In this document: in pieces, positions 1 to 64,000 of the stretch | Numbering within the stretch: the stretch's first letter is position 1 | Layout of the letters: each line of letters starts with the position of its first letter | Assembly (NCBI RefSeq): GCF_028368855.1 | Contig: NZ_JAQNCY010000001.1 | Span: 682,001-746,000 of the forward strand | DNA length: 64,000 bases | Direction of reading: 5' to 3' | Origin: Leisingera sp. SS27 | Lineage (GTDB): Bacteria; Pseudomonadota; Alphaproteobacteria; Rhodobacterales; Rhodobacteraceae | Program-made: the position numbers and the translations under genes | Notes under the pieces: model-generated | Database searches by the model: none | Seen by the model: the letters and a program-made list of their open reading frames with translations, nothing else | Told to the model about the DNA's origin: nothing

Positions 1-60
1 GGGATATGCGCCAGGGAAGGCGGGAAAATCCTAGCAGTTTTCACCCCACCCGGCCCCAAT

Positions 61-90
61 TTGCGCAACACCCGCCGATTCCGGCGCAAA
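61..90 (-). terminator. Possible hairpin downstream of the amidase gene
   Basis: Seven-base complementary arms (TTTGCGC at 61-67 and GCGCAAA at 84-90) enclose a 16-base loop just after the stop codon of the amidase. There is no clear U-tract, so a terminator is only one reading. Nothing else is seen in the first 95 bases. Confidence 0.25.
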
Positions 91-95
91 TGTGC

Positions 96-1325
96 CTACT
101 GCCGCACCAATGCCCGGCGGGCATCATCTTCGATGCGCCAGGCGATCAGCCCGTTCAGAATGCCGCGTGCGGCCTTGGATCGCCATTCAGCATCCACAAG
201 ATTCTTGATGTCGCGTTTGCTGGACAGAAACCCGATTTCAACCAGCACAGATGGGATATCTGCGGATTTCAGAACCGAAAACCCGGCAGAGCGCAGCGGC
301 CGGTTATTGATCGGCCGCCCCTGCCCGCGCAGACCCTCGATCAGCGCCGCTGCCAGCGCGTCGCTGCGCGGCTGGGTTTCCTGCCGTGCCAGGTCCAGCA
401 TCACAGCCGTCACCCCATCATCTGCCTGGCTGAGGTCGGTGCCAGACAGAAGGTCACCGCGCAGATGCCGTTCCGCAAGCTTGGCAGAGGCCGCGTCTGA
501 GGCATCCTTGGACAGGGTATACACAGTGGAGCCATGGGCGCGGCCTTCGGAAATCGTGTCGGCGTGCAGCGAGATAAATACATCCGCCCCAGCCTGATGC
601 GCCATCGCAATGCGCCGCTCCAGCGAGACAAAATAGTCATCGTCGCGAGTCATCTGCACGGTGAACTGACCGGACCGCACCAGCGCCTCACCCAGTTCGC
701 GGGCAAATTGCAGCATCAGGTGCTTTTCGATCACCACATCTGTCTCGGCACCCGGATCAATACCACCGTGGCCCGGGTCCAGCATGACAATTAGTGGCGC
801 GTTTTGATCCCGCGCTGCTTTGGCTTCCATGGCTTCCGGTGCAGGCAGATCCCAGCGCGGGTCCTGCGGCGCCCCGGCGCTGGCGGCAAACTCCTTTGCC
901 GCGGCTTGTTCCAGCGCGACCTTCAGCGTTGCCTCAGCTGTCACCTGATCAACCGACAATCCGGCAGATGCCACTTTCATAGGTTCCGCCAGCTGGAGCA
1001 CCAGCCGCGACCAGCCGGGAACATAGGTGCCGAATTGCGCCGCGGTGACTTGTTCCCCCTGGAGCAGATTCTTTGCTGTCAGCCCGGTCCAGTCGACTTC
1101 CTGAAAATCCAGCACCAGACGCAGCGGCTCCGTGAGGGTGAACAGCCGGTACGGCACCCCCTGGCTGAGGCCCAGTGTGATCTCTGCCCCTTGACCGGCG
1201 TCCCGCACGTGGCTTGCGTCCGCATCGATGCGCGCCAGGCCGCTGAAGCTGCTGCCGCCGGACTGTGCCCAGGCGCCTGCGGCCAATGCCCAGATCAATG
1301 CGGTGATTGTGATCAGTCTGCCCAT
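96..1325 (-). CDS. N-acetylmuramoyl-L-alanine amidase (AMIN + Amidase_3)
   Basis: A periplasmic zinc amidase of 409 residues that cleaves the amide bond between MurNAc and the stem peptide during septum splitting (AmiA/B/C family). A signal peptide covers about residues 1-21. An AMIN-type beta domain (about 30-140) probably targets the septum. The C-terminal Amidase_3 domain (about 178-395) shows the zinc motif DPGHGGIDPGA, a metal-binding Glu in the following helix (VIEKHLM), SLHAD with the third ligand, and the catalytic Glu in LVEIGFLS. Length and order are normal for alphaproteobacterial AmiC. It is transcribed away from the neighbouring aminotransferase gene's stop, and what follows it lies beyond the left edge. 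Confidence 0.93.
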   Translation of the reverse strand: MGRLITITALIWALAAGAWAQSGGSSFSGLARIDADASHVRDAGQGAEITLGLSQGVPYRLFTLTEPLRLVLDFQEVDWTGLTAKNLLQGEQVTAAQFGTYVPGWSRLVLQLAEPMKVASAGLSVDQVTAEATLKVALEQAAAKEFAASAGAPQDPRWDLPAPEAMEAKAARDQNAPLIVMLDPGHGGIDPGAETDVVIEKHLMLQFARELGEALVRSGQFTVQMTRDDDYFVSLERRIAMAHQAGADVFISLHADTISEGRAHGSTVYTLSKDASDAASAKLAERHLRGDLLSGTDLSQADDGVTAVMLDLARQETQPRSDALAAALIEGLRGQGRPINNRPLRSAGFSVLKSADIPSVLVEIGFLSSKRDIKNLVDAEWRSKAARGILNGLIAWRIEDDARRALVRQ

Positions 1326-1418
1326 ATCTGCCTCTTGCCCGGCCTGCTGGCCCTTTTGGCCGGCAGACTAGGCAATTTGCGTTTGCTTGGAAATCCGTCT
1401 TCTGCGGTTATCCCCGCC

Positions 1419-2564
1419 TTAGCCGCGGGACGCCATGAACAGCGCCAGCCGCGCCAGGCCTTCCTCGATGTCATGGGTGGAGCGCGCATAGGAGAACCGC
1501 AGCGTCGTGGCGCCGCGCAACGGGTCGAAATCCAGACCCGGTGTCACCGCAACGCCCGCCTTTTCAAGGACTTCGGCGGCGAAACTGCGGCTGTCATCTG
1601 TCAAGTCGGACACATCGGCATAGACATAAAACGCCCCGTCCGGCGGCGCGATTTTGGTGAATCCGGCCTTGGGCAGCCCGTCCAGCATCAGCTGGCGGTT
1701 CCTTGCGTAAACGGCCAGGTTTTCCCGCAGCTCGTCCTCGCAATCGAGCGCCGCCAGCGCTGCCACTTGGCTGGCGTGCGGCGCACAGATGAACATGTTC
1801 TGAGCAATGCGCTCCACAACCCGCACATGATCCTCCGGCACCACCATCCAGCCGACCCGCCAGCCGGTCATCGAGAAAAACTTGGAGAAGGAGTTGATGA
1901 CATAGCATTCGTCGGTCAGCTCCAGAGCGGTAACCGCCTTCGCCTCGTATTCAAGCCCGTGATAGATCTCGTCGGAGATGAAGCTGGCGCCCTCGCCCCG
2001 CGCTGCATCAATCAGCGCGCCCATCGCCGCGTGGCCCAGCATCGTGCCGGTCGGGTTGGCGGGCGACGCCACCATCAGGCCCGCCAAATTCTGCCCTGCA
2101 AGATCCGCCGCGACCGGCTGCAGCCGGTTTTCCGGTGCTGTCTGGATGTCCACCGGCACCAGCCCGAGCGCCTTGAGGATCTGCCGGTAGGAAGGATAGC
2201 CCGGCGCGCCGATGCCGACCCGGTCGCCGCTGTCGAAAAGCGCCGTAAAGCTGAGCAGGAAAGCGCCGGAGGAGCCCGGCGTCACGATCACCCGTTCCGG
2301 GTTCAGATCGACGTTGTACCATTCCCCATAGAGCTGTGCGATCCGCTTGCGCAGGGCTGGCAAGCCAAGGGCAACCGTATAGCCCAAGGCATTGTTTTCC
2401 AGCGCACTCCCCAGTGCCTTCCGCGCCCCGGACGGCGCCCCGGTCGACGGCTGGCCCACCTCCATGTGGATGATGTGGCGGCCTGCCTCCTCAGCCTTGC
2501 GGGCAGCCTCCATCACATCCATCACAATGAAGGGATCGACCTCGGACCGGGTTGAGTTTCGCAT
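1419..2564 (-). CDS. PLP-dependent aminotransferase, class I/II
   Basis: A fold-type I aminotransferase of 381 residues. It shows the PANPTG substrate-loop motif, SDEIYHGL with the Asp that binds the pyridine nitrogen, and the Schiff-base Lys in NSFSKFFSMTGWRVGW, followed by the conserved phosphate Arg. The substrate cannot be read from sequence; relatives are annotated as aspartate or aromatic aminotransferases. An ATG at 2588 is possible but would overlap the start codon of the divergent protease gene. The ATG at 2564 has a GGGAG ribosome site 6 bases upstream (2571-2575) and is preferred. Confidence 0.9.
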   Translation of the reverse strand: MRNSTRSEVDPFIVMDVMEAARKAEEAGRHIIHMEVGQPSTGAPSGARKALGSALENNALGYTVALGLPALRKRIAQLYGEWYNVDLNPERVIVTPGSSGAFLLSFTALFDSGDRVGIGAPGYPSYRQILKALGLVPVDIQTAPENRLQPVAADLAGQNLAGLMVASPANPTGTMLGHAAMGALIDAARGEGASFISDEIYHGLEYEAKAVTALELTDECYVINSFSKFFSMTGWRVGWMVVPEDHVRVVERIAQNMFICAPHASQVAALAALDCEDELRENLAVYARNRQLMLDGLPKAGFTKIAPPDGAFYVYADVSDLTDDSRSFAAEVLEKAGVAVTPGLDFDPLRGATTLRFSYARSTHDIEEGLARLALFMASRG

Positions 2565-2586
2565 GCTAATCTCCCAATGTGCGCGC

Positions 2587-3942
2587 ATGAGTTTTGACCG
2601 TTTCTTCCGGCTGGCGTCAATCCCGGCTCTTCTGGTTTGCGCGCTTGTTCAATTTGCAGCGGCGGCGCAGGCGGCATCGATCTCGCTGCTGCGCGATCCG
2701 GATGTCGAACATGGGCTGAGCCGGCTGGCTGCCCCAGTGCTGCGCGCGGCAGGTTTGAACGCGAACCGGGTTCGCATCCTCCTGGTCAACGACAGCTCCT
2801 TCAACGCATTCGTTCTGGATTCCCGCACGATTTTCGTAAATTACGGACTGATCCTCAAGGTCACCTCGCCGGAAATGCTGCAGGCCGTACTGGCCCACGA
2901 GGCCGCCCATATCACCAATGGCCACCTGTCGCGGCGGATGCAGAACCTGCGTTCTGCCAACAGCGCTGCTGGTCTTGGACTGGCCTTGGCCGCACTGGCG
3001 GCGGCTGCAGGCGGCGGGGATGCCGCTGCTGGCATTGCCATCGGCACCCAAGGCTCGGCTTTCCGCAGCTTTCTGGCCCACACCCGTGCCGAGGAAAGCA
3101 GCGCCGACCGTTCTGCCGCCGAATATCTGAACCGCGCCGGCATCAGCCCGCAGGGTCTGGTCGACCTGCACCGGGCCTTTGCCGGCCAGGAAGTCCTCAG
3201 CGCCGGCACCCAGGACCCCTATACCCGCTCACATCCCCTGAGCCGCGACCGTATCCGCGCCGCGCAGGCCTATCTGGCGGCCCATGGCGACAAGGGCCAG
3301 ACCAGCGCCGAGGCACAGTATTGGTTTGCCCGCGTCCGCGGAAAGCTGTCGGCCTTCACCCGGGCTCCGAAATGGACCCTGCGGCGGGTGCGCGAGGAAC
3401 AGTTCAAGGACGTCCGCCTGATGCGCGAGGCCGCGGCCTATCACCGGCAGAACAGCCTCCAGAAAGCATTGAAGGCCATCAATGGCGCGCTGGCTGCACG
3501 CCCCTCCGATCCGTTCTATCATGAGCTGAAGGGGCAGATCCTGATCGAGAACCGCCAGTGGTCAGCCGCGCTTGCCGCCTATGGCAAGGCCGTCAGCCTT
3601 GCCCCCAAGGACCCGCTGATCCTGACAGGTTACGGCCGCGCCCAGCTGGCGGCGGGCCAGCCTAAGGCAGCGCTCAAATCCATGGAGCGCGCCCGCGCCA
3701 TCGACTTCCGCAACACCGTGCTGCTGCGCGACATGTCGCTGGCCTACGCCAAGACCGGACAAAACGGCATGGCCGCTCTGGTCACCGCCGAGCGCTATGC
3801 GTTGCAAGGGCGTCTGAATGACGCCGGCATTCACGCCAAACGGGCCGTGGCCCAGCTGCCTGCAGGATCCCCCGCCGCGCGGCGGGCAACCGATGTACTG
3901 GTGGCCTATGAACAAGCTCAGAAGAGAAAGAGACGCAAATGA
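2587..3942 (+). CDS. M48 family metalloprotease with TPR repeats (BepA/YfgC-like)
   Basis: An exported zinc protease of 451 residues. A signal peptide ends near AAAAQA (about residue 29). The peptidase domain has the HEXXH zinc site (LAHEAAHITNGH) and a glycine- and alanine-rich hydrophobic stretch after it. The C-terminal half holds TPR-type helical repeats (for example WSAALAAYGKAVSLAP). This is the BepA layout, a periplasmic protease and chaperone for outer-membrane proteins such as LptD. A longer reading from 2392 is open but would run antisense into the aminotransferase; ATG 2587 precedes a clean signal peptide. Its stop overlaps the next gene by 4 bases, so the two are probably cotranscribed. 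Confidence 0.88.
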   Translation: MSFDRFFRLASIPALLVCALVQFAAAAQAASISLLRDPDVEHGLSRLAAPVLRAAGLNANRVRILLVNDSSFNAFVLDSRTIFVNYGLILKVTSPEMLQAVLAHEAAHITNGHLSRRMQNLRSANSAAGLGLALAALAAAAGGGDAAAGIAIGTQGSAFRSFLAHTRAEESSADRSAAEYLNRAGISPQGLVDLHRAFAGQEVLSAGTQDPYTRSHPLSRDRIRAAQAYLAAHGDKGQTSAEAQYWFARVRGKLSAFTRAPKWTLRRVREEQFKDVRLMREAAAYHRQNSLQKALKAINGALAARPSDPFYHELKGQILIENRQWSAALAAYGKAVSLAPKDPLILTGYGRAQLAAGQPKAALKSMERARAIDFRNTVLLRDMSLAYAKTGQNGMAALVTAERYALQGRLNDAGIHAKRAVAQLPAGSPAARRATDVLVAYEQAQKRKRRK

Positions 3943-4703
3943 CCCTTTTCACCCGCACCGCCACCGCCGCGGCCACAGCCCTCGCCCTCTTGGGCGCACC
4001 GGCGCAGGCATTTGACATCAGCGCGATGTCAGAGGCTGAGCGCGAGGCCTTTGGCAAGGAGGTCCGCAGCTACATCCTGGCGAACCCGGAGCTGATCCTG
4101 GAGGCGGTTGACCTTCTGGAGCAGCGCCAGCAGCAGGCCGAGGCTGTGCGCGATGACGCGCTGGTCGCCGACAACCTGGAGGAACTGGTCAACGACGGCT
4201 ATTCCTGGGTTGGCGGCAACCCCGAAGGCGACATCACCCTGGTTGAGTTCATGGACTACCGCTGCGGCTACTGCCGGCGCGCTGCGCCTGAGGTGGCCAA
4301 GCTGCTGAAAAGCGACGGCAACATCCGCCTGGTGATCAAGGAATTCCCGATACTGGGCGACGCCTCTGTACTGTCGGCGCGCTTTGCCGTCGCCACCAAG
4401 CAGGTGGCCGGCGATGACGCCTACAAGGATGTGCATGACGCGCTGATCGAATTTGGCGGCGAACCGAACGAGGTGGCGCTGCGCCGCCTGGCCGAAGGCT
4501 TGTCGCTGGATGCAGAGGCGATTTTCGCAAAGATGGACAGCGAAGACGTGACCGCCGAGCTGCGCCAGACCCGGGCGCTGGCGCAGCGGATGGCGATCTC
4601 CGGCACACCGACCTTCGTGCTGGGCACTGAACTCCTGCGCGGCTACCTGCCCGCCGATCAGATGGAGCTGATGGTGGCGGAGATCCGCGAGCAGCAGAGC
4701 TGA
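3939..4703 (+). CDS. DsbA family thiol-disulfide oxidoreductase
   Basis: A periplasmic thioredoxin-fold protein of 254 residues. Residues 1-24 form a signal peptide ending in APAQA. A helical N-terminal extension (about 25-85, Gln- and Glu-rich) precedes the thioredoxin domain with the active site CGYC at 109-112. The cis-Pro loop is GTPTFV near residue 218. The overall plan matches Com1/ScsC-type DsbA proteins, where the N-terminal helices oligomerise. It overlaps the M48 protease gene (ATGA), suggesting a joint envelope-protein quality-control operon. Confidence 0.9.
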   Translation: MTLFTRTATAAATALALLGAPAQAFDISAMSEAEREAFGKEVRSYILANPELILEAVDLLEQRQQQAEAVRDDALVADNLEELVNDGYSWVGGNPEGDITLVEFMDYRCGYCRRAAPEVAKLLKSDGNIRLVIKEFPILGDASVLSARFAVATKQVAGDDAYKDVHDALIEFGGEPNEVALRRLAEGLSLDAEAIFAKMDSEDVTAELRQTRALAQRMAISGTPTFVLGTELLRGYLPADQMELMVAEIREQQS

Positions 4704-4780
4704 GCTTCAGGCTGATCTGCAGGGACCGGGGCGCTGCCACGGACCCCGGGATATTTTCAGCCGGATGAAGAACGGATGCC

Positions 4781-5902
4781 TTACTCTGCCGCTTCCTGGG
4801 CCGCCTCGATCTGGGCAGCCTTCTTCTCAACCTCCTCGACGATGTGGTCGACCATCTGTTCGTTGGACATCTTGTGGCTGGCCTTGCCCGCCAGATAGAC
4901 CATGCCGGAGCCCGCACCGCCGCCGGTGAAGCCCACATCTGTCATAAGTGCTTCGCCGGGGCCATTCACCACACAGCCGATGATCGAGAGGCTCATCGGC
5001 GTGTGGATATGGGCCAGCCGCTCCTCCAGCGTTTCCACCGTCTTGATGACGTCAAACCCCTGCCGCGCGCAGCTGGGACATGAGATAATGTTGACGCCGC
5101 GGTGGCGCAGGCCGAGGGATTTGAGGATCTCAAAGCCCACCTTCACCTCCTCCACCGGATCGGCGGAGAGACTGACGCGCAGGGTATCGCCGATGCCCAT
5201 CCACAGCAGCTGCCCCAGGCCGATCGCCGATTTGATCGTGCCGGAGACAAATCCGCCAGCTTCGGTCACGCCCAGATGAATAGGCGCGTCGGTAGCCTCC
5301 GCCAGCTGCTGATAGGCAGCGGCGGTCATGAAGACGTCCGAGGCTTTCACGGAGATCTTGAATTCGTGGAAGTCATGATCCTGCAGGATGCGGATATGGT
5401 CGAGACCGCTCTCCACCATCGCCTCCGGGCAGGGTTCGCCGTATTTGTCCAGCAGGTGCTTTTCCAAACTGCCGGCGTTCACCCCGATGCGGATCGAGCA
5501 ATTGTGGTCGCGCGCCGCCCTGATCACCTCGGCCACGCGCTTTTCGTCGCCAATATTGCCCGGGTTGATGCGCAAACAGGCGGCACCGGCTTCAGCGGCC
5601 TCGATGCCGCGCTTGTAGTGGAAATGGATGTCGGCAACGATCGGCACCGGGCTTTCACGCACGATTTCCTTCAGCGCCTTGGAGGAGGCCTCATCCGGGA
5701 CCGAGATCCGCACCAGATCAGCACCCGCCTCTGCCGCGGCCTGCACCTGGGCGACCGTTGCCGCCACATCGGTGGTCAGCGTGTTGGTCATGGTCTGCAC
5801 CGCAATCGGCGCGTCACCGCCAACGGGCACGTTACCCACATGAATCTGGCGGCTCTTGCGGCGTTCTATGTGGCGCCACGGGCGGATGTGATTGATCGAC
5901 AT
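4781..5902 (-). CDS. ispG: 4-hydroxy-3-methylbut-2-en-1-yl diphosphate synthase
   Basis: The penultimate enzyme of the MEP isoprenoid pathway: it reductively dehydrates methylerythritol cyclodiphosphate to HMBPP using a [4Fe-4S] cluster. 373 residues, the compact bacterial form. The N-terminal TIM barrel contains [11 protein letters not shown] and RINPGNIG. The C-terminal cluster domain has the Cys pair [11 protein letters not shown] and the third ligand in CVVNGPGEA followed by the ligand-region Glu. The start MSINHIRPW is the usual one for Rhodobacteraceae. It lies downstream of the rodZ-like gene on the same strand with a strong hairpin between them. Confidence 0.96.
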
Positions 5903-5949
5903 TGCGGCTGGTGTCCCGGCTGGATCCTGTTGTGGATTAGATACGTGCA

Positions 5950-5983
5950 GACGCCCGGCGCTGCAATGGCAGCACCGGGCGTC
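5950..5983 (-). terminator. Strong hairpin between the rodZ-like gene and ispG
   Basis: Arms at 5950-5964 and 5969-5983 (GACGCCCGG... / ...CCGGGCGTC) pair over 15 positions with one mismatch around the loop AATG. No U-run follows on the minus strand. It may terminate rodZ transcripts, or act as a processing or attenuation hairpin ahead of ispG. Confidence 0.5.
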
Positions 5984-6006
5984 CTGTGAGAATTCCTGTG
6001 CCGGTA

Positions 6007-7236
6007 TTACTCGGAAGGCTGCTGCACTGCTGCCTGCAGTTGCGCGACCAGCGTCGCCAGCGCCTCGTTGCTGCCGTCCTGCAGATCCGCCAGCTCAAAC
6101 CGGCCGGTGATTGCATCCATCGACAGCTCGACATTCTTGGTAACCTGGCCGCGTTCGCCGACCGGACCGAAATGCTGGCCATTGACGGCAAAATAAATGG
6201 CGCTGCTTTCACCGGTGCGCAGCTTCGGCGCGTCTTCGGTCACCGGCACCTGGAACCGCTGGCCCGCGTCCATGATGGTTTCCAGAATCACGCTGCCATC
6301 CGCCGCGGTGACCTGCACCCATGAGGGACGCACCGCAACCATTTCGACACCCGGCGCAATCTCGGCCAGAACCTGAGGCACTTGCGGCCCCTGCTCGCCC
6401 TGCTGCAATGGCCCGGCGCCCTCGAACGGCAGGCTGGCCTCAGCCAGACTGATCGTCGGCACATCCGGCGCGGCAAAATTCCCCAGTGTGGAGGGATCAA
6501 GAGTGGAAATCGGCGCGTCGCGCGCCACCAGCACCGGCACATCCAGCGCCTGCGGGCGGTAAAGCCTGTCCAATGCCTCCGCCGCGGGATCCTGGGTGCC
6601 TTCGGCAACTGCCAGAACCGCACCATTCAGCGGATCGAGATCCGCCAGCACCGCCGGGGTCTGATCCACCGGTGCGAATTGCACCTGCTGCACCTCCTTC
6701 AAGACAGCCCAGCCGCCATAGGTGATGCCGCCAATCAGGCCGGCCAGCACCATAAGCGAGCCGACGGCGCGCAGTTCAATCTGGCTCAGGATGCTGCTGG
6801 GTGCGGGAATGAACGGGGTATTCGGAGAGGCAAAGGCATCCCCGCCAAGGCCCTTGGATGCAACAACCGGCGCATTGCCTGACTTGCTGCGGCTGGAAGC
6901 CTCAGCAGACATGCCGTGCGCCACGGAAAAGCCGCTTTCCTTGCAGAAATCCTGGAACGCCTGTTCGGCATCCATGTTCAGATAGCGCGCGTAAGACCGC
7001 ACGTAGCCGGCGATGAAGCCGGGCGTATCAAAAGCAGAAGGGTCGGAATTTTCGATGGCAGCGATGTAGGAGGCCTTGATCCGCAGTTCGCGCTGGACAT
7101 CGAGCAGTGACTTGCCCATCGTCGCCCGTTCGCCGCGCATCACGTCGCCAAGCTTCAGCTCGAAATCGTCAAAACCCTTCGGCTCTGCCGTTCCGCCATG
7201 CTCATCTTGCTTGCGCTGGGTAAAGCGCCCGATCAT
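6007..7236 (-). CDS. RodZ-like HTH and DUF4115 membrane protein
   Basis: 409 residues. The N-terminal cytoplasmic HTH_25 domain (about 28-95: [33 protein letters not shown]) is typical of RodZ, which links MreB to the cell-shape machinery. A single membrane helix lies near residues 163-180 ([19 protein letters not shown]). A long Ala/Pro-rich periplasmic linker leads to a C-terminal DUF4115 domain (about 300-385, [14 protein letters not shown]). Gene order rodZ-ispG is common in this family. A true MreB role is inferred from family membership only. Confidence 0.85.
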
Positions 7237-7366
7237 GCCTGCCGTCCCATACTATGCCTGCCGCCATCGTTTCTAAACGGTGAAAGAATCACATGTGCGA
7301 CTCAGATCCGTTGATTGATTAGCAACAGCGTAACACACTCAGTGTTAATTTACACTGATCAGTAAG

Positions 7367-8602
7367 TTACCCGGCAAGTTCGGCACGATTCAGCGCACAA
7401 TGCGACCACAATGCGTCCATTGCGTGAACCAGCGCGTCGATCTCCTTGGGCCCGTGCACCGGCGAGGGCGTGAAGCGCAGGCGTTCGGTGCCGCGCGGCA
7501 CTGTCGGGAAATTGATCGGCTGCACGTAGATGCCATAGTCTTCCAGCAGGTGATCGGACAGCACCTTGGTGTGCACCGGGTTGCCAACGATCACCGGCAC
7601 GATGTGGCTGCCGTGGTCGATGATCGGCAGGCCAAGACCCTTCAGGCGCAGCTTCAGCACCTTGGCCTGATCCTGATGCTTGTCGCGCAGATCATGAGCA
7701 CCTTTCAGATAGGCAACCGAGGCCGCCGCCCCTGCCGCCACTGTTGGCGCCAGCGAGGTGGTGAAGATGAAGCCCGGCGCATAGGAGCGGATCGCGTCGC
7801 ACATCTTGGCCGAGGCTGCGATATAGCCACCCATCACACCATAGGCCTTGGCGAGGGTTCCATTGATGATATCGATGCGGTGCGCCAGCCGGTCGCGCTC
7901 CGTCACGCCGCCGCCGCGGGGGCCGTACATGCCAACGGCGTGCACTTCGTCGATATAGGTCAGCGCGCCGAATTCATCGGCCAGATCGCACAGTTCCTCG
8001 ATCGGCCCGAAGTCGCCGTCCATCGAATAGACCGACTCGAAGGCAATCAGCTTGGGCGCCTTGGGATCGTCGGCTTCCAGCAGCTCGCGCAGGTGGGCCA
8101 CATCGTTGTGGCGGAAGATGCGCTTGGCACCGCCATTGCGGCGCACGCCCTCGATCATGGAGGCGTGGTTCAACGCGTCTGAATAGATGATCAGCCCCGG
8201 GAACAGCTTGGGCAGAGTGCTCAGCGTCGCGTCATTGGCGATATAGGCCGAGGTGAACAGCAGCGCCGCTTCCTTGCCGTGCAGGTCAGCCAGTTCGGCC
8301 TCCAACTGCTTGTGATAGACCGTGGTGCCAGAGATGTTGCGGGTGCCGCCAGAACCTGCGCCGGTTGCATCGATGGCATCATGCATTGCATCCAGCACCA
8401 CCGGGTTCTGGCCCATGCCCAGATAATCGTTGCCGCACCAGACGGTGATGTCCTGCTTGGTGCCGTCCGGCCGGTTCCAGACCGCATGCGGAAAATGACC
8501 CTTCTTGCGCTCGATGTCGATGAAGGTCCGGTAACGGCCCTCTTCGTGAAGGCTGGCAATCGCTGCATCCAGTTTCGCGGTATAGTCCACCGGCATCTCC
8601 AT
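7367..8602 (-). CDS. hemA: 5-aminolevulinate synthase
   Basis: A PLP enzyme that condenses glycine and succinyl-CoA to 5-aminolevulinate, the first step of C4-pathway haem and bacteriochlorophyll synthesis and a marker of Alphaproteobacteria. 411 residues from ATG 8602. Signature features are [21 protein letters not shown], the YIDEVHAVG motif with the Asp that contacts the PLP nitrogen, and the Schiff-base Lys in [13 protein letters not shown]. An open reading frame extends 15 codons upstream to 8647, but ATG 8602 has an AGGAG site and begins the conserved [14 protein letters not shown]. Confidence 0.96.
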
Positions 8603-8647
8603 AGCTAATTGTGCTCCTGCAGAGCACGCGGGCTTTGTAAAGGGCAC

Positions 8648-8989
8648 GGGTCTTCTGACGATTAGGCCACAATCACGTTCACGACTGGTTACCTGAGGCA
8701 GTCCCTTCGATCAACTGCATACGCGCCGCCAAGGGTGCGCAACATTGATGCAGGTCAAATAAAACTTAAACAGAGGCCGGGCAAGGACAGCTGCGGCCAA
8801 CCTTTGGCCGTTTGCGTCGTATCTGTTTCCCGAATTTCTATATAATGTGCAGTATCGGAAACCTCAGCTGTGGAAAATACCAGGATTTTCCAGCCCTGAG
8901 GCCTCTGGCCCCTCCTCAATCGCGCTGCTAGGGTCCGCGGCAAATCGGCCCTTTCCCGGGGCTTCCCCCGAAAAACAGGAGAGCATGAG
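8648..8989. other. Intergenic region between hemA and the M20 peptidase gene
   Basis: The 342 bases between these divergent genes hold no convincing gene. A TATAAT at 8841-8846 could be a -10 element for the M20 peptidase gene, but no good -35 lies at the right distance. The peptidase start has an AGGAGA ribosome site near 8979-8984. No known operator was recognised upstream of hemA. Confidence 0.4.
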
Positions 8990-10381
8990 ATGGCACTGAA
9001 TGATGTTCTGGACCGGATCGACGCAGAGCTGGACGCTGCCACGGAACGGCTGATGGAGCTGTTGCGGATCCAGTCGATTTCCACTGACCCGGCCTTCAAG
9101 GCCGAATGCGACAAGGCCGCCGATTGGCTGGTCGCCGATCTGAACTCCATCGGCATCCAGGCGGAAAAGCGCGTGACCCCGGGCCACCCGATGGTGGTTG
9201 GTCATGTCGGAGAGGAAAACACCGATGCGCCGCACGTACTGTTTTACGGCCATTATGATGTGCAGCCGGTCGATCCTCTGAACCTTTGGAACACGCCGCC
9301 GTTTGAGCCGCAGCTGGAGGAAACCCCGCACGGCACCGTGATCCGCGGCCGCGGCTCCTCGGACGACAAGGGCCAGCTGATGACCTTTGTCGAGGCGTGC
9401 CGCGCCTGGAAGGCCGTCAACGGCTCCCTGCCCTGCCGCATCACCTTCTTCTTCGAAGGCGAAGAGGAAAGCGGCTCGCCCTCGCTCATCCCCTTCATGG
9501 AGGCCAACGCCGAGGAGCTGAAGGCCGACATCGCGCTGATCTGTGACACCTCGATGGTGTCGCGCGGGGTGCCGTCAATCTCCTCGCAGCTGCGCGGCAT
9601 GCTGAAGGATGAATTCACCGTGGTCGGCCCCCGCATCGACCTGCACTCCGGCCACTACGGCGGCCCCGGCCTGAACCCGCTGCGCGAGCTTAGCCGCATC
9701 GTCGCCTCCTTCTATGACGAGGAGACCGGCAAGGTCGCCGTCGAAGGCTTCTATGAAGGTGTGCATGAGGTGCCCGGGGACCAGCTGCGCCAGTGGGAAG
9801 GCTGCGGCTTTGACGAGAAGGATTACCTCGATAACGCCGGCTACACCCAGGCGCATGGCGAAAAGGACCGCTCGGTGCTGGAACAGCAATGGGCGCGCCC
9901 GACGCTGGAGGTGAACGGTCTCTGGGGCGGCTACAACGGGGCGGGCTCCAAGACCGTGATCCCGTCACAGGCGCATTGCAAGATCACCTGCCGCCTCGTT
10001 GGCGACATGGACCCGGACGCGCTGCGGGTGAAGATCCGCAAGCATGTGGAGGCGCAGCTGAAACCCGACTGCAAGGTGGTCTGGGACAACGATCTCGAAG
10101 GCTCCAAGGCCTCTGTCATGGACATCACCCGCCCCGAATTCACCGCTGCCCGCGCCGCGCTGTCGGACGAATGGCAGCGCGAGGCAGTGTTCTGCGGCAT
10201 GGGCGGCTCGATCCCGATCGCGGGATTCTTCAAGTCGATCCTGGGCATGGAATCAATGCTGGCGGGCTTTGCCAATGACGACGACGCAATCCATTCTCCG
10301 AACGAAAAGTATGACCTCAAAAGCTTCCACAAGGGCATCCGCTCCTGGGCACGGATCCTGAACGCACTGACGCAGAAGTAA
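8990..10381 (+). CDS. M20 family dipeptidase/metallohydrolase
   Basis: 463 residues of the ArgE/DapE/ACY1/CPG2 family, binuclear-zinc peptidases of the cytoplasm. Seen: FYGHYDVQPVDP (first zinc His and the following Asp), GRGSSDDKGQ with the bridging Asp, EGEEESGSPSL with the catalytic Glu and the next ligand Glu, a dimerisation-domain insert with SGHYGGPGLNP, and a C-terminal His ligand region. Closest named type is the 'dipeptidase' subgroup (carnosinase-like); the true substrate is unknown. The start is supported by an AGGAGA site 5 to 10 bases upstream. Confidence 0.9.
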   Translation: MALNDVLDRIDAELDAATERLMELLRIQSISTDPAFKAECDKAADWLVADLNSIGIQAEKRVTPGHPMVVGHVGEENTDAPHVLFYGHYDVQPVDPLNLWNTPPFEPQLEETPHGTVIRGRGSSDDKGQLMTFVEACRAWKAVNGSLPCRITFFFEGEEESGSPSLIPFMEANAEELKADIALICDTSMVSRGVPSISSQLRGMLKDEFTVVGPRIDLHSGHYGGPGLNPLRELSRIVASFYDEETGKVAVEGFYEGVHEVPGDQLRQWEGCGFDEKDYLDNAGYTQAHGEKDRSVLEQQWARPTLEVNGLWGGYNGAGSKTVIPSQAHCKITCRLVGDMDPDALRVKIRKHVEAQLKPDCKVVWDNDLEGSKASVMDITRPEFTAARAALSDEWQREAVFCGMGGSIPIAGFFKSILGMESMLAGFANDDDAIHSPNEKYDLKSFHKGIRSWARILNALTQK

Positions 10382-10389
10382 GCAACCTC

Positions 10390-10412
10390 GGGGCGGGCAA
10401 ACCGCCCGCCCC
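10390..10412 (+). terminator. GC hairpin after the M20 peptidase gene
   Basis: A perfect 9-bp stem (GGGGCGGGC / GCCCGCCCC) with the loop AAACC starts 9 bases after the stop codon. The U-tract is poor. The rest of the 290-base gap to the next gene shows no supported gene. Confidence 0.55.
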
Positions 10413-10672
10413 TCCATCCCCCTGCAAAGGGGCTTTCTCCCGCCCGTCATCGGCGCTCTGAAGAGCCCCTCTTCCCGTTGGGCATGGCGCCGCCAAGGGC
10501 GGCGCGCGCCGTGCTATCGCACGGCGCCGGGCCCAAGGCTTGTTGCGCGGCATCTTTGATGCCGCCCCAAGGCGCGGGAGCACTCCCCCTCGCCGAAACG
10601 CAGCGGCAGGCTTGCTTCGGACCGCGGCTCTGGCTCCAATACCTGCGAACCCGCCAGTCAAGGGAGAGAGCC

Positions 10673-11551
10673 ATGCCAGCCGCCATCGAATCCGGCGCAT
10701 TGCAAGTGAACGGCCAGCAGATCGCCTATACCCGCCGCGGAGACGGCCCGCCGCTTCTGCTGCTGCACGGGTTTCCCCAGACCAAGGAGATGTGGGAGAA
10801 AGCTGCCCCGCTCCTCGCCCGTCATTTTACGGTGGTGACAGCGGATCTGCGCGGCTATGGCGCCAGCTCCAAACCGGAAGGCGCGGAGGCCATGAGCTTC
10901 CGCAGCATGGCCGCCGACCAGCTGGCGCTGATGCAGGCGCTTGGGTATCCGCGCTTTCACCTCGCTGGCCACGACCGCGGCGGGCGCACCGCCCACCGGC
11001 TGGCGCTGGACGCACCAGACGCCGTCGCCAGCCTCACCGTGATGGACATCATCCCGACCCACCTGCTGCTGGACCAGCTGACACATCAAGTCGCCCGCGC
11101 CTATTACCACTGGTTCTTTCTGGCGCAGCCCGCACCGCTGCCGGAGCGGATGATCGGCGCAGATCCGCACGCCTATTTCGAGAGCTGCCTGCTGGGCTGG
11201 GGAGGCGCGGCGCTGTCGGATTTCCCGCAAGGTGCGCTGGCGGCCTACCGGCGCGCCTGGGCGGACCCGGACTGCGTGCATGCCATGTGCAACGATTACC
11301 GGGCCGCGATAGAAGTGGACTTCCACGACGATGCCCGCGATTTGGACCGTCTGGTGCACTGCCCGGCGCTGGTGCTTTACGGAGCCGATGGCGCCATGGC
11401 CCGGGCCTATGATGTCTCCGCGACCTGGGACCCACGGCTGCAGCACATGACAGCGCGCAGCGTGCCCGGCGGGCATTTCTTCATCGACAGCGCTCCGCAT
11501 GAAACCGCCGAAGCCGTGCTGGATTTCCTGGTGCCGCTGCCGCCGCCCTGA
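10673..11551 (+). CDS. Alpha/beta hydrolase, fluoroacetate (haloacetate) dehalogenase-like
   Basis: 292 residues. The features match haloacetate dehalogenases (EC 3.8.1.3): oxyanion loop HGFPQT, nucleophile Asp in GHDRGGRTAHR with the two Arg that hold the substrate carboxylate, the cap-domain YYHWFFLAQPAPLPE containing the halide-binding His and Trp, and the catalytic His in GGHFFIDSAP. The enzyme would hydrolyse haloacetates to glycolate. Some family members act on other substrates, so specificity is inferred. ATG 10673 follows an AGGGAGAG site; an upstream extension to 10478 is open but lacks family sequence. Confidence 0.85.
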   Translation: MPAAIESGALQVNGQQIAYTRRGDGPPLLLLHGFPQTKEMWEKAAPLLARHFTVVTADLRGYGASSKPEGAEAMSFRSMAADQLALMQALGYPRFHLAGHDRGGRTAHRLALDAPDAVASLTVMDIIPTHLLLDQLTHQVARAYYHWFFLAQPAPLPERMIGADPHAYFESCLLGWGGAALSDFPQGALAAYRRAWADPDCVHAMCNDYRAAIEVDFHDDARDLDRLVHCPALVLYGADGAMARAYDVSATWDPRLQHMTARSVPGGHFFIDSAPHETAEAVLDFLVPLPPP

Positions 11552-11678
11552 GCCGCAGAACCGCAGGGTGAAAAGACCCCGGTTTTATGTTCGATTTACG
11601 CACTCCGGTTAAGACTTGCTTATCGCTCTTGCCTTACCCTTGGCACCACGCGCAAGCCCACTGAAGACGGAGATCAAA

Positions 11679-11900
11679 ATGACGCAAAGCAGGTTCAACC
11701 GCCCGCCAGGGTTCGAGGGCAATCAGACGGACCCGGAGGAAAGCTACCGCGCTGGCTATCAGCACGGCACAAGGGTGCTGCTGCGCTATCTGGAATCCAA
11801 CCCCAAACCCGATCTGGACCGGCTCAAGAAATGGGTGGATGCGGAGCTGACCGGCTGGCGCCACGACACGGAAGCTGCCCCGGCCCCGCCTGCTCTCTGA
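11679..11900 (+). CDS. Small conserved hypothetical protein
   Basis: 73 residues, soluble and charged, with no domain recognised. A central helical segment (ESYRAGYQHGTRVLLRYLES) and a Trp-rich C-terminal part are visible. The start ATG 11679 has a weak GGAG site 8 bases upstream; a longer reading from 11616 lacks one. It stands alone between the hydrolase and an NTF2-like gene. Confidence 0.55.
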   Translation: MTQSRFNRPPGFEGNQTDPEESYRAGYQHGTRVLLRYLESNPKPDLDRLKKWVDAELTGWRHDTEAAPAPPAL

Positions 11901-11959
11901 CGTCCGGCGCGGCTCATCGGCCGCTTGCCTGACCTGCTGTCCGCGGTCAGGCTGGCGTC

Positions 11960-12361
11960 ATGATACAATCGATTCTGACAGACGGCCCGCAACTGGACGA
12001 AATCCTCTCCCTGGAGACCAAGGTCTGGGAGGCCATGGCCCTTGGCGACCAGCACTCGGGCGAACAAGTGCTCTGTGACAGTTTTCTGGGCGTGTACCCC
12101 AGCGGCTTTGCAGGCAAATCCGATCATTGCGCGCAACTCCAAGACGGGCCAGTGGTCGCCGAGTACAGGCTGAGCGCTGCCCGTCTGCGCCGCATCGGCG
12201 ACGCCGCTGCGCTGCTCTCATACCGCGCCTCCTTCCGGTCATCCGGCGCGGCAGGCTGGAAAACCATGCTGATCTCGTCACTCTGGGAAAAGGAAGACGG
12301 GAAGTGGCGGAACACCTTCAGCCAGGACACCCCGGGAACGGGGCACGCAATGCACGAATGA
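11960..12361 (+). CDS. NTF2-like (DUF4440/SnoaL-type) protein
   Basis: 133 residues. The pattern of an N-terminal helix (LDEILSLETKVWEAMALGD), a variable middle, and C-terminal strands ending in SSLWEKEDGKWRNTFSQDTP fits the small alpha+beta barrel of NTF2/DUF4440 proteins, in which the final Trp-containing strands are typical. No catalytic residues can be assigned. No operon partner is evident; the tRNA-Asp cluster follows on the other strand. Confidence 0.65.
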   Translation: MIQSILTDGPQLDEILSLETKVWEAMALGDQHSGEQVLCDSFLGVYPSGFAGKSDHCAQLQDGPVVAEYRLSAARLRRIGDAAALLSYRASFRSSGAAGWKTMLISSLWEKEDGKWRNTFSQDTPGTGHAMHE

Positions 12362-12425
12362 AGGCTGGCTCTGCACGACTGAAGCCTGGTTCTGCCGGTA
12401 TGTGATTTGATTGTTCAGAAGAAAG

Positions 12426-12502
12426 TGGCGCGGTTGACGGGGCTCGAACCCGCGACCCCCGGCGTGACAGGCCGGTACTCTAACCAACTGAGCTACAACC
12501 GC
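12426..12502 (-). tRNA. tRNA-Asp(GTC), copy 1
   Basis: The reverse strand folds into a standard cloverleaf: acceptor GCGGTTG/CAACCGC with discriminator G73, anticodon loop CTGTCAC (GTC), T-loop TTCGAGC, and encoded CCA. It is identical in its 77 bases to the two copies that lie upstream of it on the minus strand. Confidence 0.95.
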
Positions 12503-12569
12503 GCATGGGCCTTTCGGCTATGGTCCCCATCCGGGGCGGACCCTGAAACGCCAGGGCGGCGGGCGAAAG

Positions 12570-12646
12570 TGGCGCGGTTGACGGGGCTCGAACCCGCGAC
12601 CCCCGGCGTGACAGGCCGGTACTCTAACCAACTGAGCTACAACCGC
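12570..12646 (-). tRNA. tRNA-Asp(GTC), copy 2
   Basis: Same sequence and fold as the other two copies, with encoded CCA. Spacers of 67 and 81 bases separate the three, which suggests one polycistronic tRNA transcript. Confidence 0.95.
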
Positions 12647-12727
12647 ATTTTCGCCTTGCGGCGGACCGTTTCCGGCCCTGTCCCCTCCGGGGCGGTCCCT
12701 GTTCAGCCCCGGGAAGGGGCGCAGCGG

Positions 12728-12804
12728 TGGCGCGGTTGACGGGGCTCGAACCCGCGACCCCCGGCGTGACAGGCCGGTACTCTAACCAACTGAGCTACAA
12801 CCGC
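12728..12804 (-). tRNA. tRNA-Asp(GTC), copy 3
   Basis: The first gene of the tandem cluster in transcription order, with the same 77-base sequence, anticodon GTC and encoded CCA. Confidence 0.95.
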
Positions 12805-13000
12805 CCGCTGCACATTGCGGCATCGCTGCCGAACGTTGGGCTGTAATATTCCCCGCCCCGTGACCCGTCAAGCGGTGTTTTGCCTTTTTCAGAACTTTCC
12901 CGGAAAAAAATGCGCAGATCCGGGCACCGCACATGGAATGAAAGAAAAACGTCGCGAATACAGCCTCTTACGCAGGCGGCAGTCGGATAACGAAGGGAGG

Positions 13001-13053
13001 GAATGGTGGGTCGTGAGAGGCTCGAACTCCCGACATCTTCGGTGTAAACGAAG
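13001..13053. repeat. attL: 53-bp prophage attachment core (tRNA-Val 3' fragment)
   Basis: Bases 13001-13053 are identical to 55811-55863. The core spans the CCA end, T arm, variable loop and anticodon arm of tRNA-Val(TAC), on the minus strand. The 5' half of the tRNA is missing here, so this is the displaced fragment left when the phage supplied a new 3' end at the right junction. It sets the left prophage boundary. Confidence 0.95.
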
Positions 13054-13132
13054 AGATAGGCAGACAAGGTATTGTTTTTTGGTCTGAGGCGCTGTTTTTA
13101 ATAGTCCCCCATACTGCATTTCCGCAGGGTTT

Positions 13133-13157
13133 GCCGGTTCGCGCCGGTTCACGGAAC
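13133..13157. promoter_or_regulatory. Candidate integrase arm-type sites, left
   Basis: Two copies of GCCGGTTC (13133-13140 and 13143-13150) run into GGTTCACGGAAC (13146-13157). The same 12-mer recurs beside attR at 55739-55750, with an inverted GAACCGGCG at 55747-55755. Their place 80 bases inside the core suits arm sites for the integrase. This is inference from repetition and position. Confidence 0.45.
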
Positions 13158-13174
13158 TAGGGAACACTTCGTAG

Positions 13175-13405
13175 ATGCTCGCCATCCAGATCGACTGCGC
13201 CTGCGGGCACTATGGAACCGTGACCGATGAGCGGGCCGTAGAGCGCTGGAAGAATGCGGAGCCGATGCAATTCCGCTGCAGCCATTGCGGGCGGTCAGAC
13301 CGGACAGAGGCCCGGCTGGCATGGCAAGCCGTGGTGAACGCGCTGGCGGATTCGAAGGAGGACGGGCAGCGGCTCCTATCTGGACTCAGTATGCATCAAC
13401 CATGA
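13175..13405 (+). CDS. Small zinc-ribbon-like protein, moron candidate
   Basis: 76 residues with Cys pairs CACG near the start and CSHCG in the middle, consistent with a small zinc-binding fold. It is on the plus strand while all flanking late genes are on the minus strand, and lies next to attL, the usual place for independently expressed lysogen genes. It converges with the minus-strand gene at 13386 and overlaps it by 20 bases. No function recognised. Confidence 0.55.
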   Translation: MLAIQIDCACGHYGTVTDERAVERWKNAEPMQFRCSHCGRSDRTEARLAWQAVVNALADSKEDGQRLLSGLSMHQP

Positions 13406-13688
13406 TGCGCCACGGGCGGCCATCCTCTCGCAGGATCTCTGCCGCCCTGGGGGCCGCGTATGCCGTATCAAGCCCGACACTTGGCGGCCCGAAGCGGCCA
13501 TTATGACCACAGCATGAATGCCGCGTCCTGATACCCGCCGCCCACAAGCGCTCGATGATATCAGAAATGCAGGCATCCACGCTCACTGTCGGCTTGCCAG
13601 TGTCGGGGAAGTACTTGGCCTGGCTCAGAACGACCTCAGGCACCGAACCCGTTTTTTCCGGCTGGTTGTAGCTCTGACAGTTACACAT
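13386..13688 (-). CDS. Hypothetical phage protein
   Basis: 100 residues, the last gene of the leftward late transcript. The middle reads IRTRHSCCGHNGRFGPPSVG, a His/Cys-rich patch that could bind metal. Its start overlaps the stop of the preceding zinc-ribbon gene by 8 bases, so translation is probably coupled. No family recognised. Confidence 0.6.
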   Translation of the reverse strand: MCNCQSYNQPEKTGSVPEVVLSQAKYFPDTGKPTVSVDACISDIIERLWAAGIRTRHSCCGHNGRFGPPSVGLDTAYAAPRAAEILREDGRPWRIMVDAY

Positions 13689-13854
13689 CGACCTTCACCA
13701 TTTTCATGATCGTCTCGCAATTGGCGCACTCCACGCGGGGCAAATTTGAAGCACCGCACTTCACGACCTTGAATGTCGCGCTTGCGCACTCTGGGCAGGT
13801 CAGCAGTGACCGATCATCTGCCCGCTTTGACGCTGTAAACTCAACTACCGCCAT
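13681..13854 (-). CDS. Small two-CxxC zinc-ribbon protein
   Basis: 57 residues from ATG 13854, which has a GGAG site 7 bases upstream; ATG 13860 is too close to that site. The protein has CPEC (20-23), a single Cys at 33 and CANC (43-46), a compact zinc ribbon. Its 3' end overlaps the next gene by 8 bases. Similar small zinc ribbons are common in phage late and accessory regions, but no role can be named. Confidence 0.6.
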   Translation of the reverse strand: MAVVEFTASKRADDRSLLTCPECASATFKVVKCGASNLPRVECANCETIMKMVKVDV

Positions 13855-13920
13855 CGCCATTCTCCTATCTGGACTTCTGTTTCCGGTGGCGCTCTGGTGC
13901 TTGCCGGTGTCAGACGGCAG

Positions 13921-14343
13921 TTAGCTGTTCAGGCGCAGCACCACATCGTCAATCGATGCTGATGTGCCAGTGGTGAAATTCCTGAAGCCAATACGGTCAG
14001 CCGATGCCGAGGCCGTGAAGGTGATCTCATTGGCCCCGGATTCGGTAGAGCCGATGCTGACTGCCGCGCTGTCGTAAATCGGGATGCTCTGGCCCGATGC
14101 AGTAAAGGTCAGGGTATAGGAGACACCTGGCGTGAGCGTGACCATTTGGTTGCCCCGCGCGGTGCCGGTGACGTTGTCTATGACGAACGCCCCGCCGATT
14201 ACCGTTGCGGACCCGCCCGCACTGGATGAATCCGTCCAGCCGGTCATTCCGTCAGAAAAATCGCCATTGACAAGGAGGTTGGGGGACACGCTTGCTGCGC
14301 GGGCGGACAGGCCGAGGCCGAGACCGAGACGAAGGCCGGGCAT
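13921..14343 (-). CDS. Carbohydrate-binding-like jelly-roll protein
   Basis: 140 residues. After a short Gly/Leu N-terminus, NLLVNGDFSDGMTGWTDSS begins a typical CBM4/9-like or galactose-binding jelly-roll pattern, ending in SIDDVVLRLN, the usual final strand of such domains. It could be a virion-associated sugar-binding accessory. Its start overlaps the stop of the exported-protein gene by 1 base. Confidence 0.6.
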   Translation of the reverse strand: MPGLRLGLGLGLSARAASVSPNLLVNGDFSDGMTGWTDSSSAGGSATVIGGAFVIDNVTGTARGNQMVTLTPGVSYTLTFTASGQSIPIYDSAAVSIGSTESGANEITFTASASADRIGFRNFTTGTSASIDDVVLRLNS

Positions 14344-14630
14344 TACAGCGCCTCCCCGTTCACGGCAGGCTCAGTCATAAAGAAGTCCCAGCCCTGCCCC
14401 ACAATGCACGACTGGCCGCCCTTAGTCAGAACTGCCGTCCAACTTCCGGTTTCAGAATTCCCCCACCATTCGACCATGCGGCCACGGGCGTCGATGCCGC
14501 GGGCAATGGTTTCCTCCTGGTACTTGCCGCGCAAAATGTCCAGCACCTGCGCCCGCTCCGCACAGTTGGCTTGCGCCCATGCGGGCATAGCAAAAATGGC
14601 CGCCAAGGCGGTTGCAATGAGTGCTTTCAT
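14343..14630 (-). CDS. Exported hypothetical phage protein
   Basis: 95 residues with a clear Sec signal peptide (MKALIATALAAIFAMPAWAQA). The mature part has two Cys (CAERAQV and QSCIVGQGW) that may form a disulfide in the periplasm. Placed right after the spanin genes, so a role in lysis or in the lysogen envelope is possible but unproven. Confidence 0.65.
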   Translation of the reverse strand: MKALIATALAAIFAMPAWAQANCAERAQVLDILRGKYQEETIARGIDARGRMVEWWGNSETGSWTAVLTKGGQSCIVGQGWDFFMTEPAVNGEAL

Positions 14631-14642
14631 CGGTCTTGCTCC

Positions 14643-14876
14643 TTATGGGATCAGGTGCGCCCAGTCCGGGCAGGCCAAAGAGAACGCGGCATAGGCTGCC
14701 TGGATCTCGTCCGCCGTCTGCTGGGTGTCTTGCCGTGAGCGCGTCGGCAGGGACTTACCCCACTGGCGGCACAGCTCCGCGCCGGTCTCAGTCCCGCCAG
14801 CCGGCGTCGTCCAACTTGCGCACCCGGTCATCAAGATTGCGGTCAACACGATCACGGATTTCGTCAGCGGTTTCAT
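14643..14876 (-). CDS. Lipoprotein, candidate outer-membrane spanin (Rz1-like)
   Basis: 77 residues with a lipobox (ILMTGC, Cys near residue 19) and a short mature chain of about 58 residues, the size of Rz1-type o-spanins. Its first 89 bases overlap the 3' end of the coiled-coil gene at 14788-15012 in another frame, the arrangement seen for Rz/Rz1 pairs. The mature part is not strongly Pro-rich. Assignment rests on lipobox, size, overlap and position after the endolysin. Confidence 0.65.
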   Translation of the reverse strand: MKPLTKSVIVLTAILMTGCASWTTPAGGTETGAELCRQWGKSLPTRSRQDTQQTADEIQAAYAAFSLACPDWAHLIP

Positions 14877-15012
14877 GGTCTTTTGCCCTCATCTCAATGT
14901 AGGTTTCGTCCCGACCCTGTTTCTTCTTGGAGCGGCCCCACAGAGCCAGCCCCGCCAGCAGCGCGCCAGCCGCCGCCACGTATCCCCAGATCCGGCTGAG
15001 AAAGCCCATCAC
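14788..15012 (-). CDS. Candidate inner-membrane spanin (Rz-like)
   Basis: 74 residues. One N-terminal membrane helix (IWGYVAAAGALLAGLALWG), a basic KKK boundary, then a charged helical tail with coiled-coil character (ADEIRDRVDRNLDDRVRKLD). This is the i-spanin plan, with the periplasmic domain on the short side. It overlaps the holin-like gene by 4 bases and the lipoprotein gene by 89 bases. Confidence 0.65.
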   Translation of the reverse strand: MMGFLSRIWGYVAAAGALLAGLALWGRSKKKQGRDETYIEMRAKDHETADEIRDRVDRNLDDRVRKLDDAGWRD

Positions 15013-15197
15013 CGCACCCCGAACTGCTTGGCGATGGCATCCAGGCCAAATGCGCCAGCGGCAAACAGGAACACGGGCGTTGCCATGAACTTCGCGGAAT
15101 CAACCACGGCCTCTTGCCCGGCCCCGTGGCCGTAGGCAAAGGCTCCAGCGAGGGCTGCCAAAAGTGCCCACGCAGTTTCGCGCTTGTAGGTTTTCAT
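15009..15197 (-). CDS. Holin-like small membrane protein
   Basis: 62 residues with two hydrophobic segments (AWALLAALAGAFAYG and TPVFLFAAGAFGLDAIA) and a basic N-terminus, the size and shape of a class II holin. It sits between endolysin and spanins. A second membrane-protein gene at 15898 is also a holin candidate, so one may be the antiholin. Confidence 0.6.
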   Translation of the reverse strand: MKTYKRETAWALLAALAGAFAYGHGAGQEAVVDSAKFMATPVFLFAAGAFGLDAIAKQFGVR

Positions 15198-15200
15198 TTC

Positions 15201-15881
15201 TCAGGCCTCATTGCTTGAAATCGGGACGCCACCAGGCGTCAGGTGAATGCGCCGCCCGGTCACGGGAACGCCGTCAGGCCACCGGGACGCCAGCAGCCGC
15301 TCTTTCGCCATCCGGCTCACAGTCACGGCATTCGACTGATTGCCGCCCAGAACGTGGAAGTGAGTTGCGTCCTCGCCATGGTAAAACCCGACATGCCCCT
15401 GCCAGGACTGCGGAGACACGCGCCAGAACACCAGCGTTGCCCCATGCACCGGATCTGTGGACTTACCCCAGTTGCGCCAGTTTCGCGCGCCAAGCGGGTT
15501 TTCCGGCAAGGTGATGTGTGGATCTGCCAGCCGGTGCGCCGTGGCGACAAACGCACCGCACCACGGCACGTCCCGCGGGTCAATCCAACTCACGGACTTG
15601 TCGAACCATTTGCGCAAGCGCGAGGTGTCGCGTTGCTCGTGCAGGCCGCGTATCTTGGCCGCCTCTTGCATCCACGGCAGCCGCACTCGCTCATGGTCGG
15701 GGCGCGGTTCCAAGGCAGACAGCGTAAGAGGGCCGACGTAGGGGCGCGGGAGGAAACCGATTGATCGCTTGAACGCCACTACAGCCGCATCCGTGCGAGG
15801 CCCGCGCACACCGTCAAGAGGGCCTGGGTCAAACCCAAGCTCCCGCAGCCGGGCTTGCACCCAGCGATAGTCAACTGTCAT
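15201..15881 (-). CDS. Endolysin: peptidoglycan-binding domain plus CHAP-like amidase/peptidase
   Basis: 226 residues. Residues 1-60 resemble a PG_binding_1 domain (WVQARLRELGFDPGPLDGVRGPRTDAAV). The C-terminal domain has the catalytic Cys in VPWCGAFVATAH and His in GHVGFYHGED, as in the TIGR02594 family of cysteine peptidases. There is no signal peptide, so release needs a holin. ATG 15881 has an AAGGAG site; a longer ORF to 15944 overlaps the upstream gene and looks spurious. Confidence 0.85.
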   Translation of the reverse strand: MTVDYRWVQARLRELGFDPGPLDGVRGPRTDAAVVAFKRSIGFLPRPYVGPLTLSALEPRPDHERVRLPWMQEAAKIRGLHEQRDTSRLRKWFDKSVSWIDPRDVPWCGAFVATAHRLADPHITLPENPLGARNWRNWGKSTDPVHGATLVFWRVSPQSWQGHVGFYHGEDATHFHVLGGNQSNAVTVSRMAKERLLASRWPDGVPVTGRRIHLTPGGVPISSNEA

Positions 15882-15897
15882 GGATTGCTCCTTGCGC

Positions 15898-16125
15898 CTA
15901 CTTGGCGCTTCTGCTGAACAGCTTGCGGCCAAGAACAGCAACACCGAGAACGCCCGTAAGGCCGACGATGATTTGTTGAGGGGTTACCGCGGCCATTGAT
16001 CCGTTGATTTCCCATAGCCAGAGAGGTGCTTCAAGGATGGGGACAACCGGCGTTGCCAGGCTAGTCGCGGCTACGGCGGTTGGGTAAGCTGCGCCCGCAG
16101 CCACTACGGTTTTCGCGCTGCTCAT
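15898..16125 (-). CDS. Small membrane protein, holin or antiholin candidate
   Basis: 75 residues. A first hydrophobic stretch (AVAATSLATPVVPILEAPLWLW) and a C-terminal helix (QQIIVGLTGVLGVAVLG) followed by a basic tail KLFSRSAK. It lies directly upstream of the endolysin gene and overlaps the preceding membrane-protein gene by 4 bases. Confidence 0.55.
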   Translation of the reverse strand: MSSAKTVVAAGAAYPTAVAATSLATPVVPILEAPLWLWEINGSMAAVTPQQIIVGLTGVLGVAVLGRKLFSRSAK

Positions 16126-16625
16126 ACCAGTTTACCACCCTGCGAAGAATTACGTGAATCGCGCAAATTCCGATGAGCGCCGTCAATGCCCCGAACATAG
16201 GCGCGCCCCCCTATGGCGATCAGCGCGAGATAGTGGGCCGCTTCCTGCGCCGTCATGTACCATGATGCAGGCGCCAGCACCTGCATGACATCCATCGTGC
16301 TTGCCCCTAGAAAAATAAGGCAAATCCACACATGAACGATACCGCCGGAATTTCGTTTTTGCAACCTTTGCGCCCAGTCGATGAAGATAGCCGCAACCGC
16401 AAGGTTAAGCGCAAGGTTGACGTTGACAGGGGTCAGGTTTCCGGTCACGAGAAAGGCCAGCGTGCCACCCCAAAACGGGGCCTGGGACAGCAATGCTGCC
16501 CCAAACCATGACCAGTTGCGCCTGCAGGCAAACCAGAGGCAGAAACATCCTGCCACGACGGCCATAATAGTATGCTCTACCCCCCACATGTTACCGGCCA
16601 CCGCCGCCGCGGGTTCCCACCTCAT
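16122..16625 (-). CDS. Polytopic membrane protein of the lysis region
   Basis: About 167 residues with four or so hydrophobic helices (TIMAVVAGCFCLWFA, ALLSQAPFWGGTLAFLV, LALNLAVAAIFIDWA, VWICLIFLGASTMDV) and a soluble C-terminal tail. The start is uncertain: ATG 16625 overlaps the previous gene by 35 bases with a GAGGG site, while ATG 16589 lies just after its stop. No family recognised. Confidence 0.6.
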   Translation of the reverse strand: MRWEPAAAVAGNMWGVEHTIMAVVAGCFCLWFACRRNWSWFGAALLSQAPFWGGTLAFLVTGNLTPVNVNLALNLAVAAIFIDWAQRLQKRNSGGIVHVWICLIFLGASTMDVMQVLAPASWYMTAQEAAHYLALIAIGGRAYVRGIDGAHRNLRDSRNSSQGGKLV

Positions 16626-16842
16626 CGCCGTAACCCTCGGGATAATGCGTGTAGAGCACTTCCAGAGCGTCGGCATGAAGTTCCATCGTCCGCCCCCTGA
16701 TGCCCATGACAGCGTTTGCCGCGCGAACCCGGCCCGCCTTCATGTTGATCTGCTCAATCTGGTGCAGCGAGGACTTGAGGTCGCCCAGAGCCGCCTGTGC
16801 CTTGGCGATGTAGTCGTCTTCCGTGAGAATTGCTTCAGCCAT
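16591..16842 (-). CDS. Small helical phage protein
   Basis: 83 residues, largely helical, with an acidic N-terminus (MAEAILTEDDYIAKAQAAL), a coiled-coil-like middle and a Gly/Arg tail (TRGGGGR). It follows the tailspike gene closely and has an AGAGGA site. The function is unknown. Confidence 0.6.
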   Translation of the reverse strand: MAEAILTEDDYIAKAQAALGDLKSSLHQIEQINMKAGRVRAANAVMGIRGRTMELHADALEVLYTHYPEGYGDEVGTRGGGGR

Positions 16843-16863
16843 GTTTTCCTCTTTGGCTTGGTG

Positions 16864-19236
16864 TTACGTCAGTTTGATCTTGTAATGGCCGGAAACCGTC
16901 ATGGACGTGTTTGCCAGCACGCCGCCGGGCACCATGGCCGCAGGCGCAGTGTTATCCACGCACTCAAGCAGGCGGATCTGCGTCTCACCGGCATTGATAT
17001 GCCCTGTTGGGTGCGCCCCTGTGGTGGTCAGATCCCACCGCCAGTTGCTCAGGTATGCGCCTCCCTGTGTCGCTGACGCCGCCACATAGGGCAGCCCCTT
17101 GATCACCATGTTGCCGGTAGCAGCAGTGTTGATGGCGCTGACGACAATGCGGATCTGGAAAAACACCACATCGCCGAACCGGGTCCAGTCCAGCGCTTGC
17201 GAACTGTAGGAGTAATCCCCGTCCGTCGTGGTTCCCGCCAGGGTGACTGTCCCGGTGCCGCCTTCCGTCCACCCCTTGAAATTGCCCGCGACGGTCTGCG
17301 CCGGCATCTCAGTCGGGGCTATGTCGGTCGCGGTCAGAACATCAACAAACACGCGCCTGTCTGTGGTGCTGAGGCCGTCCAGAACGCCGTCGAACGTTCC
17401 CTGCGAAATGTCGCCAATCAGATCGGTGCGGCCATAGTAGACAAAGCCCCCCGACTGGAAATTGCCGAGCGTGCAAAGCGGCTCCCCGCTGGACAGGTAC
17501 TGACGGGTATAGGGCAGGTTCAGCACACCATTCTGATCCATCCAGAGGCACTTGCCGCCCCGGCCCACGGTGTCCGCCGCCAGAATTCCGGTGAAGCTGC
17601 CCTTCCAGTCTGCCCCGGCGATGGAGTAGAGCGAGGACCGCTCATCAACCGGCTGAGCCTCCGCGTGGATCTTGCTGTCAAGGATGATGAAGTCCGTGGC
17701 GATGTTCACGCCCAGGCCAACCCCCGCATAGTTCTCCACATGCAGGCGCTCGATCACCAGGTCATTGGTTTCGGGCCTGGACGCGCTGATGCCGGAGTAA
17801 TCCGGGTTCGAGGCGATATCGATGCACGGGGTATAGAACACCGCGTCCGATACGGTCGTGGACGCATTGTCCGCCAGCGTCACCTCTGTTGCGGAGACAT
17901 AGGCAGAGATCTGCGAGGCCAGCACCTTGCCGCTTGCTCCTGCGCCCTCCACGTAAACATATAGGCCCACGTCCTCAGCGCTGAACACCGAAGCATTGGC
18001 GGTTAGCGTGGCGCTGCTGGCCGTCATGGCGCAACGGGCATGTTCGAAGGTGCCAACAACCGTCTGGGTGCCGCTGTCGAAGGTGTAATCAGCGTTCGCC
18101 GTCACCTCAACCTCGGTGGTCGAAGTGAAGGACGCAATCACGAACTTCTCCCCGGTGCCGTCGTCGCGGGTCAGGCGGATGGTTTTACCAACATCACCTG
18201 CGGCGAACACTGCACTGGTGGAGGTGAGAGTGGTGGTGCCGCTGGTGATATCGAACTCAATACCGTCCGTTGCCTTGTATAGATAGTGCCGCCCGCCAAA
18301 GTAGCTCTGAATGTCGTTGATCCGGTAATTGTACAGGACTTCATGCCGGGCGTGGCTGTTGTTCGACCCGGCAAACGACATTGGCAGCAGTCGGGCGTTG
18401 CTCACACCGTAGGTGTGCAGGAAAATAGGCTGCCGGTCGCCGCTGCTGTTCCTTTCAATGCGGAAGTTGCCAATAGATGGTGTTCCACCGCAGCGCTCTG
18501 CAGAGTTCGGGGATTTGACCTGAATAAAGTCGCGGCTGTGATCATCAATGCCGGTGATCAGGATGGACGCCGCCCGGTCCTCGCCCTCGAAGCCCCACTT
18601 AACCGTAGAGCCAACTGCCAGACCGCAGTCGATAGTGGTGGTGCCGCAATAGTGGCGCCCCTCGGGGACAAAGACGATGCGCCCATTGGCCTTGGCCCAG
18701 TTCACCGCCGCCGCAACACCAGCGCCAATGTCCGTGGTGCCAGGCGTAGTGTTCGCCGCCCAGTGGGTCACATAGGCCCGGCCCGCTGGTGACCATGTGG
18801 CCCCGTCTCCGGTAGTGAGCGCGGTTCCTGAGGCGTCACGGTAGTATTCCAGAACCCTGCCGTTGTTGATCAGGGCGATCTTGAACACAACAGCCAGCAC
18901 AATTGCCGCCTCCGCCTCCGCACGGGTGTTGAAAGTGGAGACCGCCGCTGCCGACTGCGAGGTGACAACCTCTTGCGGGAACCCCGGGAGGCTCGCCCCA
19001 TCCGGATCTTGAATGTCCACCTTATACCCGCCATCCGCGGCGTAGATCGTGTCGAAGATACCGGCTGCGTTTGCGACCAGAGGCCACGGGTGCGCCGTGG
19101 TCAGCCCTGCATCGGTGTATGCCGTTGCCTGGGTCGTTGTTCCGGCGATATACAGCTTCAGGAGGGCGCCGGATACCGGATCACCATTGCTGTCCACTGC
19201 ACGGAATGAAAGGGCTTCACCGCTCAGAATGGGCAT
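16864..19236 (-). CDS. Tailspike with right-handed beta-helix (pectate-lyase-like)
   Basis: 790 residues. The N-terminus (about 1-95: VDSNGDPVSGALLKLYIAG, AAGIFDTIYAADGGYKVDI) is the usual virion-binding head of podovirus tailspikes. Residues 160-560 carry a Pectate_lyase_3 pattern (GAGVAAAVNWAKANGRIVFV followed by PEGRHYCGTTTIDC) with repeating Val/Ile/Gly coils. The C-terminal 170 residues look like a separate trimerisation or receptor-binding domain. Such proteins bind and often cleave surface polysaccharide. Catalytic residues cannot be assigned from sequence alone. Confidence 0.85.
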   Translation of the reverse strand: MPILSGEALSFRAVDSNGDPVSGALLKLYIAGTTTQATAYTDAGLTTAHPWPLVANAAGIFDTIYAADGGYKVDIQDPDGASLPGFPQEVVTSQSAAAVSTFNTRAEAEAAIVLAVVFKIALINNGRVLEYYRDASGTALTTGDGATWSPAGRAYVTHWAANTTPGTTDIGAGVAAAVNWAKANGRIVFVPEGRHYCGTTTIDCGLAVGSTVKWGFEGEDRAASILITGIDDHSRDFIQVKSPNSAERCGGTPSIGNFRIERNSSGDRQPIFLHTYGVSNARLLPMSFAGSNNSHARHEVLYNYRINDIQSYFGGRHYLYKATDGIEFDITSGTTTLTSTSAVFAAGDVGKTIRLTRDDGTGEKFVIASFTSTTEVEVTANADYTFDSGTQTVVGTFEHARCAMTASSATLTANASVFSAEDVGLYVYVEGAGASGKVLASQISAYVSATEVTLADNASTTVSDAVFYTPCIDIASNPDYSGISASRPETNDLVIERLHVENYAGVGLGVNIATDFIILDSKIHAEAQPVDERSSLYSIAGADWKGSFTGILAADTVGRGGKCLWMDQNGVLNLPYTRQYLSSGEPLCTLGNFQSGGFVYYGRTDLIGDISQGTFDGVLDGLSTTDRRVFVDVLTATDIAPTEMPAQTVAGNFKGWTEGGTGTVTLAGTTTDGDYSYSSQALDWTRFGDVVFFQIRIVVSAINTAATGNMVIKGLPYVAASATQGGAYLSNWRWDLTTTGAHPTGHINAGETQIRLLECVDNTAPAAMVPGGVLANTSMTVSGHYKIKLT

Positions 19237-19255
19237 TGCCTACCTCGTTTTGATG

Positions 19256-19873
19256 TCAGGAGTTCAAAGTGCTGAGAAGGCGAAGGGCGTTGCGCCGATG
19301 GTCCGCCATTTGTCCCTCTACTTTGTCGCGCACGGTGCCAGGGGCGCCGCCGTTGTTCGCATCTGAAGCGCCGTAGCGCCCCACGCCGCCCGCGTTGATC
19401 GCGCTGTAGATATCCAGCAGGCCCATCCCAGGGCGCACGCCTGTGTCGCGCAAGTATTTCGCAACTGCACCATTCTCGCCGAGCTGGGTGTTCACCGGGT
19501 CCCCCCAATCAACGCCGTACCGCTCCGCCTGCGGCTCCCCGAACTGGATCAAGCCCCGGTGCTGACCCCACTGGGTTGTCGGGCCCTCCTTGGCCGGGTC
19601 AAACGTGCCGGCGGTCTCGTAGGAAATGGCTGTTGCGAGGTCCAACGGGTCAATACCCAGTGAATGTGCGGTGCTGACGATGCCTGACGCCAACCCGCCA
19701 TCCGCTGCCGAAGCCGCTGCGCGGGTCGGCCCGCCAAACGCTGCAAGGGCGTTGTATTGGTGCGTTTGCGACCCGCGCGGCTGTTCCGCCAAGGCATTCT
19801 GAAGCCGCCGGGCTTGAACCATTTGCGCAAGCGCATTGCCCGCGATGTTCGCGGTTTGGAGCTTGGGAAGCAT
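19256..19873 (-). CDS. Lysozyme-fold ejection protein (transglycosylase-like)
   Basis: 205 residues. The region 68-170 resembles lytic transglycosylase/lysozyme-fold proteins: LATAISYETAGTFDPAKEG gives the catalytic-type Glu, then HRGLIQFGEPQAERYGV and a GVGRYGA motif. It sits between tailspike and ejection-protein genes, so a virion muralytic role during DNA entry is likely. Its N-terminus (GNALAQ, RRL) repeats a motif in the ejection protein at 22344-23510. Confidence 0.7.
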   Translation of the reverse strand: MLPKLQTANIAGNALAQMVQARRLQNALAEQPRGSQTHQYNALAAFGGPTRAAASAADGGLASGIVSTAHSLGIDPLDLATAISYETAGTFDPAKEGPTTQWGQHRGLIQFGEPQAERYGVDWGDPVNTQLGENGAVAKYLRDTGVRPGMGLLDIYSAINAGGVGRYGASDANNGGAPGTVRDKVEGQMADHRRNALRLLSTLNS

Positions 19874-19927
19874 GGGGCCTCCTGAATTATGCTTGGATAT
19901 TTGAGCTGGGGTGCTTACATCTTAGGG

Positions 19928-20197
19928 ATGAACCAGACCCTCACCCCTGAAATTATTGCCAGCGGAATACTTATGGCGGCAGCAGTGATCTACCTGTTCC
20001 GGCTTTCTTTCGCCCTATGGGGGCGTGGCAAAACAGGGCTTGCGTTGCTGACTGGAATCCCTGCAGGTCTTTACGGGTTTGGCCTGATCATGGCCGGCCT
20101 TGGCTTCGGGGCCGGGTTTCACCCTGACACGGACCTTAGCATCCGACCCCCAACCCAAACCTTGATCGACGGTTACGCTGATCGCCCTGGCAACTAG
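19928..20197 (+). CDS. Plus-strand membrane protein, moron candidate
   Basis: 89 residues (102 if begun at 19889) with two membrane helices (IIASGILMAAAVIYLFRLSFA and ALLTGIPAGLYGFGLIMAG). It is the only rightward gene among the leftward late genes and fills a 320-base gap with no minus-strand ORF. This is the pattern of a moron, often a superinfection-exclusion or lysogen-surface gene. No strong ribosome site is seen at either start. Confidence 0.6.
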   Translation: MNQTLTPEIIASGILMAAAVIYLFRLSFALWGRGKTGLALLTGIPAGLYGFGLIMAGLGFGAGFHPDTDLSIRPPTQTLIDGYADRPGN

Positions 20198-22344
20198 CGG
20201 ACCGTCGCGCTTTGAGCCGCTGCGCCCGAGGCAACCCCAGCGCCGACCGCAGTTGATACTGAGGCTGGCTGGCGCACGATACCCCGCGCCGCTGCCTTTG
20301 CCGCCATGCCCGCGGTGAAGTCCGTTCCCTGCGAGACGGCTTCGCGCCCCGCAACTGCACCCAGAGGCCCGCCAGCAGAGCCCGCCATCGCGCCAAGAAG
20401 CTGCATAAATCCACGCTGGATCTCGTAGCCGCTACCGCTCGGATTGGTAGCTTTCTGGGGTGGGACGAGGGTTTTCAGCAAGTCGCGGAACTCCCCAATC
20501 TGCTGCAGCTCTCGCGGGGAGAACATTTCGCGCGCCAGGGCTTTGCCTTTGCCGTTCAGGAATTCGCTGAGATTGTTCGCCACGCGCTGAGGGCCGAAAT
20601 CCTTGCCTTCCGGGGCCTTGGTGATGTGGTCCCATGCTGCTCGCTTCACAGACTGCCATTCGGCGCTGTCGGGGCCTAGAATGTCCCGCACCCTGCGGGC
20701 CACCAGAGAGGTTTGGCCGCCGCCGGGGGTGGTCGCAGCGCCATATAGCCAACCTGCGACCTGATCCGGAGAAAGGTCGTCTTCCACAATCTTGCGGATG
20801 AAGTTGTCCGCGCCCTTCCGGCTGAGGAAGGTTTGCTTGTACTTGCCCCACAGCGCGCGCGCTTCCTTGGCAAGAGGCAGCGCTGCTCCTTCACCCTGAA
20901 TAAGGGAAGTGGTGATCGTGTCATCAACCCAATCATCAAAGGCGCTGACCACCTCGGACATTGCGATCTGATCCGCACCAATGTTGCCGCTCTTTGCGGC
21001 TTGGTTCATGCGGACAAGAGACTGACGCGCCCGCTCTATGCTCGTGAACGGCACAGCGCCGCCGGGCTGCCCCAGCATGCTGTCCAGCAGCCCCAAAGCG
21101 GCGCTTGCATTCGGGGTGTCCGCCCCGACTTGGAAGCCCGCCATTCTGACGCGGTTCTGGATGTTGCCGCGCAGACCTTCCACCGCCTCACCGCTCACCG
21201 CAGCCCCAGCGTCCTCCAGCACCTGATAGGCAGCTCTGCCAGCCTGACGCGCGGTTTCTGCCTCTTTTCGGACGCCTGAGATCACAGCATCTGCTGCATC
21301 TACCCGGTCAATCGCATTCGCGCCCACGCGCTGCCCAACACCCTCGCGTGCTTCTTCAACTGCCGCCCTCTGCACCCGGTCAAAGCCGCCCATTACGTCC
21401 AGCGCCCTTTGCCCTCTGGCGCCCGCACGGAACGCTTCCTCCTGCGCAATGTCGATCACGTTTCCGGTGGCCTGCCCTTGGGACAAAGGCACACCGAACC
21501 GCTCAGCCCGCGCCAGCCGCGCCACGGTCGCAGCGTCGTCTGATCCGCTTTGCGCCGCCTTTTCTGCGGCAACGCCGAATGCAGACTGCATTTCGGAGGA
21601 AAGCTCGTTTGCGTCAAACCCGAGTTGTTGCAGCCGCTTCCGCCCCGCGTCGGTCAGCTCCCCAGTGCGGGAATTATACAGGCTGCGGTTTGTGAAAACT
21701 GCCCTAAGCGCCCTACCGCCCTTGTCCTGCGCGAATTTTGCAACTTTCGACAGGCCAATGCCGACCAAGGGGGCAAAAACCGCACCGACGCCCGCGCCAA
21801 TTGCTGCATTCACCGCGCGGTTTTTCGGGCCACCCTCACCAGAGCCGAATCCTTCGACCGCGCCCGCTGCAGCCCCGCCTCCTGCGACCTGCGCAACACG
21901 GCCAAGCGGTGTTGCAGCAGCCTTCAGGCCAGCGCCCGCTGCTGTTGCCCCGGCGGTTGCGACCCCGCCCGCAATCTGTGCCGTCAGCGCCTTGCCGGGG
22001 TTTTCCTCCTGGTATTCTCCAATCTCACGCCGGATCTCACCAAGAGCAGTGTCGTAACGCTCCCCAATCGGCTTAGAGTAGTCGAACCAGTTTGCACCGC
22101 CTTGCCCGTCAGGCTGAACGCCCAGAACCGCTGAGAGGCCCGCAAGGTACTCATCCCCAAAGCCAAAAAGTGCTCCTTGGGTGGCGTGGCCGGAAAGGCC
22201 GCCCGTGTGGGAAATCTCCTCCCGCTCCGGCAAACCAGCCTGCATCCCCTTGATGGCCTTGGCGATCTGAGTTGCCGCAGCATCATCACCCGCGGCAACT
22301 GCGTTCTTGAACGCCTTGACGGCGCGGTCGAGGTCTTCAGCCAT
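20194..22344 (-). CDS. Large DNA-ejection / internal virion protein
   Basis: 716 residues from ATG 22344, which overlaps the previous stop as TGATG. After a charged N-terminal 60 residues come Gly/Ala-rich hydrophobic stretches (IAGGVATAGATAAGAGLKAAA, AGGGAAAGAVEGFGSG) that could insert in membranes, then a long helical region. This composition and the location between other ejection proteins and the tailspike fit the largest ejection protein (P22 gp16 or gp20 role). Primary-sequence homology was not established. Confidence 0.65.
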   Translation of the reverse strand: MAEDLDRAVKAFKNAVAAGDDAAATQIAKAIKGMQAGLPEREEISHTGGLSGHATQGALFGFGDEYLAGLSAVLGVQPDGQGGANWFDYSKPIGERYDTALGEIRREIGEYQEENPGKALTAQIAGGVATAGATAAGAGLKAAATPLGRVAQVAGGGAAAGAVEGFGSGEGGPKNRAVNAAIGAGVGAVFAPLVGIGLSKVAKFAQDKGGRALRAVFTNRSLYNSRTGELTDAGRKRLQQLGFDANELSSEMQSAFGVAAEKAAQSGSDDAATVARLARAERFGVPLSQGQATGNVIDIAQEEAFRAGARGQRALDVMGGFDRVQRAAVEEAREGVGQRVGANAIDRVDAADAVISGVRKEAETARQAGRAAYQVLEDAGAAVSGEAVEGLRGNIQNRVRMAGFQVGADTPNASAALGLLDSMLGQPGGAVPFTSIERARQSLVRMNQAAKSGNIGADQIAMSEVVSAFDDWVDDTITTSLIQGEGAALPLAKEARALWGKYKQTFLSRKGADNFIRKIVEDDLSPDQVAGWLYGAATTPGGGQTSLVARRVRDILGPDSAEWQSVKRAAWDHITKAPEGKDFGPQRVANNLSEFLNGKGKALAREMFSPRELQQIGEFRDLLKTLVPPQKATNPSGSGYEIQRGFMQLLGAMAGSAGGPLGAVAGREAVSQGTDFTAGMAAKAAARGIVRQPASVSTAVGAGVASGAAAQSATVR

Positions 22345-23510
22345 CAGTCGCCCGCCCATTTATCAATAAGGGATTGAGTTTCAGCGTCTATGCCACCGCC
22401 CACTGTTGTCTTTCCGTCCGCCGCCATTTTCTTGAATGCTTGAAGCGGGTTCTCCAACTCCGAAAGCGCCTTCCGGGCCTCTGCAGGGGTGATTTCACGG
22501 TTCGCCACTGCTGCGGCAATGGCTGCTTGCCCTTGCTGGTACTGCGCAAGCCCGCGCAGGGTTCGCGCGATTATCAGGTTGCCCTGACGGGTATTGATGA
22601 GTTGGGGGAGGGACTGTTTGAACAGTGCAAGATCTGCGTCGGACATAGGTCCAGACCCCGGTTGGCGCTGCGCAGGCACCAGCCGGTTGATAATGGCCTG
22701 TGCAGCTTGCAGAGAGTCAAGGCCCTCCGAGGGGATGCCGAATTGGCCGGCGGTGTATTGAAGCGCCGCAGCGATGCCTTCCGGGGTGTTCTGGTCCGCC
22801 AGAATGCGCTCCATTTCATCGACCATGGCGATATTCTGCGGGACCTGCGTCCCTTGTTCGATCAGGGCTGCAAACATTTCCCCCTGCTTCTTGTCCAGCG
22901 TCTCGTAGAGTTTGGACCCGCCGCCAGTATCGACGTTGACTGTGGTTCCGCTTGCGGTGAGCGGCGTTCCTTCAGGAAGCAGACCGGCGTTAATATCCGC
23001 CTGAACCTTGCCAGCGCCAGAAAGCGGCTTCGGTGGCGCTTGCTGCTCTAGGATCTGTGCGGCAGTCATGAACTGCCGCAGCAGAGGATCTTTCTGCCCG
23101 AACTGCCCCACCAAGTCTGGCTGCCCGAACTGGGTAACGATTGCGTCCCATTCCTCCGGGGTTTGGGCACCAGACGCGGCGAACACGCCTTTCTTGATCT
23201 GTTCGGCCTGCGCCGCTGCCTCTGCTGAATCCAGGCTAGCAGCATAGCGCTGCATTTCCAGATCGAACTGCTGCGCCTGCCGGTCTGCCGACTGCTGCCG
23301 CAGATCCATTGTCTGCCGGGTGTTCTGCACGTTCAGCGCAGCCATGGGGTCCAGCGCGGCGAGGGCGTTGATCGCATCCGGATTGCCCTGCGCGATCCCG
23401 GCCCCGTGCTGCTGGTACACATCGTCCAGACGCCGGTTGCGGTTGAACTGCGCCAGCGCATTGCCGGTGCCGACTGCCCGCGTCACGCTGCCAAGAACGT
23501 TCGGTCCCAT
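22344..23510 (-). CDS. DNA-ejection protein
   Basis: 388 residues, Gln- and Ala-rich, mostly helical, without Cys in the readable core. The N-terminus carries GNALAQFNRNRRL, shared in form with the lysozyme-like ejection protein. Its start overlaps the stop of the gene upstream by 1 base. Position after the collar module and before the 716-residue protein supports an ejection role. Confidence 0.65.
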   Translation of the reverse strand: MGPNVLGSVTRAVGTGNALAQFNRNRRLDDVYQQHGAGIAQGNPDAINALAALDPMAALNVQNTRQTMDLRQQSADRQAQQFDLEMQRYAASLDSAEAAAQAEQIKKGVFAASGAQTPEEWDAIVTQFGQPDLVGQFGQKDPLLRQFMTAAQILEQQAPPKPLSGAGKVQADINAGLLPEGTPLTASGTTVNVDTGGGSKLYETLDKKQGEMFAALIEQGTQVPQNIAMVDEMERILADQNTPEGIAAALQYTAGQFGIPSEGLDSLQAAQAIINRLVPAQRQPGSGPMSDADLALFKQSLPQLINTRQGNLIIARTLRGLAQYQQGQAAIAAAVANREITPAEARKALSELENPLQAFKKMAADGKTTVGGGIDAETQSLIDKWAGD

Positions 23511-24367
23511 CAGCTAAACACCCCCATGTTGCCCAGTGTGTAAATTCCGGCAATGTCGCCAATCGTGCTGTTTAGGGCGTTGGCCTGGTTCATGTAACCG
23601 CTGGCCCGCGCATTGCCTGCCACCAAGGCGTTTTGACCGACTGCGCCGGCATAGTTCTGACCTGCCCCGATCTGCTGCTGAGTTGCAGTCTGCCCGACAC
23701 CAGCCATGCCAGCGAGGCGGTTCAGGTAGTTGCCATATTCCTGCGAAGCGAGGCCAGTGGCGTAGTCTGCGCCAGCCTTAAGCGTGCCACCCGACAGTCG
23801 AAGACCCCGAGCCGCGGCCATGCGCTCAATTGCCTTGTTGCCTTGGTCCAAGTTGAACTGATAGCCCGGCGTCTCTTGGAATCCCCGGTAATCAAACCCT
23901 CTGTTCTCATCGATCCAGTCTTGAGCCGACCCCCGGCTGTCAAAGGATCGGTCTCCCACCATGTAGGTGGTTTTGTCTGGGGTTGCTGCGATACCACCAA
24001 GCGCAGGAGGTCGGTCTCGGCTCCAGCTTTTGGTGTACGGGTTGAAATACAGCCCATCATGGTTCGGCTGAATTGCATTCCCAGGCCGCGCCGGGGTGCC
24101 TGGCGTGAACACCTCCGCAATCTGGTAGTCTCTGCTCTCAGGTCGCTCCGCTAGGCCAAGTTCATAAGACAGCGCAGAAAGCGCATTCAGGCCCTGCTGT
24201 CGCTGCGGCTCGGTCAGCTCCACACTGCGGTCAAAGATATACCGCTGGGTTTGGTTCGCTTGGTCTGCGGCGGCGGTCTGCGCCTTGGCCGCTTTAGACG
24301 CGCTGGAGGCGCTAGCTACCCCGCCAAGAATTGAACCGCCTGCGAGTGCTGCTACTGGTCCGGGCAA
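23510..24367 (-). CDS. DNA-ejection protein with TTG start
   Basis: 285 residues. A Gly/Ser/Ala N-terminal segment (VAALAGGSILGGVASASSAS) is followed by Gln/Asn-rich helical sequence (YIFDRSVELTEPQRQQGLNA) and a C-terminal NAGASGYMNQ-like stretch. The start is read as TTG 24367, with GGGAGG 7 bases upstream and 16 bases of overlap with the previous gene. An ATG-led reading from 24562 would be antiparallel to nothing but in the wrong frame over a real gene. It resembles P22 gp7-type small ejection proteins in plan. Confidence 0.65.
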   Translation of the reverse strand: MPGPVAALAGGSILGGVASASSASKAAKAQTAAADQANQTQRYIFDRSVELTEPQRQQGLNALSALSYELGLAERPESRDYQIAEVFTPGTPARPGNAIQPNHDGLYFNPYTKSWSRDRPPALGGIAATPDKTTYMVGDRSFDSRGSAQDWIDENRGFDYRGFQETPGYQFNLDQGNKAIERMAAARGLRLSGGTLKAGADYATGLASQEYGNYLNRLAGMAGVGQTATQQQIGAGQNYAGAVGQNALVAGNARASGYMNQANALNSTIGDIAGIYTLGNMGVFS

Positions 24368-24888
24368 TTGAATTCCTCCCAAAGCTCTTTCGGGGTTTCG
24401 CCGTAGCTGCGCCAGATTTCCGGGCCGCATGTTTGCGCCCAGGTGTCGCCGCCAATGATCCAGGTGATGACGTGGAGGAACCCGTAGTAACCGGCGCGCA
24501 GGACATACGCCTTGCACACGTCGCTGGGGTCGCCGCGGTCCAGAACGTTCGCCGCGGTCCACTGCAGATACAGGTTCAGGAACTGCGGGCGCAGGATGTG
24601 TGAGTGTTCGAAGTAAAACGGCTGGTACTCGATGCCGAAGGTGAGGAATGGCAGGAGTTCACGGCTGAACTCGCCATGGTCCGGCTCATCGTGAAGATCG
24701 TCCCACTGCTGCAACGCTGTCCAAAGCTGCTCAGCCAGTGCGCAGGCATCCTCGTTGCCCCGGAACCAAACCCGGAAGCGGTCATTCATCGTCTGTTCCG
24801 GGGCGCTAGCCCCGACACCAAACGATGGTTCTTCCGTCTGCTCATGCGTGTAACATGGCCGTGCTGGCTCGTGGAGTGTATAAGTCAT
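24352..24888 (-). CDS. Hypothetical phage protein, tail module
   Basis: 178 residues, acidic, rich in aromatic residues (WTALQQWDDLHDEPDHGEF, YQPFYFEHSHI). No known domain. Encoded between tail collar and ejection proteins and overlapping the latter by 16 bases. A structural or assembly role is inferred from place only. Confidence 0.65.
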   Translation of the reverse strand: MTYTLHEPARPCYTHEQTEEPSFGVGASAPEQTMNDRFRVWFRGNEDACALAEQLWTALQQWDDLHDEPDHGEFSRELLPFLTFGIEYQPFYFEHSHILRPQFLNLYLQWTAANVLDRGDPSDVCKAYVLRAGYYGFLHVITWIIGGDTWAQTCGPEIWRSYGETPKELWEEFNCPDQ

Positions 24889-24895
24889 TTTCGCC

Positions 24896-25675
24896 TCACG
24901 TCTTGATCAGCCAATTGACGCCCAAAACCGGCGGCAGAATGCTGAAAGCGTTGCCCGAGCCTGCGCTATTGACAGTGATCCCGGTGGTTGCTGTGGAGTT
25001 CGTGCCGCCCGCTGTTGCGTTACCGACCGTCACGCCAGTAGAGGCGCTGTCCACCGTCACGCCCGTTGTAGCGCTGCCTGAGGTGCCGCCCCCGGTGGCT
25101 GATGTAACATCTGCGCCTGTCGCCGCATCCGCCGCCCCTGCTGCCTCATCAACGCTGTGCGTATGGCCTGGGTCTGTAACCGTGTGGTCGTGCCCCGGAT
25201 CGGTAACCGTATGATTGTGCGGCGTGCCGGTGAATGTGTGGGTGTGCCCCGGATCGGTGATCCCGTGCGAGTGTGCCGGCATGTTCGCAGTCGTAAGCGT
25301 TTGGGTCAGAGCGCCCGCCGTACCCATCAGGGAAGCGGCGCCGCCAGCGCCCATCATGATCAGATCTTGCGCATTCGGCAGAGAAAACGACGCTCCCGCG
25401 CCTCCAAAGGTGTAGCCGATGACCGCAAACAGATCGGGATAGTCAGAGACGCTGAGGGACTGCCCGTCGCACAGCTTCCACTCCCCATCGTCAGGCTCCG
25501 CACTCGCCAGGGTGCAGATAAGTGTTCCGGTGGGCGGCCTTTGGTTTTCCTGCGCGTTCGTCCGGCGCAGCACTAGGTCAAGCCACTGCAGAAACCCCTG
25601 ATCTGGTGACACTCCACCGTCACGATTAACCCGGCCAATCAGGCCGCGCGGGCGGAAACTCGGAAGATCAGCCAT
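24896..25675 (-). CDS. Tail collar/fibre protein with histidine-rich HxH repeats
   Basis: 259 residues. Residues 45-110 form a phage tail-collar domain (GTLICTLASAEPDDGEWKLC, then PNAQDLIMMGAGG). Residues 128-172 contain HSHG, HTHT, HNHT, HDHT and HTHS, each set in DPGHxHT-like units. In trimeric phage fibres such HxH motifs bind iron along the fibre axis. The C-terminus is Thr/Ser/Val repeats and a final NWLIKT. Starts one base into the gp10-like stop. Confidence 0.8.
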   Translation of the reverse strand: MADLPSFRPRGLIGRVNRDGGVSPDQGFLQWLDLVLRRTNAQENQRPPTGTLICTLASAEPDDGEWKLCDGQSLSVSDYPDLFAVIGYTFGGAGASFSLPNAQDLIMMGAGGAASLMGTAGALTQTLTTANMPAHSHGITDPGHTHTFTGTPHNHTVTDPGHDHTVTDPGHTHSVDEAAGAADAATGADVTSATGGGTSGSATTGVTVDSASTGVTVGNATAGGTNSTATTGITVNSAGSGNAFSILPPVLGVNWLIKT

Positions 25676-27000
25676 CAGTTATACTTCACCCCGTAGATGT
25701 CGCGCTGCACCGCATCCGTGATGCGGATGCGGAACTGAAACCTCCGGGACGCCCCCAGGCCGTGCCAAACCACCCTGCGGAAGAACTCGCCAAGCGCGCC
25801 CATGGGCCGCCACCGCTCCAGCCCCCAAGTGCGCCCGTCTTTGCTCACCTGCAGCATCACTTGCCCCTGGCTGTTCACGTCGCCCGCGGCGATGTTCAAG
25901 TGCAGTCGGCTGATCGTGATAAAATCCGCCTCCACCAGCGGCACGGAAATGGCCTCCGCCTCAAGGTATCCGCCAAGATCTTGATAGGTGTCCGGGTCCA
26001 TCGTGGCGACATGCCCGGACACGGTGCCGACATAGAAGGTTCCGCCGTTGCGAACCGAGCAAGCCCCGTCAAACTCTGCCTCTCCTAGGCCGGTTGAGAA
26101 CTCGCACCACAAACCCGTCGTCAGATCGTAGGCCAGTGCCGGGCGGCCAGTCAGGCGAACTACGAAGAACTTATGCCCCCGGTCATCGGCAATGAATGCA
26201 CGCCCCAGCGCGGCCTCAGACAGGACTTCCTCCACTTCCCGTGTGCTGATCACTTGGGGCGATGTGCCGGAGGACCGATAGGCGCGCAGATCCTCGCCAA
26301 TCCAGAACACCGCGTTGTCCTCTTTGGCTGCTGTTCCCGCCGTGGCGCCGCGCTCGATCAGGGCGCCGGCGTTCCGCTGGAACGGGAAGGCCGCAGCGCC
26401 GCTGTTGTACCATATTTCAGTGGTTTTACTGCCGAACAGCCAGATCTCGTTATGGTCCTCGATGATCGCCACCAGGGCATCCGGCGCGTTCTCAGCGAAG
26501 GCGAAGTCCAGGGCACCGAAGGTTGTTCCGTCATCCAAACCGCTCACCGTCAGAGCATCGTCCCGCCCGCCGGATGTTCCGATCACCAGAAAGTAGCCAT
26601 CCATGAAGGCAACACCCTTAGGCGACGTCACGGCACCCGTGCTGTATTCCGTGGTCGCTGTGCCATCGCAGATGTAGTATTTGCCGCCCGCGACAATCGC
26701 CAATTCCGTGCTGCTGGCTGCCACTTGGGTCTGCTCATCATCCAGAACCGTGCCAACGCTCGTGGCTGTGCCCCCGCTGATCTTGTAGACCGTGCCGCCA
26801 GCCACTGCGTACAGCACCCCGGCCAGCGTCTCCATGGCCCGCACAGCGCTGCCAAGGTTGTGCTGGGAAAGAAGGCCTGACCTGCCAATCAGAACGCCTT
26901 GCGAATATCCGTCAGACGGGCGCAGAGACAGGTTTTTCAGCCGCTCACCGCTGTACCCCGGGGCGTCTTTGCTCTGCCGTGCGAAAGGGACCAGAGGCAC
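25675..27000 (-). CDS. P22 gp10-like tail accessory (packaged DNA stabilisation) protein
   Basis: 441 residues. The N-terminal MPLVPFARQSKDAPGYSGERLKN type of opening and repeated beta sequence (LFGSKTTEIWYNSG, AFPFQRNAGALIERG) match the gp10 family of tail-hub proteins in P22-like podoviruses, which seal the portal after packaging and hold the needle or fibres. It overlaps the gp4-like gene by 1 base. Assignment is based on recalled family pattern plus neighbours. Confidence 0.8.
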   Translation of the reverse strand: MPLVPFARQSKDAPGYSGERLKNLSLRPSDGYSQGVLIGRSGLLSQHNLGSAVRAMETLAGVLYAVAGGTVYKISGGTATSVGTVLDDEQTQVAASSTELAIVAGGKYYICDGTATTEYSTGAVTSPKGVAFMDGYFLVIGTSGGRDDALTVSGLDDGTTFGALDFAFAENAPDALVAIIEDHNEIWLFGSKTTEIWYNSGAAAFPFQRNAGALIERGATAGTAAKEDNAVFWIGEDLRAYRSSGTSPQVISTREVEEVLSEAALGRAFIADDRGHKFFVVRLTGRPALAYDLTTGLWCEFSTGLGEAEFDGACSVRNGGTFYVGTVSGHVATMDPDTYQDLGGYLEAEAISVPLVEADFITISRLHLNIAAGDVNSQGQVMLQVSKDGRTWGLERWRPMGALGEFFRRVVWHGLGASRRFQFRIRITDAVQRDIYGVKYN

Positions 27001-27656
27001 TACTCCGCGCCCTCCCCAGCGAAGAACACAGAGCCTTCCCGGTCAAAGGCAAATGCCTTGTCGTGAAGCATCTGTGCCCGTGCAATCAAGGTCGGGTTGT
27101 TGAGGCCAAGGGTTTCCGTGATCTGGGCCGCCAGGCCGTAAACAGCCGTCAGCCACATCTCCCCTGGGATATCCACCACATCATTTAGCGATGCGATATC
27201 CTCCAGTTCGCGCTGATAGGTAAATTCGATGGTTTCCCCTGCCGCCGCCGACAAAACCGGCCAGACATAAAAGAGAGCATTCTCGCGCTGCCGGTCATAG
27301 TAGAATTGAGTCGGTGTGCCAGTGGTCGTTTTCTGCGGCAGGGCGTCGTATTCCTCCCGCGTCATTTCGATCATGGGCGTCTCGATGCCGTTGCGCTTAA
27401 ACCTAGCGCTCTCGATTTCCAGAGGCCGAACCGGGGACAGGGCGTAGGATGCTGCCGTGGTTAACGCCAAGGTCCCGGCGGCCTTTGTCCACACGCTCGC
27501 CGGTTCGTTCTGCCACTCCTTGAGCATCAGGTTCAGCTCATCCATGGCAAGATCCGAATCCTCCGCGGCAGGTGTGTCACCGGGACCGATAACGCGCGCC
27601 TTGCGCAGCGCGGCGGTCACTATGTCCCGCACTGTTTTGGTGCCAGTCACAGCCAT
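27000..27656 (-). CDS. P22 gp4-like head-tail accessory protein
   Basis: 218 residues. The opening (TVRDIVTAALRKARVIGPGDTP) and AMDELNLMLKEWQNE are hallmarks of gp4-type tail accessory factors that bind the portal first. It does not show the lysozyme motif present in P22 gp4. Gene order gp10-gp4-(zinc ribbon)-structural protein agrees with short-tailed phages. Confidence 0.8.
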   Translation of the reverse strand: MAVTGTKTVRDIVTAALRKARVIGPGDTPAAEDSDLAMDELNLMLKEWQNEPASVWTKAAGTLALTTAASYALSPVRPLEIESARFKRNGIETPMIEMTREEYDALPQKTTTGTPTQFYYDRQRENALFYVWPVLSAAAGETIEFTYQRELEDIASLNDVVDIPGEMWLTAVYGLAAQITETLGLNNPTLIARAQMLHDKAFAFDREGSVFFAGEGAE

Positions 27657-27931
27657 CAGAGGTCCTCCGGGGATACTTCATTGCCCGAGCCGGGCGACAC
27701 GTCCGTGCCATCACTGTCAGGGCGCACCCATGGCGGGGCCTGCCGGTCCCGCTTGCCTTTCACATGGTCCTGCGGATGACGCGGCTCCCAGCAGTCATTT
27801 GTCCCGGGGCCGCTGCACACTCGGAACCCAGTCCACTCTTTGCGGAGTTGATTGTTCTTGAAGTCGAACCCGCAGCGGTCACACACGCACTTCCAGGCGC
27901 CTAGCGTGAAATGATCAGGCCCGCTGCGCAT
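27656..27931 (-). CDS. Phage zinc-ribbon protein of the head-tail module
   Basis: 91 residues. CVCDRCGF, VCSGPGTNDC and the WEPRHPQDHVKG segment form a conserved small phage protein met next to gp4-type genes. The Cys pairs indicate a zinc ribbon. Its exact function is unknown. It overlaps both neighbours by 1 base. Confidence 0.75.
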   Translation of the reverse strand: MRSGPDHFTLGAWKCVCDRCGFDFKNNQLRKEWTGFRVCSGPGTNDCWEPRHPQDHVKGKRDRQAPPWVRPDSDGTDVSPGSGNEVSPEDL

Positions 27932-29193
27932 CAGCTTGGGCGCTCATTGATTGACACAATGCCGCCAAGCTTTGCCGTGACATTGTTGGCCGTGGTCTGA
28001 TTTTCCACCCACACCTCCAGCCGGTCGTTTTGGTCGAAATCGGAAAAGGCGTGCAGACCGATGTTTTCTGCTCTGCCTGCCGCGTTCATCGTGAAAGGGC
28101 CGGTTTCTGCCAGGTCTACGTAGCTGGAAGAACTCTCAACCCAGTGCCGCAGGATGACGTTGATCTGGTTGCCGTTCGTTCCTGTGAACGAAAGCTCCCC
28201 ATGTATCTCTACTCCAATCTGGTCCGACCCGATGTAGCGCATGGCGTTGTCTGTCGTGTTGTCGAACCAGTTCTGATCCGCATAAGTGGTTGTCCCAGCC
28301 ATCTTGACCGGCGTATTCGCCGCGCCGATAGTCGTTGCGGCTTCTGCAGTGATAGACCACTGCGAGCCAACGTAGGTGTTTCGGAACCCAACGCAGTTCG
28401 AATACCGCGCCTTTACGCTTGTCGCTGGCATGTTTGGAAACGGAGTCGCTGCCGGGTTGCAGCGCACACCTGTCATTCTAAACTCCGCGTCATTTGCGAT
28501 GTTTGCCGGTGCGAAGTCGGAAATTTCTCCCGAGGCATCAAGCTGCAGGGCGTTGAGGTCAGAGCGGATCGAGCCGTTAACTATCAACGAACCACCAGCC
28601 TTTAGCAGCGTTCCGGTGAACGGCGCCCCAGCCGCAACAATGATGGCCGTCAGAATGGCAAAGCCGCCAGACCATGTTCCGTCCATCGTCAACCCGTCTG
28701 TGCAGGCGATAGTGGCAAAGTTGGACCACAGCCCTTGGCGGTATGCTGTAAGGGTGCCGATGCTGGTGCAGGAGACAAAGTTGAAGTCGGTACACTCGAC
28801 CGCACCGCCGTTGCCCTGATTGTCGAGGTTGAACACCTGAGACCCTGCGCCGGAAGTGGTCACATACATATCGCGCATCAGAAGGGTGCCGGAATGCCCA
28901 CCGCCAGGGGTTACAAACATTGTATACCCCGCCGCGGTTGAGATAAGCCCGGAGACGCCGAAATCCTGGCCTCTCAACGTCAAGCCGCCCGCGGGAACGG
29001 TGATGGACTGGCTACCCATGTCGATCACGCCGTCAATCAGATACAGGGTGCTGCTGTCCAGATCCCCCGCTAGGTCTGCGGCTGTTCTGACAACTGTGAC
29101 GGCTGCGGGGGCGATGGGTTCGCCATCACGGTAGTAATCCCCTTGAAGCAGATCGAAGTTGTTGCGCAGACTTGTGACGGGACGGGAAACCAT
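27931..29193 (-). CDS. Beta-helix structural protein
   Basis: 420 residues. The stretch YLIDGVIDMGSQSITVPAGG followed by LTLRGQDFGVSGLIS is typical of parallel beta-helix adhesins. A C-terminal beta domain (from about 320) has TTYADQNWFDN and ends GGIVSINERPS. It lies between capsid and gp4-like genes, so it may be a head fibre or decoration protein. Confidence 0.65.
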   Translation of the reverse strand: MVSRPVTSLRNNFDLLQGDYYRDGEPIAPAAVTVVRTAADLAGDLDSSTLYLIDGVIDMGSQSITVPAGGLTLRGQDFGVSGLISTAAGYTMFVTPGGGHSGTLLMRDMYVTTSGAGSQVFNLDNQGNGGAVECTDFNFVSCTSIGTLTAYRQGLWSNFATIACTDGLTMDGTWSGGFAILTAIIVAAGAPFTGTLLKAGGSLIVNGSIRSDLNALQLDASGEISDFAPANIANDAEFRMTGVRCNPAATPFPNMPATSVKARYSNCVGFRNTYVGSQWSITAEAATTIGAANTPVKMAGTTTYADQNWFDNTTDNAMRYIGSDQIGVEIHGELSFTGTNGNQINVILRHWVESSSSYVDLAETGPFTMNAAGRAENIGLHAFSDFDQNDRLEVWVENQTTANNVTAKLGGIVSINERPS

Positions 29194-29246
29194 GGATGCA
29201 CCCCCTGTTGCTGCCAGCGGCCCCGGTTAGGGCCGCCGGTGTTGGG

Positions 29247-29483
29247 TCAGCTTGCTGTGATCTGCGCGGCTTGCAGCGCCGCGTTCAGTTCGTTGACCTT
29301 CGCCGCCAGAGACGCGATGGCGTTTTGCACCTCGGTCTGGCTGTAGGTGGCGCCGATAGCAGCGATGGTGTCCGCTGCGGTGCCCCCGCTGTTGTCGGTC
29401 AAATCCACGATTGCCGCCTCCTGCGCCTCGGAGGCGTTCAGGATCGGGCCGCGGATGCCGTTGGGAAAGTTGGTTGCAGGCAT
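29247..29483 (-). CDS. Small structural protein, candidate trimeric head or fibre attachment peptide
   Basis: 78 residues. After an N-terminal NGIRGPILNASEAQEAAIVD comes a coiled-coil-like region (TEVQNAIASLAAKVNELNAA) typical of short trimeric attachment proteins. It follows the capsid gene. The call is tentative. Confidence 0.6.
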   Translation of the reverse strand: MPATNFPNGIRGPILNASEAQEAAIVDLTDNSGGTAADTIAAIGATYSQTEVQNAIASLAAKVNELNAALQAAQITAS

Positions 29484-29532
29484 AGTCTGCTCCTTTCATG
29501 CAGAGGGGGCAGCCGGAGCCGCCCCGCTCAGG

Positions 29533-30441
29533 TTATGCCCCGGGCGAACCGAACACGCCGCGCCAGTCACCCCAGCCAGCGGCGTAGCGCTCGGTGGCCT
29601 TCATGCAGGCGTTGGTGGTGTCGAAGTCGTTGTCCTGGGTCATTTCCAGCTTCCAGCGCTGCTGGCGGATCAGACCCTCTGGGCAATCGGTTTTGATGAA
29701 CCACGCGTCCGGATCGGTCAGGTAGTCCCAAATCACAACGCCGCCCGGCAGCATGCCCAACTCTTTCATGGCGTTGATGTCGTTGTTTGCAGTCCCGGAC
29801 TGGTTGGTCGAGGACAGGATGCGAGTTGCTTCAAACTCGTTCTCCGGTGCTGCAATCAGCTTCATGCCCTGGAGCTGCATACGGAGGCCGCGGCTATCCT
29901 TGGCCTGGCGGATCTGCGTCAGCATATCCTCCAGAGCCGCCTCGGACAGGTCCGCTGCAATAGCCAGTTCGTTCGACTGGCTGCCGCTCAGCGTCGGGTG
30001 GTCCGTTGCCAGAAGCTCCTTGCCGTCGCCGCCAAGATAGGACGAGTTGAAGCCGCGGTTCAGGATATTGGCGAACACGTTCTCTTTGGTCTGGCGCATG
30101 GAGCGCGCCAGCTTTCCGGATTTCCGCATTGCAACCGATTCGTACTGGTTGTCGGAAATCGCCTCCTTGGAGATCTTCGCGCCCAGGCCATAGGTGACGT
30201 TCTGCAGCCGCGAGGTGTAGCCCTGCGCGTCGGTGTCGTATGAGACACTGTCTGTCTCTGCCTTCTGCGGTGCCAGCCCGTAGCCGGTTTCCTCAACGTA
30301 TTCTTCGTAGGCCTTGTTCGAGGTGTACTCGTCAAAGACCATATCGCAGACCATCGGCTTTTCATCGTAGGTCTTGCCGAAGAACTTTTTCACACCCGGC
30401 CAAAGGGCCTTGGGATGCGAACCAGTGGTGGTAACAGCCAT
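29533..30441 (-). CDS. Major capsid protein (HK97-fold, Mu gpT-like)
   Basis: 302 residues. The opening (ALWPGVKKFFGKTYDEKP) and LLATDHPTLSG with LQGMKLIAAPENEFEATRIL match major head proteins of the Mu gpT/HK97-fold type. A strong AAGGAGG ribosome site suits high expression. It lies between the decoration and small structural genes, in the usual order scaffold - decoration - capsid. Confidence 0.85.
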   Translation of the reverse strand: MAVTTTGSHPKALWPGVKKFFGKTYDEKPMVCDMVFDEYTSNKAYEEYVEETGYGLAPQKAETDSVSYDTDAQGYTSRLQNVTYGLGAKISKEAISDNQYESVAMRKSGKLARSMRQTKENVFANILNRGFNSSYLGGDGKELLATDHPTLSGSQSNELAIAADLSEAALEDMLTQIRQAKDSRGLRMQLQGMKLIAAPENEFEATRILSSTNQSGTANNDINAMKELGMLPGGVVIWDYLTDPDAWFIKTDCPEGLIRQQRWKLEMTQDNDFDTTNACMKATERYAAGWGDWRGVFGSPGA

Positions 30442-30453
30442 GTCTAGCCCTCC

Positions 30454-31071
30454 TTAGATGCCGATGGCGCCGTGCGCCTCGGTGTGGTTGTTGATGCGGA
30501 CCAGGCACTTGGTGAACGCAGAGCCAGCTTCATTGTCGGCGCGGTTGATCACGCGGAGAATGGTGAGCTGGTTCGACGCATCCGCGGCGGGAACATCGGA
30601 CGTGGTGTCCAGTTCTGCCCCGGACTGGCCGGTGTTGGTGTCGCCCGCATTGGTGTAGATCAGCACCGCATTCAGTCCGACCTGAGCAGCGGCAATGGCG
30701 CCGTCTGCCTGGATCTCGAACTCGGTCTGCGGGTCGTCATTGACGAAAACCACGCCGCCAGTGGAGGCCGGGATGTACCGGCGCCCCAGGGCATCGGGGT
30801 CTGCTGCCACAGCGACAATCACGCCAGTGATGGCGTTGCCGTCGCCTGCGGTTGCCTTGTTCACCTCGGCCAGGGTTCCGATGGGGAAATCACCTGCGCC
30901 CGGGGCGGAAACCGCTGCGGTGTTTGCGGTGCCGGTCTTCACAACCGGGTCACCAGGGAAAAGGGCCGTGCCATAGCTTGCCGGGACGTGATAAGCACGC
31001 ACCCGGGCACCAGACAGACCGCGAGGATGCCCTACGGCGCGAAGGCCGTAGGGAGTATCTGCATTTGCCAT
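30454..31071 (-). CDS. Capsid decoration (cement) protein
   Basis: 205 residues, Ala/Gly/Thr-rich beta protein (GLRAVGHPRGLSGARVRAY, RRYIPASTGGVVFVNDDPQ). The pattern and place just upstream of the capsid gene fit structural cement proteins of this phage type. Confidence 0.65.
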   Translation of the reverse strand: MANADTPYGLRAVGHPRGLSGARVRAYHVPASYGTALFPGDPVVKTGTANTAAVSAPGAGDFPIGTLAEVNKATAGDGNAITGVIVAVAADPDALGRRYIPASTGGVVFVNDDPQTEFEIQADGAIAAAQVGLNAVLIYTNAGDTNTGQSGAELDTTSDVPAADASNQLTILRVINRADNEAGSAFTKCLVRINNHTEAHGAIGI

Positions 31072-31099
31072 TTTGATGGGTTCCTTGAAGGACGCCCCG

Positions 31100-31567
31100 T
31101 CAGGTCATCGAAATGCCTTCGTTCGGGACGTAATCAGCTTGTGAGCTGCCATCGCGGTTGCGCCCGCGGCGCAGCTCGGCGAGTTGCTTATCAAGAGCCG
31201 CTTGTGCTTCGGCCCGGTCTTCGTCGTAGAACGTCTTCAGTTTGCGCGCGAGGTAGGCCCGCTTGGGCGAGCCGTCCTTGTGTGCGCCCACGATGATCGA
31301 CACTTTGCCGCCGAGGTCGGTGTTGTCTTCTTTCTGACCGTCCTCCGGGACAAGATCCCAGTCGTCGTGTTTGGTCTTGAGAACAATGCGCCCGTTCTGC
31401 TCGTCGTTGATCCAGCGATAGGCGTATTTGCTGTGGTCAAGGAGATCGGGATTCACTCCCAGCTTCCCGAGCGTTTGGCCGGCCGATTTGCGGCGGCGGC
31501 GCTCGCCTTCGCGCTTCGGGCTGCGGTCTTCCTTTTGGCGGCCTTGCTCACGCTGCATTGAAGTCAT
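31100..31567 (-). CDS. Charged phage head-module protein
   Basis: 155 residues from ATG 31567, overlapping the scaffold gene by 20 bases. Residues 1-30 are extremely basic (REGERRRRKSAGQ). The rest (YRWINDEQNGRIVLKTKHDD) is a conserved-looking phage domain of unknown function. A longer ORF from 31711 overlaps the scaffold frame and is rejected. Confidence 0.6.
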   Translation of the reverse strand: MTSMQREQGRQKEDRSPKREGERRRRKSAGQTLGKLGVNPDLLDHSKYAYRWINDEQNGRIVLKTKHDDWDLVPEDGQKEDNTDLGGKVSIIVGAHKDGSPKRAYLARKLKTFYDEDRAEAQAALDKQLAELRRGRNRDGSSQADYVPNEGISMT

Positions 31568-32429
31568 TGGCGAATTCCTCTTGATCTTCTTTCGTGTTTT
31601 TGAACACCCCCTGCTCCACAAAGCGCTTGAACTGGGCTTTCGCGTCTGCCGGGAGTTTGGTGAAGGCCCCGGATGCAACCGCGCCACCGCCGCCAAGGCC
31701 GCCAGGGTCAACCGCTTGTCGAGGCTTGGGCTTCGGCTTGGGGTTGTCCGGCTGGGGGAAATAGGCTGGGTACATCTTGCGCAGTTCCGCCTCGGCGAAT
31801 TCGACCTGCTTCTGCGGCGGCTGCAGCATGATATCCGGGCGCGCGTTGATCAGTTCGCGCCCGGTGTTGAACAGAACCGGGTTGTTCAGCCAGGCGCCTT
31901 GCTCAGATGCCCGGTAGTTCTCGACAAAGGGGTCAACCTGCGGCGTCTGCACCGGCTCTTGCGGCTGCTGCTTCATCAGCGCTTGCCGCTGGTTCTCCAG
32001 CTCGTCAAAGCGATCCGGGTCCGCATCGGCGGCTGCCTGCCGCTGCTGCTTGGTAATCCGGTCCATGTCCGCGTCAAACTGGGCTTTCTGGCGCTCCAGG
32101 GCGGCGGTGTTCATCGCCTCCATGCGGCGGGCAGTCTCGCGGGCTTCGCGCTCCTGCGTTTCCAGTTTTTCGCTCATGGTGGAGAAGATCCGCGACCGCT
32201 TCACGCGATCAAGAAATTCCTCCGGGTTGTCGATGTAGCCAGCGGGCTTGTCACCCTGCCATTCATCCGGGCTTTTCCAGCCGAACAGGCGGGCCTCCTC
32301 GGCGTCCTCGTCGGACCATTGCGGCGCAGGCGGGGCGGGTTGCTCCTGCTCGCCGACAGCGTCCAGATTCTCCGGGGCAACGGCGTCAAGGTCTTCGGCC
32401 TCGGGGGCGTTCTGCAGGTCGTCGGTCAT
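31548..32429 (-). CDS. Scaffolding protein
   Basis: 293 residues, acidic N-terminus (PEAEDLDAVAPENLDAVGEQ) and long Gln-rich helical coiled coil (RRMEAMNTAALERQKAQFDAD), then a Lys-rich C-terminal end that could bind coat protein. Charge pattern, helix content and location between portal and capsid are those of podovirus scaffolds. Confidence 0.75.
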   Translation of the reverse strand: MTDDLQNAPEAEDLDAVAPENLDAVGEQEQPAPPAPQWSDEDAEEARLFGWKSPDEWQGDKPAGYIDNPEEFLDRVKRSRIFSTMSEKLETQEREARETARRMEAMNTAALERQKAQFDADMDRITKQQRQAAADADPDRFDELENQRQALMKQQPQEPVQTPQVDPFVENYRASEQGAWLNNPVLFNTGRELINARPDIMLQPPQKQVEFAEAELRKMYPAYFPQPDNPKPKPKPRQAVDPGGLGGGGAVASGAFTKLPADAKAQFKRFVEQGVFKNTKEDQEEFANDFNAA

Positions 32430-32749
32430 GCTAGCACCCCCGCAATCGCCTTGTCCTTCATCAGCCAGTATTTCTCGCCGTCAGCGCCCTTGATCTCGGT
32501 CGCCTGGTACTTCGAGAAGACCACGCGGTCGCCCGCTTTCGGCTTCTCCGAGTGCGCCGGCCAACCCTCGTAATTGTAGGTGAACGCTGCCGGGGATACG
32601 GCGATCAGGTCGCCCTCCATCTGGCCGAAATGCTCGCGCTCCTTGGTGTCGTCGGGCAGATACAGCCCGCCGCTCGTTTTTGCCTCAACCGCCTTGGGCT
32701 TCACCACGACGTTGTATTCAACGGGAATAATCCCGCTTGGGTTTGTCAT
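32426..32749 (-). CDS. GroES-like (Cpn10) cochaperonin
   Basis: 107 residues. PVEYNVVVKPKAVEAKTSGG and GLYLPDDTKEREHFGQMEGD correspond to the start and mobile loop of Cpn10. KAGDRVVFSKYQATEIKGADG matches the barrel end. No GroEL partner is in the prophage, so it would act with host GroEL in folding capsid. It overlaps the scaffold gene by 4 bases. Confidence 0.85.
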   Translation of the reverse strand: MTNPSGIIPVEYNVVVKPKAVEAKTSGGLYLPDDTKEREHFGQMEGDLIAVSPAAFTYNYEGWPAHSEKPKAGDRVVFSKYQATEIKGADGEKYWLMKDKAIAGVLA

Positions 32750-32993
32750 CTTCGCTCTCCATGACTTCTTTCACGTCTTCTGCGGAGCTTTCAAAGAAAT
32801 CCTCCGCCCATTGCTCAACCAAGAGCAAAGCCTTGCGGTCCGCCTCGTCCCATGGCTGGCCCGACAGGTAGGCCTCCACCATCGCCGAACGGCGGCGCTT
32901 GCATACCCGGCGCATTGCCTCCTGCAGCAACTCCGTTACCGGATGCCCTTTCCAGGCTTCCAAATCCTCGGATAGCTGTTTCAAGTCGCGCAC
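32718..32993 (-). CDS. Small helical protein nested in the portal 3' end (GTG start)
   Basis: 91 residues. GTG 32993 has a GGAGG site 6 bases upstream within the portal gene, and 179 bases are shared with portal in another frame. The 3' end overlaps the GroES-like gene by 32 bases. The product (LSEDLEAWKGHPVTELLQEA, then VEQWAEDFFESSAEDVKE) looks like a true folded helical protein. Function unknown. Confidence 0.65.
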   Translation of the reverse strand: MRDLKQLSEDLEAWKGHPVTELLQEAMRRVCKRRRSAMVEAYLSGQPWDEADRKALLLVEQWAEDFFESSAEDVKEVMESEDDKPKRDYSR

Positions 32994-34965
32994 GGTCTTC
33001 CTCCAGTGTCTTAAACAGAGCGTCCATCCGGTTTCTCTTCGCTTCAAGCTGGACGCGCGTTGTGTCGTTCTCTGCTCTCGTGATGTTCTCGATCACCTGG
33101 CTGCGGGTTTCTTCCACCTGCGCCAGCTTCAGTTCCACATCGGCCATTTTCAGCGCCAGGTCCGCCTGCGCGGCCTGCATCTGCATCATTCCCATCTGCT
33201 GCTGCATCGGGTCAGGCTGCGGCATCAGGGACTCCACGTCCTCGATATCCATGGCCTCGGACATGCGGGACAGTGCCTCGCCCTGATCGACAATCCCGGC
33301 CTGCGCCCACTCGAACAGCATCTGCGCCTTGGCTGCCTGCTGCATCTTCGTAACGCTGCGAGGGTCTGCCACCGGCTGGATGTTCATGTCCGACAGGTTG
33401 AAATCTTCCGCCGGATCCGCTGGCCGTTCCTCATCAAGGAAGGCGTTGTATTCCTCCGGCGTGATTGTTTCCGCATTAACCCCGGCCAGCAGCGAGTATT
33501 CCGACTTGAGCGCCCGAAAGATCCGCTTATAGGCCGCGGTGAACACCATCATGCCCTGCTCAATGAGAGCAATCGTGGTGGTTGCCGTCTGGTTTTGCCG
33601 CGGCGCCTCTCCGGTCATCACATCCTGGACGCTTGCCAGCTCGCGGCCCGCGTCGATCATCATTCCCAACATCTGGAACAGGGTCGCATCCGGTCCCGGG
33701 AAGGTCATAGGCACGATGCTCTCCCGCACCGCCTGACCGCTGCTCTGCACCATCTTCCACTCGCCGGGCCGGTGACGCTGCGCGCCGCCCTTCATGCGGA
33801 ATTCTGCGCCGATGAACCCGCCACCGAGGGACGCATAGTGACCAGCGTCGAGAAGCATGTTGATGATGCTGTTGATCGTCTCCGAAATGTCGCCCAGGAG
33901 AAGTCCCAGGCCGGTGCCGTGGAACCCGCCGTCCAGAGAAGGCAGGAACTTGAAGGCCACAAAGTAGCTGCCGCGCTTGATGCTGCGGATGCCGGTTGCG
34001 TATTCCTCAACCTGCGTGGCGGTGGCAATGACGGTTTCGCCAGTCACGGGGTCTTGCACCGGCACTGCCACCTCAACGGGGCGCTCCTCAGTGGTGAACT
34101 GCACGTCTGTTTCCCGAAAGTCGGCCACCAGCCTTACAACGGTCTGCGTTTCCACATGGACCGTCACCACATACGGCTCAGGGTATCCGTCCTTGTCCAG
34201 ATCCAAGCGGGTGTGCTGCTCAACAAACTCCTGCTGGCCTTGCGCATCCTCCGGGTCTTCGGTGAACTCGAACTCAACAAAGCTTCCCGAGCGAACGCGC
34301 TGTTCAATCTCCACCGGATACAGCGGCAACTCCTCAGAGCAGCGCGGAGCGTCGTTCAGGTTCTTCACCTTGTCGTTGACGATGAACTTGCCCGGATCGA
34401 CAAGGCGGCAGCGAGCGCGGGATGCCGCCGGGTCATACCACCACTTGCGCACCATCGTGCCGACGATGGGAAGCTGCACCAGCAGGTTGTCAGTCTCCTC
34501 CTCCCACTCCTCGATAGGTCCGGAAAGCTGGTAGCTCATGAATGTGGAGACGCGAAGCGCACGCGCCGCTTTCAATCCGCCTTGATCATTGCCCCAGACC
34601 TTGGCTTTCACCACCTGGTCCGGCGGCACAATGGCGGGGTATGCGCGGGCGTTGAACTGCAGCGCCGCAGAGGTCACCAGGGGATATTTGACGTTTGCCG
34701 CCCCGTTGAACGGGTAGCTTTTGTCCTCCTTCACCAGAGACGCCAGTTTGATGCCCCGCTCCATCTTCTGGAACCACTCGGACATGCTGTCCTTGTCCAG
34801 GTGATAATCCCGCAGAACTTGCTGGGCGATCTCGCGCAACTTCTCCTCGCTGATTTCCGCCGCGAGGTTCTGGGACTGGACCGCGAAGGCAACAAACTCC
34901 TCAGGCGACACTTGCGCCTGCTCCGGGGCCTGTTCTTCCAGCATGATATCTGCTTCAGCTTCCAT
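32815..34965 (-). CDS. Portal protein (podovirus P22 type)
   Basis: 716 residues, the size of P22-type portals. It has the N-terminal helix and wing (WFQKMERGIKLASLVKEDKS, YPFNGAANVKYPLVT), a mid-protein TIALIEQGM-type segment and a long Gln/Met-rich C-terminal barrel (DPMQQQMGMMQMQAAQADLA) that continues as coiled coil. The last 50 residues are Gly/Pro-rich and share DNA with the nested gene. It forms the dodecameric vertex through which DNA passes. Its start overlaps the terminase stop by 1 base. Confidence 0.85.
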   Translation of the reverse strand: MEAEADIMLEEQAPEQAQVSPEEFVAFAVQSQNLAAEISEEKLREIAQQVLRDYHLDKDSMSEWFQKMERGIKLASLVKEDKSYPFNGAANVKYPLVTSAALQFNARAYPAIVPPDQVVKAKVWGNDQGGLKAARALRVSTFMSYQLSGPIEEWEEETDNLLVQLPIVGTMVRKWWYDPAASRARCRLVDPGKFIVNDKVKNLNDAPRCSEELPLYPVEIEQRVRSGSFVEFEFTEDPEDAQGQQEFVEQHTRLDLDKDGYPEPYVVTVHVETQTVVRLVADFRETDVQFTTEERPVEVAVPVQDPVTGETVIATATQVEEYATGIRSIKRGSYFVAFKFLPSLDGGFHGTGLGLLLGDISETINSIINMLLDAGHYASLGGGFIGAEFRMKGGAQRHRPGEWKMVQSSGQAVRESIVPMTFPGPDATLFQMLGMMIDAGRELASVQDVMTGEAPRQNQTATTTIALIEQGMMVFTAAYKRIFRALKSEYSLLAGVNAETITPEEYNAFLDEERPADPAEDFNLSDMNIQPVADPRSVTKMQQAAKAQMLFEWAQAGIVDQGEALSRMSEAMDIEDVESLMPQPDPMQQQMGMMQMQAAQADLALKMADVELKLAQVEETRSQVIENITRAENDTTRVQLEAKRNRMDALFKTLEEDRARLETAIRGFGSLERASGNGVAAGGNAPGMQAPPFGDGGGLPVGPAMGRGGPQGFALG

Positions 34966-36452
34966 CAGTACCCCGTGGTTCCATTGCGGTCATAGTCCGC
35001 GTCGTCGTGTTCTTCCCAGTCGTCATAGAGATCTGGGGACTGGTACCCACAGGCGAAGGTCATAAACCCATCCGCACCGTGGCTGCTCACATCGTGGCGG
35101 GGTCGATCCTTCCAGACCTCCCGCTCGTCGTCCCATTCTTTGCGGAAATGGCGTAGGCGCTTGATTCCGGTCGCGCATTCGGTCTTGTCAAAGTCGCATG
35201 ACGCGAACACCTGACGGGCCGCGTCGATTGCATCCATCTTGGTCGCCGTCCGGCCGACAATCTTGGGCTTCAGGCCGTGACGCTCAGCCTCTCCCAGGCG
35301 TCCATTTTCCAGGAACAGATCTTCGCGCTTTCCATCGTGCGGCCAATAGTGATCTCCGAAGTATGCGTCTCGCTCTTGCGCCCACTCCTTGAGCCAGCGC
35401 GCATAGTGACTGATGTGTTCGCCGCTGTTCTCGTAGTAGCCAATGAATCGGTTACGATCTCCGACTCTCTGATGCAGCCAAATGGTGTTCAGATCGTTCC
35501 GCCCCAAATCCCAGAAAGTGTTGACCGGGTATTTCGGGTCATACGGAAACCTGCCGATCTTGCCGAACTTGTCCGCATGGGAGAGCTGCGCCGCAAAATA
35601 GGCCCCCTCGATTGCCTGCTCGAATGCCTCCTGCGGCGTTGACGGGTTCTCCCGCTTCATGTCGCCACCGAGCAGTTGCTCTTGCTTAACCCACCAAGCT
35701 TTCTGCCCCTCGGTCAGGTCAATGCCGTGCTCATGCTTGAGCTTGTCGAAGTATGCCCTGTGTTCAGGCAGAAACCGGACCGCCGCCGGGTCATAGGTGT
35801 AAAGCGTTTCCTTCCACCAGGGGAAGAAATGGAACTTGAATGGCCCCTCCCCTCGCATCGCCTTGTCAGCATACTCGAAGAAGAACCCTTCCTGACCTTC
35901 TGCCGTGCTTTCAATCGTCTTGGGGTTTTTACCCACCGCCGGGAAGGCCCCGGTCACAATCTCCCGCGCCTTCTGCGGGTACTTGGCGCAGATCTTGCCA
36001 AACTCTGAAACGTGAAGACGCTGTAGGGTGCCAGAACGCGCCGAGGTTGCTACCCTAACGCTAGAGCCGTGCTCAAATCTCAACAGGCCGGCGCGGTCGT
36101 TTCTGGCTGGGCGCCTCTCTTTGATCAGGTCGGGCAGGTTGTCATACGGATACTTGATCTTGCTGTCGAAGATCTCGTTCGCATCGTTCAGCGTGTGGGC
36201 GATGATTGCCGCCCTGTGGTCGTTCAGAAAGATTGCCTCATCCAGGCTGACGATGCACATTAGTGTCGTGAACCCGAGTTGGCGCGCCTTCAGGATGATA
36301 TCCTCCGCGCTGGCCTCTTGCAGGTACGCCATCTGCGCATCGTTCGGTGTGAACTTGACCCTCTGCCCGTCCTTGTCAGTGATGTAGTAGAGGTTGCTCA
36401 GCCGCCACAAGGGGTCGCAGAACTGATCAACCACTTTCGCGTCAAGAGCCAA
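34965..36452 (-). CDS. Terminase large subunit
   Basis: 495 residues. ATPase part: Walker-A-like LKARQLGFTTL near residue 56 and LHVSEFGK as the Walker B and catalytic-Glu region. Nuclease part: NTFWDLGRNDLN with a metal Asp, YWPHDGKRED, and a C-terminal HDVSSHGADGF. It cuts concatemers and drives DNA into the procapsid. It overlaps the small-subunit candidate by 11 bases. Confidence 0.9.
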   Translation of the reverse strand: MALDAKVVDQFCDPLWRLSNLYYITDKDGQRVKFTPNDAQMAYLQEASAEDIILKARQLGFTTLMCIVSLDEAIFLNDHRAAIIAHTLNDANEIFDSKIKYPYDNLPDLIKERRPARNDRAGLLRFEHGSSVRVATSARSGTLQRLHVSEFGKICAKYPQKAREIVTGAFPAVGKNPKTIESTAEGQEGFFFEYADKAMRGEGPFKFHFFPWWKETLYTYDPAAVRFLPEHRAYFDKLKHEHGIDLTEGQKAWWVKQEQLLGGDMKRENPSTPQEAFEQAIEGAYFAAQLSHADKFGKIGRFPYDPKYPVNTFWDLGRNDLNTIWLHQRVGDRNRFIGYYENSGEHISHYARWLKEWAQERDAYFGDHYWPHDGKREDLFLENGRLGEAERHGLKPKIVGRTATKMDAIDAARQVFASCDFDKTECATGIKRLRHFRKEWDDEREVWKDRPRHDVSSHGADGFMTFACGYQSPDLYDDWEEHDDADYDRNGTTGY

Positions 36453-36705
36453 TGCGCCTGCTCTGACCTGACACCAGCCCCAGCAGGTCTGCCAAGCTGT
36501 CGGTCACATCATGGGTTGCATCCATCTCAACCGCCTTTAGGTCTGGCAGCACTTTGTTCAGCAGTTTGGTTGCCGCTGTCACCTGACTCGCGTCCATGAT
36601 CGGCTCGTCAGAAAGTGCGTGCTTCGTCAATCGGTTAATGAGCTGACTTGCCTGGATTTTATGCTTCACCTCATCTGGGTGAAATGCTTGCTTCCGCTTT
36701 GCCAT
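36442..36705 (-). CDS. Terminase small subunit candidate
   Basis: 87 residues, helical. FHPDEVKHKIQASQLINRLT and SQVTAATKLLNKVLPDLKAV are characteristic of small phage proteins found directly upstream of TerL in podo- and siphoviruses and commonly taken as TerS. Overlap with TerL supports joint function. A pac site was not identified. Confidence 0.65.
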   Translation of the reverse strand: MAKRKQAFHPDEVKHKIQASQLINRLTKHALSDEPIMDASQVTAATKLLNKVLPDLKAVEMDATHDVTDSLADLLGLVSGQSRRIGS

Positions 36706-36736
36706 ACCGCCCTCTCTCGTCTACGGGCGTGGCTGG

Positions 36737-37045
36737 TTATGCCACGTCGATGATGCTGACAAACCCGGCGTCGGTGCATTCAAACTCACGCTGCGCGCCT
36801 TCCGGGATGTAATGACCTGTTGATGCCGTTGCCGCAGTTCCGCCGAATGCGATGCGCATGGCCTCACTTGCGTGGATCTGGAGAACGTCACCTGCTGCCA
36901 GGGTGATATCCCCGATGCCGTCCTCAAGGTTCGCGGCAGTCGTGCTGGTCGCAAACGCGCCCGAGGTCTTTACCTCTGTTGCAAACAGACCGCCTGAATT
37001 GATGCGGCGGCCATACTTACCAACCGAAAAGCTTGCTGTGCCCAT
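36737..37045 (-). CDS. Hypothetical phage protein, start of late block
   Basis: 102 residues, Gly/Ala/Thr-rich beta-type sequence (VKTSGAFATSTTAANLEDGI, then GDITLAAGDVLQIH). No Cys apart from one near the end. Possibly structural. It is the first protein gene after the phage tRNA on this strand. Confidence 0.55.
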   Translation of the reverse strand: MGTASFSVGKYGRRINSGGLFATEVKTSGAFATSTTAANLEDGIGDITLAAGDVLQIHASEAMRIAFGGTAATASTGHYIPEGAQREFECTDAGFVSIIDVA

Positions 37046-37260
37046 AGTTCAGGCTCCTGTGCTGGTGCCGGGGATGTGCTGGGGAATAGAGCGGGCGGCG
37101 GGGGTTACGGTTCACATTTGCTGACGGAAACCTTAGCGCCTGATGCCGCCGCGCTCAGGAGGTAGCACTCCTTGCAAGTAATCCGGCCCGCCTAAGCAGC
37201 CTGATGACAAGCGCTACCGCCAGAAAGCGGCTGTGCGGGTCTTTCCCCGCTTGTCAGCCC

Positions 37261-37336
37261 TGGTTGCGCGGGCCGGACTCGAACCGACGACCTCCAGGTT
37301 ATGAGCCTAGCGAGCTACCATCTGCTCCACCGCGTC
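37261..37336 (-). tRNA. Phage tRNA-Met(CAT), initiator type
   Basis: The reverse strand gives a 76-base tRNA with encoded CCA: D-stem GAGC/GCTC, anticodon arm CTAGG-CTCATAA-CCTGG, T-arm GTCGG-TTCGAGT-CCGGC. Initiator features are the 1:72 mismatch (G/A), A11:U24, and G30:C40 with G31:C39. Position 29:41 is A:U instead of G:C, and 2:71 is A/C. It lies between the NusG-like gene and the late structural genes. Confidence 0.85.
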
Positions 37337-37352
37337 ACCAGAAATGCAGTAG

Positions 37353-37404
37353 CACGCGCCCTTTCCTCAGTTCCGAAACCGGGGGCGCGTGGTCGGGCAC
37401 GACC
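37353..37404 (-). promoter_or_regulatory. Hairpin cluster between NusG-like gene and tRNA-Met
   Basis: CACGCGCCC and GGGCGCGTG (37383-37391 and 37353-37361 on the plus strand) form a 9-bp stem with a 21-base loop, and GGTCG-GGCA-CGACC (37391-37404) forms a second hairpin beside it. No U-tract follows. They lie 50-100 bases downstream of the NusG-like stop and could be a terminator or the RNA target of antitermination. The rest of 37046-37457 holds only the tRNA. Confidence 0.4.
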
Positions 37405-37457
37405 GGAGCAATCCAGGTGCGGCCTTACCCGTGACTATACCACATCTTGCAGGTGCA

Positions 37458-38024
37458 TCAAGATGCTGCGCGCACATCCAAAGGGTCAACTTTTACGCGC
37501 GTCAGCCGACCCAGGATTTCCATCTGAGCCTCGATCATTGGGTGCATGTCGTGGGCAGATTGCACCATGCCTGTGAACTCCACCACCCGATCAGCAAACG
37601 GACCCGCCAGCACCTCCAGCGCCGCTCCCGGTTCGAACTGGCACATGGCCGCACGGTCCCGGCTGTCGATGATGCGCTGAGCCTCTGCGTTCTCCTGCTC
37701 CACCTTGCTTAAGAACGGCTGAACATGCCGGCGCACCTCCTGCGGGCTTACGGCCATCAGCGACGGGCTGAGGCCGCGGCACTGGATGGCCTTGGTGAAC
37801 ATAGCCGCGGGGATCTCCGCGAAGATGTAGCCTGGCAGGTAGGCCGATGTGACCGGCTCTGCGTGGCGCTTCTTGCCCTGCCGCTTGAACTCGATCTTGC
37901 GAGGAGCGACTGCTTCCAAGCCAAGGGCGCGAAGCTGGCGTTCCACGGCGAACTCCCCGCGCTCCTTGTCTGCACCCGGCGATGGGGCGATGTGCCTGGT
38001 TGTTGTAATGCCTAGATACCACAT
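37458..38024 (-). CDS. NusG-like transcription antitermination protein
   Basis: 188 residues. The N-terminal NGN domain is readable from WYLGITTTRHIAPSPGADKE through the long-helix region (AYLPGYIFAEIPAAMF) typical of NusG/RfaH. The C-terminal end (EPGAALEVLAGPFADRVVEF) matches the KOW element. As an extra NusG copy just before the late genes, it probably switches RNA polymerase to read through the long leftward late operon. Binding partners are inferred. Confidence 0.85.
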   Translation of the reverse strand: MWYLGITTTRHIAPSPGADKERGEFAVERQLRALGLEAVAPRKIEFKRQGKKRHAEPVTSAYLPGYIFAEIPAAMFTKAIQCRGLSPSLMAVSPQEVRRHVQPFLSKVEQENAEAQRIIDSRDRAAMCQFEPGAALEVLAGPFADRVVEFTGMVQSAHDMHPMIEAQMEILGRLTRVKVDPLDVRAAS

Positions 38025-38066
38025 CCCTCTACCCCCTGCCCCGCGTGGTGTTGATTGCGTAGGTGG

Positions 38067-38315
38067 TCATTGGTCGGCCCCTTCGAGTACCTCGGAGGCT
38101 GCCCGCAGGCCGAGGAACGTGATCTGATACCGCATCGATATTCCGTCTTGGAACTTGCGGTCGGCGAAACCAAACCGCCACAGGTCGTGCATCGCCGTCT
38201 TCATCGCCCTAGGATCCTTCGGCTCAACGCCATGCGGCTGCGCGTCACGCAGGATGCGCAGCGCCCACTTGTGGTTCTCGGTCAGCTTGGACCATTGCTC
38301 TGCCGGTAGTGTCAT
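38067..38315 (-). CDS. Hypothetical phage protein
   Basis: 82 residues, winged-helix-like composition (HKWALRILRDAQPHGVEPKD, MHDLWRFGFADRKFQDGI). May be a small DNA-binding protein. Overlaps the preceding gene by 4 bases. Confidence 0.55.
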   Translation of the reverse strand: MTLPAEQWSKLTENHKWALRILRDAQPHGVEPKDPRAMKTAMHDLWRFGFADRKFQDGISMRYQITFLGLRAASEVLEGADQ

Positions 38316-38497
38316 TCCTCTGCCTCCGGGACTGCCTCTAGGAGAATTTCAGCCTTGGCGATTTCCAGAACGCCAACAGCCAGAGCCAAAGGTGCGCGAT
38401 CCTCGTAGCTGTAGATCACCGCCTTGATGGCATCGCACATTTCCTCGGCAACGTCCGCCGGGCGCTGGCCGCCGAAGTAAACGCGGAGGTTATCCAT
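38312..38497 (-). CDS. Small acidic phage protein
   Basis: 61 residues from ATG 38497, which overlaps the stop of the HTH gene (TAATG). It is helical and acidic at the end (EILLEAVPEAEE). Unknown function; part of a tightly packed early operon. Confidence 0.6.
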   Translation of the reverse strand: MDNLRVYFGGQRPADVAEEMCDAIKAVIYSYEDRAPLALAVGVLEIAKAEILLEAVPEAEE

Positions 38498-38910
38498 TAC
38501 TCCCCTGCCTCCCTCTGCGCAGCCGCCGAAATGAAAAGCGCTGGCCTGCTGTCGCCGTCCGAGCCGCCACGTGCAGCGCGGATCTTCACGATCTGCCCGC
38601 GCTCGCACAGGTCGCGCAGAGAACGCAGAGCCTGCGCCTTGGTGCAGCCAGTCGCTTCCATAACATCCCAAGACGAAACCGGCTTAGCTGCCATCGCCAT
38701 CACTTGTTCCGTCCTGGCCGCCGCCTTCACCACTGCGGGCTTGATCTTGACCGGGTTTGCCAATGGGGAGGCTGGCAGTTTTGCCTTCGGGTTCCGCAGG
38801 CCGCCAAACTCCCGGCGATACCCCGCCCGGAACAGGTTTTCCAACGCCCGCGCTTCTGCCGGGCTGTACTGCGCGAGGGGCTGCGCGCTGATCTTCTGAA
38901 GTGCGTTCAT
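38497..38910 (-). CDS. HTH (winged-helix-like) regulatory protein
   Basis: 137 residues. A long basic Ala/Pro linker joins an N-terminal helix to a C-terminal DNA-binding-like domain (VSSWDVMEATGCTKAQALRS, LRDLCERGQIVKIRAARGG). An AAGGAG site precedes the start, and a perfect 17-bp palindrome lies 21 bases upstream. It is probably a phage transcription regulator that may control itself. Confidence 0.6.
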   Translation of the reverse strand: MNALQKISAQPLAQYSPAEARALENLFRAGYRREFGGLRNPKAKLPASPLANPVKIKPAVVKAAARTEQVMAMAAKPVSSWDVMEATGCTKAQALRSLRDLCERGQIVKIRAARGGSDGDSRPALFISAAAQREAGE

Positions 38911-38930
38911 TTCGTCTGCTCCTTGCTGTT

Positions 38931-38947
38931 AGTTTAATCGTTAAACT
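38931..38947. promoter_or_regulatory. 17-bp palindromic operator candidate (AGTTTAA-TCG-TTAAACT)
   Basis: Perfect 7-base arms around TCG in an AT-rich island within GC-rich DNA, 21 bases upstream of the HTH gene start. It differs from the switch operators. Likely bound by the HTH protein or another phage regulator. Confidence 0.5.
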
Positions 38948-38959
38948 ATCTTGTTAGGC

Positions 38960-39385
38960 CGCGACCCGCGTCCTTCCCCCCGCTATTGAAACGTCTCCCT
39001 GTGGCGGGAGAGGCCTGCTAGAGGCCAGAGAAAGCCCGTCACTGACGATCCGTATCCACGCGCTGCCCGTAACGTGGGCCATCCGCCTTCCCCCTGGGCT
39101 TTTCACCCAGCCCGCCTCCGTGGCGGTCCCCAGTCCTTCGAGGCCGTCTCCCGGCTCTCACCCGCTGGTGGGATTTAGTAGGCGCGCTTCTCTGCCGGGC
39201 CAGACGGGGCCGCTTCGGCAAGGGTCGGGTCACTTCCCCGGATCTTCCCCATTGGTTTCGCCCAACGGTCAAAAGCGGCAACGGTGTGGCGGTTTCTTTG
39301 CGATGTGCCCGGGTGTCCGGTTTGCTCCAAAAGAGTTTCGCCATTCTCAGCTTTCCGACCGTTGCCCGGATCGCTGAGCTATGGG
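38960..39385 (-). ncRNA. Candidate structured RNA in a gene-free stretch
   Basis: About 430 bases without a believable gene. Hairpins include GGCCT/AGGCC (39012-39026), GCCC/GGGC (39065-39079), CTGGG/CCCAG (39094-39110), CGCC/GGCG (39113-39125), GCCG/CGGC near 39209-39219, and a long-range match of CAACGGTC (near 39263-39270) with GACCGTTG (near 39358-39365). The open frame at 39039-39344 gives a very Arg/Pro/Gly-rich peptide and is doubted. Family not recognised. Confidence 0.4.
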
Positions 39386-39391
39386 GTCAGA

Positions 39392-39826
39392 TCATTCCGC
39401 AGCCTCCAGCACGTCCAAATGCACGTCCTCACCGGCTAGGACGGACCCTAGCGCCCTCCATTCCCGGTACAGGCTCTTGGCGTACTCAGCCTGTTTCCGG
39501 CTGGGCGTGTCGCCTTCCTTGACCAGCCTCATGAAAGACTTGCCAAACTGGTGACTGTCGGAGCCTTCGAGGGACCGCAGTACGTGGAACCACCAGCGGG
39601 CTGCTTCCTCCAGTTCCGGGTCTTTCAGGCCTGGGAAACGGTCCGCCGGGGCCGGTACGTCGTGCGGATAGTTCGATACCTTGCTGAGGAAGTTCTGGCG
39701 CTCGAAGGCTGGCAGCTTCTTCCACAGGGCAAAGAACAGCTTTTTGACAAGCACCTGCTCCTCGTTCTTCGAGCGGGCAAGACAGATAGCCTCAGCGTGC
39801 TTCAGGATGCGCAGCTTCGCGTTCAT
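39392..39826 (-). CDS. Hypothetical phage protein
   Basis: 144 residues, helical and basic at the front (NAKLRILKHAEAICLARSKN), with WWFHVLRSLEGSDSHQFGKS in the middle. It overlaps the methyltransferase stop by 4 bases (ATGA), indicating coupling. No family recognised. Confidence 0.6.
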   Translation of the reverse strand: MNAKLRILKHAEAICLARSKNEEQVLVKKLFFALWKKLPAFERQNFLSKVSNYPHDVPAPADRFPGLKDPELEEAARWWFHVLRSLEGSDSHQFGKSFMRLVKEGDTPSRKQAEYAKSLYREWRALGSVLAGEDVHLDVLEAAE

Positions 39827-41283
39827 GCTGCAGTCCTCATCTGCTCGTGGGAGATTTTGATCCGGTCGAGGATCCAGCCGACGCAAGGCACCGCCATGCT
39901 GTTGCCAAGCGCTTTGTATTGGGGGCCGTCAGCGGCGGGTTTGCCGCGGTAGGTGATCGCGCAGTGATCATCGGGAAAGCCCTGCAACCGGTGGCATTCG
40001 GCTGGTGTCAGGCGGCGCACGGCCCAGCTATCGGCCAGCGCTGGTGGATGTGCCCCTGCTGCAAGGGGATGGCATGGTTCTCCGGGCTGCGGGTTTGAAT
40101 AGTTCGCTGCGCTGGTAATCTGCGTGGTATCGAATGCCACGGCAGCGTGACCGCCGGCGTTCTGATGGCTGTTGTTGTGCCCCATCGATCGCAGCGGAGG
40201 CATCACGCCGGAGGTATCGTTCTGAACCTCCGTGCCCTTGCAGTCGAAGGCAACTGGCACAATTGGTGTGCCCCTTCCAGTACCGTCTTCGCTTGCGTCA
40301 AAACCCTCCCCGCGCAGGGAATGGGTGACCATGTTGAAACCGTCGGCACGGCTATAGTCGTCACACGTGGTTTGCAGGCAGTTTGCAACCTCCGCTGCGA
40401 TCAACCCCCCGTCGCAGTCGAAGTCTGTTCCGAGCCCACCACCGCCGTTAGTGCGCGCTGCAAGGGTTGGGGCAGGTCTTTGCCCCGCTTCTCGGCGCGG
40501 CGAAGTATCCCCGCGCAGGCGGTCTGGCTCAAGTAGTACCGCTGCGGGATCGACGCAGTTTCCAAAATCGATGACAACGAACACGCGACGGCGCCGCTGC
40601 GCCACTCCGAACCATTGGGCGTCAAGAACGGACCATGCTGCCCGTGCCCTTGGCCCCTGCACCATACCTTCACCGGGCCATGTGCATCGGTGGTGGGGTT
40701 CCGCTGTTTCGAACTCTCCTGTGGGCTCGCCATCGTCTCCAAGGATTTCGATTTCGCCGCCCTTGTGCCATTTCCAGAAAGCGTTGGATTTTCCTCGCTT
40801 TGGCCGGGGGCTTGGTAGGAGGGAATCCACTGCGCCGACAAGGCCTCCCAGGAAGCACCCAAAGGCGTTTCCTTTGTCGGAGAGGACGCCGGGGACGTTT
40901 TCCCAGAGGACGGCGAGTTTTCCATCAGGTCGAGCATCGACGATTGCATGCAGCAGCTCCACGAATGTTAGGGTGAGGTTTCCACGGTCGCCGTCCAGAC
41001 CAGCACGAAGGCCCGCGACCGAAAAATCTTGGCAGGGTGTGCCGGCGACGATCAGTTCAGGCATCAGAACGCCGCGCTCGCGCAGCAGGTCCGGCGTGAT
41101 CTCGGTCATGTCGCCCCACAGAAGCGGGTCGCCCTGGTTGTGATCCTCCGGAAGTTTGTATCCGAAACGCTCCTGCAGAACGGCGCGGGGGAACGGTTCA
41201 ATCTCCGATGCAAGGCGCCAGTCCACCCACGGGGCGGCCATTTCAGGGGCGCCGATGCCGGAACAGAAGGTTGCGCCGATCAT
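39823..41283 (-). CDS. DNA cytosine C5-methyltransferase
   Basis: 486 residues. Motif I FCSGIGAPEMA, motif IV GTPCQDFS with catalytic Cys84, motif VI WENVPG, motif VIII QRRRRVF, motifs IX-X at the C-terminus (GNSMAVP). The 200-residue variable region between VIII and IX sets target specificity, which is unknown. No restriction gene is adjacent, so it is an orphan phage enzyme probably protecting phage DNA. Confidence 0.92.
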   Translation of the reverse strand: MIGATFCSGIGAPEMAAPWVDWRLASEIEPFPRAVLQERFGYKLPEDHNQGDPLLWGDMTEITPDLLRERGVLMPELIVAGTPCQDFSVAGLRAGLDGDRGNLTLTFVELLHAIVDARPDGKLAVLWENVPGVLSDKGNAFGCFLGGLVGAVDSLLPSPRPKRGKSNAFWKWHKGGEIEILGDDGEPTGEFETAEPHHRCTWPGEGMVQGPRARAAWSVLDAQWFGVAQRRRRVFVVIDFGNCVDPAAVLLEPDRLRGDTSPRREAGQRPAPTLAARTNGGGGLGTDFDCDGGLIAAEVANCLQTTCDDYSRADGFNMVTHSLRGEGFDASEDGTGRGTPIVPVAFDCKGTEVQNDTSGVMPPLRSMGHNNSHQNAGGHAAVAFDTTQITSAANYSNPQPGEPCHPLAAGAHPPALADSWAVRRLTPAECHRLQGFPDDHCAITYRGKPAADGPQYKALGNSMAVPCVGWILDRIKISHEQMRTAA

Positions 41284-41762
41284 ACCAGCCCCTTTTTCTT
41301 GAGCCAGCCCGCGAAACTCGTCCTGGACCGCGGGGCCATCCCCTCAACAGCAACAACCGCCGCCGCCATGAGTTCGTTCTGCGATGCGCCGGCAGCCCAC
41401 ATGCGGGCCGTAGACAGAACCTCTGCCTTGTCCTCTGGGTCCAGAGGCGGCAGGAACTCCCAGCCGCATTCCAGCGCGCTCTTGGCTGTGTCAAAGGCTG
41501 CCTCCCCCGGCATGGCGCGAAGGGCGGCCCATGCGACAGAGGCAAGCTCCTGCTCTGTCAGCTTGCGGCTCAGAGTCGGGCTTGCTGCAAGCCACGCTTC
41601 ACGGTCATCCTCGATCAGGCAGCACAGAATTGCCTTGGCTGCGTCTTTCCGGCGCGCAAGGTCGCCCGCCAACTGTTGAGACACAGCTCCCACGGATTTC
41701 CATGTTCCCTGTTCATCCCCATTGCGTTCGGGAGGGGTCGCTTTACTATCGTCATAAGCCAT
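41280..41762 (-). CDS. Hypothetical phage protein
   Basis: 160 residues. Helical Ala-rich sequence (KDAAKAILCCLIEDDREAWL, LASVAWAALRAMPGEAAFDT). ATG 41762 has a GGAGA site 9 bases upstream; ATG 41777 has none. It overlaps the methyltransferase start by 4 bases. It might take part in DNA metabolism, but nothing is proven. Confidence 0.55.
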   Translation of the reverse strand: MAYDDSKATPPERNGDEQGTWKSVGAVSQQLAGDLARRKDAAKAILCCLIEDDREAWLAASPTLSRKLTEQELASVAWAALRAMPGEAAFDTAKSALECGWEFLPPLDPEDKAEVLSTARMWAAGASQNELMAAAVVAVEGMAPRSRTSFAGWLKKKGLV

Positions 41763-41793
41763 TCTCGCGTTCTCCATTTGCTACGCGTGACGG

Positions 41794-42168
41794 TCAGGCC
41801 CGTTCCGGTGTGTCCGCACCGTTTCGGGCCGTTTCATTGATGATCTCGACATAGACAGCTCCGCCCTTTTCAGGCTCTCCGCGCTCCAGGCTCAGAGACC
41901 ACTCGCTATCGTCCTGTCCGGTGGCGTCTGCCACGCCGTCCAGACCGCTCTTGAGGCTGGCCAGCATGTTGTCGAGGTCCCTGCGCCGCTCATCCGGCGG
42001 GCAGAAGCGGATCGCCACATGCGCGCCCGGTTCCAGCTTGGCCGCCTTGGCCGTCCAGCCGCACACCTTCCGGTATTCCCTGCGGATGCCGGAGATAGCG
42101 CGGCGGTCACAGCGGGCGTTCGGGGATAGCTGCCTGGGGGGCCATGGGAGTTTGACCTGATTGCCCAT
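41794..42168 (-). CDS. RusA-family Holliday junction resolvase
   Basis: 124 residues from ATG 42168. The fold pattern is RusA: an N-terminal strand (VKLPWPPRQLSPNAR), then RRRDLDNMLASLKSGLDGVA and ATGQDDSEW with the conserved Asp residues of the catalytic site. RusA cuts four-way junctions to debranch replicating phage DNA. The start overlaps the HTH gene stop. Confidence 0.8.
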   Translation of the reverse strand: MGNQVKLPWPPRQLSPNARCDRRAISGIRREYRKVCGWTAKAAKLEPGAHVAIRFCPPDERRRDLDNMLASLKSGLDGVADATGQDDSEWSLSLERGEPEKGGAVYVEIINETARNGADTPERA

Positions 42169-42452
42169 CACGCTTCCCCCTCTGCCTCGCAGCGCGCATC
42201 TGTTACGATGGCGTTGAGGACGTCGATAATGGAGCATTTGGAGGCCCAAGCCTGCGTCTGCAGCCACGCTCTGTTGTCGTCGCTGAGAAGCTGTGGCGCT
42301 CCGGCCTTTCCGAACTTGATGCTGTGCTGGCTGGCAACCGTCCGAACTGTTTTCGGGCTGCTGTCAGCAGCAGCGGCGATTTCAAACGCAGACCTGCGCG
42401 GATTGGCCGCCAGTTCAGCCAGGATGGCGTCTGTTATGGGGCGGCGGCTCAT
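42168..42452 (-). CDS. Small HTH protein
   Basis: 94 residues. The N-terminal SAFEIAAAADSSPKTVRTVA is a helix-turn-helix, followed by a basic region (QHSIKFGKAG) that could contact DNA. Start overlaps the preceding stop by 4 bases. Could be a replication or regulatory accessory. Confidence 0.6.
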   Translation of the reverse strand: MSRRPITDAILAELAANPRRSAFEIAAAADSSPKTVRTVASQHSIKFGKAGAPQLLSDDNRAWLQTQAWASKCSIIDVLNAIVTDARCEAEGEA

Positions 42453-42799
42453 TCCCCTGCCTCCCCGTTCAGGGCGGCGCGGGCGTGCATGATCGCATTC
42501 CAGCAGCACCAAATGTCATACGAAACGCCAGCACCGAGATGGTCCAGAACATCGCGATGATCCGATCCGGCAGGAATGAAGCCCTGCAGGTGTGCCGCCA
42601 AATGGTTGCCGCCGACCATGACGCCCTGCAGCGCCTCCCGCAGGATCGCCTCCCGCGCCCGGGCTGCCTCCTTGGTCGCTTCCATTTCGTGGTTCAGCCG
42701 GTCGATCTGCTCCCGCGCCAGCTCCAGAAGGATCTCGCTGTCGTCAATGCGGTCGCACTGTTTCAGGTGGTCGGTGATCTGCTGGGATAGGTCTGTCAT
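42449..42799 (-). CDS. Coiled-coil phage protein
   Basis: 116 residues. A long helix with coiled-coil character (LLELAREQIDRLNHEMEATK) and a C-terminal half with two Trp/Cys (YDIWCCWNAIMHARAA). AGGAG site present. Function unknown. Confidence 0.6.
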   Translation of the reverse strand: MTDLSQQITDHLKQCDRIDDSEILLELAREQIDRLNHEMEATKEAARAREAILREALQGVMVGGNHLAAHLQGFIPAGSDHRDVLDHLGAGVSYDIWCCWNAIMHARAALNGEAGE

Positions 42800-42950
42800 T
42801 GGGGCGCTCCTGTCGGAAATCTCTGGTGGGAGTTCAGGGTCACAATGGGGGGGTCAGGGCGGTGGGTTCTGCGCAACCAGGGCTTTACTGCCGCCCCGGC
42901 TGCGCGCACCTTTCGCAACACGCCAATGCTGAACGAAAGGAATCCTCAAA

Positions 42951-43259
42951 ATGGCAATCATGACCGCCACCATTGCAGCCGGATCAGAGATCCTGACAGC
43001 CGACGTAATTTCTCACGAAGGCGGGCTTTGGCTTGTGCCGCACTGGTGGCAACACCCAACCGAAGGATGGATGCGGCCAGCCAGAATAATTCGGATGGAC
43101 ACGCTTCAGCATCAGCGCCTGTTTGGGGCTGAGACGGACTTTCTGGTAAAGACCCCACTACCCATAGGCGCCCTTGATGGCAGCCAAGCACCAGACGAAT
43201 GCTCGGGATTCGAGGTGATCGACAACCCGGACGTTCGGTTAGTAGTGGGTCAGGCTTAA
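42951..43259 (+). CDS. Hypothetical plus-strand phage protein
   Basis: 102 residues. Sequence such as GLWLVPHWWQHPTEGWMRPA suggests a small beta barrel. It lies on the plus strand within the leftward early region and has an AGGA site. Possibly expressed from its own promoter. Confidence 0.6.
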   Translation: MAIMTATIAAGSEILTADVISHEGGLWLVPHWWQHPTEGWMRPARIIRMDTLQHQRLFGAETDFLVKTPLPIGALDGSQAPDECSGFEVIDNPDVRLVVGQA

Positions 43260-43375
43260 TGTAGCTCATGCGCCCTCCCCCATCTTTCGGATGGCGGCCT
43301 CTGCGCTTGACTCGGACGCACGCAGCGATTGAAGCTGCAGCGGATGAAACGCGCGCATTTCAGGAGCCTGTCTTG

Positions 43376-43660
43376 ATGCTGAGAAAGATTGCCCTCGCCC
43401 TGCCCGTTCTGATGCTGGCCGGGTGTGAAGAACCAAAGCCAAGCCCAGGTGATGCTCGGCTGATCCAAGCTTGCGAAGCAGGGGACACGAACGCCTGTAT
43501 TGCTTATGAACAGATCCGGGCGCAGCGAATAGCGGCTGTGTCTGCATATCTTGGGGCGCGGCAACCCGTTCAGCTTCAGCACACGCCAATGCCTGTATCG
43601 ACACCGGTGCGGACGAACTGCACGACGACGCTCGGGCAAACGAATTGCACGACGTATTGA
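43376..43660 (+). CDS. Small lipoprotein
   Basis: 94 residues with a lipobox (LMLAGC, Cys near residue 17) and a mature chain ending in two TNCTT motifs (RTNCTTTLGQTNCTTY). The start at 43376 follows AGGAG by 9 bases. It could be a lysogen-expressed surface or exclusion lipoprotein. Confidence 0.65.
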   Translation: MLRKIALALPVLMLAGCEEPKPSPGDARLIQACEAGDTNACIAYEQIRAQRIAAVSAYLGARQPVQLQHTPMPVSTPVRTNCTTTLGQTNCTTY

Positions 43661-43969
43661 TCATGCCGCGCCCTTTTGCGTTTTTTTGACGCGGGGTTGA
43701 CCATCGCCCGCAGCGTGACCACATCGGTCATCATGAATAGAACGCGCCGCCATCAAATCGTGCCAGCTCAAAGGGATATTCCGTTTGCTGGCTCCTGCGA
43801 GGATGGCGAGGTCATACTTGCCGTCAATCGAACCGCGCTGATGCCAGCGGTGGATGGCGACAATTTCAATTTGATCGCTCGGGGACAGGCTCTCGTTGAC
43901 ATCGTCAAGGAGAGCCTTCCTGTTTGGCCATTTATCGATGATGGCTTGAGTGAGGTGCTTTTTGCTCAT
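43661..43969 (-). CDS. Cro-like HTH regulator
   Basis: 102 residues. The HTH region has IEIVAIHRWHQRGSIDGKYD and ILAGASKRNIPLSWHDLMAA, a Cro/CI-like pattern (a helix that includes the recognition motif H-RW-QRG). It is the first gene of the leftward transcript, and its start lies about 7 bases after the -10 box, so the mRNA is nearly leaderless. It probably competes with the short repressor for the same operators. Confidence 0.65.
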   Translation of the reverse strand: MSKKHLTQAIIDKWPNRKALLDDVNESLSPSDQIEIVAIHRWHQRGSIDGKYDLAILAGASKRNIPLSWHDLMAARSIHDDRCGHAAGDGQPRVKKTQKGAA

Positions 43970-43976
43970 GCCTCAC

Positions 43977-44006
43977 ACTATAATGACCATTTCGGTCATT
44001 CGTCAA
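43977..44006 (-). promoter_or_regulatory. Leftward early promoter
   Basis: -35 TTGACG (44006-44001) and -10 TATAGT (43982-43977), spacer 18. The spacer holds operator O1. Transcription would begin near 43970, at the Cro-like gene start. Confidence 0.75.
43983..43999. promoter_or_regulatory. Operator O1 (ATGACCATTTCGGTCAT)
   Basis: A 17-bp palindrome that lies in the spacer of the leftward promoter. It differs at one position from the consensus ATGACCATTTTGGTCAT. Confidence 0.75.
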
Positions 44007-44023
44007 CTCACCTGAATGGTTAT
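44007..44023. promoter_or_regulatory. Operator O2, weak
   Basis: CTCACCTGAATGGTTAT matches the consensus at 10 of 17 positions. Its phase (centre 24 bases from O1 and 22 from O3) supports a third, weaker site as in lambda. Confidence 0.4.
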
Positions 44024-44051
44024 TGAACATGAACACTTTGGTCATGATAGA
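44023..44051 (+). promoter_or_regulatory. Repressor promoter
   Basis: -35 TTGAAC (44023-44028), 17-bp spacer equal to operator O3, weak -10 GATAGA (44046-44051). The start point would fall near 44058, next to the repressor ATG 44059, making a leaderless mRNA. Confidence 0.55.
44029..44045. promoter_or_regulatory. Operator O3
   Basis: ATGAACACTTTGGTCAT matches the consensus at 15 of 17 positions and fills the spacer of the repressor promoter, so binding would repress that promoter. Confidence 0.65.
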
Positions 44052-44058
44052 TTGCGTC

Positions 44059-44373
44059 ATGAGCACGAGCACCGACGCACAACAGCAAAAATCCAAATTT
44101 GCACAGGAAATGCGCCCCGAAAGAATCGGGCAGCGCCTAAAGTGGCTCCGCCTTGCACTGGGGTTTCAGCCGGCAGAAATGGCTGACTTTCTCGGCATCG
44201 AACGCACCTACTGGTCGCGGATCGAGGGCGGCAAGCGAGCCACATCCAAAGAGCTTGCCGCCATCATTAAAGAGCGGTGTCATGTAACGATGGACTACAT
44301 CATCGTTGGTGAGCTGGGCGGCTTGCCTCTGGACTTAGCGAACAAGATCACAAAGATCGCCAACCAGGACTGA
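44059..44373 (+). CDS. Short XRE-family repressor (CI-like, no protease domain)
   Basis: 104 residues. One XRE HTH (IGQRLKWLRLALGFQPAEMA then DFLGIERTYWSRIEGG) and a short tail. There is no S24 autocleavage domain, so induction must use another route. Starts at 44023 (TTG) or 44044 are open, but ATG 44059 fits a leaderless transcript from the O3 promoter. Position next to the operators makes it the probable lysogeny repressor. Confidence 0.7.
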   Translation: MSTSTDAQQQKSKFAQEMRPERIGQRLKWLRLALGFQPAEMADFLGIERTYWSRIEGGKRATSKELAAIIKERCHVTMDYIIVGELGGLPLDLANKITKIANQD

Positions 44374-44540
44374 TGAAAATAGATATCATCAACAGATTGC
44401 CCTGACTTCAGCGCCGCCCGAGCAGCGAAAAAGAGCTTCAAGTTCCAGACCCAGTACAGCACTTATCTTCCCAATCGCAATCAACCTATGGACGACATGA
44501 GCGCACAGCCCACAGCACCTGTCAAAAGCACTTTTTGCCC

Positions 44541-44556
44541 GTCGTAAATTTTCGAC
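44541..44556. promoter_or_regulatory. Near-palindrome before the HTH-PAS gene
   Basis: GTCGTAAATTTTCGAC has arms matching at 7 of 8 positions and ends at the base before ATG 44557. It could be the operator of the HTH-PAS protein. It contains a -10-like TAAATT. Confidence 0.4.
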
Positions 44557-45243
44557 ATGAGCGGAAAGGGCGAGGCAACCAGACTAATACTGTGGCTAGA
44601 AGCGCAAGTCGAGAGCCGTCGCGCCGAGCTTGGCTTAAGTCTTGGAGAGGCATCAATTAAGGCTGGCAACAGTCGAGGCTACCTGTCCCGGCTCTTCAGG
44701 GACAAGAATGATATTGGCATTGCCCGCTTCCACAGGATCTGTGACGCACTCGGGATATCAACGTCTGAGCGGACGTCAGCTCTGGCACGGAACGATTTCC
44801 CCAGCCTGGATGAAATCACAGAACTTGTCGCACGCGGCGCAACCGAGGCCGAGATCCGCGCATTTGAGGATCATATCTTGGTTTATGCGGAGCCAGACGA
44901 TAGCGACAGCACCCTGCGGCTGGTTCACATGGGTAGCAGAAGCTTGGCCGCTCAAGTGATATCGACACGATCGCCATCGGTTCTTCAGAGGGCCGTGGAC
45001 GCCTTTCCAGATGCGTCACGCAAGAAACTGTTGGCCTCTTACCGAGTTGCGGCCAAGGGCGCGTGCATCATTACGATAGAACGCCTGTCAGCTCACCTGC
45101 ACGGGCAGCCTGGAGTAGATGAGTTGGTCTACAAACGGCTGCTGTTCCCCATCGCCTCTTTCGATGGCGCGCCAGGTGTCGGGATCTACGCTATCCCGGT
45201 GTCCAACTCAGCCAGGTTCATCACGTCATCCATCGAGGAATAG
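44557..45243 (+). CDS. HTH regulator with PAS-like sensor domain
   Basis: 228 residues. An N-terminal XRE-type HTH (LGLSLGEASIKAGNSRGYLS, RLFRDKNDIGIARFHRICDA). After a linker, residues about 120-225 look like a PAS-type alpha/beta domain, ending in strands such as GVGIYAIPVSNSARF. A ligand- or stress-sensing phage regulator is possible. It converges on the next gene and overlaps it by 58 bases. Confidence 0.6.
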   Translation: MSGKGEATRLILWLEAQVESRRAELGLSLGEASIKAGNSRGYLSRLFRDKNDIGIARFHRICDALGISTSERTSALARNDFPSLDEITELVARGATEAEIRAFEDHILVYAEPDDSDSTLRLVHMGSRSLAAQVISTRSPSVLQRAVDAFPDASRKKLLASYRVAAKGACIITIERLSAHLHGQPGVDELVYKRLLFPIASFDGAPGVGIYAIPVSNSARFITSSIEE

Positions 45244-45881
45244 CAGCACGCCTCATGATCCCCCCTTGTTTCAGGCGCAGGCGTTGACCACACTTGAGCG
45301 CGAGGGATGCAGGACATGAGCCCGAGTTGGAAACCGAACCCCCGGCGCAAATCCCGATCCTTGAGAAATGCGTAAAACTGGTTGGCGCGCCAAGTTATCG
45401 CCGCATGGTACAATGCCGCTCGGCCAAAATCCTCAACGGCTTTCAGCTTCCGCAATTCGGGGCTGAAGAAAAGATCGCCGAAATAGACCACATCACCAGA
45501 CAGCCGACCGTCAACCAGGCTGGATACTTCCTTGATGGTTGCAATGTCATTTGCGCCTGGATACTGCCGCTGGTGGATGCGCTTCCAGTAGTCGGAGACC
45601 CGCTCTCTGCCCAAGCGCTCCAGTTTGACGCCTGCCGCTCCAAGCATCTTACCTGAGCCGCTGATCGTCACCCAAAAACACCCATCGTATGTGAAGTCGT
45701 TTTTCTCTGGGGAAAGCGTAGGCGTCAGGTATGGCTTCCCAATCTCTAGCAGTTTCTCCGCCACAGATTGGTAATCGTGGGTCACACGGACAGTGCAGCC
45801 CTTTGCCTTCAGGCTGGACAGCCTGTGCGAGAGAGCGGCGGATAGAATGAATGCTTGCTCCGACATCAATACCTCGAACAA
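45186..45881 (-). CDS. Uncharacterised protein, possibly GNAT-like
   Basis: 231 residues. FWVTISGSGKMLGAAGVKLE and YFGDLFFSPELRKLKAVEDF with a following helix (GRAALYHAAITWRANQFYAF) recall acetyltransferase-like folds. No catalytic residue is certain. It is convergent with the HTH-PAS gene, so mutual antisense control is possible. The start is ATG 45881; ATG 45863 is also open. Confidence 0.5.
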   Translation of the reverse strand: MFEVLMSEQAFILSAALSHRLSSLKAKGCTVRVTHDYQSVAEKLLEIGKPYLTPTLSPEKNDFTYDGCFWVTISGSGKMLGAAGVKLERLGRERVSDYWKRIHQRQYPGANDIATIKEVSSLVDGRLSGDVVYFGDLFFSPELRKLKAVEDFGRAALYHAAITWRANQFYAFLKDRDLRRGFGFQLGLMSCIPRAQVWSTPAPETRGDHEACCYSSMDDVMNLAELDTGIA

Positions 45882-45960
45882 TTCATGACAAATGCCGCCT
45901 CGCCTTATAGCTGATTAACGACATTCTGCGAGCACCTTGAATCCGCTGCGGCATGTGTGA

Positions 45961-45977
45961 ATGTCCATTATGGTCAT
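45961..45977. promoter_or_regulatory. Operator O4
   Basis: ATGTCCATTATGGTCAT matches the consensus at 15 of 17 positions. Its centre is 31 bp from that of O5, about three helical turns, so both are on one DNA face. Confidence 0.65.
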
Positions 45978-45985
45978 TTTTCTTG

Positions 45986-46014
45986 TTGACTGTGACCATT
46001 TTGGTCACTACATT
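45986..46014 (+). promoter_or_regulatory. Rightward early promoter
   Basis: -35 TTGACT (45986-45991), 17-bp spacer that equals operator O5, -10 TACATT (46009-46014). It would start at about 46021, giving a 20-base leader before ATG 46041. This drives the operon that runs to the integrase. Confidence 0.8.
45992..46008. promoter_or_regulatory. Operator O5 (GTGACCATTTTGGTCAC)
   Basis: A 17-bp palindrome with perfect arms, exactly filling the rightward promoter spacer. Confidence 0.75.
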
Positions 46015-46040
46015 GGTTCTCAAGCAAAGGGAGAACCGAG

Positions 46041-46373
46041 ATGACCGAAGAAGAACTTTCCAAATTCCTCACCGACAATTCTGCTCGCATCAAAGAGGCC
46101 GCCGTCGAGGCTTGCATCGAGAAGGTGCGCGACAATATCCGCTTTGGCCTTCCATCGTCCGTTCAGGACGTCGTTTCTGCATTCATGAAGGATGAAGTCG
46201 CTCCGGCGGTCGCAAAGGCCCTCGCCGGCGAGAAGGGTGCAATCATTGCTGCTGCTGTCTCCGGCGCGGCGAAGATCGGAGACGAGCTTTCGAAAACCAT
46301 GGTCGAGAACGCGGTGAAGAACATGACCGGGTACCGCGGCTCCGAAATCATCAAGGACCTGATGAAAAGCTAA
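46041..46373 (+). CDS. First gene of rightward operon, unknown
   Basis: 110 residues. Helical (ELSKFLTDNSARIKEAAVEA) with an Ala/Gly stretch (AIIAAAVSGAAKIGDELSK) that may be amphipathic. The ribosome site GGGAGAACCGAG is repeated before the next gene. Confidence 0.65.
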   Translation: MTEEELSKFLTDNSARIKEAAVEACIEKVRDNIRFGLPSSVQDVVSAFMKDEVAPAVAKALAGEKGAIIAAAVSGAAKIGDELSKTMVENAVKNMTGYRGSEIIKDLMKS

Positions 46374-46393
46374 CTCCATTCGGGAGAACCGAG

Positions 46394-46828
46394 ATGCACA
46401 GCGCCTTCGAGAATATCCAGACCAAATACGCCACCACACGGGCAAACCTGAGCCTGGGCAGCAAGCCGCGCCGCCGCCGTTACACCGAGGTGATCCACAT
46501 TGAGGACTTCGACATTGACTGCGGCTCGTTGGCTGTGGACGTGGAGTTTTCCTACGACGTTGAGCGCGAGGCAGCAGACCCGTCCACCGGCTACGATCAG
46601 GAGACGTTTACCGTGACCGGCGACATTCTGGCCGTCACCGTTTCCGCCCATAACATCCGCCGCAACATGGCCGATCCGTTTGCCTGCGACCTCCTGAACT
46701 TCATCAGCGAGGACACTCTGGCCGCCAAGGCAGACCTTGGCTGTTACGAGCAGTTTCTCTGCGACCAGATCCAAACCGAATACGAAAGCGGCGACCGCAC
46801 TCCGGGCGGATCGCTGGCAGCGGAGTGA
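46394..46828 (+). CDS. Hypothetical phage protein
   Basis: 144 residues, with basic SLGSKPRRRRYTEVIHIEDF and an acidic remainder. Compact alpha/beta character, no family recognised. Its 3' end overlaps the next gene by 4 bases (GTGA). Confidence 0.65.
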   Translation: MHSAFENIQTKYATTRANLSLGSKPRRRRYTEVIHIEDFDIDCGSLAVDVEFSYDVEREAADPSTGYDQETFTVTGDILAVTVSAHNIRRNMADPFACDLLNFISEDTLAAKADLGCYEQFLCDQIQTEYESGDRTPGGSLAAE

Positions 46829-47256
46829 GCGATATGAGCATCTTCGACCAGATCAAAGCAGACCGTGAGGCGGGGACGCCGGGGCTGTGGGTTAATGAGG
46901 TTATCTACGGATGGGGGGATACCCCGTGCATCCGGGTTGATGGCATGGAAGAGCCTTTCATCAATTTCATCCGGCCCAAGAGCTACCACCCAGAATATGT
47001 GACGACAGCAGACGGGTCTTGGGTTCTGAGCGAAAGCCGCGCCAGGGAGGCTGGGAATTACGTCCCGACGAAAGAGCACCGGGAGCAGGTAGCCGCCGCA
47101 CAGGACGCAGACGCCCGCCGCATCGCCCGCGTGCCTCAGTTGGAGCGCATCGCTCTGGCGGCGGAGGAGCTGGCGAAGGCTTGCGAAGATCGAGGCGGCC
47201 TGTCTGCTGAGCGCCAAGGTGAAGCCTTGGCGGCATTCCGGGAGGCCTGCAAATGA
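46825..47256 (+). CDS. Hypothetical phage protein (GTG start)
   Basis: 143 residues. Residues 10-70 (PGLWVNEVIYGWGDTPCIRV) resemble small beta domains found in phage early regions; the rest is helical. GTG 46825 overlaps the previous stop; ATG 46834 is an alternative. Confidence 0.6.
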   Translation: MSDMSIFDQIKADREAGTPGLWVNEVIYGWGDTPCIRVDGMEEPFINFIRPKSYHPEYVTTADGSWVLSESRAREAGNYVPTKEHREQVAAAQDADARRIARVPQLERIALAAEELAKACEDRGGLSAERQGEALAAFREACK

Positions 47257-47453
47257 TCGACTGGACCGCCTTCATCTACGCTGTTGGTGCCGTGATCGGA
47301 ATGTTTGCCGCCGCTGGCCTGCTGCTCGTGTGGACTCTGGCAAGCGCGCGGGTTTTCAAGACAACCGCCGCCGCAACGGCATCAGCCCTACTGCCTCCCG
47401 TGATGATCATGTTCGCAATCTTCTACCTCAGTTTTTCGGGAGTGATCCAATGA
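47253..47453 (+). CDS. Small membrane protein
   Basis: 66 residues with two membrane helices (FIYAVGAVIGMFAAAGLLLVW and LLPPVMIMFAIFYLSFSGVI). Overlaps neighbours by 4 bases on each side. May be a superinfection-exclusion or other envelope protein. Confidence 0.65.
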   Translation: MIDWTAFIYAVGAVIGMFAAAGLLLVWTLASARVFKTTAAATASALLPPVMIMFAIFYLSFSGVIQ

Positions 47454-47749
47454 CCAACATAACCATTCTCCCGGCAGCGACCTCCCGCGCTGCCACCACC
47501 CCGGCGGCAAACACCACTCACGGTTTCGAGCAGTGCCGCCGGGGGCAGGATGATCCCGAGAACCGGGGCCCCAGCGCCCAAGTGTTCGAGGACTTCAACG
47601 GCCAGCACTTCCACGACGAATGGACGCAAGCGCTTGTGCTTGGCGTCTGGGCGTTGGCCTTCCTCGTTGCTGCCGGAACCGCCATCGCCGCGCCCTATGT
47701 GCTGCGCCTCCTGTTCGCCCTGTTCGACTTGATGGGCCTCGCACTGTGA
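47450..47749 (+). CDS. Membrane-anchored phage protein
   Basis: 99 residues from ATG 47450. A soluble Thr/Ala-rich N-terminal half and one or two C-terminal membrane helices (LVLGVWALAFLVAAGTAIAA, PYVLRLLFALFDLMGL). Confidence 0.6.
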   Translation: MTNITILPAATSRAATTPAANTTHGFEQCRRGQDDPENRGPSAQVFEDFNGQHFHDEWTQALVLGVWALAFLVAAGTAIAAPYVLRLLFALFDLMGLAL

Positions 47750-47760
47750 AAGGACACGAC

Positions 47761-47997
47761 ATGAAACTGACAGCCCTTGCCCTTCTGATCACCGTGGCCG
47801 CCTGCGCAACGCCGGAGCAGTCCAAGGAGTTCGCACAGAGCCGCTGCGCCTTCATTGGCTATGAAATGGAGCGAGAGCGCGTGCCGACCCTGCAGTGCGT
47901 TGAGCGCAAGTTCGACCAGCACCAGGCCCGCGGGCGCGCTGTCGCAACCGGCCTCACCGTTGGACTGACCACCGCCGCCGCTGCTGGCGCTTTCTGA
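47761..47997 (+). CDS. Small lipoprotein
   Basis: 78 residues with a lipobox ending in VAAC (Cys15) and an AAAGGA site. The mature chain has two more Cys and a hydrophobic C-terminus (ATGLTVGLTTAAAAGAF). Second lipoprotein in the lysogeny/early zone. Confidence 0.65.
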   Translation: MKLTALALLITVAACATPEQSKEFAQSRCAFIGYEMERERVPTLQCVERKFDQHQARGRAVATGLTVGLTTAAAAGAF

Positions 47998-48095
47998 AAT
48001 CTCCCCGGGCGCTTGGAAACCCTGGCGCCTGCACCTCACCCCGGCGGCTACCTTGCCGTTCCCTGTCGCCGGGGTGCTTTTGAAAGGAGCGAGAC

Positions 48096-48806
48096 ATGAC
48101 CAAGCATGAAGCGATCACAGCCCCGGATAACGACGGTAAGCCTGCCGCGCACCAGAGCGTTTTCGCAGCTATTGCCGCTGCAGTCGCAGAGGTGAAGGTT
48201 CTGGGCAAGAGTGATCGGAACAAGTTTGACGGGTACGACTTTGTGTCTATCGACAAGTTCCTAGCTCTTGTGAACCCGATCTGCGCGCGTCACGGGCTGT
48301 TCCCAATCGTCGCTCTTCGAGAGCTTGAGCAATACGAGAACGTCAACAGCAAGGGCGGCAAGTCCGTTTGGGGCCGGTTCTTCTACGATATCACTTTATT
48401 CCACGCCAGCGGCGACAAGCTGGGGCCGGTAAATATCATGGTGTCGGTCCCGTTAAATGGTGCGCAGGCCAGCGGCTCGGCCCAGTCATACGCTCTAAAG
48501 CAGTTCTTCCGCGCAACCTTAATGATTGCCACGGGCGACAAAGACGACGCTGACCTTATCCCGACTGAGCAGCACCACGCTCCGCAGGTGCAACCAGTTT
48601 CCGCCGGACAGTTCACCAAGTTGCGAGACCTGGCGAGGGCCGCGGGCGTCACCGAACAGGAGATATGCGCCAAGGTCGGTGCTTCCAGCCTGGAACAGTT
48701 CCCTGCCAACAGGTTCGACGCCGTGGCTAAGGGCCTGCAAAGCAAGATTGACGCAGCAAAGCCCAGCCCATCCGAGCAAGTCACGGACGACGAAATCCCT
48801 TACTAA
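48096..48806 (+). CDS. ERF-family single-strand annealing protein
   Basis: 236 residues. The ERF domain (about 25-165) is visible in FDGYDFVSIDKFLALVNPIC and LNGAQASGSAQSYALKQFFR, with the ATGDKDDAD end. ERF proteins anneal single-strand DNA for recombination and circularisation. It is followed by an exonuclease gene, making a recombination pair. AAGGAG site present. Confidence 0.9.
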   Translation: MTKHEAITAPDNDGKPAAHQSVFAAIAAAVAEVKVLGKSDRNKFDGYDFVSIDKFLALVNPICARHGLFPIVALRELEQYENVNSKGGKSVWGRFFYDITLFHASGDKLGPVNIMVSVPLNGAQASGSAQSYALKQFFRATLMIATGDKDDADLIPTEQHHAPQVQPVSAGQFTKLRDLARAAGVTEQEICAKVGASSLEQFPANRFDAVAKGLQSKIDAAKPSPSEQVTDDEIPY

Positions 48807-48817
48807 GGAGAACGACA

Positions 48818-49522
48818 ATGCCGCTTGATATGTCCATCATTCAAGAAGCCTACGCCGCGCAGCGGTTCGTTTACTTCGACATTGAAACCATCCCCTGCCA
48901 AGACAAAACCTATCTGGCAGAGCTGGAGCGCAAGGTGCAGGCCCCGGGGAATCTCAAGAAGCCTGAAAGCATCGAGAAGTGGCTGGCCGATAACCGCAAG
49001 AGCGCGGCGGTCGATGCGCTGTCAAAAACCAGCTTCGACGGCGGGCGTGGACATGTGTGTACTATCGCATGGGCGAAGAATGACAGCCCGATCACCGTGC
49101 GGCACGCCAAGACCACCGCGGATGAGCGCAATATTCTGGCCGATTTCTTTGATGATCTGGACCCGTACCACAGTGAAACGCTAGTGGGCCACAACATCGC
49201 AGGCTTCGATATCGGCTTTCTCCGCAAGCGCGCCATTTACCTTGGCGTGAAGATGCCGACGCCTAACAGCTTCCCGCGTGACCCTAAGCCGTGGGACCGG
49301 TCTATTGTGGACACCATGTCGGCATGGGCCGGCGGCACCAACCGTATCAGCATGGATGAGCTGTGCCAGATCCTCGGCATTCAGGGCAAGGACGGTTTCG
49401 ACGGCTCTCAGGTGGCTGCAGCATGGGCTGCTGGTGAGCATGACAAGATTGCGGAATACTGCCGCGATGACGTCTATCGCACCCGCGAAATTCACAAGCG
49501 TTTTCTGCAGGCGGGCTTCTGA
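48818..49522 (+). CDS. DEDD-type 3'-5' exonuclease
   Basis: 234 residues. Exo motifs: FVYFDIETIP (Asp and Glu), GHNIAGFDIGFLRKRA (Asp), and EYCRDDVYRTREI (Asp). This is the DnaQ/PolB-exo fold, predicted to degrade or trim DNA ends for the ERF annealer. Starts with AAGGAG 8 bases before ATG 48818. Confidence 0.88.
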   Translation: MPLDMSIIQEAYAAQRFVYFDIETIPCQDKTYLAELERKVQAPGNLKKPESIEKWLADNRKSAAVDALSKTSFDGGRGHVCTIAWAKNDSPITVRHAKTTADERNILADFFDDLDPYHSETLVGHNIAGFDIGFLRKRAIYLGVKMPTPNSFPRDPKPWDRSIVDTMSAWAGGTNRISMDELCQILGIQGKDGFDGSQVAAAWAAGEHDKIAEYCRDDVYRTREIHKRFLQAGF

Positions 49523-49704
49523 TGCCCTGCGCCAAGCTCGACGCCGCTGTGCAGGACTATTTCGCCCGCGAGGCAGCCGCCAGCCAGACACCGCAAGGCC
49601 AAGACTGCAACGCCCTGTGGGAAGCGGTATCCCGTGAACACGAGGTGGAGTTCGATGTTCTGCAAGAGGCGGTTATCGCCGCCGGTATGCCGAGGGTTGG
49701 GTGA
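49522..49704 (+). CDS. Small acidic phage protein
   Basis: 60 residues, helical, with AREAAASQTPQGQDCNALWE. Both ends overlap neighbouring genes by a base or more (TGATG). Unknown function. Confidence 0.6.
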   Translation: MPCAKLDAAVQDYFAREAAASQTPQGQDCNALWEAVSREHEVEFDVLQEAVIAAGMPRVG

Positions 49705-50162
49705 TGGCTACCAAGGTGCTGCGCTCTGCTGACGATATCGACGCCCTGGCGCGGATGATTGGCGCTCGGACGACGTACCCCATGACCGTGACCATCACGC
49801 AGGGAGACCCGCGGCGCAGCAAGCAGAACCGCTTGGCGCAACGCTGGTTCACCGACGTTTCCCGCCAAAAGGAGGACGAAACCCACGAGGAAATTCGCGC
49901 CTTCTGCAAGCTGCACTTCGGGGTGCCGATCCTCAGGGCAGAGAACGAGGCGTTCCGGCAGAGCTATGACCGCACCATGCGGCCACTCGACTACGAAACC
50001 AAGCTGGAAGCGATGAAGGCCTTGGACGTGCCTGTAACCCGCCTGATGACCGCAAAGCAGATGCGGGCCTTCATGGATGAAATGCAGCGCTACTGGGGTG
50101 GAAGGGGCTTCCGGCTGACCGATCCCGAGGCCCTTAAGTATGAGGAGGAGTTCGCCCAATGA
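49704..50162 (+). CDS. Phage DNA-metabolism region protein
   Basis: 152 residues from ATG 49704. The pattern TVTITQGDPRRSKQNRLAQR and DETHEEIRAFCKLHFGV recalls NinB-type or other recombination-adjacent proteins, but the match is weak. It sits between the exonuclease and zinc-finger genes. Confidence 0.6.
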   Translation: MATKVLRSADDIDALARMIGARTTYPMTVTITQGDPRRSKQNRLAQRWFTDVSRQKEDETHEEIRAFCKLHFGVPILRAENEAFRQSYDRTMRPLDYETKLEAMKALDVPVTRLMTAKQMRAFMDEMQRYWGGRGFRLTDPEALKYEEEFAQ

Positions 50163-50551
50163 CCCGCGAAATCTACTGCTGCGGCTGTTCTGACAAAGTG
50201 CCGGCGCGCCTGACCGATGGGGCGGAAATCTACCCGCATCGCCGCGACCTGTCCGCGCTGCCTTTCTGGAAGTGCGACACCTGCGGCAACCATGTCGGCT
50301 GCCACCACAAGACCAGCCACCCGACAACCCCTCTGGGCTGCATCCCAACACCGGAAATCAAGAGCGCCCGTCAGCACATTCACCGCATTCTGGACCCGAT
50401 CTGGAAGAAAGGACGCATGACGCGCAGGGCTGTTTACGCCGAGGTGGCGGAGCGCTTGGGTCGCAAGGACTACCACACCGCCAACATTCGCAGCGTCGAT
50501 GAGGCGCGGCAGGTCTACCGCATCGTCAAAGAGATTGGAGCGCAGGTATGA
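50159..50551 (+). CDS. Zinc-finger-containing phage protein (DUF3268-like)
   Basis: 130 residues. CCGCSDKVPARLTDGAEIYP and WKCDTCGNHVGCHHKTSHPT are characteristic of the zinc-finger domain of the DUF3268 family. The C-terminal helices (GRMTRRAVYAEVAERLGRKD) may bind nucleic acid. Overlaps neighbours by 4 bases. Confidence 0.75.
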   Translation: MTREIYCCGCSDKVPARLTDGAEIYPHRRDLSALPFWKCDTCGNHVGCHHKTSHPTTPLGCIPTPEIKSARQHIHRILDPIWKKGRMTRRAVYAEVAERLGRKDYHTANIRSVDEARQVYRIVKEIGAQV

Positions 50552-50925
50552 CCCGCCCTGTATCCGAATGGATCGGCAAGACCGACACCACCCAGGCCCC
50601 GGCGCGCGTCAAGGCCCGGATCATTATGGCGCAGGACGGTATCTGCGCCTGCGGCTGCGGCGTCAAGCTGGGCGCGGCTGGCGAAGGAATCGACTTCGAC
50701 CACGAAAACCCGCTGATCCTTGGCGGCGAGAACCGGGAGGCCAATCTGCGCGCCCTGCGCCGCCCCTGCCACAAGGTGAAGACAAAGCAGGACGTTGCGC
50801 AGAAGTCGGTCGAGGCCCGCAAGCGATCAAAGAACTACGGCCTTCACAAGCCGAAATCCACCATCCAGGGCAGCAAAGGCACGCGCTGGAAGAAGAAAAT
50901 CGACGGGACAGTTGTTCCCCGCTGA
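50548..50925 (+). CDS. HNH endonuclease
   Basis: 125 residues. The HNH core is FDHENPLILGGENREANLRA with LRRPCHKVKT, following CACGCG. The basic C-terminus (KGTRWKKKIDGTVVPR) fits DNA binding. It is far from terminase, so it may act in recombination or on host DNA. Confidence 0.85.
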   Translation: MTRPVSEWIGKTDTTQAPARVKARIIMAQDGICACGCGVKLGAAGEGIDFDHENPLILGGENREANLRALRRPCHKVKTKQDVAQKSVEARKRSKNYGLHKPKSTIQGSKGTRWKKKIDGTVVPR

Positions 50926-51066
50926 CTGCGCCCTGACAGCAACCGGGCGGCTGAGCCAGAAGCGGACGCATACCGCGCCTGCCAATCATACCGAACCGCT
51001 CAGCCGAATTTTGCCGCACCAATACCCCGGTTGCTTTCAAGACGCAGTGAACAAGGAGAGAGACAG

Positions 51067-51810
51067 TTGAAAGATATTCCTGATGACGTATTGAGCACCC
51101 TCAGCGCAGCAGAACTGGACGGCCCAAACCTGCGCCTAACCGGCCAGTTGGACCGCAAGCTTTATACCGCGACCAACAAGGTTCTGGAGGTCGCGGGCGG
51201 CAAATGGAACCGCAAGGCCAAGGCTCATGTGTTTCCCGAAGACGCTGTTGATGCAATCGAACCCCTGCTGCTGACCGGCCAATACGCCGACACCAAGAAG
51301 GATTTTCAGCAGTTTGACACTCCAGAGGACCTGGCTATTCGTGTGATCGAGGAAGCCTGGATCAGGCAAGGAATGTCTATCCTGGAACCCTCTGCCGGCT
51401 TGGGGAACCTAGCTCGCCGCGCAGTTCTGGTGGGCGGCATCGTTGACTGCTTCGAACTTGATCCGGAGCGTGTCGAAGTTCTGCAGGAAGGCCCTTACAA
51501 AATCGTGGAACGCGCGGACTTTCTCTCCGTGCAGGCATCCCCTCTCTACCATCGGGTTGTGATGAACCCACCGTTCACCAGGGCCGCAGACGTCAAACAC
51601 GTTCGCCACGCCTATGAATTCCTTCACCCCGGCGGTCGCCTGGTGGCAATCATGTCACCCGGCTTCACCTTTCGCCAAGAGCGGAAGTTTACAGAGTTCC
51701 GAGCATGGGCGGAAAGCCTGGGCGCGAAGATCGAACACCTGCCTGAAGGGGCATTCAAGGAAAGCGGGACCGGAGTCCGCACTCTGATCCTCACCATTGA
51801 TAAACCATAA
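51067..51810 (+). CDS. DNA adenine-N6 methyltransferase-like protein (TTG start)
   Basis: 247 residues. LEPSAGLGNLARRAVL is the SAM-binding motif I and VVMNPPFTRA gives the NPPF catalytic motif IV of N6-adenine methylases. TTG 51067 has an AAGGAG site 8 bases upstream; an earlier TTG at 51031 lacks one. No target domain is seen, so specificity is unknown. A second orphan methylase in the prophage. Confidence 0.8.
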   Translation: MKDIPDDVLSTLSAAELDGPNLRLTGQLDRKLYTATNKVLEVAGGKWNRKAKAHVFPEDAVDAIEPLLLTGQYADTKKDFQQFDTPEDLAIRVIEEAWIRQGMSILEPSAGLGNLARRAVLVGGIVDCFELDPERVEVLQEGPYKIVERADFLSVQASPLYHRVVMNPPFTRAADVKHVRHAYEFLHPGGRLVAIMSPGFTFRQERKFTEFRAWAESLGAKIEHLPEGAFKESGTGVRTLILTIDKP

Positions 51811-51817
51811 TAAACCC

Positions 51818-51961
51818 ATGCCAGACCCCTTAACCCCCCTCCGCAAGGCCCCACACCAATCTGTGCCTTGGCACGAAAACAACCCGTTGGAGCGCTTCAC
51901 GGATGAGGAACTGGCCGCAGAACTGAAGCGGCGCGAGAAGCAGAGGAAGGAATCGGAATGA
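51818..51961 (+). CDS. Very small charged phage protein
   Basis: 47 residues ending in a helical tail ERFTDEELAAELKRREKQRK. Overlaps the next start by 4 bases. Unknown role. Confidence 0.55.
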   Translation: MPDPLTPLRKAPHQSVPWHENNPLERFTDEELAAELKRREKQRKESE

Positions 51962-52422
51962 CCATCGACACCAGTGCGGAGGCTGTAGAGGCCCGCTGCC
52001 AGCACCTTGATCACTGCTCCCATGACGGGAAGTCAGAAGATGCCGCGCTGATGCGAGCGCTGGCGTCAGAGCGGGACGAGGCCGACCGGCGCGCGGGGGC
52101 TGCCGAACGAAAAAACGCCGATGAGATTTCGGACCTGAGAGACACGCACGACAAGCGACAGCAGTGGCTGCGCGAAGCAAAGGCAAGCAGAGGGTATGAC
52201 GACAACGTATCGTTTGACCGTGTGTGGGGAGAAACATGCGCCGCTGCTGACGAACGTGACGCCGCCCACGCTGCCGGGCGCAAGGAGGCGCTGGAGGAGG
52301 CGGCATCGCTTATCGCACCGCACCCTGACCACGACCAATCGGATTGGACAGAGTATGCGCACGATTGCAACAATTTATCTAATCGCATCCGCGCCCTCCA
52401 GCACCAGAGGGAGGAAGGCTGA
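51958..52422 (+). CDS. Coiled-coil phage protein
   Basis: 154 residues, strongly helical (ASERDEADRRAGAAERKNAD) and acidic. It shares a base with the following start. No catalytic motif visible. Confidence 0.6.
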   Translation: MTIDTSAEAVEARCQHLDHCSHDGKSEDAALMRALASERDEADRRAGAAERKNADEISDLRDTHDKRQQWLREAKASRGYDDNVSFDRVWGETCAAADERDAAHAAGRKEALEEAASLIAPHPDHDQSDWTEYAHDCNNLSNRIRALQHQREEG

Positions 52423-52589
52423 TGCGGGCGCAGGCCGTTCTGTACCGGGACAAGATGTACCCAAGCCTCCGCGCAATGTCCGAAGCGCTTAATTGTTCGC
52501 CAGGCGCCATTTCACGGGCGTTGAAACGCGGCACCTTCTACGGATTTCCCATCATCCCCGTTGAACCGGAGGACACCCCCAATGACTGA
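52422..52589 (+). CDS. Small HTH-like protein
   Basis: 55 residues. SLRAMSEALNCSPGAISRAL is a helix-turn-helix and KRGTFYGFPIIPVE follows. ATG 52422 overlaps the preceding stop; its 3' end overlaps the next gene by 8 bases. Confidence 0.6.
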   Translation: MRAQAVLYRDKMYPSLRAMSEALNCSPGAISRALKRGTFYGFPIIPVEPEDTPND

Positions 52590-53166
52590 ACAAACCGAAA
52601 TGAAGCCGGGTACTTGCGACGGCATTGAGCAGGATGCATTCGAGGAGTGGGCGCGAGGCCAAGGAATGAACATGAACCAGCACCCGCTGCACTACCTGTT
52701 TCTTGATCCAGTCACAAACGGCGCCCGCCAGGCGTGGAAGGCCGGTCTGATGCACTGCAAGGAGCGGATGGAGGTAGAAACCCCAGCCGTGGCAGTGAAG
52801 CCGCTGCAGTGGGAGCCCGGAATTGTGGACTGGGCTCGCCCCTTGCCGGGAATGAAGTATGTGGCCTGCTCAAGTGAGGGAGGAAAATGGTCTTGGTGGC
52901 TTGAAGGCGAAGATAGAACGCATGCGGTTCAACGTCAGGTTTGCGAAAACGAGGCTGCCGCAAAGGCCGAAGCGCAGAAAGACTTTGATCAACGTATCAT
53001 CGCCCACTCTCCACAGCCCCCGCTGTCGCCACAGGAAGCGGCAATGGTGCTGCTGGATGACGCTTCTGCAGTGGAACGCTTGGCTATGGCCGGGGCCTCT
53101 GCTGGCAGGCACGGTATAGCGACTGTTCTCCGCGCCATCGCAGGAGGTTCCGACCATGAAGGCTGA
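52582..53166 (+). CDS. Hypothetical phage protein
   Basis: 194 residues from ATG 52582. AFEEWARGQGMNMNQHPLHY and ARQAWKAGLMHCKERMEVET form a conserved early domain seen in many phage genes of unknown function. Helical C-terminal half. Confidence 0.6.
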   Translation: MTEQTEMKPGTCDGIEQDAFEEWARGQGMNMNQHPLHYLFLDPVTNGARQAWKAGLMHCKERMEVETPAVAVKPLQWEPGIVDWARPLPGMKYVACSSEGGKWSWWLEGEDRTHAVQRQVCENEAAAKAEAQKDFDQRIIAHSPQPPLSPQEAAMVLLDDASAVERLAMAGASAGRHGIATVLRAIAGGSDHEG

Positions 53167-53329
53167 TCCGAAGCGCGTGGAGCGCTGCATTATTGCCTTG
53201 CATGACCTTGGAAGCCGCTCAAATGCCAGCCGGAACAAAGTGATGAAAGCGCTGCAAAACGAAGGCTTCACGGATGATGAAATTCGTGAAGCAGCGACAA
53301 AGATGCTTGGAGGCGACACCCATGACTGA
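53156..53329 (+). CDS. Small helical phage protein
   Basis: 57 residues. AGGAGG 8 bases upstream supports the start. Two helices (RVERCIIALHDLGSRSNASR, NKVMKALQNEGFTDDEIREA) in a UBA- or HTH-like arrangement. Overlaps neighbours at both ends. Confidence 0.6.
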   Translation: MKADPKRVERCIIALHDLGSRSNASRNKVMKALQNEGFTDDEIREAATKMLGGDTHD

Positions 53330-53639
53330 CAACAAATACACCTGCCCCCGCTGCGGCGGTACTGGTGAGGAGCGGGAGGCTGTGCCTGCGGATCAGGTGG
53401 GGTCGTCCGATTTAGTGAAATGGTGCCGCACAGCTGCCTTCGGCGCCAAAGGGCGAGCAGGCATCAGGCTATCCGCTTGCGCCGACCACATCGAGGCCCA
53501 AGTCGCGCGGATCGAGAGGCTGGAGACAGAGAACGCAATCCTGCGAGCAAAGGCAACCGGCGCAGTCTACGTCTGTCCTGAGTGCGACATAGAAGGATGC
53601 AAGCACGTCCGCGCCGCCCTGCAGGAGCCCCAGTCATGA
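53322..53639 (+). CDS. Zinc-binding phage protein
   Basis: 105 residues. CPRCGGTGEE at the N-terminus and CPECDIEGCKH at the C-terminus bind zinc; a coiled-coil helix joins them (IEAQVARIERLETENAILR). Start overlaps the previous stop by 8 bases. Confidence 0.65.
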   Translation: MTDNKYTCPRCGGTGEEREAVPADQVGSSDLVKWCRTAAFGAKGRAGIRLSACADHIEAQVARIERLETENAILRAKATGAVYVCPECDIEGCKHVRAALQEPQS

Positions 53640-53950
53640 GCGCGCCGGATCGGATTTGGTTTGCGCCCGACGATGGCGAGATTAGCAAACATGGCTGGGC
53701 TGGGGTCCAGAACGGCAAGGACCTCCTATACTGGGAGTCTGAGCAAGCACATCACCCTAATGATGACGGTGAACTATTCCTCCGCGCCACCCCCGCCAGA
53801 GAGCATGCTGACGAACTGGCAGAGGCGCTGAGGGAGGTGAAAGCGGACTGTGAAGCGCGTGCCGTATCTGGCGTTGTTCCTATTGGCCGCTCTGCATGGA
53901 TCGCCCTGACTGACGCCCTCGCCAAGCTGGAGAAGGAGGAAGGGAAGTGA
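53636..53950 (+). CDS. Hypothetical phage protein
   Basis: 104 residues. Starts with a small beta region (RIWFAPDDGEISKHGWAGVQ), then a helical half (REHADELAEALREVKADCEA). The family is common in phages but its role is unknown. Confidence 0.6.
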   Translation: MSAPDRIWFAPDDGEISKHGWAGVQNGKDLLYWESEQAHHPNDDGELFLRATPAREHADELAEALREVKADCEARAVSGVVPIGRSAWIALTDALAKLEKEEGK

Positions 53951-54087
53951 TCGACGTTGGGAAGCTAATTGGATGGGTGGTTTTTACCGCTGGGGTTACT
54001 GCCATTGGGGCGTATTTGTTCGGCGGCGTCGGTGCCGGGATCGCTCTTACGACAGTCGGTACGATTTTGATTTGGGGGAGTACCTAA
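53947..54087 (+). CDS. Small membrane protein (GTG start)
   Basis: 46 residues. GTG 53947 overlaps the previous stop (GTGA). Two short hydrophobic helices (LIGWVVFTAGVTAIGAYLFG, GVGAGIALTTVGTILIWG). The stop overlaps the next start by one base. Confidence 0.55.
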   Translation: MIDVGKLIGWVVFTAGVTAIGAYLFGGVGAGIALTTVGTILIWGST

Positions 54088-54182
54088 TGACCCCCGCCCC
54101 CACCGACCACGACCGCCCCACGCACATCAACCGGCCCCGCGATAGAGCGCCCACGCTCAAGCAGAAGATCCGCCAGCAGTAA
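54087..54182 (+). CDS. Tiny basic protein
   Basis: 31 residues, Pro/Arg-rich (THINRPRDRAPTLKQKIRQQ). Translation would be coupled to the membrane protein before it (TAATG). It may not be a true product. Confidence 0.35.
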   Translation: MTPAPTDHDRPTHINRPRDRAPTLKQKIRQQ

Positions 54183-54246
54183 CAAGCGGAAGGTCAAGAT
54201 CACACTGTCGGCATTCCCGGCGAAGAAAGAGAGATAGGAGAGAAGG

Positions 54247-54531
54247 ATGGGGTTCACCAAGGAGCAGAAAGAAGCGGCACTGCCGGTAGCGCTACGCGAA
54301 GCTGCGGCGGTGCTTGAAAGGATGCAGCGGGAGAGTGGTACGGATTGGCGAGCCAAGTGCGTAGAGCTTTCAAATCAACTTTCGGAGCTGCGCGAAGCGA
54401 TTGATGGCGGGCCTATGCCAATGTGTCGTGATTGCGCAGATGGTGATGGGACGTGCTCTATGGACGGATTGCCATGCGACCCTCAGGGGCGCGCCCTTGA
54501 GTTAGTCCGCCGTCTTCGCCGCACTACCTAA
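54247..54531 (+). CDS. Hypothetical phage protein
   Basis: 94 residues. A helical N-terminal half (PVALREAAAVLERMQRESGT) and a Cys-rich tail (CRDCADGDGTCSMDGLPCDP) that may bind zinc. Confidence 0.6.
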   Translation: MGFTKEQKEAALPVALREAAAVLERMQRESGTDWRAKCVELSNQLSELREAIDGGPMPMCRDCADGDGTCSMDGLPCDPQGRALELVRRLRRTT

Positions 54532-54567
54532 CCCCTCCCCGCCACGAGAACAGGAAAGGAGTAAGCG

Positions 54568-54852
54568 ATGGAACCTGCACGACCATTTTCAGCCGACACC
54601 CTGGCAGAACGCTGGGGATGCTCAGCCGAAAGCGTCCGGCAACTGGCGCGCCAAGGCGCAATCAGATACTTCCGTGTTGGGAAGATGTACCGCTTCCCCA
54701 AATCCGCTGTTGAGGAATTTGAATGTCAAACATCAGGATCGGACGCCTCCGCGGCGGCCTCTGCGTCTACTGGGACGACCCGGACACCGGTAAGCGAAAG
54801 CGGTATCAGCTTGACTCACGCTCCAGAAAGGAAGCGGAAGCCGAGGCAATAG
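54568..54852 (+). CDS. Excisionase-like HTH protein
   Basis: 94 residues. Residues 8-52 are a MerR-like/HTH_17 excisionase fold (LAERWGCSAESVRQLARQGA with RYFRVGKMYRFP). The last 43 residues are Ser/Thr/Lys-rich and share 130 bases with the integrase gene. It has an AAGGAG site. Likely recombination directionality factor. Confidence 0.75.
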   Translation: MEPARPFSADTLAERWGCSAESVRQLARQGAIRYFRVGKMYRFPKSAVEEFECQTSGSDASAAASASTGTTRTPVSESGISLTHAPERKRKPRQ

Positions 54853-55739
54853 ACGTATTCCGGCGGGAGACCTTCAAGGCCACCCCTAAGGGCGCCGATG
54901 TGCAGCAGATCTGGGACGCTTACATTGCCGACCTGGGCGACAAGCCCACCGCAAAGACGATGGGATATACCGGAAAGGCGATCTTGCCGCACTTCGGCCC
55001 GTTCCTCCCTCAGGATATCGACAAGGCCCTGTGTCAGGCCTACGAGCGCGACCGCAAAGCTTCCGGGAAGAAACAGGGAACCATCTGGACGGAGCTGGGA
55101 CACCTGCAGAGCGCCCTGAACTTCGGCAAGAAGGTCCGCATGATCGAGGGGGAGACGCCTCATATATGGCGGCCCGCCAAACCTGAAGGTGACAAGCGCA
55201 TCCTGAACGCCGGAGAGATACGCGCGCTCATCAGCGCTGCTCATGATCCGCACATTCGGCTTGCCCTGATCCTACTTCTAAGCACCGCTGCACGTGTCGG
55301 CGCAGTGCTAGATCTGACGTGGGACCGGATCGACCTTGAGCGCGGCGTGATCAATCTGCGCCGGGAGGATGGGGCGACCCGCAAGGGCCGGGCCGTGGTG
55401 CCGATGAACGCCAGCACCAGGGCCGCGCTGCAGACCGCGAACGACATGGCAATGAGCGATTACGTGGTTGAATATGCTGGCGGGCCGGTCAAGAGCATCC
55501 GCAAGGGCGTTTCAAATGCGATCGATCGATCCAAGATCGGCCACGTGACCATCCACGAGCTGCGCCACACCGCCGCGGTGCACTTGCTGGGCGCGGGCAT
55601 ACCGATAGAGAAAGTCTCGCAGTACCTGGGCCACAGCAACGTGCAGATCACGTTCAAGACCTACGCCCGATTCCTGCCGGATCAGATGCAGGATGCCGCC
55701 GAAGTGCTGGATTTCATGAACTTCAGAAAGGCGAACTAG
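54723..55739 (+). CDS. int: Tyrosine-recombinase integrase
   Basis: 338 residues. A SAM-like core-binding domain (about 58-145) and the catalytic domain with R191 (STAARVGA), H278 and R281 (HELRHTA), H304 (GHS) and nucleophile Y314 (FKTYARF). It integrates the phage at the tRNA-Val core 71 bases downstream. Translation overlaps the excisionase gene. Confidence 0.95.
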   Translation: MSNIRIGRLRGGLCVYWDDPDTGKRKRYQLDSRSRKEAEAEAIDVFRRETFKATPKGADVQQIWDAYIADLGDKPTAKTMGYTGKAILPHFGPFLPQDIDKALCQAYERDRKASGKKQGTIWTELGHLQSALNFGKKVRMIEGETPHIWRPAKPEGDKRILNAGEIRALISAAHDPHIRLALILLLSTAARVGAVLDLTWDRIDLERGVINLRREDGATRKGRAVVPMNASTRAALQTANDMAMSDYVVEYAGGPVKSIRKGVSNAIDRSKIGHVTIHELRHTAAVHLLGAGIPIEKVSQYLGHSNVQITFKTYARFLPDQMQDAAEVLDFMNFRKAN

Positions 55740-55755
55740 GTTCACGGAACCGGCG
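55739..55755. promoter_or_regulatory. Candidate integrase arm-type sites, right
   Basis: GGTTCACGGAAC (55739-55750) repeats the left arm sequence, and GAACCGGCG (55747-55755) is the inverted form of CGCCGGTTC seen at the left. Lies between int and attR. Confidence 0.45.
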
Positions 55756-55810
55756 CGCGCTTCGCAAATGCTCTATCAGGACATTCAATAGTGCGTATTT
55801 TCAAGGGGTT

Positions 55811-55889
<79 letters not shown>

Positions 55890-55964
55890 GATGAGCGGGG
55901 ATTTAGACAATGCCGCCGGTCAGCGCAAGGGGGCTTTGCAGATTTTTTTGCCCATCCGGGCCGC

Positions 55965-56534
55965 TTATTCCAGAACCGTTTCCATACCGTTTTCCAGCAC
56001 ATAAACACAGCCCTGCCCGTTCGGCAGCGCCGCCATCCGGTCGCGGCTCAGCCCGCAGACGATACCCCGCATCACTTGTCCCAGCAGCCCATGCGCGACC
56101 ACCACCGAAGGGCCGGTCAACGACTGCATGAAGTCGAGGATGCGGGCATGGAAACTGCCGTATCCCTCGCCGCCCGGCGCCTCGCAGAAAAGGTCCAGAT
56201 TGTACGGATTGGCACCGTGGATATCCGGGTACGTTGCTGCGACCTCCTCCAGCGTCATCCCCTGAAAGGCCCCGGCATAGGCCTCTGCCAGCCGCGCATC
56301 GGTCACGAAAGGCGCACCCCCCAAGGCAATATCCGCGGTCTGCTGCGCCCGGCCAAGGGGGGATGCAAAACAGGCCGGATTCTGCATCAGAACCGGCACC
56401 ATCAGTGCGGCCTGGCGCCGGGCGTGTTCCACTCCCAGCGCGCTCAGCGGAGATTCCAGCTGACCCTGAATGCGGCGTTCGGCATTCCATTCGGTCTGCC
56501 CGTGCCGCAGCAGCCAGATTTTTGGAAATTGCAT
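55965..56534 (-). CDS. Histidine phosphatase family protein (phosphoglycerate-mutase-like)
   Basis: 189 residues. The RHGQTEWN motif carries the phospho-His, LRHG precedes it, and VVVAHGLLGQV holds the second His. These cofactor-independent-type phosphatases act on sugar phosphates or cobalamin intermediates; substrate unknown. ATG 56534 is preferred over an open extension to 56720 that runs through a tRNA gene. Confidence 0.85.
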   Translation of the reverse strand: MQFPKIWLLRHGQTEWNAERRIQGQLESPLSALGVEHARRQAALMVPVLMQNPACFASPLGRAQQTADIALGGAPFVTDARLAEAYAGAFQGMTLEEVAATYPDIHGANPYNLDLFCEAPGGEGYGSFHARILDFMQSLTGPSVVVAHGLLGQVMRGIVCGLSRDRMAALPNGQGCVYVLENGMETVLE

Positions 56535-56647
56535 GATCTGCTCCCTGCCCGGTTGTTCAGGCAATTGGTAGCGCCGCAGTGCCGCCAGCGGAACCCCGGA
56601 AAGCAAAAAGGCGCTCAACCTTTTCAGGGAGCGCCTTTGGGAAATAA

Positions 56648-56722
56648 TGGTGGGTGATAAGAGATTTGAACTCCTGACATCTTCGATGTGAACGAAGCGC
56701 TCTACCACTGAGCTAATCACCC
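56648..56722 (-). tRNA. tRNA-Val(CAC)
   Basis: A 75-base cloverleaf with acceptor GGGTGAT/ATCACCC, anticodon loop TTCACAT (CAC) and encoded CCA. Its 3' half resembles the prophage core (ATCTTCG-TGTAAACG-like) and could be a minor secondary target. Confidence 0.95.
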
Positions 56723-56955
56723 GTGAGGCAGGCTTTTAACTGTCCGCTGCGGGCTCCGCAAGAGGGTCATTGGCAGAATTTTTGCTTCCCGCGCTTTTTC
56801 TTGCGCGGCGCTGTCTTCGCATTTTGCAGGGCTCTAGCGCGTCTGCAGCCTCTAAACGGGCAGCCCGGCGCTGCCATGCTGGCGGCCGCGGCTGAAGGTC
56901 GGCTGGCCACAGGGTCTCAGGTTCAGCCCGCGCCGCTCCCGCCGCCATGAACCGC

Positions 56956-57411
56956 TCAGCAGGACGGCAGCGCGTCGCGTTGTATCATTGTCCGCAGGGT
57001 GAAGCTGGATCGGGTGTTGCGAATCCCGGGCACCCGCATCAGCCGGTCCTCCAGGAAACGGTCGAAATCCGGCAGGTCCTCCGCCACCACCCGCAAGAGG
57101 ATGTCCCGCGTGCCGGTCATCAGGTAGCATTCCATCACCTGGTCGAACTTGCGTACCGCAGTCTCAAATGCCAGCAAAGCATCGGTGGATTGCCGCTCCA
57201 GCTCCACCGCCACAAAGATCGTGACCGGCAGACCCAGCTTGGCCTGATCCACCCGCGCCGAATAGCCCGCGATCACACCGCTGGCTTCCAGGTTTGCGAC
57301 CCTGCGGGCGCAGGGTGTCGGGGACAGGCCGATCATCTCCGACAATTCGGAAATCTTCAGCCGCCCGTTGCGCTGAAGCGCGGCGACAATCTTGCGATCA
57401 ATCGAATCCAT
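56956..57411 (-). CDS. Lrp/AsnC family transcriptional regulator
   Basis: 151 residues from ATG 57411 (160 from ATG 57438). HTH: ISELSEMIGLSPTPCARRVA; RAM domain from about residue 60 (VTIFVAVELERQSTDALLAF). Leucine-responsive regulators sense amino acids. It is divergent from the leucine dehydrogenase gene and probably controls it. Confidence 0.88.
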   Translation of the reverse strand: MDSIDRKIVAALQRNGRLKISELSEMIGLSPTPCARRVANLEASGVIAGYSARVDQAKLGLPVTIFVAVELERQSTDALLAFETAVRKFDQVMECYLMTGTRDILLRVVAEDLPDFDRFLEDRLMRVPGIRNTRSSFTLRTMIQRDALPSC

Positions 57412-57543
57412 GGAGGTTTCCTCTAGCAACTTCTCCAATTATGGCCGGCACCGCCAAAAGTTACAGATATAAGAGGTCTTTTTGGTGAAAACCGGCGTTT
57501 ACGCGCTGGTATCATCTGGAAAAGTTTTGCAGGAGCCATCCAG

Positions 57544-58599
57544 ATGACAGTGACCGCCGTTGCGTCCAGCACCCACGAAGAGATTTACCGCGTCGAGGAG
57601 CCCTCTGTGGGTCTCTTGGGCTTTATTGCCGTGCATTCCACCCATCTGGGACCGGCGGCCGGCGGCTTGCGCATGCGCCCCTACGCCAGCGAAGACGAAG
57701 CGCTGACCGACGTCAAACGCCTGAGCGAAGGCATGACCTACAAGAACGCGGCGGCGGGCCTGACACTGGGCGGCGGCAAGGCGGTGATCATCGGCGATCC
57801 GGCCAAGGACAAATCGCCGGAGCTGCTGCGCGCCTTTGCCCGCGCCATCGAGGGTCTGGACGGCCGCTATATCACCGCCGAGGATATGGGCATGAGCCCC
57901 GCCGACATGGCTGTCCTGGCGGAGGAAACCCGGTTCGCGGCCGGCCTTTCTGATGGCGAGTTTGCCAGCGGCGACCCCTCCCCGATCACCGCGCGCGGCA
58001 TCTTCAACGCGATCCGCACCACCCGTGCCCACAAGCACGGCAGCCGCGACCTGAACGGCGTCACCGTGTCGGTTCAGGGCTTGGGCCACGTCGGCTGGTA
58101 CCTTTGCCAGTTCCTGCATGAGGCCGGCGCTAAGCTGGTTGTCACCGACATCGACGAGGCCCGTGTCGAGACCGCAATCGCCGAATTCGGCGCCAAGGCA
58201 GTGCCGCTGGCAGAGATTTACGGCGCAGAGGCAGACGTGTTTGCCCCCTGCGCCATCGGCGGCATCCTGAACGCGCAAACCATCCCGCAGTTGAAGGCGG
58301 ATATCGTCGCAGGCGGCGCCAACAATCAGCTGGCCACGGCTGAAGACGGCGCAGCACTGCATGCCCGCGGCATCCTCTATGCGCCCGATTTCGTGGCCAA
58401 TGGCGGAGGCATTATCAACGTCGCGACCGAGATCCAGAAGATCAAGGACCGTGAAGGCTTTGTCGCCGAGAAGCTGCAAGCGCTGGATGAAACCATGGCG
58501 GCGATTCTGACCCAGGCCAAGGCCGCGGATGTCAGCCCTGCGGAAATGGCCATTGCCACCGTGCAAGCCAAGATGGAAAAGGCCAGCAAGGCCGCCTGA
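57544..58599 (+). CDS. Leucine (Glu/Leu/Phe/Val) dehydrogenase
   Basis: 351 residues. GGGKAVIIGDP carries the substrate Lys, TAEDMGMSPADMAVL the second conserved Asp region, and GLGHVGWYL the NAD-binding loop. It would deaminate branched-chain amino acids to oxo acids. The Lrp-type gene on the other strand is the likely regulator. Confidence 0.9.
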   Translation: MTVTAVASSTHEEIYRVEEPSVGLLGFIAVHSTHLGPAAGGLRMRPYASEDEALTDVKRLSEGMTYKNAAAGLTLGGGKAVIIGDPAKDKSPELLRAFARAIEGLDGRYITAEDMGMSPADMAVLAEETRFAAGLSDGEFASGDPSPITARGIFNAIRTTRAHKHGSRDLNGVTVSVQGLGHVGWYLCQFLHEAGAKLVVTDIDEARVETAIAEFGAKAVPLAEIYGAEADVFAPCAIGGILNAQTIPQLKADIVAGGANNQLATAEDGAALHARGILYAPDFVANGGGIINVATEIQKIKDREGFVAEKLQALDETMAAILTQAKAADVSPAEMAIATVQAKMEKASKAA

Positions 58600-58928
58600 T
58601 CCGTCGCTACTTGGCACCGGAGGCAGCGGGCTGCTCCCGCGGCTGAATGGCCCCCGGCCTGCGGCCGGTCTCCCTCCTGCCTTTGGGCCCGGCGGCCTGC
58701 CCCTCCCGGGGCGGGCCGCGCGCCGCACCGCAGGTGCGGCGCCATGCCCAACCGGCGCGGCGGCGTTGAAAACGCTGCCAGCAACGGGCGGGAGCACCGG
58801 CATCCGGCTGCTTAGAGAGCCCGGAACGCACACGCCCCGGAAAGAAGGGCCAGAACGGAAGAGAAAACTAAAAAAGGGCGGCCTCCTCGGTCCGCCCTTT
58901 TCTTTTCCTTGCTTGCGTGAACCGCGGG
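58600..58928. other. Gene-free GC-rich stretch
   Basis: About 330 bases of GC-rich, inverted-repeat-rich DNA between the leucine dehydrogenase and lon genes. The only clear feature is the terminator. No gene is supported. Confidence 0.5.
58872..58901. terminator. Bidirectional rho-independent terminator
   Basis: AAAAGGGCGG (58872-58881) pairs with CCGCCCTTTT (58892-58901) over 10 bp with a 10-base loop. A/T runs on both sides make it suitable for both the dehydrogenase and lon transcripts. Confidence 0.9.
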
Positions 58929-61340
58929 TCAGTGCGCCGTTGCGCCTGCCCCCTCGCCAGAGCCCTTCAGCGCCGCCTTGGCAGCTGCGGCTTCCTCCGC
59001 CTCCTCGTCCCATTCGATGGGTTCGGGCTTGGAGACCAGAGTGTGTTCCAGAACCTCGGACACGTGGCTGACAGGGATGATCTCCAACCCCTCCTTCACG
59101 TTGTCCGGGATTTCCGGCAGGTCCTTCTCGTTCTCCTGCGGGATCAGCACCGTCTTGATACCGCCGCGCAGAGCCGCCAGCAGCTTCTCCTTGAGGCCGC
59201 CAATGGCGCTGGCATTGCCGCGCAGAGTGACTTCGCCGGTCATCGCAATGTCCTTGCGCACCGGGATACCGGTCAGCACCGACACAATCGCGGTCACCAT
59301 CGCCAGGCCGGCGCTGGGACCATCCTTCGGCGTTGCGCCGTCCGGCACGTGCACATGGATATCCAACCGGTCGAACTGCGGCGGCTTGATGCCGATCTGC
59401 GGGCTGACCGAGCGCACATAGCTCGACGCCGCCTCGATCGATTCCTTCATCACGTCGCCCAGCTTGCCGGTGGTCTTCATCCGGCCCTTGCCCGGCAGCC
59501 GCAGCGCCTCAATTGACAACAGCTCGCCGCCAACCGAAGTATATGCGAGACCGGTGACAACACCCACCTGGTCCTCCAGCTCGGCCAGGCCATAGCGGTA
59601 CTTCTTGACGCCCAGGAAATCATCCAGATTGTCCGCCGTCACGGTCACGCTGTCGGCTTCTTTCTTGACGATCTTGGTCAGCGACTTCCGCGCCACCTTG
59701 GCGATCTCGCGCTCCAGGTTCCGCACGCCGGCCTCGCGGGTGTAGGTGCGGATCATCTCGGTCACCGCATCATCGGTCAGCTCGAACTCCTTGGCCTTCA
59801 GGCCGTGGTTCTTCACCTGCTTGGAAATCAGGTGCTGCTTGGCAATCTCGCGCTTTTCGTCTTCGGTGTAGCCGGACAGCGGAATGATCTCCATCCGGTC
59901 CAGGAGCGGCCCGGGCATGTTGTAGCTGTTCGAGGTGGTCAGGAACATCACGTTCGACAGGTCGTACTCCACCTCCAGGTAGTGATCCATAAAGGTGTTG
60001 TTCTGCTCCGGGTCCAGCACCTCCAGCATGGCCGAGGCCGGGTCGCCGCGGAAATCCTGGCCCATCTTGTCAATCTCATCGAGCAGGATCAGCGGGTTGG
60101 TGGTCTTGGCCTTCTTCAGCGCCTGGATGATCTTGCCGGGCATCGAGCCGATATAGGTGCGGCGGTGGCCGCGGATCTCGGACTCGTCGCGCACGCCGCC
60201 CAGCGAGATGCGGATGAATTCGCGGCCGGTGGCTTTGGCCACGGATTTACCCAGCGAGGTTTTACCCACGCCCGGAGGGCCGACGAGGCACAGGATCGGC
60301 CCCTTCAGCTTGGCCGAGCGCTGCTGCACCGCCAGATACTCGACGATCCGCTCCTTGACCTTCTCGAGGCCATAGTGATCCGCATCCAGGATCTCCTGAG
60401 CCTTGTTCAGGTCTTTCTTGACGCGGGACTTGTTGCCCCACGGGATCGACAGCATCCAGTCGAGGTAGTTGCGCACAACCGTGGCTTCCGCCGACATCGG
60501 CGACATGTTCTTGAGCTTCTTCAGCTCAGCATCCGCCTTCTCGCGCGCCTCTTTCGACAGTTTGGTTGCGGCGATCTTCTCTTCCAGCTCGGCGATTTCG
60601 CCTGCACCTTCTTCGCCGTCACCCAGTTCCTTCTGAATGGCCTTCATCTGTTCATTCAGATAGTACTCGCGCTGGGTCTTCTCCATCTGGGATTTGACGC
60701 GGGTCTTGATCTTCTTCTCGACCTGCAGGACCGACATTTCGCCCTGCATCAGGCCATAGACCTTCTCAAGCCGCTCGCTGACTGAGAGCGTCTCCAGCAG
60801 TTCCTGCTTGCGGTCCACCTCGATACCCAGGTGACCTGCCACCAGGTCGGCCAGTTTGGCCGGCTCCGCGGTTTCGCCCACGGCAGACAACGCTTCCTCG
60901 GGGATGTTCTTGCGGACCTTGGCGTAGCGCTCGAACTCGTCGCCCACAGTGCGCACCAGCGCCTCGGTGGTGGTGACGTCGCCCGGGATCTCGCTCAGCT
61001 CTTCTGCCTTGGCCTCGAAGAAATTGTCGTTCTCCAGGAACTCGGTGATCTTCACGCGGCTCTGGCCCTCGACCAGCACCTTGACGGTGCCATCGGGCAG
61101 TTTCAGCAGCTGCAGCACATTGGCCAGCACGCCGGTGGTGTAGATGCTATCTGTTTCGGGATCGTCCTCGGAGGGGTCGATCTGGCTCGACAGCAGGATC
61201 TGCTTGTCGTCGGCCATCACCTCTTCCAGGGCGCGCACCGATTTTTCCCGGCCCACAAACAGCGGCACGATCATGTGGGGGAACACCACGATGTCGCGCA
61301 GCGGCAGGACTGGGTAGGAGGAATTGAGTGGCTCTTGCAT
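58929..61340 (-). CDS. lon: Lon protease
   Basis: 803 residues. N-terminal substrate domain opens with [23 protein letters not shown]+ module: Walker [16 protein letters not shown], Walker [11 protein letters not shown]-terminal protease: catalytic Ser in [12 protein letters not shown] with the later Lys. ATG 61340 follows AGGA; an earlier reading to 61406 adds 22 non-family residues. Degrades misfolded proteins and regulators. Confidence 0.96.
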
Positions 61341-61684
61341 ACTCGGTCCTTTGGTTAGGCAAGACGGCCCGGCCCCGGTATTGGCAGCTTTGGCCCGTCT
61401 CCTCATTGGATGTCTTTACTTGGTGGGGCGGCTCTTTGTTTTCAACCGCGGCACCTCAAGGCTGGGGGTCACCTTGCCCGCTGCGCGCCGGGACCACAAG
61501 GGCGCAAATGCAGGAAGGGTGAGCAAAGAGCTAACAAAGGCTGCCTCCGTCAGCGGACCGCACTCTGCAACTGTCAAGTGCACCCCCTGCGTCCCAATTT
61601 GCAGGAATGTTTGCCGTATTTTGGTCACTAACCCGCGCTATCATTCTGAATACCGAGGAAGCAGCAGTTTTACAGGACATAACA
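61341..61684. other. Intergenic region upstream of lon
   Basis: 344 bases between the divergent lon and ATP-grasp genes. A TTGAAA (61445-61440) and CCCCAC (61428-61423) on the minus strand with an 11-base gap faintly resemble a heat-shock (sigma-32) promoter for lon. No gene supported. Confidence 0.3.
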
Positions 61685-62848
61685 ATGAACCAGCAGCGGC
61701 CACTTACAGCAGCGGAACTGGACCAGAAGAGCTATCTTGAGGCCAGAGACAGCAGCGACAAGGAACTTCTAATTTTCGCAGCCAGAAAGTCCGGACGGTC
61801 GCCGCTCAAGATCCAAAGAGAGTTCCGTCAGCTCGCCAGATCTGAATCCCGTCTCAATCTGGTCGAATACGTCCGCAACGGGCTTTATCACATCGACCGT
61901 TTCAACGACGAGGAACGCGCCGCGTTTATCTCGAATGACCTGCACTGGCCGATTACGCACAAATGCAATGACCGCCGGTGGGCCGGAGCTGCCGAAGACA
62001 AAATCGTTGCGGAGACGATGCTGTCAGCCGGTGATGTTCCCGTGCCGCAGACACTCGCGGTTTTAGACACCTCTTCTCGCCTGTTTCCCGGCAAACAGAA
62101 AATTCAAACGCCCTCCGAACTTCGATCCTTTCTTCAGAAGCACTCCGGCAAAACAATTTTTGGCAAAATCCTGAACGGGATGGTCAGCTTCGGCGCGTTC
62201 CGAATTGAACAAGCCGATGACACCCATGTACATTGCGCCGGTCACGATCCGCTGACTTATCAGGAGTTTATGCAAAACTACATCGGCTCAAACGCATATC
62301 TGTTGCAGAAGGCGCTGGACAACCATTCGGAATTCTCGAGCTACTGTTCCGCATTGGCCACCGTCCGCATGGTCAATATGGTTACTCCGGAGAGGGTCAT
62401 CACACCTCTTGCCATCATCAAGCTGCCGCAAGGGGACAATATCGCTGACGCATTCTGGCGCCCGGGCAACCTGGCCTGTGAAGTGGACATTGAAACGGGC
62501 TGCATCCGCACAATCGCCCAGCGCGGGGTTGAAACGGAATTCCTTCGGGATCATCCCTCCAAGGGCGGGCTTATGGGCCTGCAACTGCCGCACTGGAACG
62601 AACTGAAGGAGATCAACGACCGTGCCGCGCGCATTTTCGCGCCAATCCGCTACCAGTCCACAGACATCGCAATAACCGAAGATGGGCCGGTGCTTGTCGA
62701 AATGAACTACGGCGGCGGTTTTGACCTGCCCCAATACGCCAGCGGGCGGGGCATGCTGACACCAGAGGTCCGGGCATTCTTCAAAAGCTGCGGAGTTGAG
62801 CTGACGCCACCGCGCAGGAAAGGACTCTTTTCGCGCCGCCGCAAGTAA
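61685..62848 (+). CDS. Sugar-transfer-associated ATP-grasp protein
   Basis: 387 residues from ATG 61685, with AGGA upstream. The ATP-grasp fold is seen in ILNGMVSFGAFRIEQ and metal-binding ITEDGPVLVEMNYGGGFD. The family (PF14397-type) is associated with exopolysaccharide or sugar-transfer clusters. Here it stands alone. The longer reading to 61607 is doubtful. Confidence 0.7.
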   Translation: MNQQRPLTAAELDQKSYLEARDSSDKELLIFAARKSGRSPLKIQREFRQLARSESRLNLVEYVRNGLYHIDRFNDEERAAFISNDLHWPITHKCNDRRWAGAAEDKIVAETMLSAGDVPVPQTLAVLDTSSRLFPGKQKIQTPSELRSFLQKHSGKTIFGKILNGMVSFGAFRIEQADDTHVHCAGHDPLTYQEFMQNYIGSNAYLLQKALDNHSEFSSYCSALATVRMVNMVTPERVITPLAIIKLPQGDNIADAFWRPGNLACEVDIETGCIRTIAQRGVETEFLRDHPSKGGLMGLQLPHWNELKEINDRAARIFAPIRYQSTDIAITEDGPVLVEMNYGGGFDLPQYASGRGMLTPEVRAFFKSCGVELTPPRRKGLFSRRRK

Positions 62849-62898
62849 TGCCTTCTGGCCGCGCCGGGCTGACACTGTTGGGATCAGCCCCGCGGCCG

Positions 62899-63543
62899 TC
62901 AGCGCCGCAGCAGCGTGATCAATCCGCGCTCCAGCCGCCCGCCCGGCCAGGTTTCGCGGTAGGTGCCGCTCATCCGGCCCTGATCGACCAGGAAAAGACG
63001 GATATCCTGCCGCAGCATCTCTCCGGTGCCGCTGTCGCGCTCCGCCAGCAGGTTCAGCCGCAGCAGTTGATCCGCGCCGCAGGGCAGCGCGCCCAGCGCC
63101 AGTTCATCCAGAAAGACTTCAGTATCGTCCGGCAAGTCGCCACGGCCCGCGCTTTCAGCCCTCAGCCCTGTGCCGGGCTTCAGCGGCGCCCGGTCCTCAA
63201 CCCCGATGGGCAGAAACCCCAAGGTCGCGGAATCCGCCACCAGCCGCCCATTGCGGAAGCTTAAGCGCAGCAGGTCGCCGGTGCGTTGCGGCAGCGGCAC
63301 CATTTCAATGCGCCCGCCGGTTTTCAGCGAGATTTCGCCCGGCCCCTTCTGCACGATCCATTGCCCGCGCAAAGCCTGCGAGCCGCCCTTGATCAAGTCG
63401 TCAATGGAGATACGGCAGCCATCCAGAGGCGGCGCCTTGAAGAAGCTTGAGGCCTCCGCCAGGGATCCGGGCGCAGTCTGCGCCTGAACCGCCGGTGCAA
63501 TGCCCAGCACGGCAGCTGCAACCAGCGCACGCAAAAATGTCAT
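62899..63543 (-). CDS. Exported hypothetical protein
   Basis: 214 residues with a signal peptide (LRALVAAAVLGIAPAVQA). Mature domain of beta strands (KTGGRIEMVPLPQRTGDLLR) with two Cys that may pair. ATG 63543 has GGAGG 6 bases upstream; 63558 is less likely. No family recognised. Confidence 0.65.
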   Translation of the reverse strand: MTFLRALVAAAVLGIAPAVQAQTAPGSLAEASSFFKAPPLDGCRISIDDLIKGGSQALRGQWIVQKGPGEISLKTGGRIEMVPLPQRTGDLLRLSFRNGRLVADSATLGFLPIGVEDRAPLKPGTGLRAESAGRGDLPDDTEVFLDELALGALPCGADQLLRLNLLAERDSGTGEMLRQDIRLFLVDQGRMSGTYRETWPGGRLERGLITLLRR

Positions 63544-63647
63544 CGCCATCCTCCGCATTTTGGCGGCAGGATAGCGGATCAGGTCTTCATAACAGGTGAA
63601 CGGGGCCGGTTCCGTCCGGCCCGAACAGTCTTGAAATGCAGCGCGTC

Positions 63648-63800
63648 CTATCTTTCTGGCTGACCAGCCAGATGGGTCAGCCCGCGCGACTGCCCGGCAA
63701 GCGCCTGGCCGTCATCCAAGACCGCAAACATCGCTACGCCAATGGCCAGAACAGCCAGCAGAGTAACATGAGCAACACCGGCAGAAATTGCGTCTTTCAT
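63648..63800 (-). CDS. Small membrane protein
   Basis: 50 residues with one membrane helix (VAHVTLLAVLAIGVAMFAVL). Clear GGAGG 6 bases upstream of ATG 63800. Not long enough for routine ORF calling. Confidence 0.6.
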   Translation of the reverse strand: MKDAISAGVAHVTLLAVLAIGVAMFAVLDDGQALAGQSRGLTHLAGQPER

Positions 63801-63930
63801 CAGGGACCTCCACGTCGTTTATCAAGCCTCGGCCCGATTTCACGCCGAATTTGCGGCAGAAGCGTGTCCCGCCCCTGCCGCAGCCGTGAAAATACAGTCA
63901 AACTTGAGTCAAGGCGGCGCGCAACCGGTT

Positions 63931-63999
63931 TTACAACCGCTCAATATCCCCCTGCGCGCGGGTGTCGTGGAAGTCCTTCTGCCAGGCCTCAAACGTACC
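63931..63999 (-). CDS. 3' end of a gene cut by the window edge
   Basis: The last 22 codons of an open frame (TFEAWQKDFHDTRAQGDIER, then L and a stop at 63931-63933) reach the right edge. It reads as protein but the family cannot be told. Confidence 0.4.
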   Translation of the reverse strand, partial: GTFEAWQKDFHDTRAQGDIERL

Positions 64000-64000
64000 C

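Follow-up and report, generated by a model that had tools for sequence, protein, structure and literature searches.

The immunity region of phage lambda contains the cI and cro genes and the operator clusters OR and OL, with the operators OR1, OR2 and OR3 spaced at 24 and 23 bp and the rexAB genes lying beyond the repressor gene. In the Arc system of phage P22 the operator is placed between the -35 and -10 boxes of one promoter.

The telomere phage PY54 produces cI and cro mRNAs that are leaderless, beginning at the AUG, and its Cro binds a single operator (PMC4488713); in the lactococcal phage TP901-1, CI and MOR act together at a composite operator (PMC7250872). Repressors that need a route of induction other than self-cleavage, such as an antirepressor, have also been described (PMC10432266). 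For the Rhodobacteraceae a survey reports 173 putative prophages in 79 genomes (PMC8224337), and the word "operator" is absent from its main text, as it is from that of an article describing two temperate roseophages (PMC5488378). No title or abstract opening describing the layout presented below was found in the literature searched, and it may have been published elsewhere.

The present work concerns a stretch of 64,000 nucleotides from Leisingera sp. SS27, referred to throughout as the window. The features that mark the integration of a phage within it are as follows.

13001-13053 and 55811-55863: att repeat of 53 bp, overlapping tRNA-Val
54723-55739, plus strand: phage integrase (PF00589, 4e-21), adjoining the att repeat over tRNA-Val
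55814-55889: tRNA-Val (TAC)

The 53-bp repeats over tRNA-Val, together with the integrase, delimit a prophage of about 42.8 kb. By its sequence the region studied here is the immunity region of this temperate phage, whose integration site is the tRNA-Val gene of a Leisingera-group strain, and the lysogeny switch of the original prediction is supported by the repeats and the integrase. The region is very probably organized as a mirrored version of the lambda type, in which operators lying within promoter spacers are read by a repressor of 104 residues. The prophage also contains a tRNA-Met (CAT) gene at 37261-37336, a match to the phage stabilisation protein PF11134 at 25675-27000 (1.5e-6), which is taken here to suggest P22-like tail genes, and a cytosine-5 DNA methyltransferase gene at 39823-41283 on the minus strand (PF00145, 7e-26), which runs in the same direction as the leftward promoter of the switch. 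The switch region, 44001-46000, has a G+C content of 0.543, the lowest among the 2-kb bins of the window.

The likeness to lambda lies in the arrangement: in the window too the repressor and Cro-like genes diverge around three operators, of which the one at 44007 is weak, and here too a second operator cluster is present past the repressor and two extra genes, at an early promoter pointing away. The spacing of the three intergenic operators, 24 and 22 bp, is close to the 24 and 23 bp of lambda. Unlike the lambda repressor, however, that of the window has only 104 residues, and no oligomerisation or self-cleavage domain was found in it; the window operators, aligned in register with the -35 box, fill the spacer, and the downstream cluster consists of two sites 31 bp apart. 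The placement of the operator in the spacer is shared with P22 Arc, which differs in protein fold and in having a single promoter. With TP901-1 the region shares a small switch with two divergent promoters and a repressor with a partner protein, a likeness of arrangement.

The genes of the switch region are listed here from left to right.

43661-43969, minus strand: Cro-like protein of 102 aa, first leftward gene (open reading frame; small divergent reading frame in 16 of 17 loci, the window among them)
44059-44373, plus strand: repressor of 104 aa with an XRE-type helix-turn-helix (HTH) (PF13560, HTH_31, 35.2 bits against a cut-off of 27; phrog_2328 "transcriptional repressor", 7.7e-9)
44557-45243, plus strand: third HTH protein, 228 aa, with an HTH_3 domain, between the repressor and the rightward promoter
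45189-45866, minus strand: protein of 226 aa, convergent with 44557-45243, the 3' ends overlapping
46041-46373, plus strand: first gene past the rightward promoter, 110 aa (open reading frame)

Genes for an ERF annealing protein and an exonuclease come after 46041-46373 on the same strand. A search of the repressor profile against solved structures gave PezA as the best match (5.2e-10), with the 434 repressor (5.5e-6) among other HTH chains; Pfam shows HTH domains only, with neither an S24 peptidase nor an oligomerisation domain found. For the regulators NCBIfam gave no match above cut-off, and PADLOC gave weak matches only, chiefly to general HTH proteins. The Cro-like protein of the window has no family match by itself in Pfam, PHROG or NCBIfam searches; when 13 Cro-like members were scanned (E<=0.05), four matched PF15943 (YdaS) and two P22_Cro (PF14549), all weakly, the window member being among neither. 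Its profile found no match among solved structures, and a single-sequence fold of the 43661 product was not used because its pLDDT of 47 was too poor. For the 226-aa protein neither a family nor a structure match was obtained. Within the order, 37 of 380 genomes carry relatives of this protein, and the host has three copies, the one at 45189-45866 included; at six more of its loci (L065-L070) a convergent reading frame with overlapping ends is present in each, and this partner resembles an HTH protein by eye in L065, L068, L069 and L070 and probably in L066, while the printed part of L067 shows none. The convergent pair 44557-45243 and 45189-45866 is taken here to occupy the place of lambda rexAB.

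Three promoters are predicted in the region.

43977-44006, minus strand: leftward promoter (predicted), TTGACG-18-TATAGT, -35 box 44006-44001 and -10 box 43982-43977 (10/12 in a consensus scan; register conserved)
44023-44051, plus strand: repressor promoter (predicted), TTGAAC-17-GATAGA, -35 box 44023-44028 and -10 box 44046-44051 (weak by consensus)
45986-46014, plus strand: rightward early promoter (predicted), TTGACT-17-TACATT, -35 box 45986-45991 and -10 box 46009-46014 (9/12 in the consensus scan; layout conserved)

The consensus scan, which gave three hits that include the leftward and rightward promoters and do not include the repressor promoter, offers weak support, because shuffled sequences already yield an average of 1.3 hits (sd 1.2). 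The operators associated with these promoters, none of which is assigned a strand, are the following.

43715-43731: operator inside the Cro-like gene, GTGACCACATCGGTCAT (matrix score 21.3 bits; kept in the near-identical copy L007)
43983-43999: operator in the leftward promoter spacer (OR1-like), ATGACCATTTCGGTCAT (mismatch search; matrix, 22.2 bits; conserved register)
44007-44023: weak middle operator (OR2-like), CTCACCTGAATGGTTAT (7.7 bits, tail p 0.0005; recurs in relatives)
44029-44045: operator in the repressor promoter spacer (OR3-like), ATGAACACTTTGGTCAT (mismatch search; matrix, 17.2 bits)
45961-45977: upstream member of the downstream operator pair (OL2-like), ATGTCCATTATGGTCAT (mismatch search; conserved pair)
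45992-46008: operator in the rightward promoter spacer (OL1-like), GTGACCATTTTGGTCAC (mismatch search; conserved pair)

The 17-bp consensus ATGACCATTTTGGTCAT occurs at three mismatches or fewer at four candidate operators of the window, 43983-43999, 44029-44045, 45961-45977 and 45992-46008, where 0.04 would be expected by chance (the listing of matches showed five because 45961 matches on the minus strand as well). At two mismatches or fewer it has only four sites in the host genome (4.80 Mb in 30 contigs), all of them in this region. The claim that copies of this palindrome lie in three promoter spacers of 18, 17 and 17 bp can be read directly from the coordinates, since the spacers of the repressor and rightward promoters are exactly 44029-44045 and 45992-46008 and the 18-bp leftward spacer contains 43983-43999; the distance of 31 bp claimed for the last two operators is likewise that between the starts at 45961 and 45992. 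A position weight matrix built from the four sites and used to scan the window, a form of the check that had been proposed, finds a fifth site at 43715-43731 with 21.3 bits, the next site of the window scoring 12.3 bits; in 30 Markov simulations of 64 kb the best score had a mean of 13.3 and a maximum of 18.7.

The positions of the start codons bear on how the two regulatory messages begin. The ATG of the Cro-like gene lies 7 nt past the leftward -10 box, and that of the repressor lies likewise 7 nt past its own. Among the 17 loci described below, the window included, the Cro-like ATG stands 5 to 7 nt past the -10 box in 13, the box being placed at 18-bp spacing and several of the -10 boxes in relatives being poor; the exceptions are L043 (33 nt), L045 (15 or 21), L047 (an ATG at 1 or a GTG at 7) and L046, which has no reading frame. 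From the gap of 5-7 nt the Cro-like message is predicted to be leaderless and probably starts at the start codon, and the repressor message of the window is predicted to be leaderless as well. In this predicted property the window resembles PY54, from which it differs in having several operators where the Cro of that phage binds one (PMC4488713).

Whether the layout is more than a peculiarity of one prophage can be judged from its recurrence in other genomes. Leisingera sp. ANG-M7 (L017) and an IMG/VR contig (L007) each encode a repressor with 99% identity to that of the window, and the L007 switch region is nearly identical to that of the window. A phage collection queried with the window DNA and the window repressor returned no match; queried with a relative (L022), it returned 46 records, all below 60% identity, of which two were inspected. 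Repressor homologues were found in 3 of 21 genomes of the genus (E<=1e-5), in 7 of 295 of the family, the source genome included (E<=1e-8), in 16 of 390 of the order and in 2 of 385 of the class (both E<=1e-14). From these searches 22 loci were kept after removal of the near-copies L007, L017 and L025 (L017 and L025 without base-by-base comparison), and L026, L057, L002 and L008 were left outside this set and inspected separately.

When the 330 bp upstream of each repressor were scanned automatically for TTGAC with six or more of eight palindromic pairs in the spacer after it, a leftward promoter of this form was detected in 15 of the 22 loci, whereas random intervals taken from these loci gave 21 hits in 4,439; the thresholds were set after the leftward promoters of the loci had been seen. 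L057 passed the class search (3.9e-17) without having the layout, so that the count becomes 15 of 23 when it is included. The loci of the 22 with a leftward candidate form a set of 17, in which L023 (with TTGTAA) and L046 (with 5/8 pairs) were accepted by eye. Inspection by eye also shows that L048 fits with a CTGACA box and that L050 and L056 fit at a shifted register, none of these three being added to the 17, and that L049 and L055 have no such layout. The palindrome begins one base past the -35 box in 16 of the 17 loci and two bases past it in L053, and its pairs peak at a single offset, with a mean of 5.9 of 8 pairs as against 1.1-3.6 at other offsets.

The downstream cluster recurs in the same way. 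An operator-like pair 29-32 bp apart is present in all 17 loci (31 bp in nine, 30 in five, 29 in one and 32 in two), although it is weak in L046 and doubtful in L053, because in the two sites of the latter the palindromic pairs number only 1 and 3 out of 8. The sequence TTGAC stands immediately 5' of the second operator in 13 of the 17, another -35-like hexamer does so in two more (L021 and L046), and in L022 and L053 a -35-like box lies one base further away. Among six homologues inspected separately, the pair is found in L026, a congener (31 bp), in the phage MW202785.1 (31 bp) and in Bradyrhizobium phage ppBeUSDA76-1 (32 bp), and it is absent in L008, L057 and L002. A third operator on the early-promoter side was sought across the 17 loci with their own matrices, and none was found in common.

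The intergenic operators were evaluated by scoring each locus with the matrix of its own operators. Counted from the leftward operator, 13 of the 17 loci show a second site at +24 to +26 and 14 show a third at +40 to +46; 11 have both (p<=0.001). Control windows of 3 nt, which match the 3-nt window and not the 7-nt one, gave an average of 0.43 and a maximum of 5. It is by this scoring and by its recurrent position that the weak middle operator at 44007 is recognized; the sites of the original prediction are real, but this one had been missed. On the Cro side there is also a weak operator-like site at 43953-43969, 30 bp from the leftward operator (tail p<=0.001), and comparable sites at -29 or -30 occur in 5 of the 17 loci, the window counted.

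In the simplest scheme, that of the original prediction, the repressor would occlude all three promoters in a single autoregulatory state, with no activation and no distinct role for the middle site, and this scheme is possible, if on the doubtful side: three of the four strong switch sites of the window do lie in promoter spacers and the 44007 site is weak, at 7.7 bits as against 22.2 for the OR1-like site, but a site at +24 to +26 recurs in most of the loci, and that of the window reaches one base, the first, into the -35 box of the repressor promoter. If instead 44007 is a functional operator, it would make the intergenic region a lambda-like trio and would leave room for both activation and repression of the repressor promoter. 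The "uniform" design that had been claimed for the three promoters is clear only for the window, its near-copy L007 and L043, where the operator can be seen in the spacer of the repressor promoter; in the other loci inspected there is no clear -35 box ahead of the third site, while the leftward and rightward promoters keep the layout.

The operator sequences themselves vary among the loci, with at least eight kinds of half-site (including TGACC, TGGAC, TCGA, GGAGA, TGGCC, TGGAA, GGGAAC and CTCACA) while the register stays fixed, and this variation may be used to ask which protein reads the sites. Across 15 loci (the 17 less L053, omitted on account of its operator, and L046, for which no Cro-like reading frame was found), operator distance correlates with the distance between repressor recognition helices with a Mantel r of 0.75, and nearly as highly, at 0.70, with the rest of the repressor; once the latter is held constant, the partial Mantel r for the helix is 0.49 (p 0.0002), in a test that corrects only partly for the relatedness of the loci to one another. 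The helix RTYWSR occurs in five loci, all of which have TGACC half-sites. This covariation points to the 104-residue repressor as the reader of the sites.

The same analysis may be applied to the Cro-like product of 43661, which could itself be the main reader of the 17-bp sites in place of the 44059 repressor. It is encoded by a small divergent reading frame in nearly every locus (the window protein is matched in 9 of the 16 others by tblastn at E<=1e-3), and the distance between Cro-like HTH segments, aligned for 13 of the 16 reading frames with L022, L053 and L054 excluded, correlates with that between operators at r 0.54, which becomes 0.41 (p 0.0015) when the remainder of the repressor is controlled for. 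When the repressor helix is held constant, however, the correlation falls to 0.28 (p 0.024), while that of the helix retains 0.66 with the Cro-like HTH held constant. Individual loci point in the same direction: the Cro-like HTH is nearly the same in L024 and L047, whose operators differ, while the window and L043 share an operator and eight of nine repressor-helix residues although their Cro-like HTH differs at 57% of aligned positions. Reading chiefly by the Cro-like protein is thus improbable, and the 104-residue repressor, to which the original prediction had assigned the switch, appears the likelier reader of the two.

The third HTH protein (44557, 228 aa) might also be supposed to control the sites, given its place between repressor gene and rightward promoter and its HTH_3 domain. 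Among the loci compared, however, it has a homologue only in L007 and L043 (tblastn, E<=1e-3), a reading frame of 245 aa in the corresponding place of L053 being HTH-like by eye, and the operator layout exists in loci that have no homologue of 44557. Control by this protein, which is very improbable, was rejected on these two grounds, the rarity of the homologues across loci and the persistence of the layout where they are missing.

With the 104-residue repressor as reader, the working of the switch may be set out as follows. The order of the region runs from the Cro-like and further leftward genes through their promoter, with OR1 at 43983, OR2 at 44007 (weak) and OR3 at 44029, to the repressor promoter and the repressor, and onward through the two extra genes to OL2 at 45961, OL1 at 45992 and the early promoter, which faces the recombination genes and the integrase. 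Dimers of the repressor would occupy the 17-bp palindromes between the -35 and -10 boxes, and, because the operators are placed there, bound repressor and RNA polymerase would be mutually exclusive at the leftward and rightward early promoters. The separation of the early-promoter operators, about three helical turns, suggests co-operative binding on one face of the DNA. The geometry suggests that OR2 would aid the repressor promoter and that at a high level of repressor OR3 would shut it. Since no S24 peptidase domain was found in the repressor, induction should need a route other than self-cleavage, for example an antirepressor.

Taken on its sequence features, the region appears to be a lysogeny switch of a known kind, in a variant marked by a minimal repressor, a fixed register of the spacer operators and changing specificity. 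It may be proposed, tentatively and at somewhat less than even confidence, that it belongs to a family of switches around the Leisingera group in which the promoter chassis is fixed to the base pair while operator and recognition helix change together, giving repressor-operator pairs that are blind to one another, and in which the Cro-like partner need not read the same sites. The combination of a fixed register with varied operators would let the repressor-operator code be read from genomes, and such a code would predict which prophages share immunity. The system would also test how far a minimal repressor reaches lambda-like logic.
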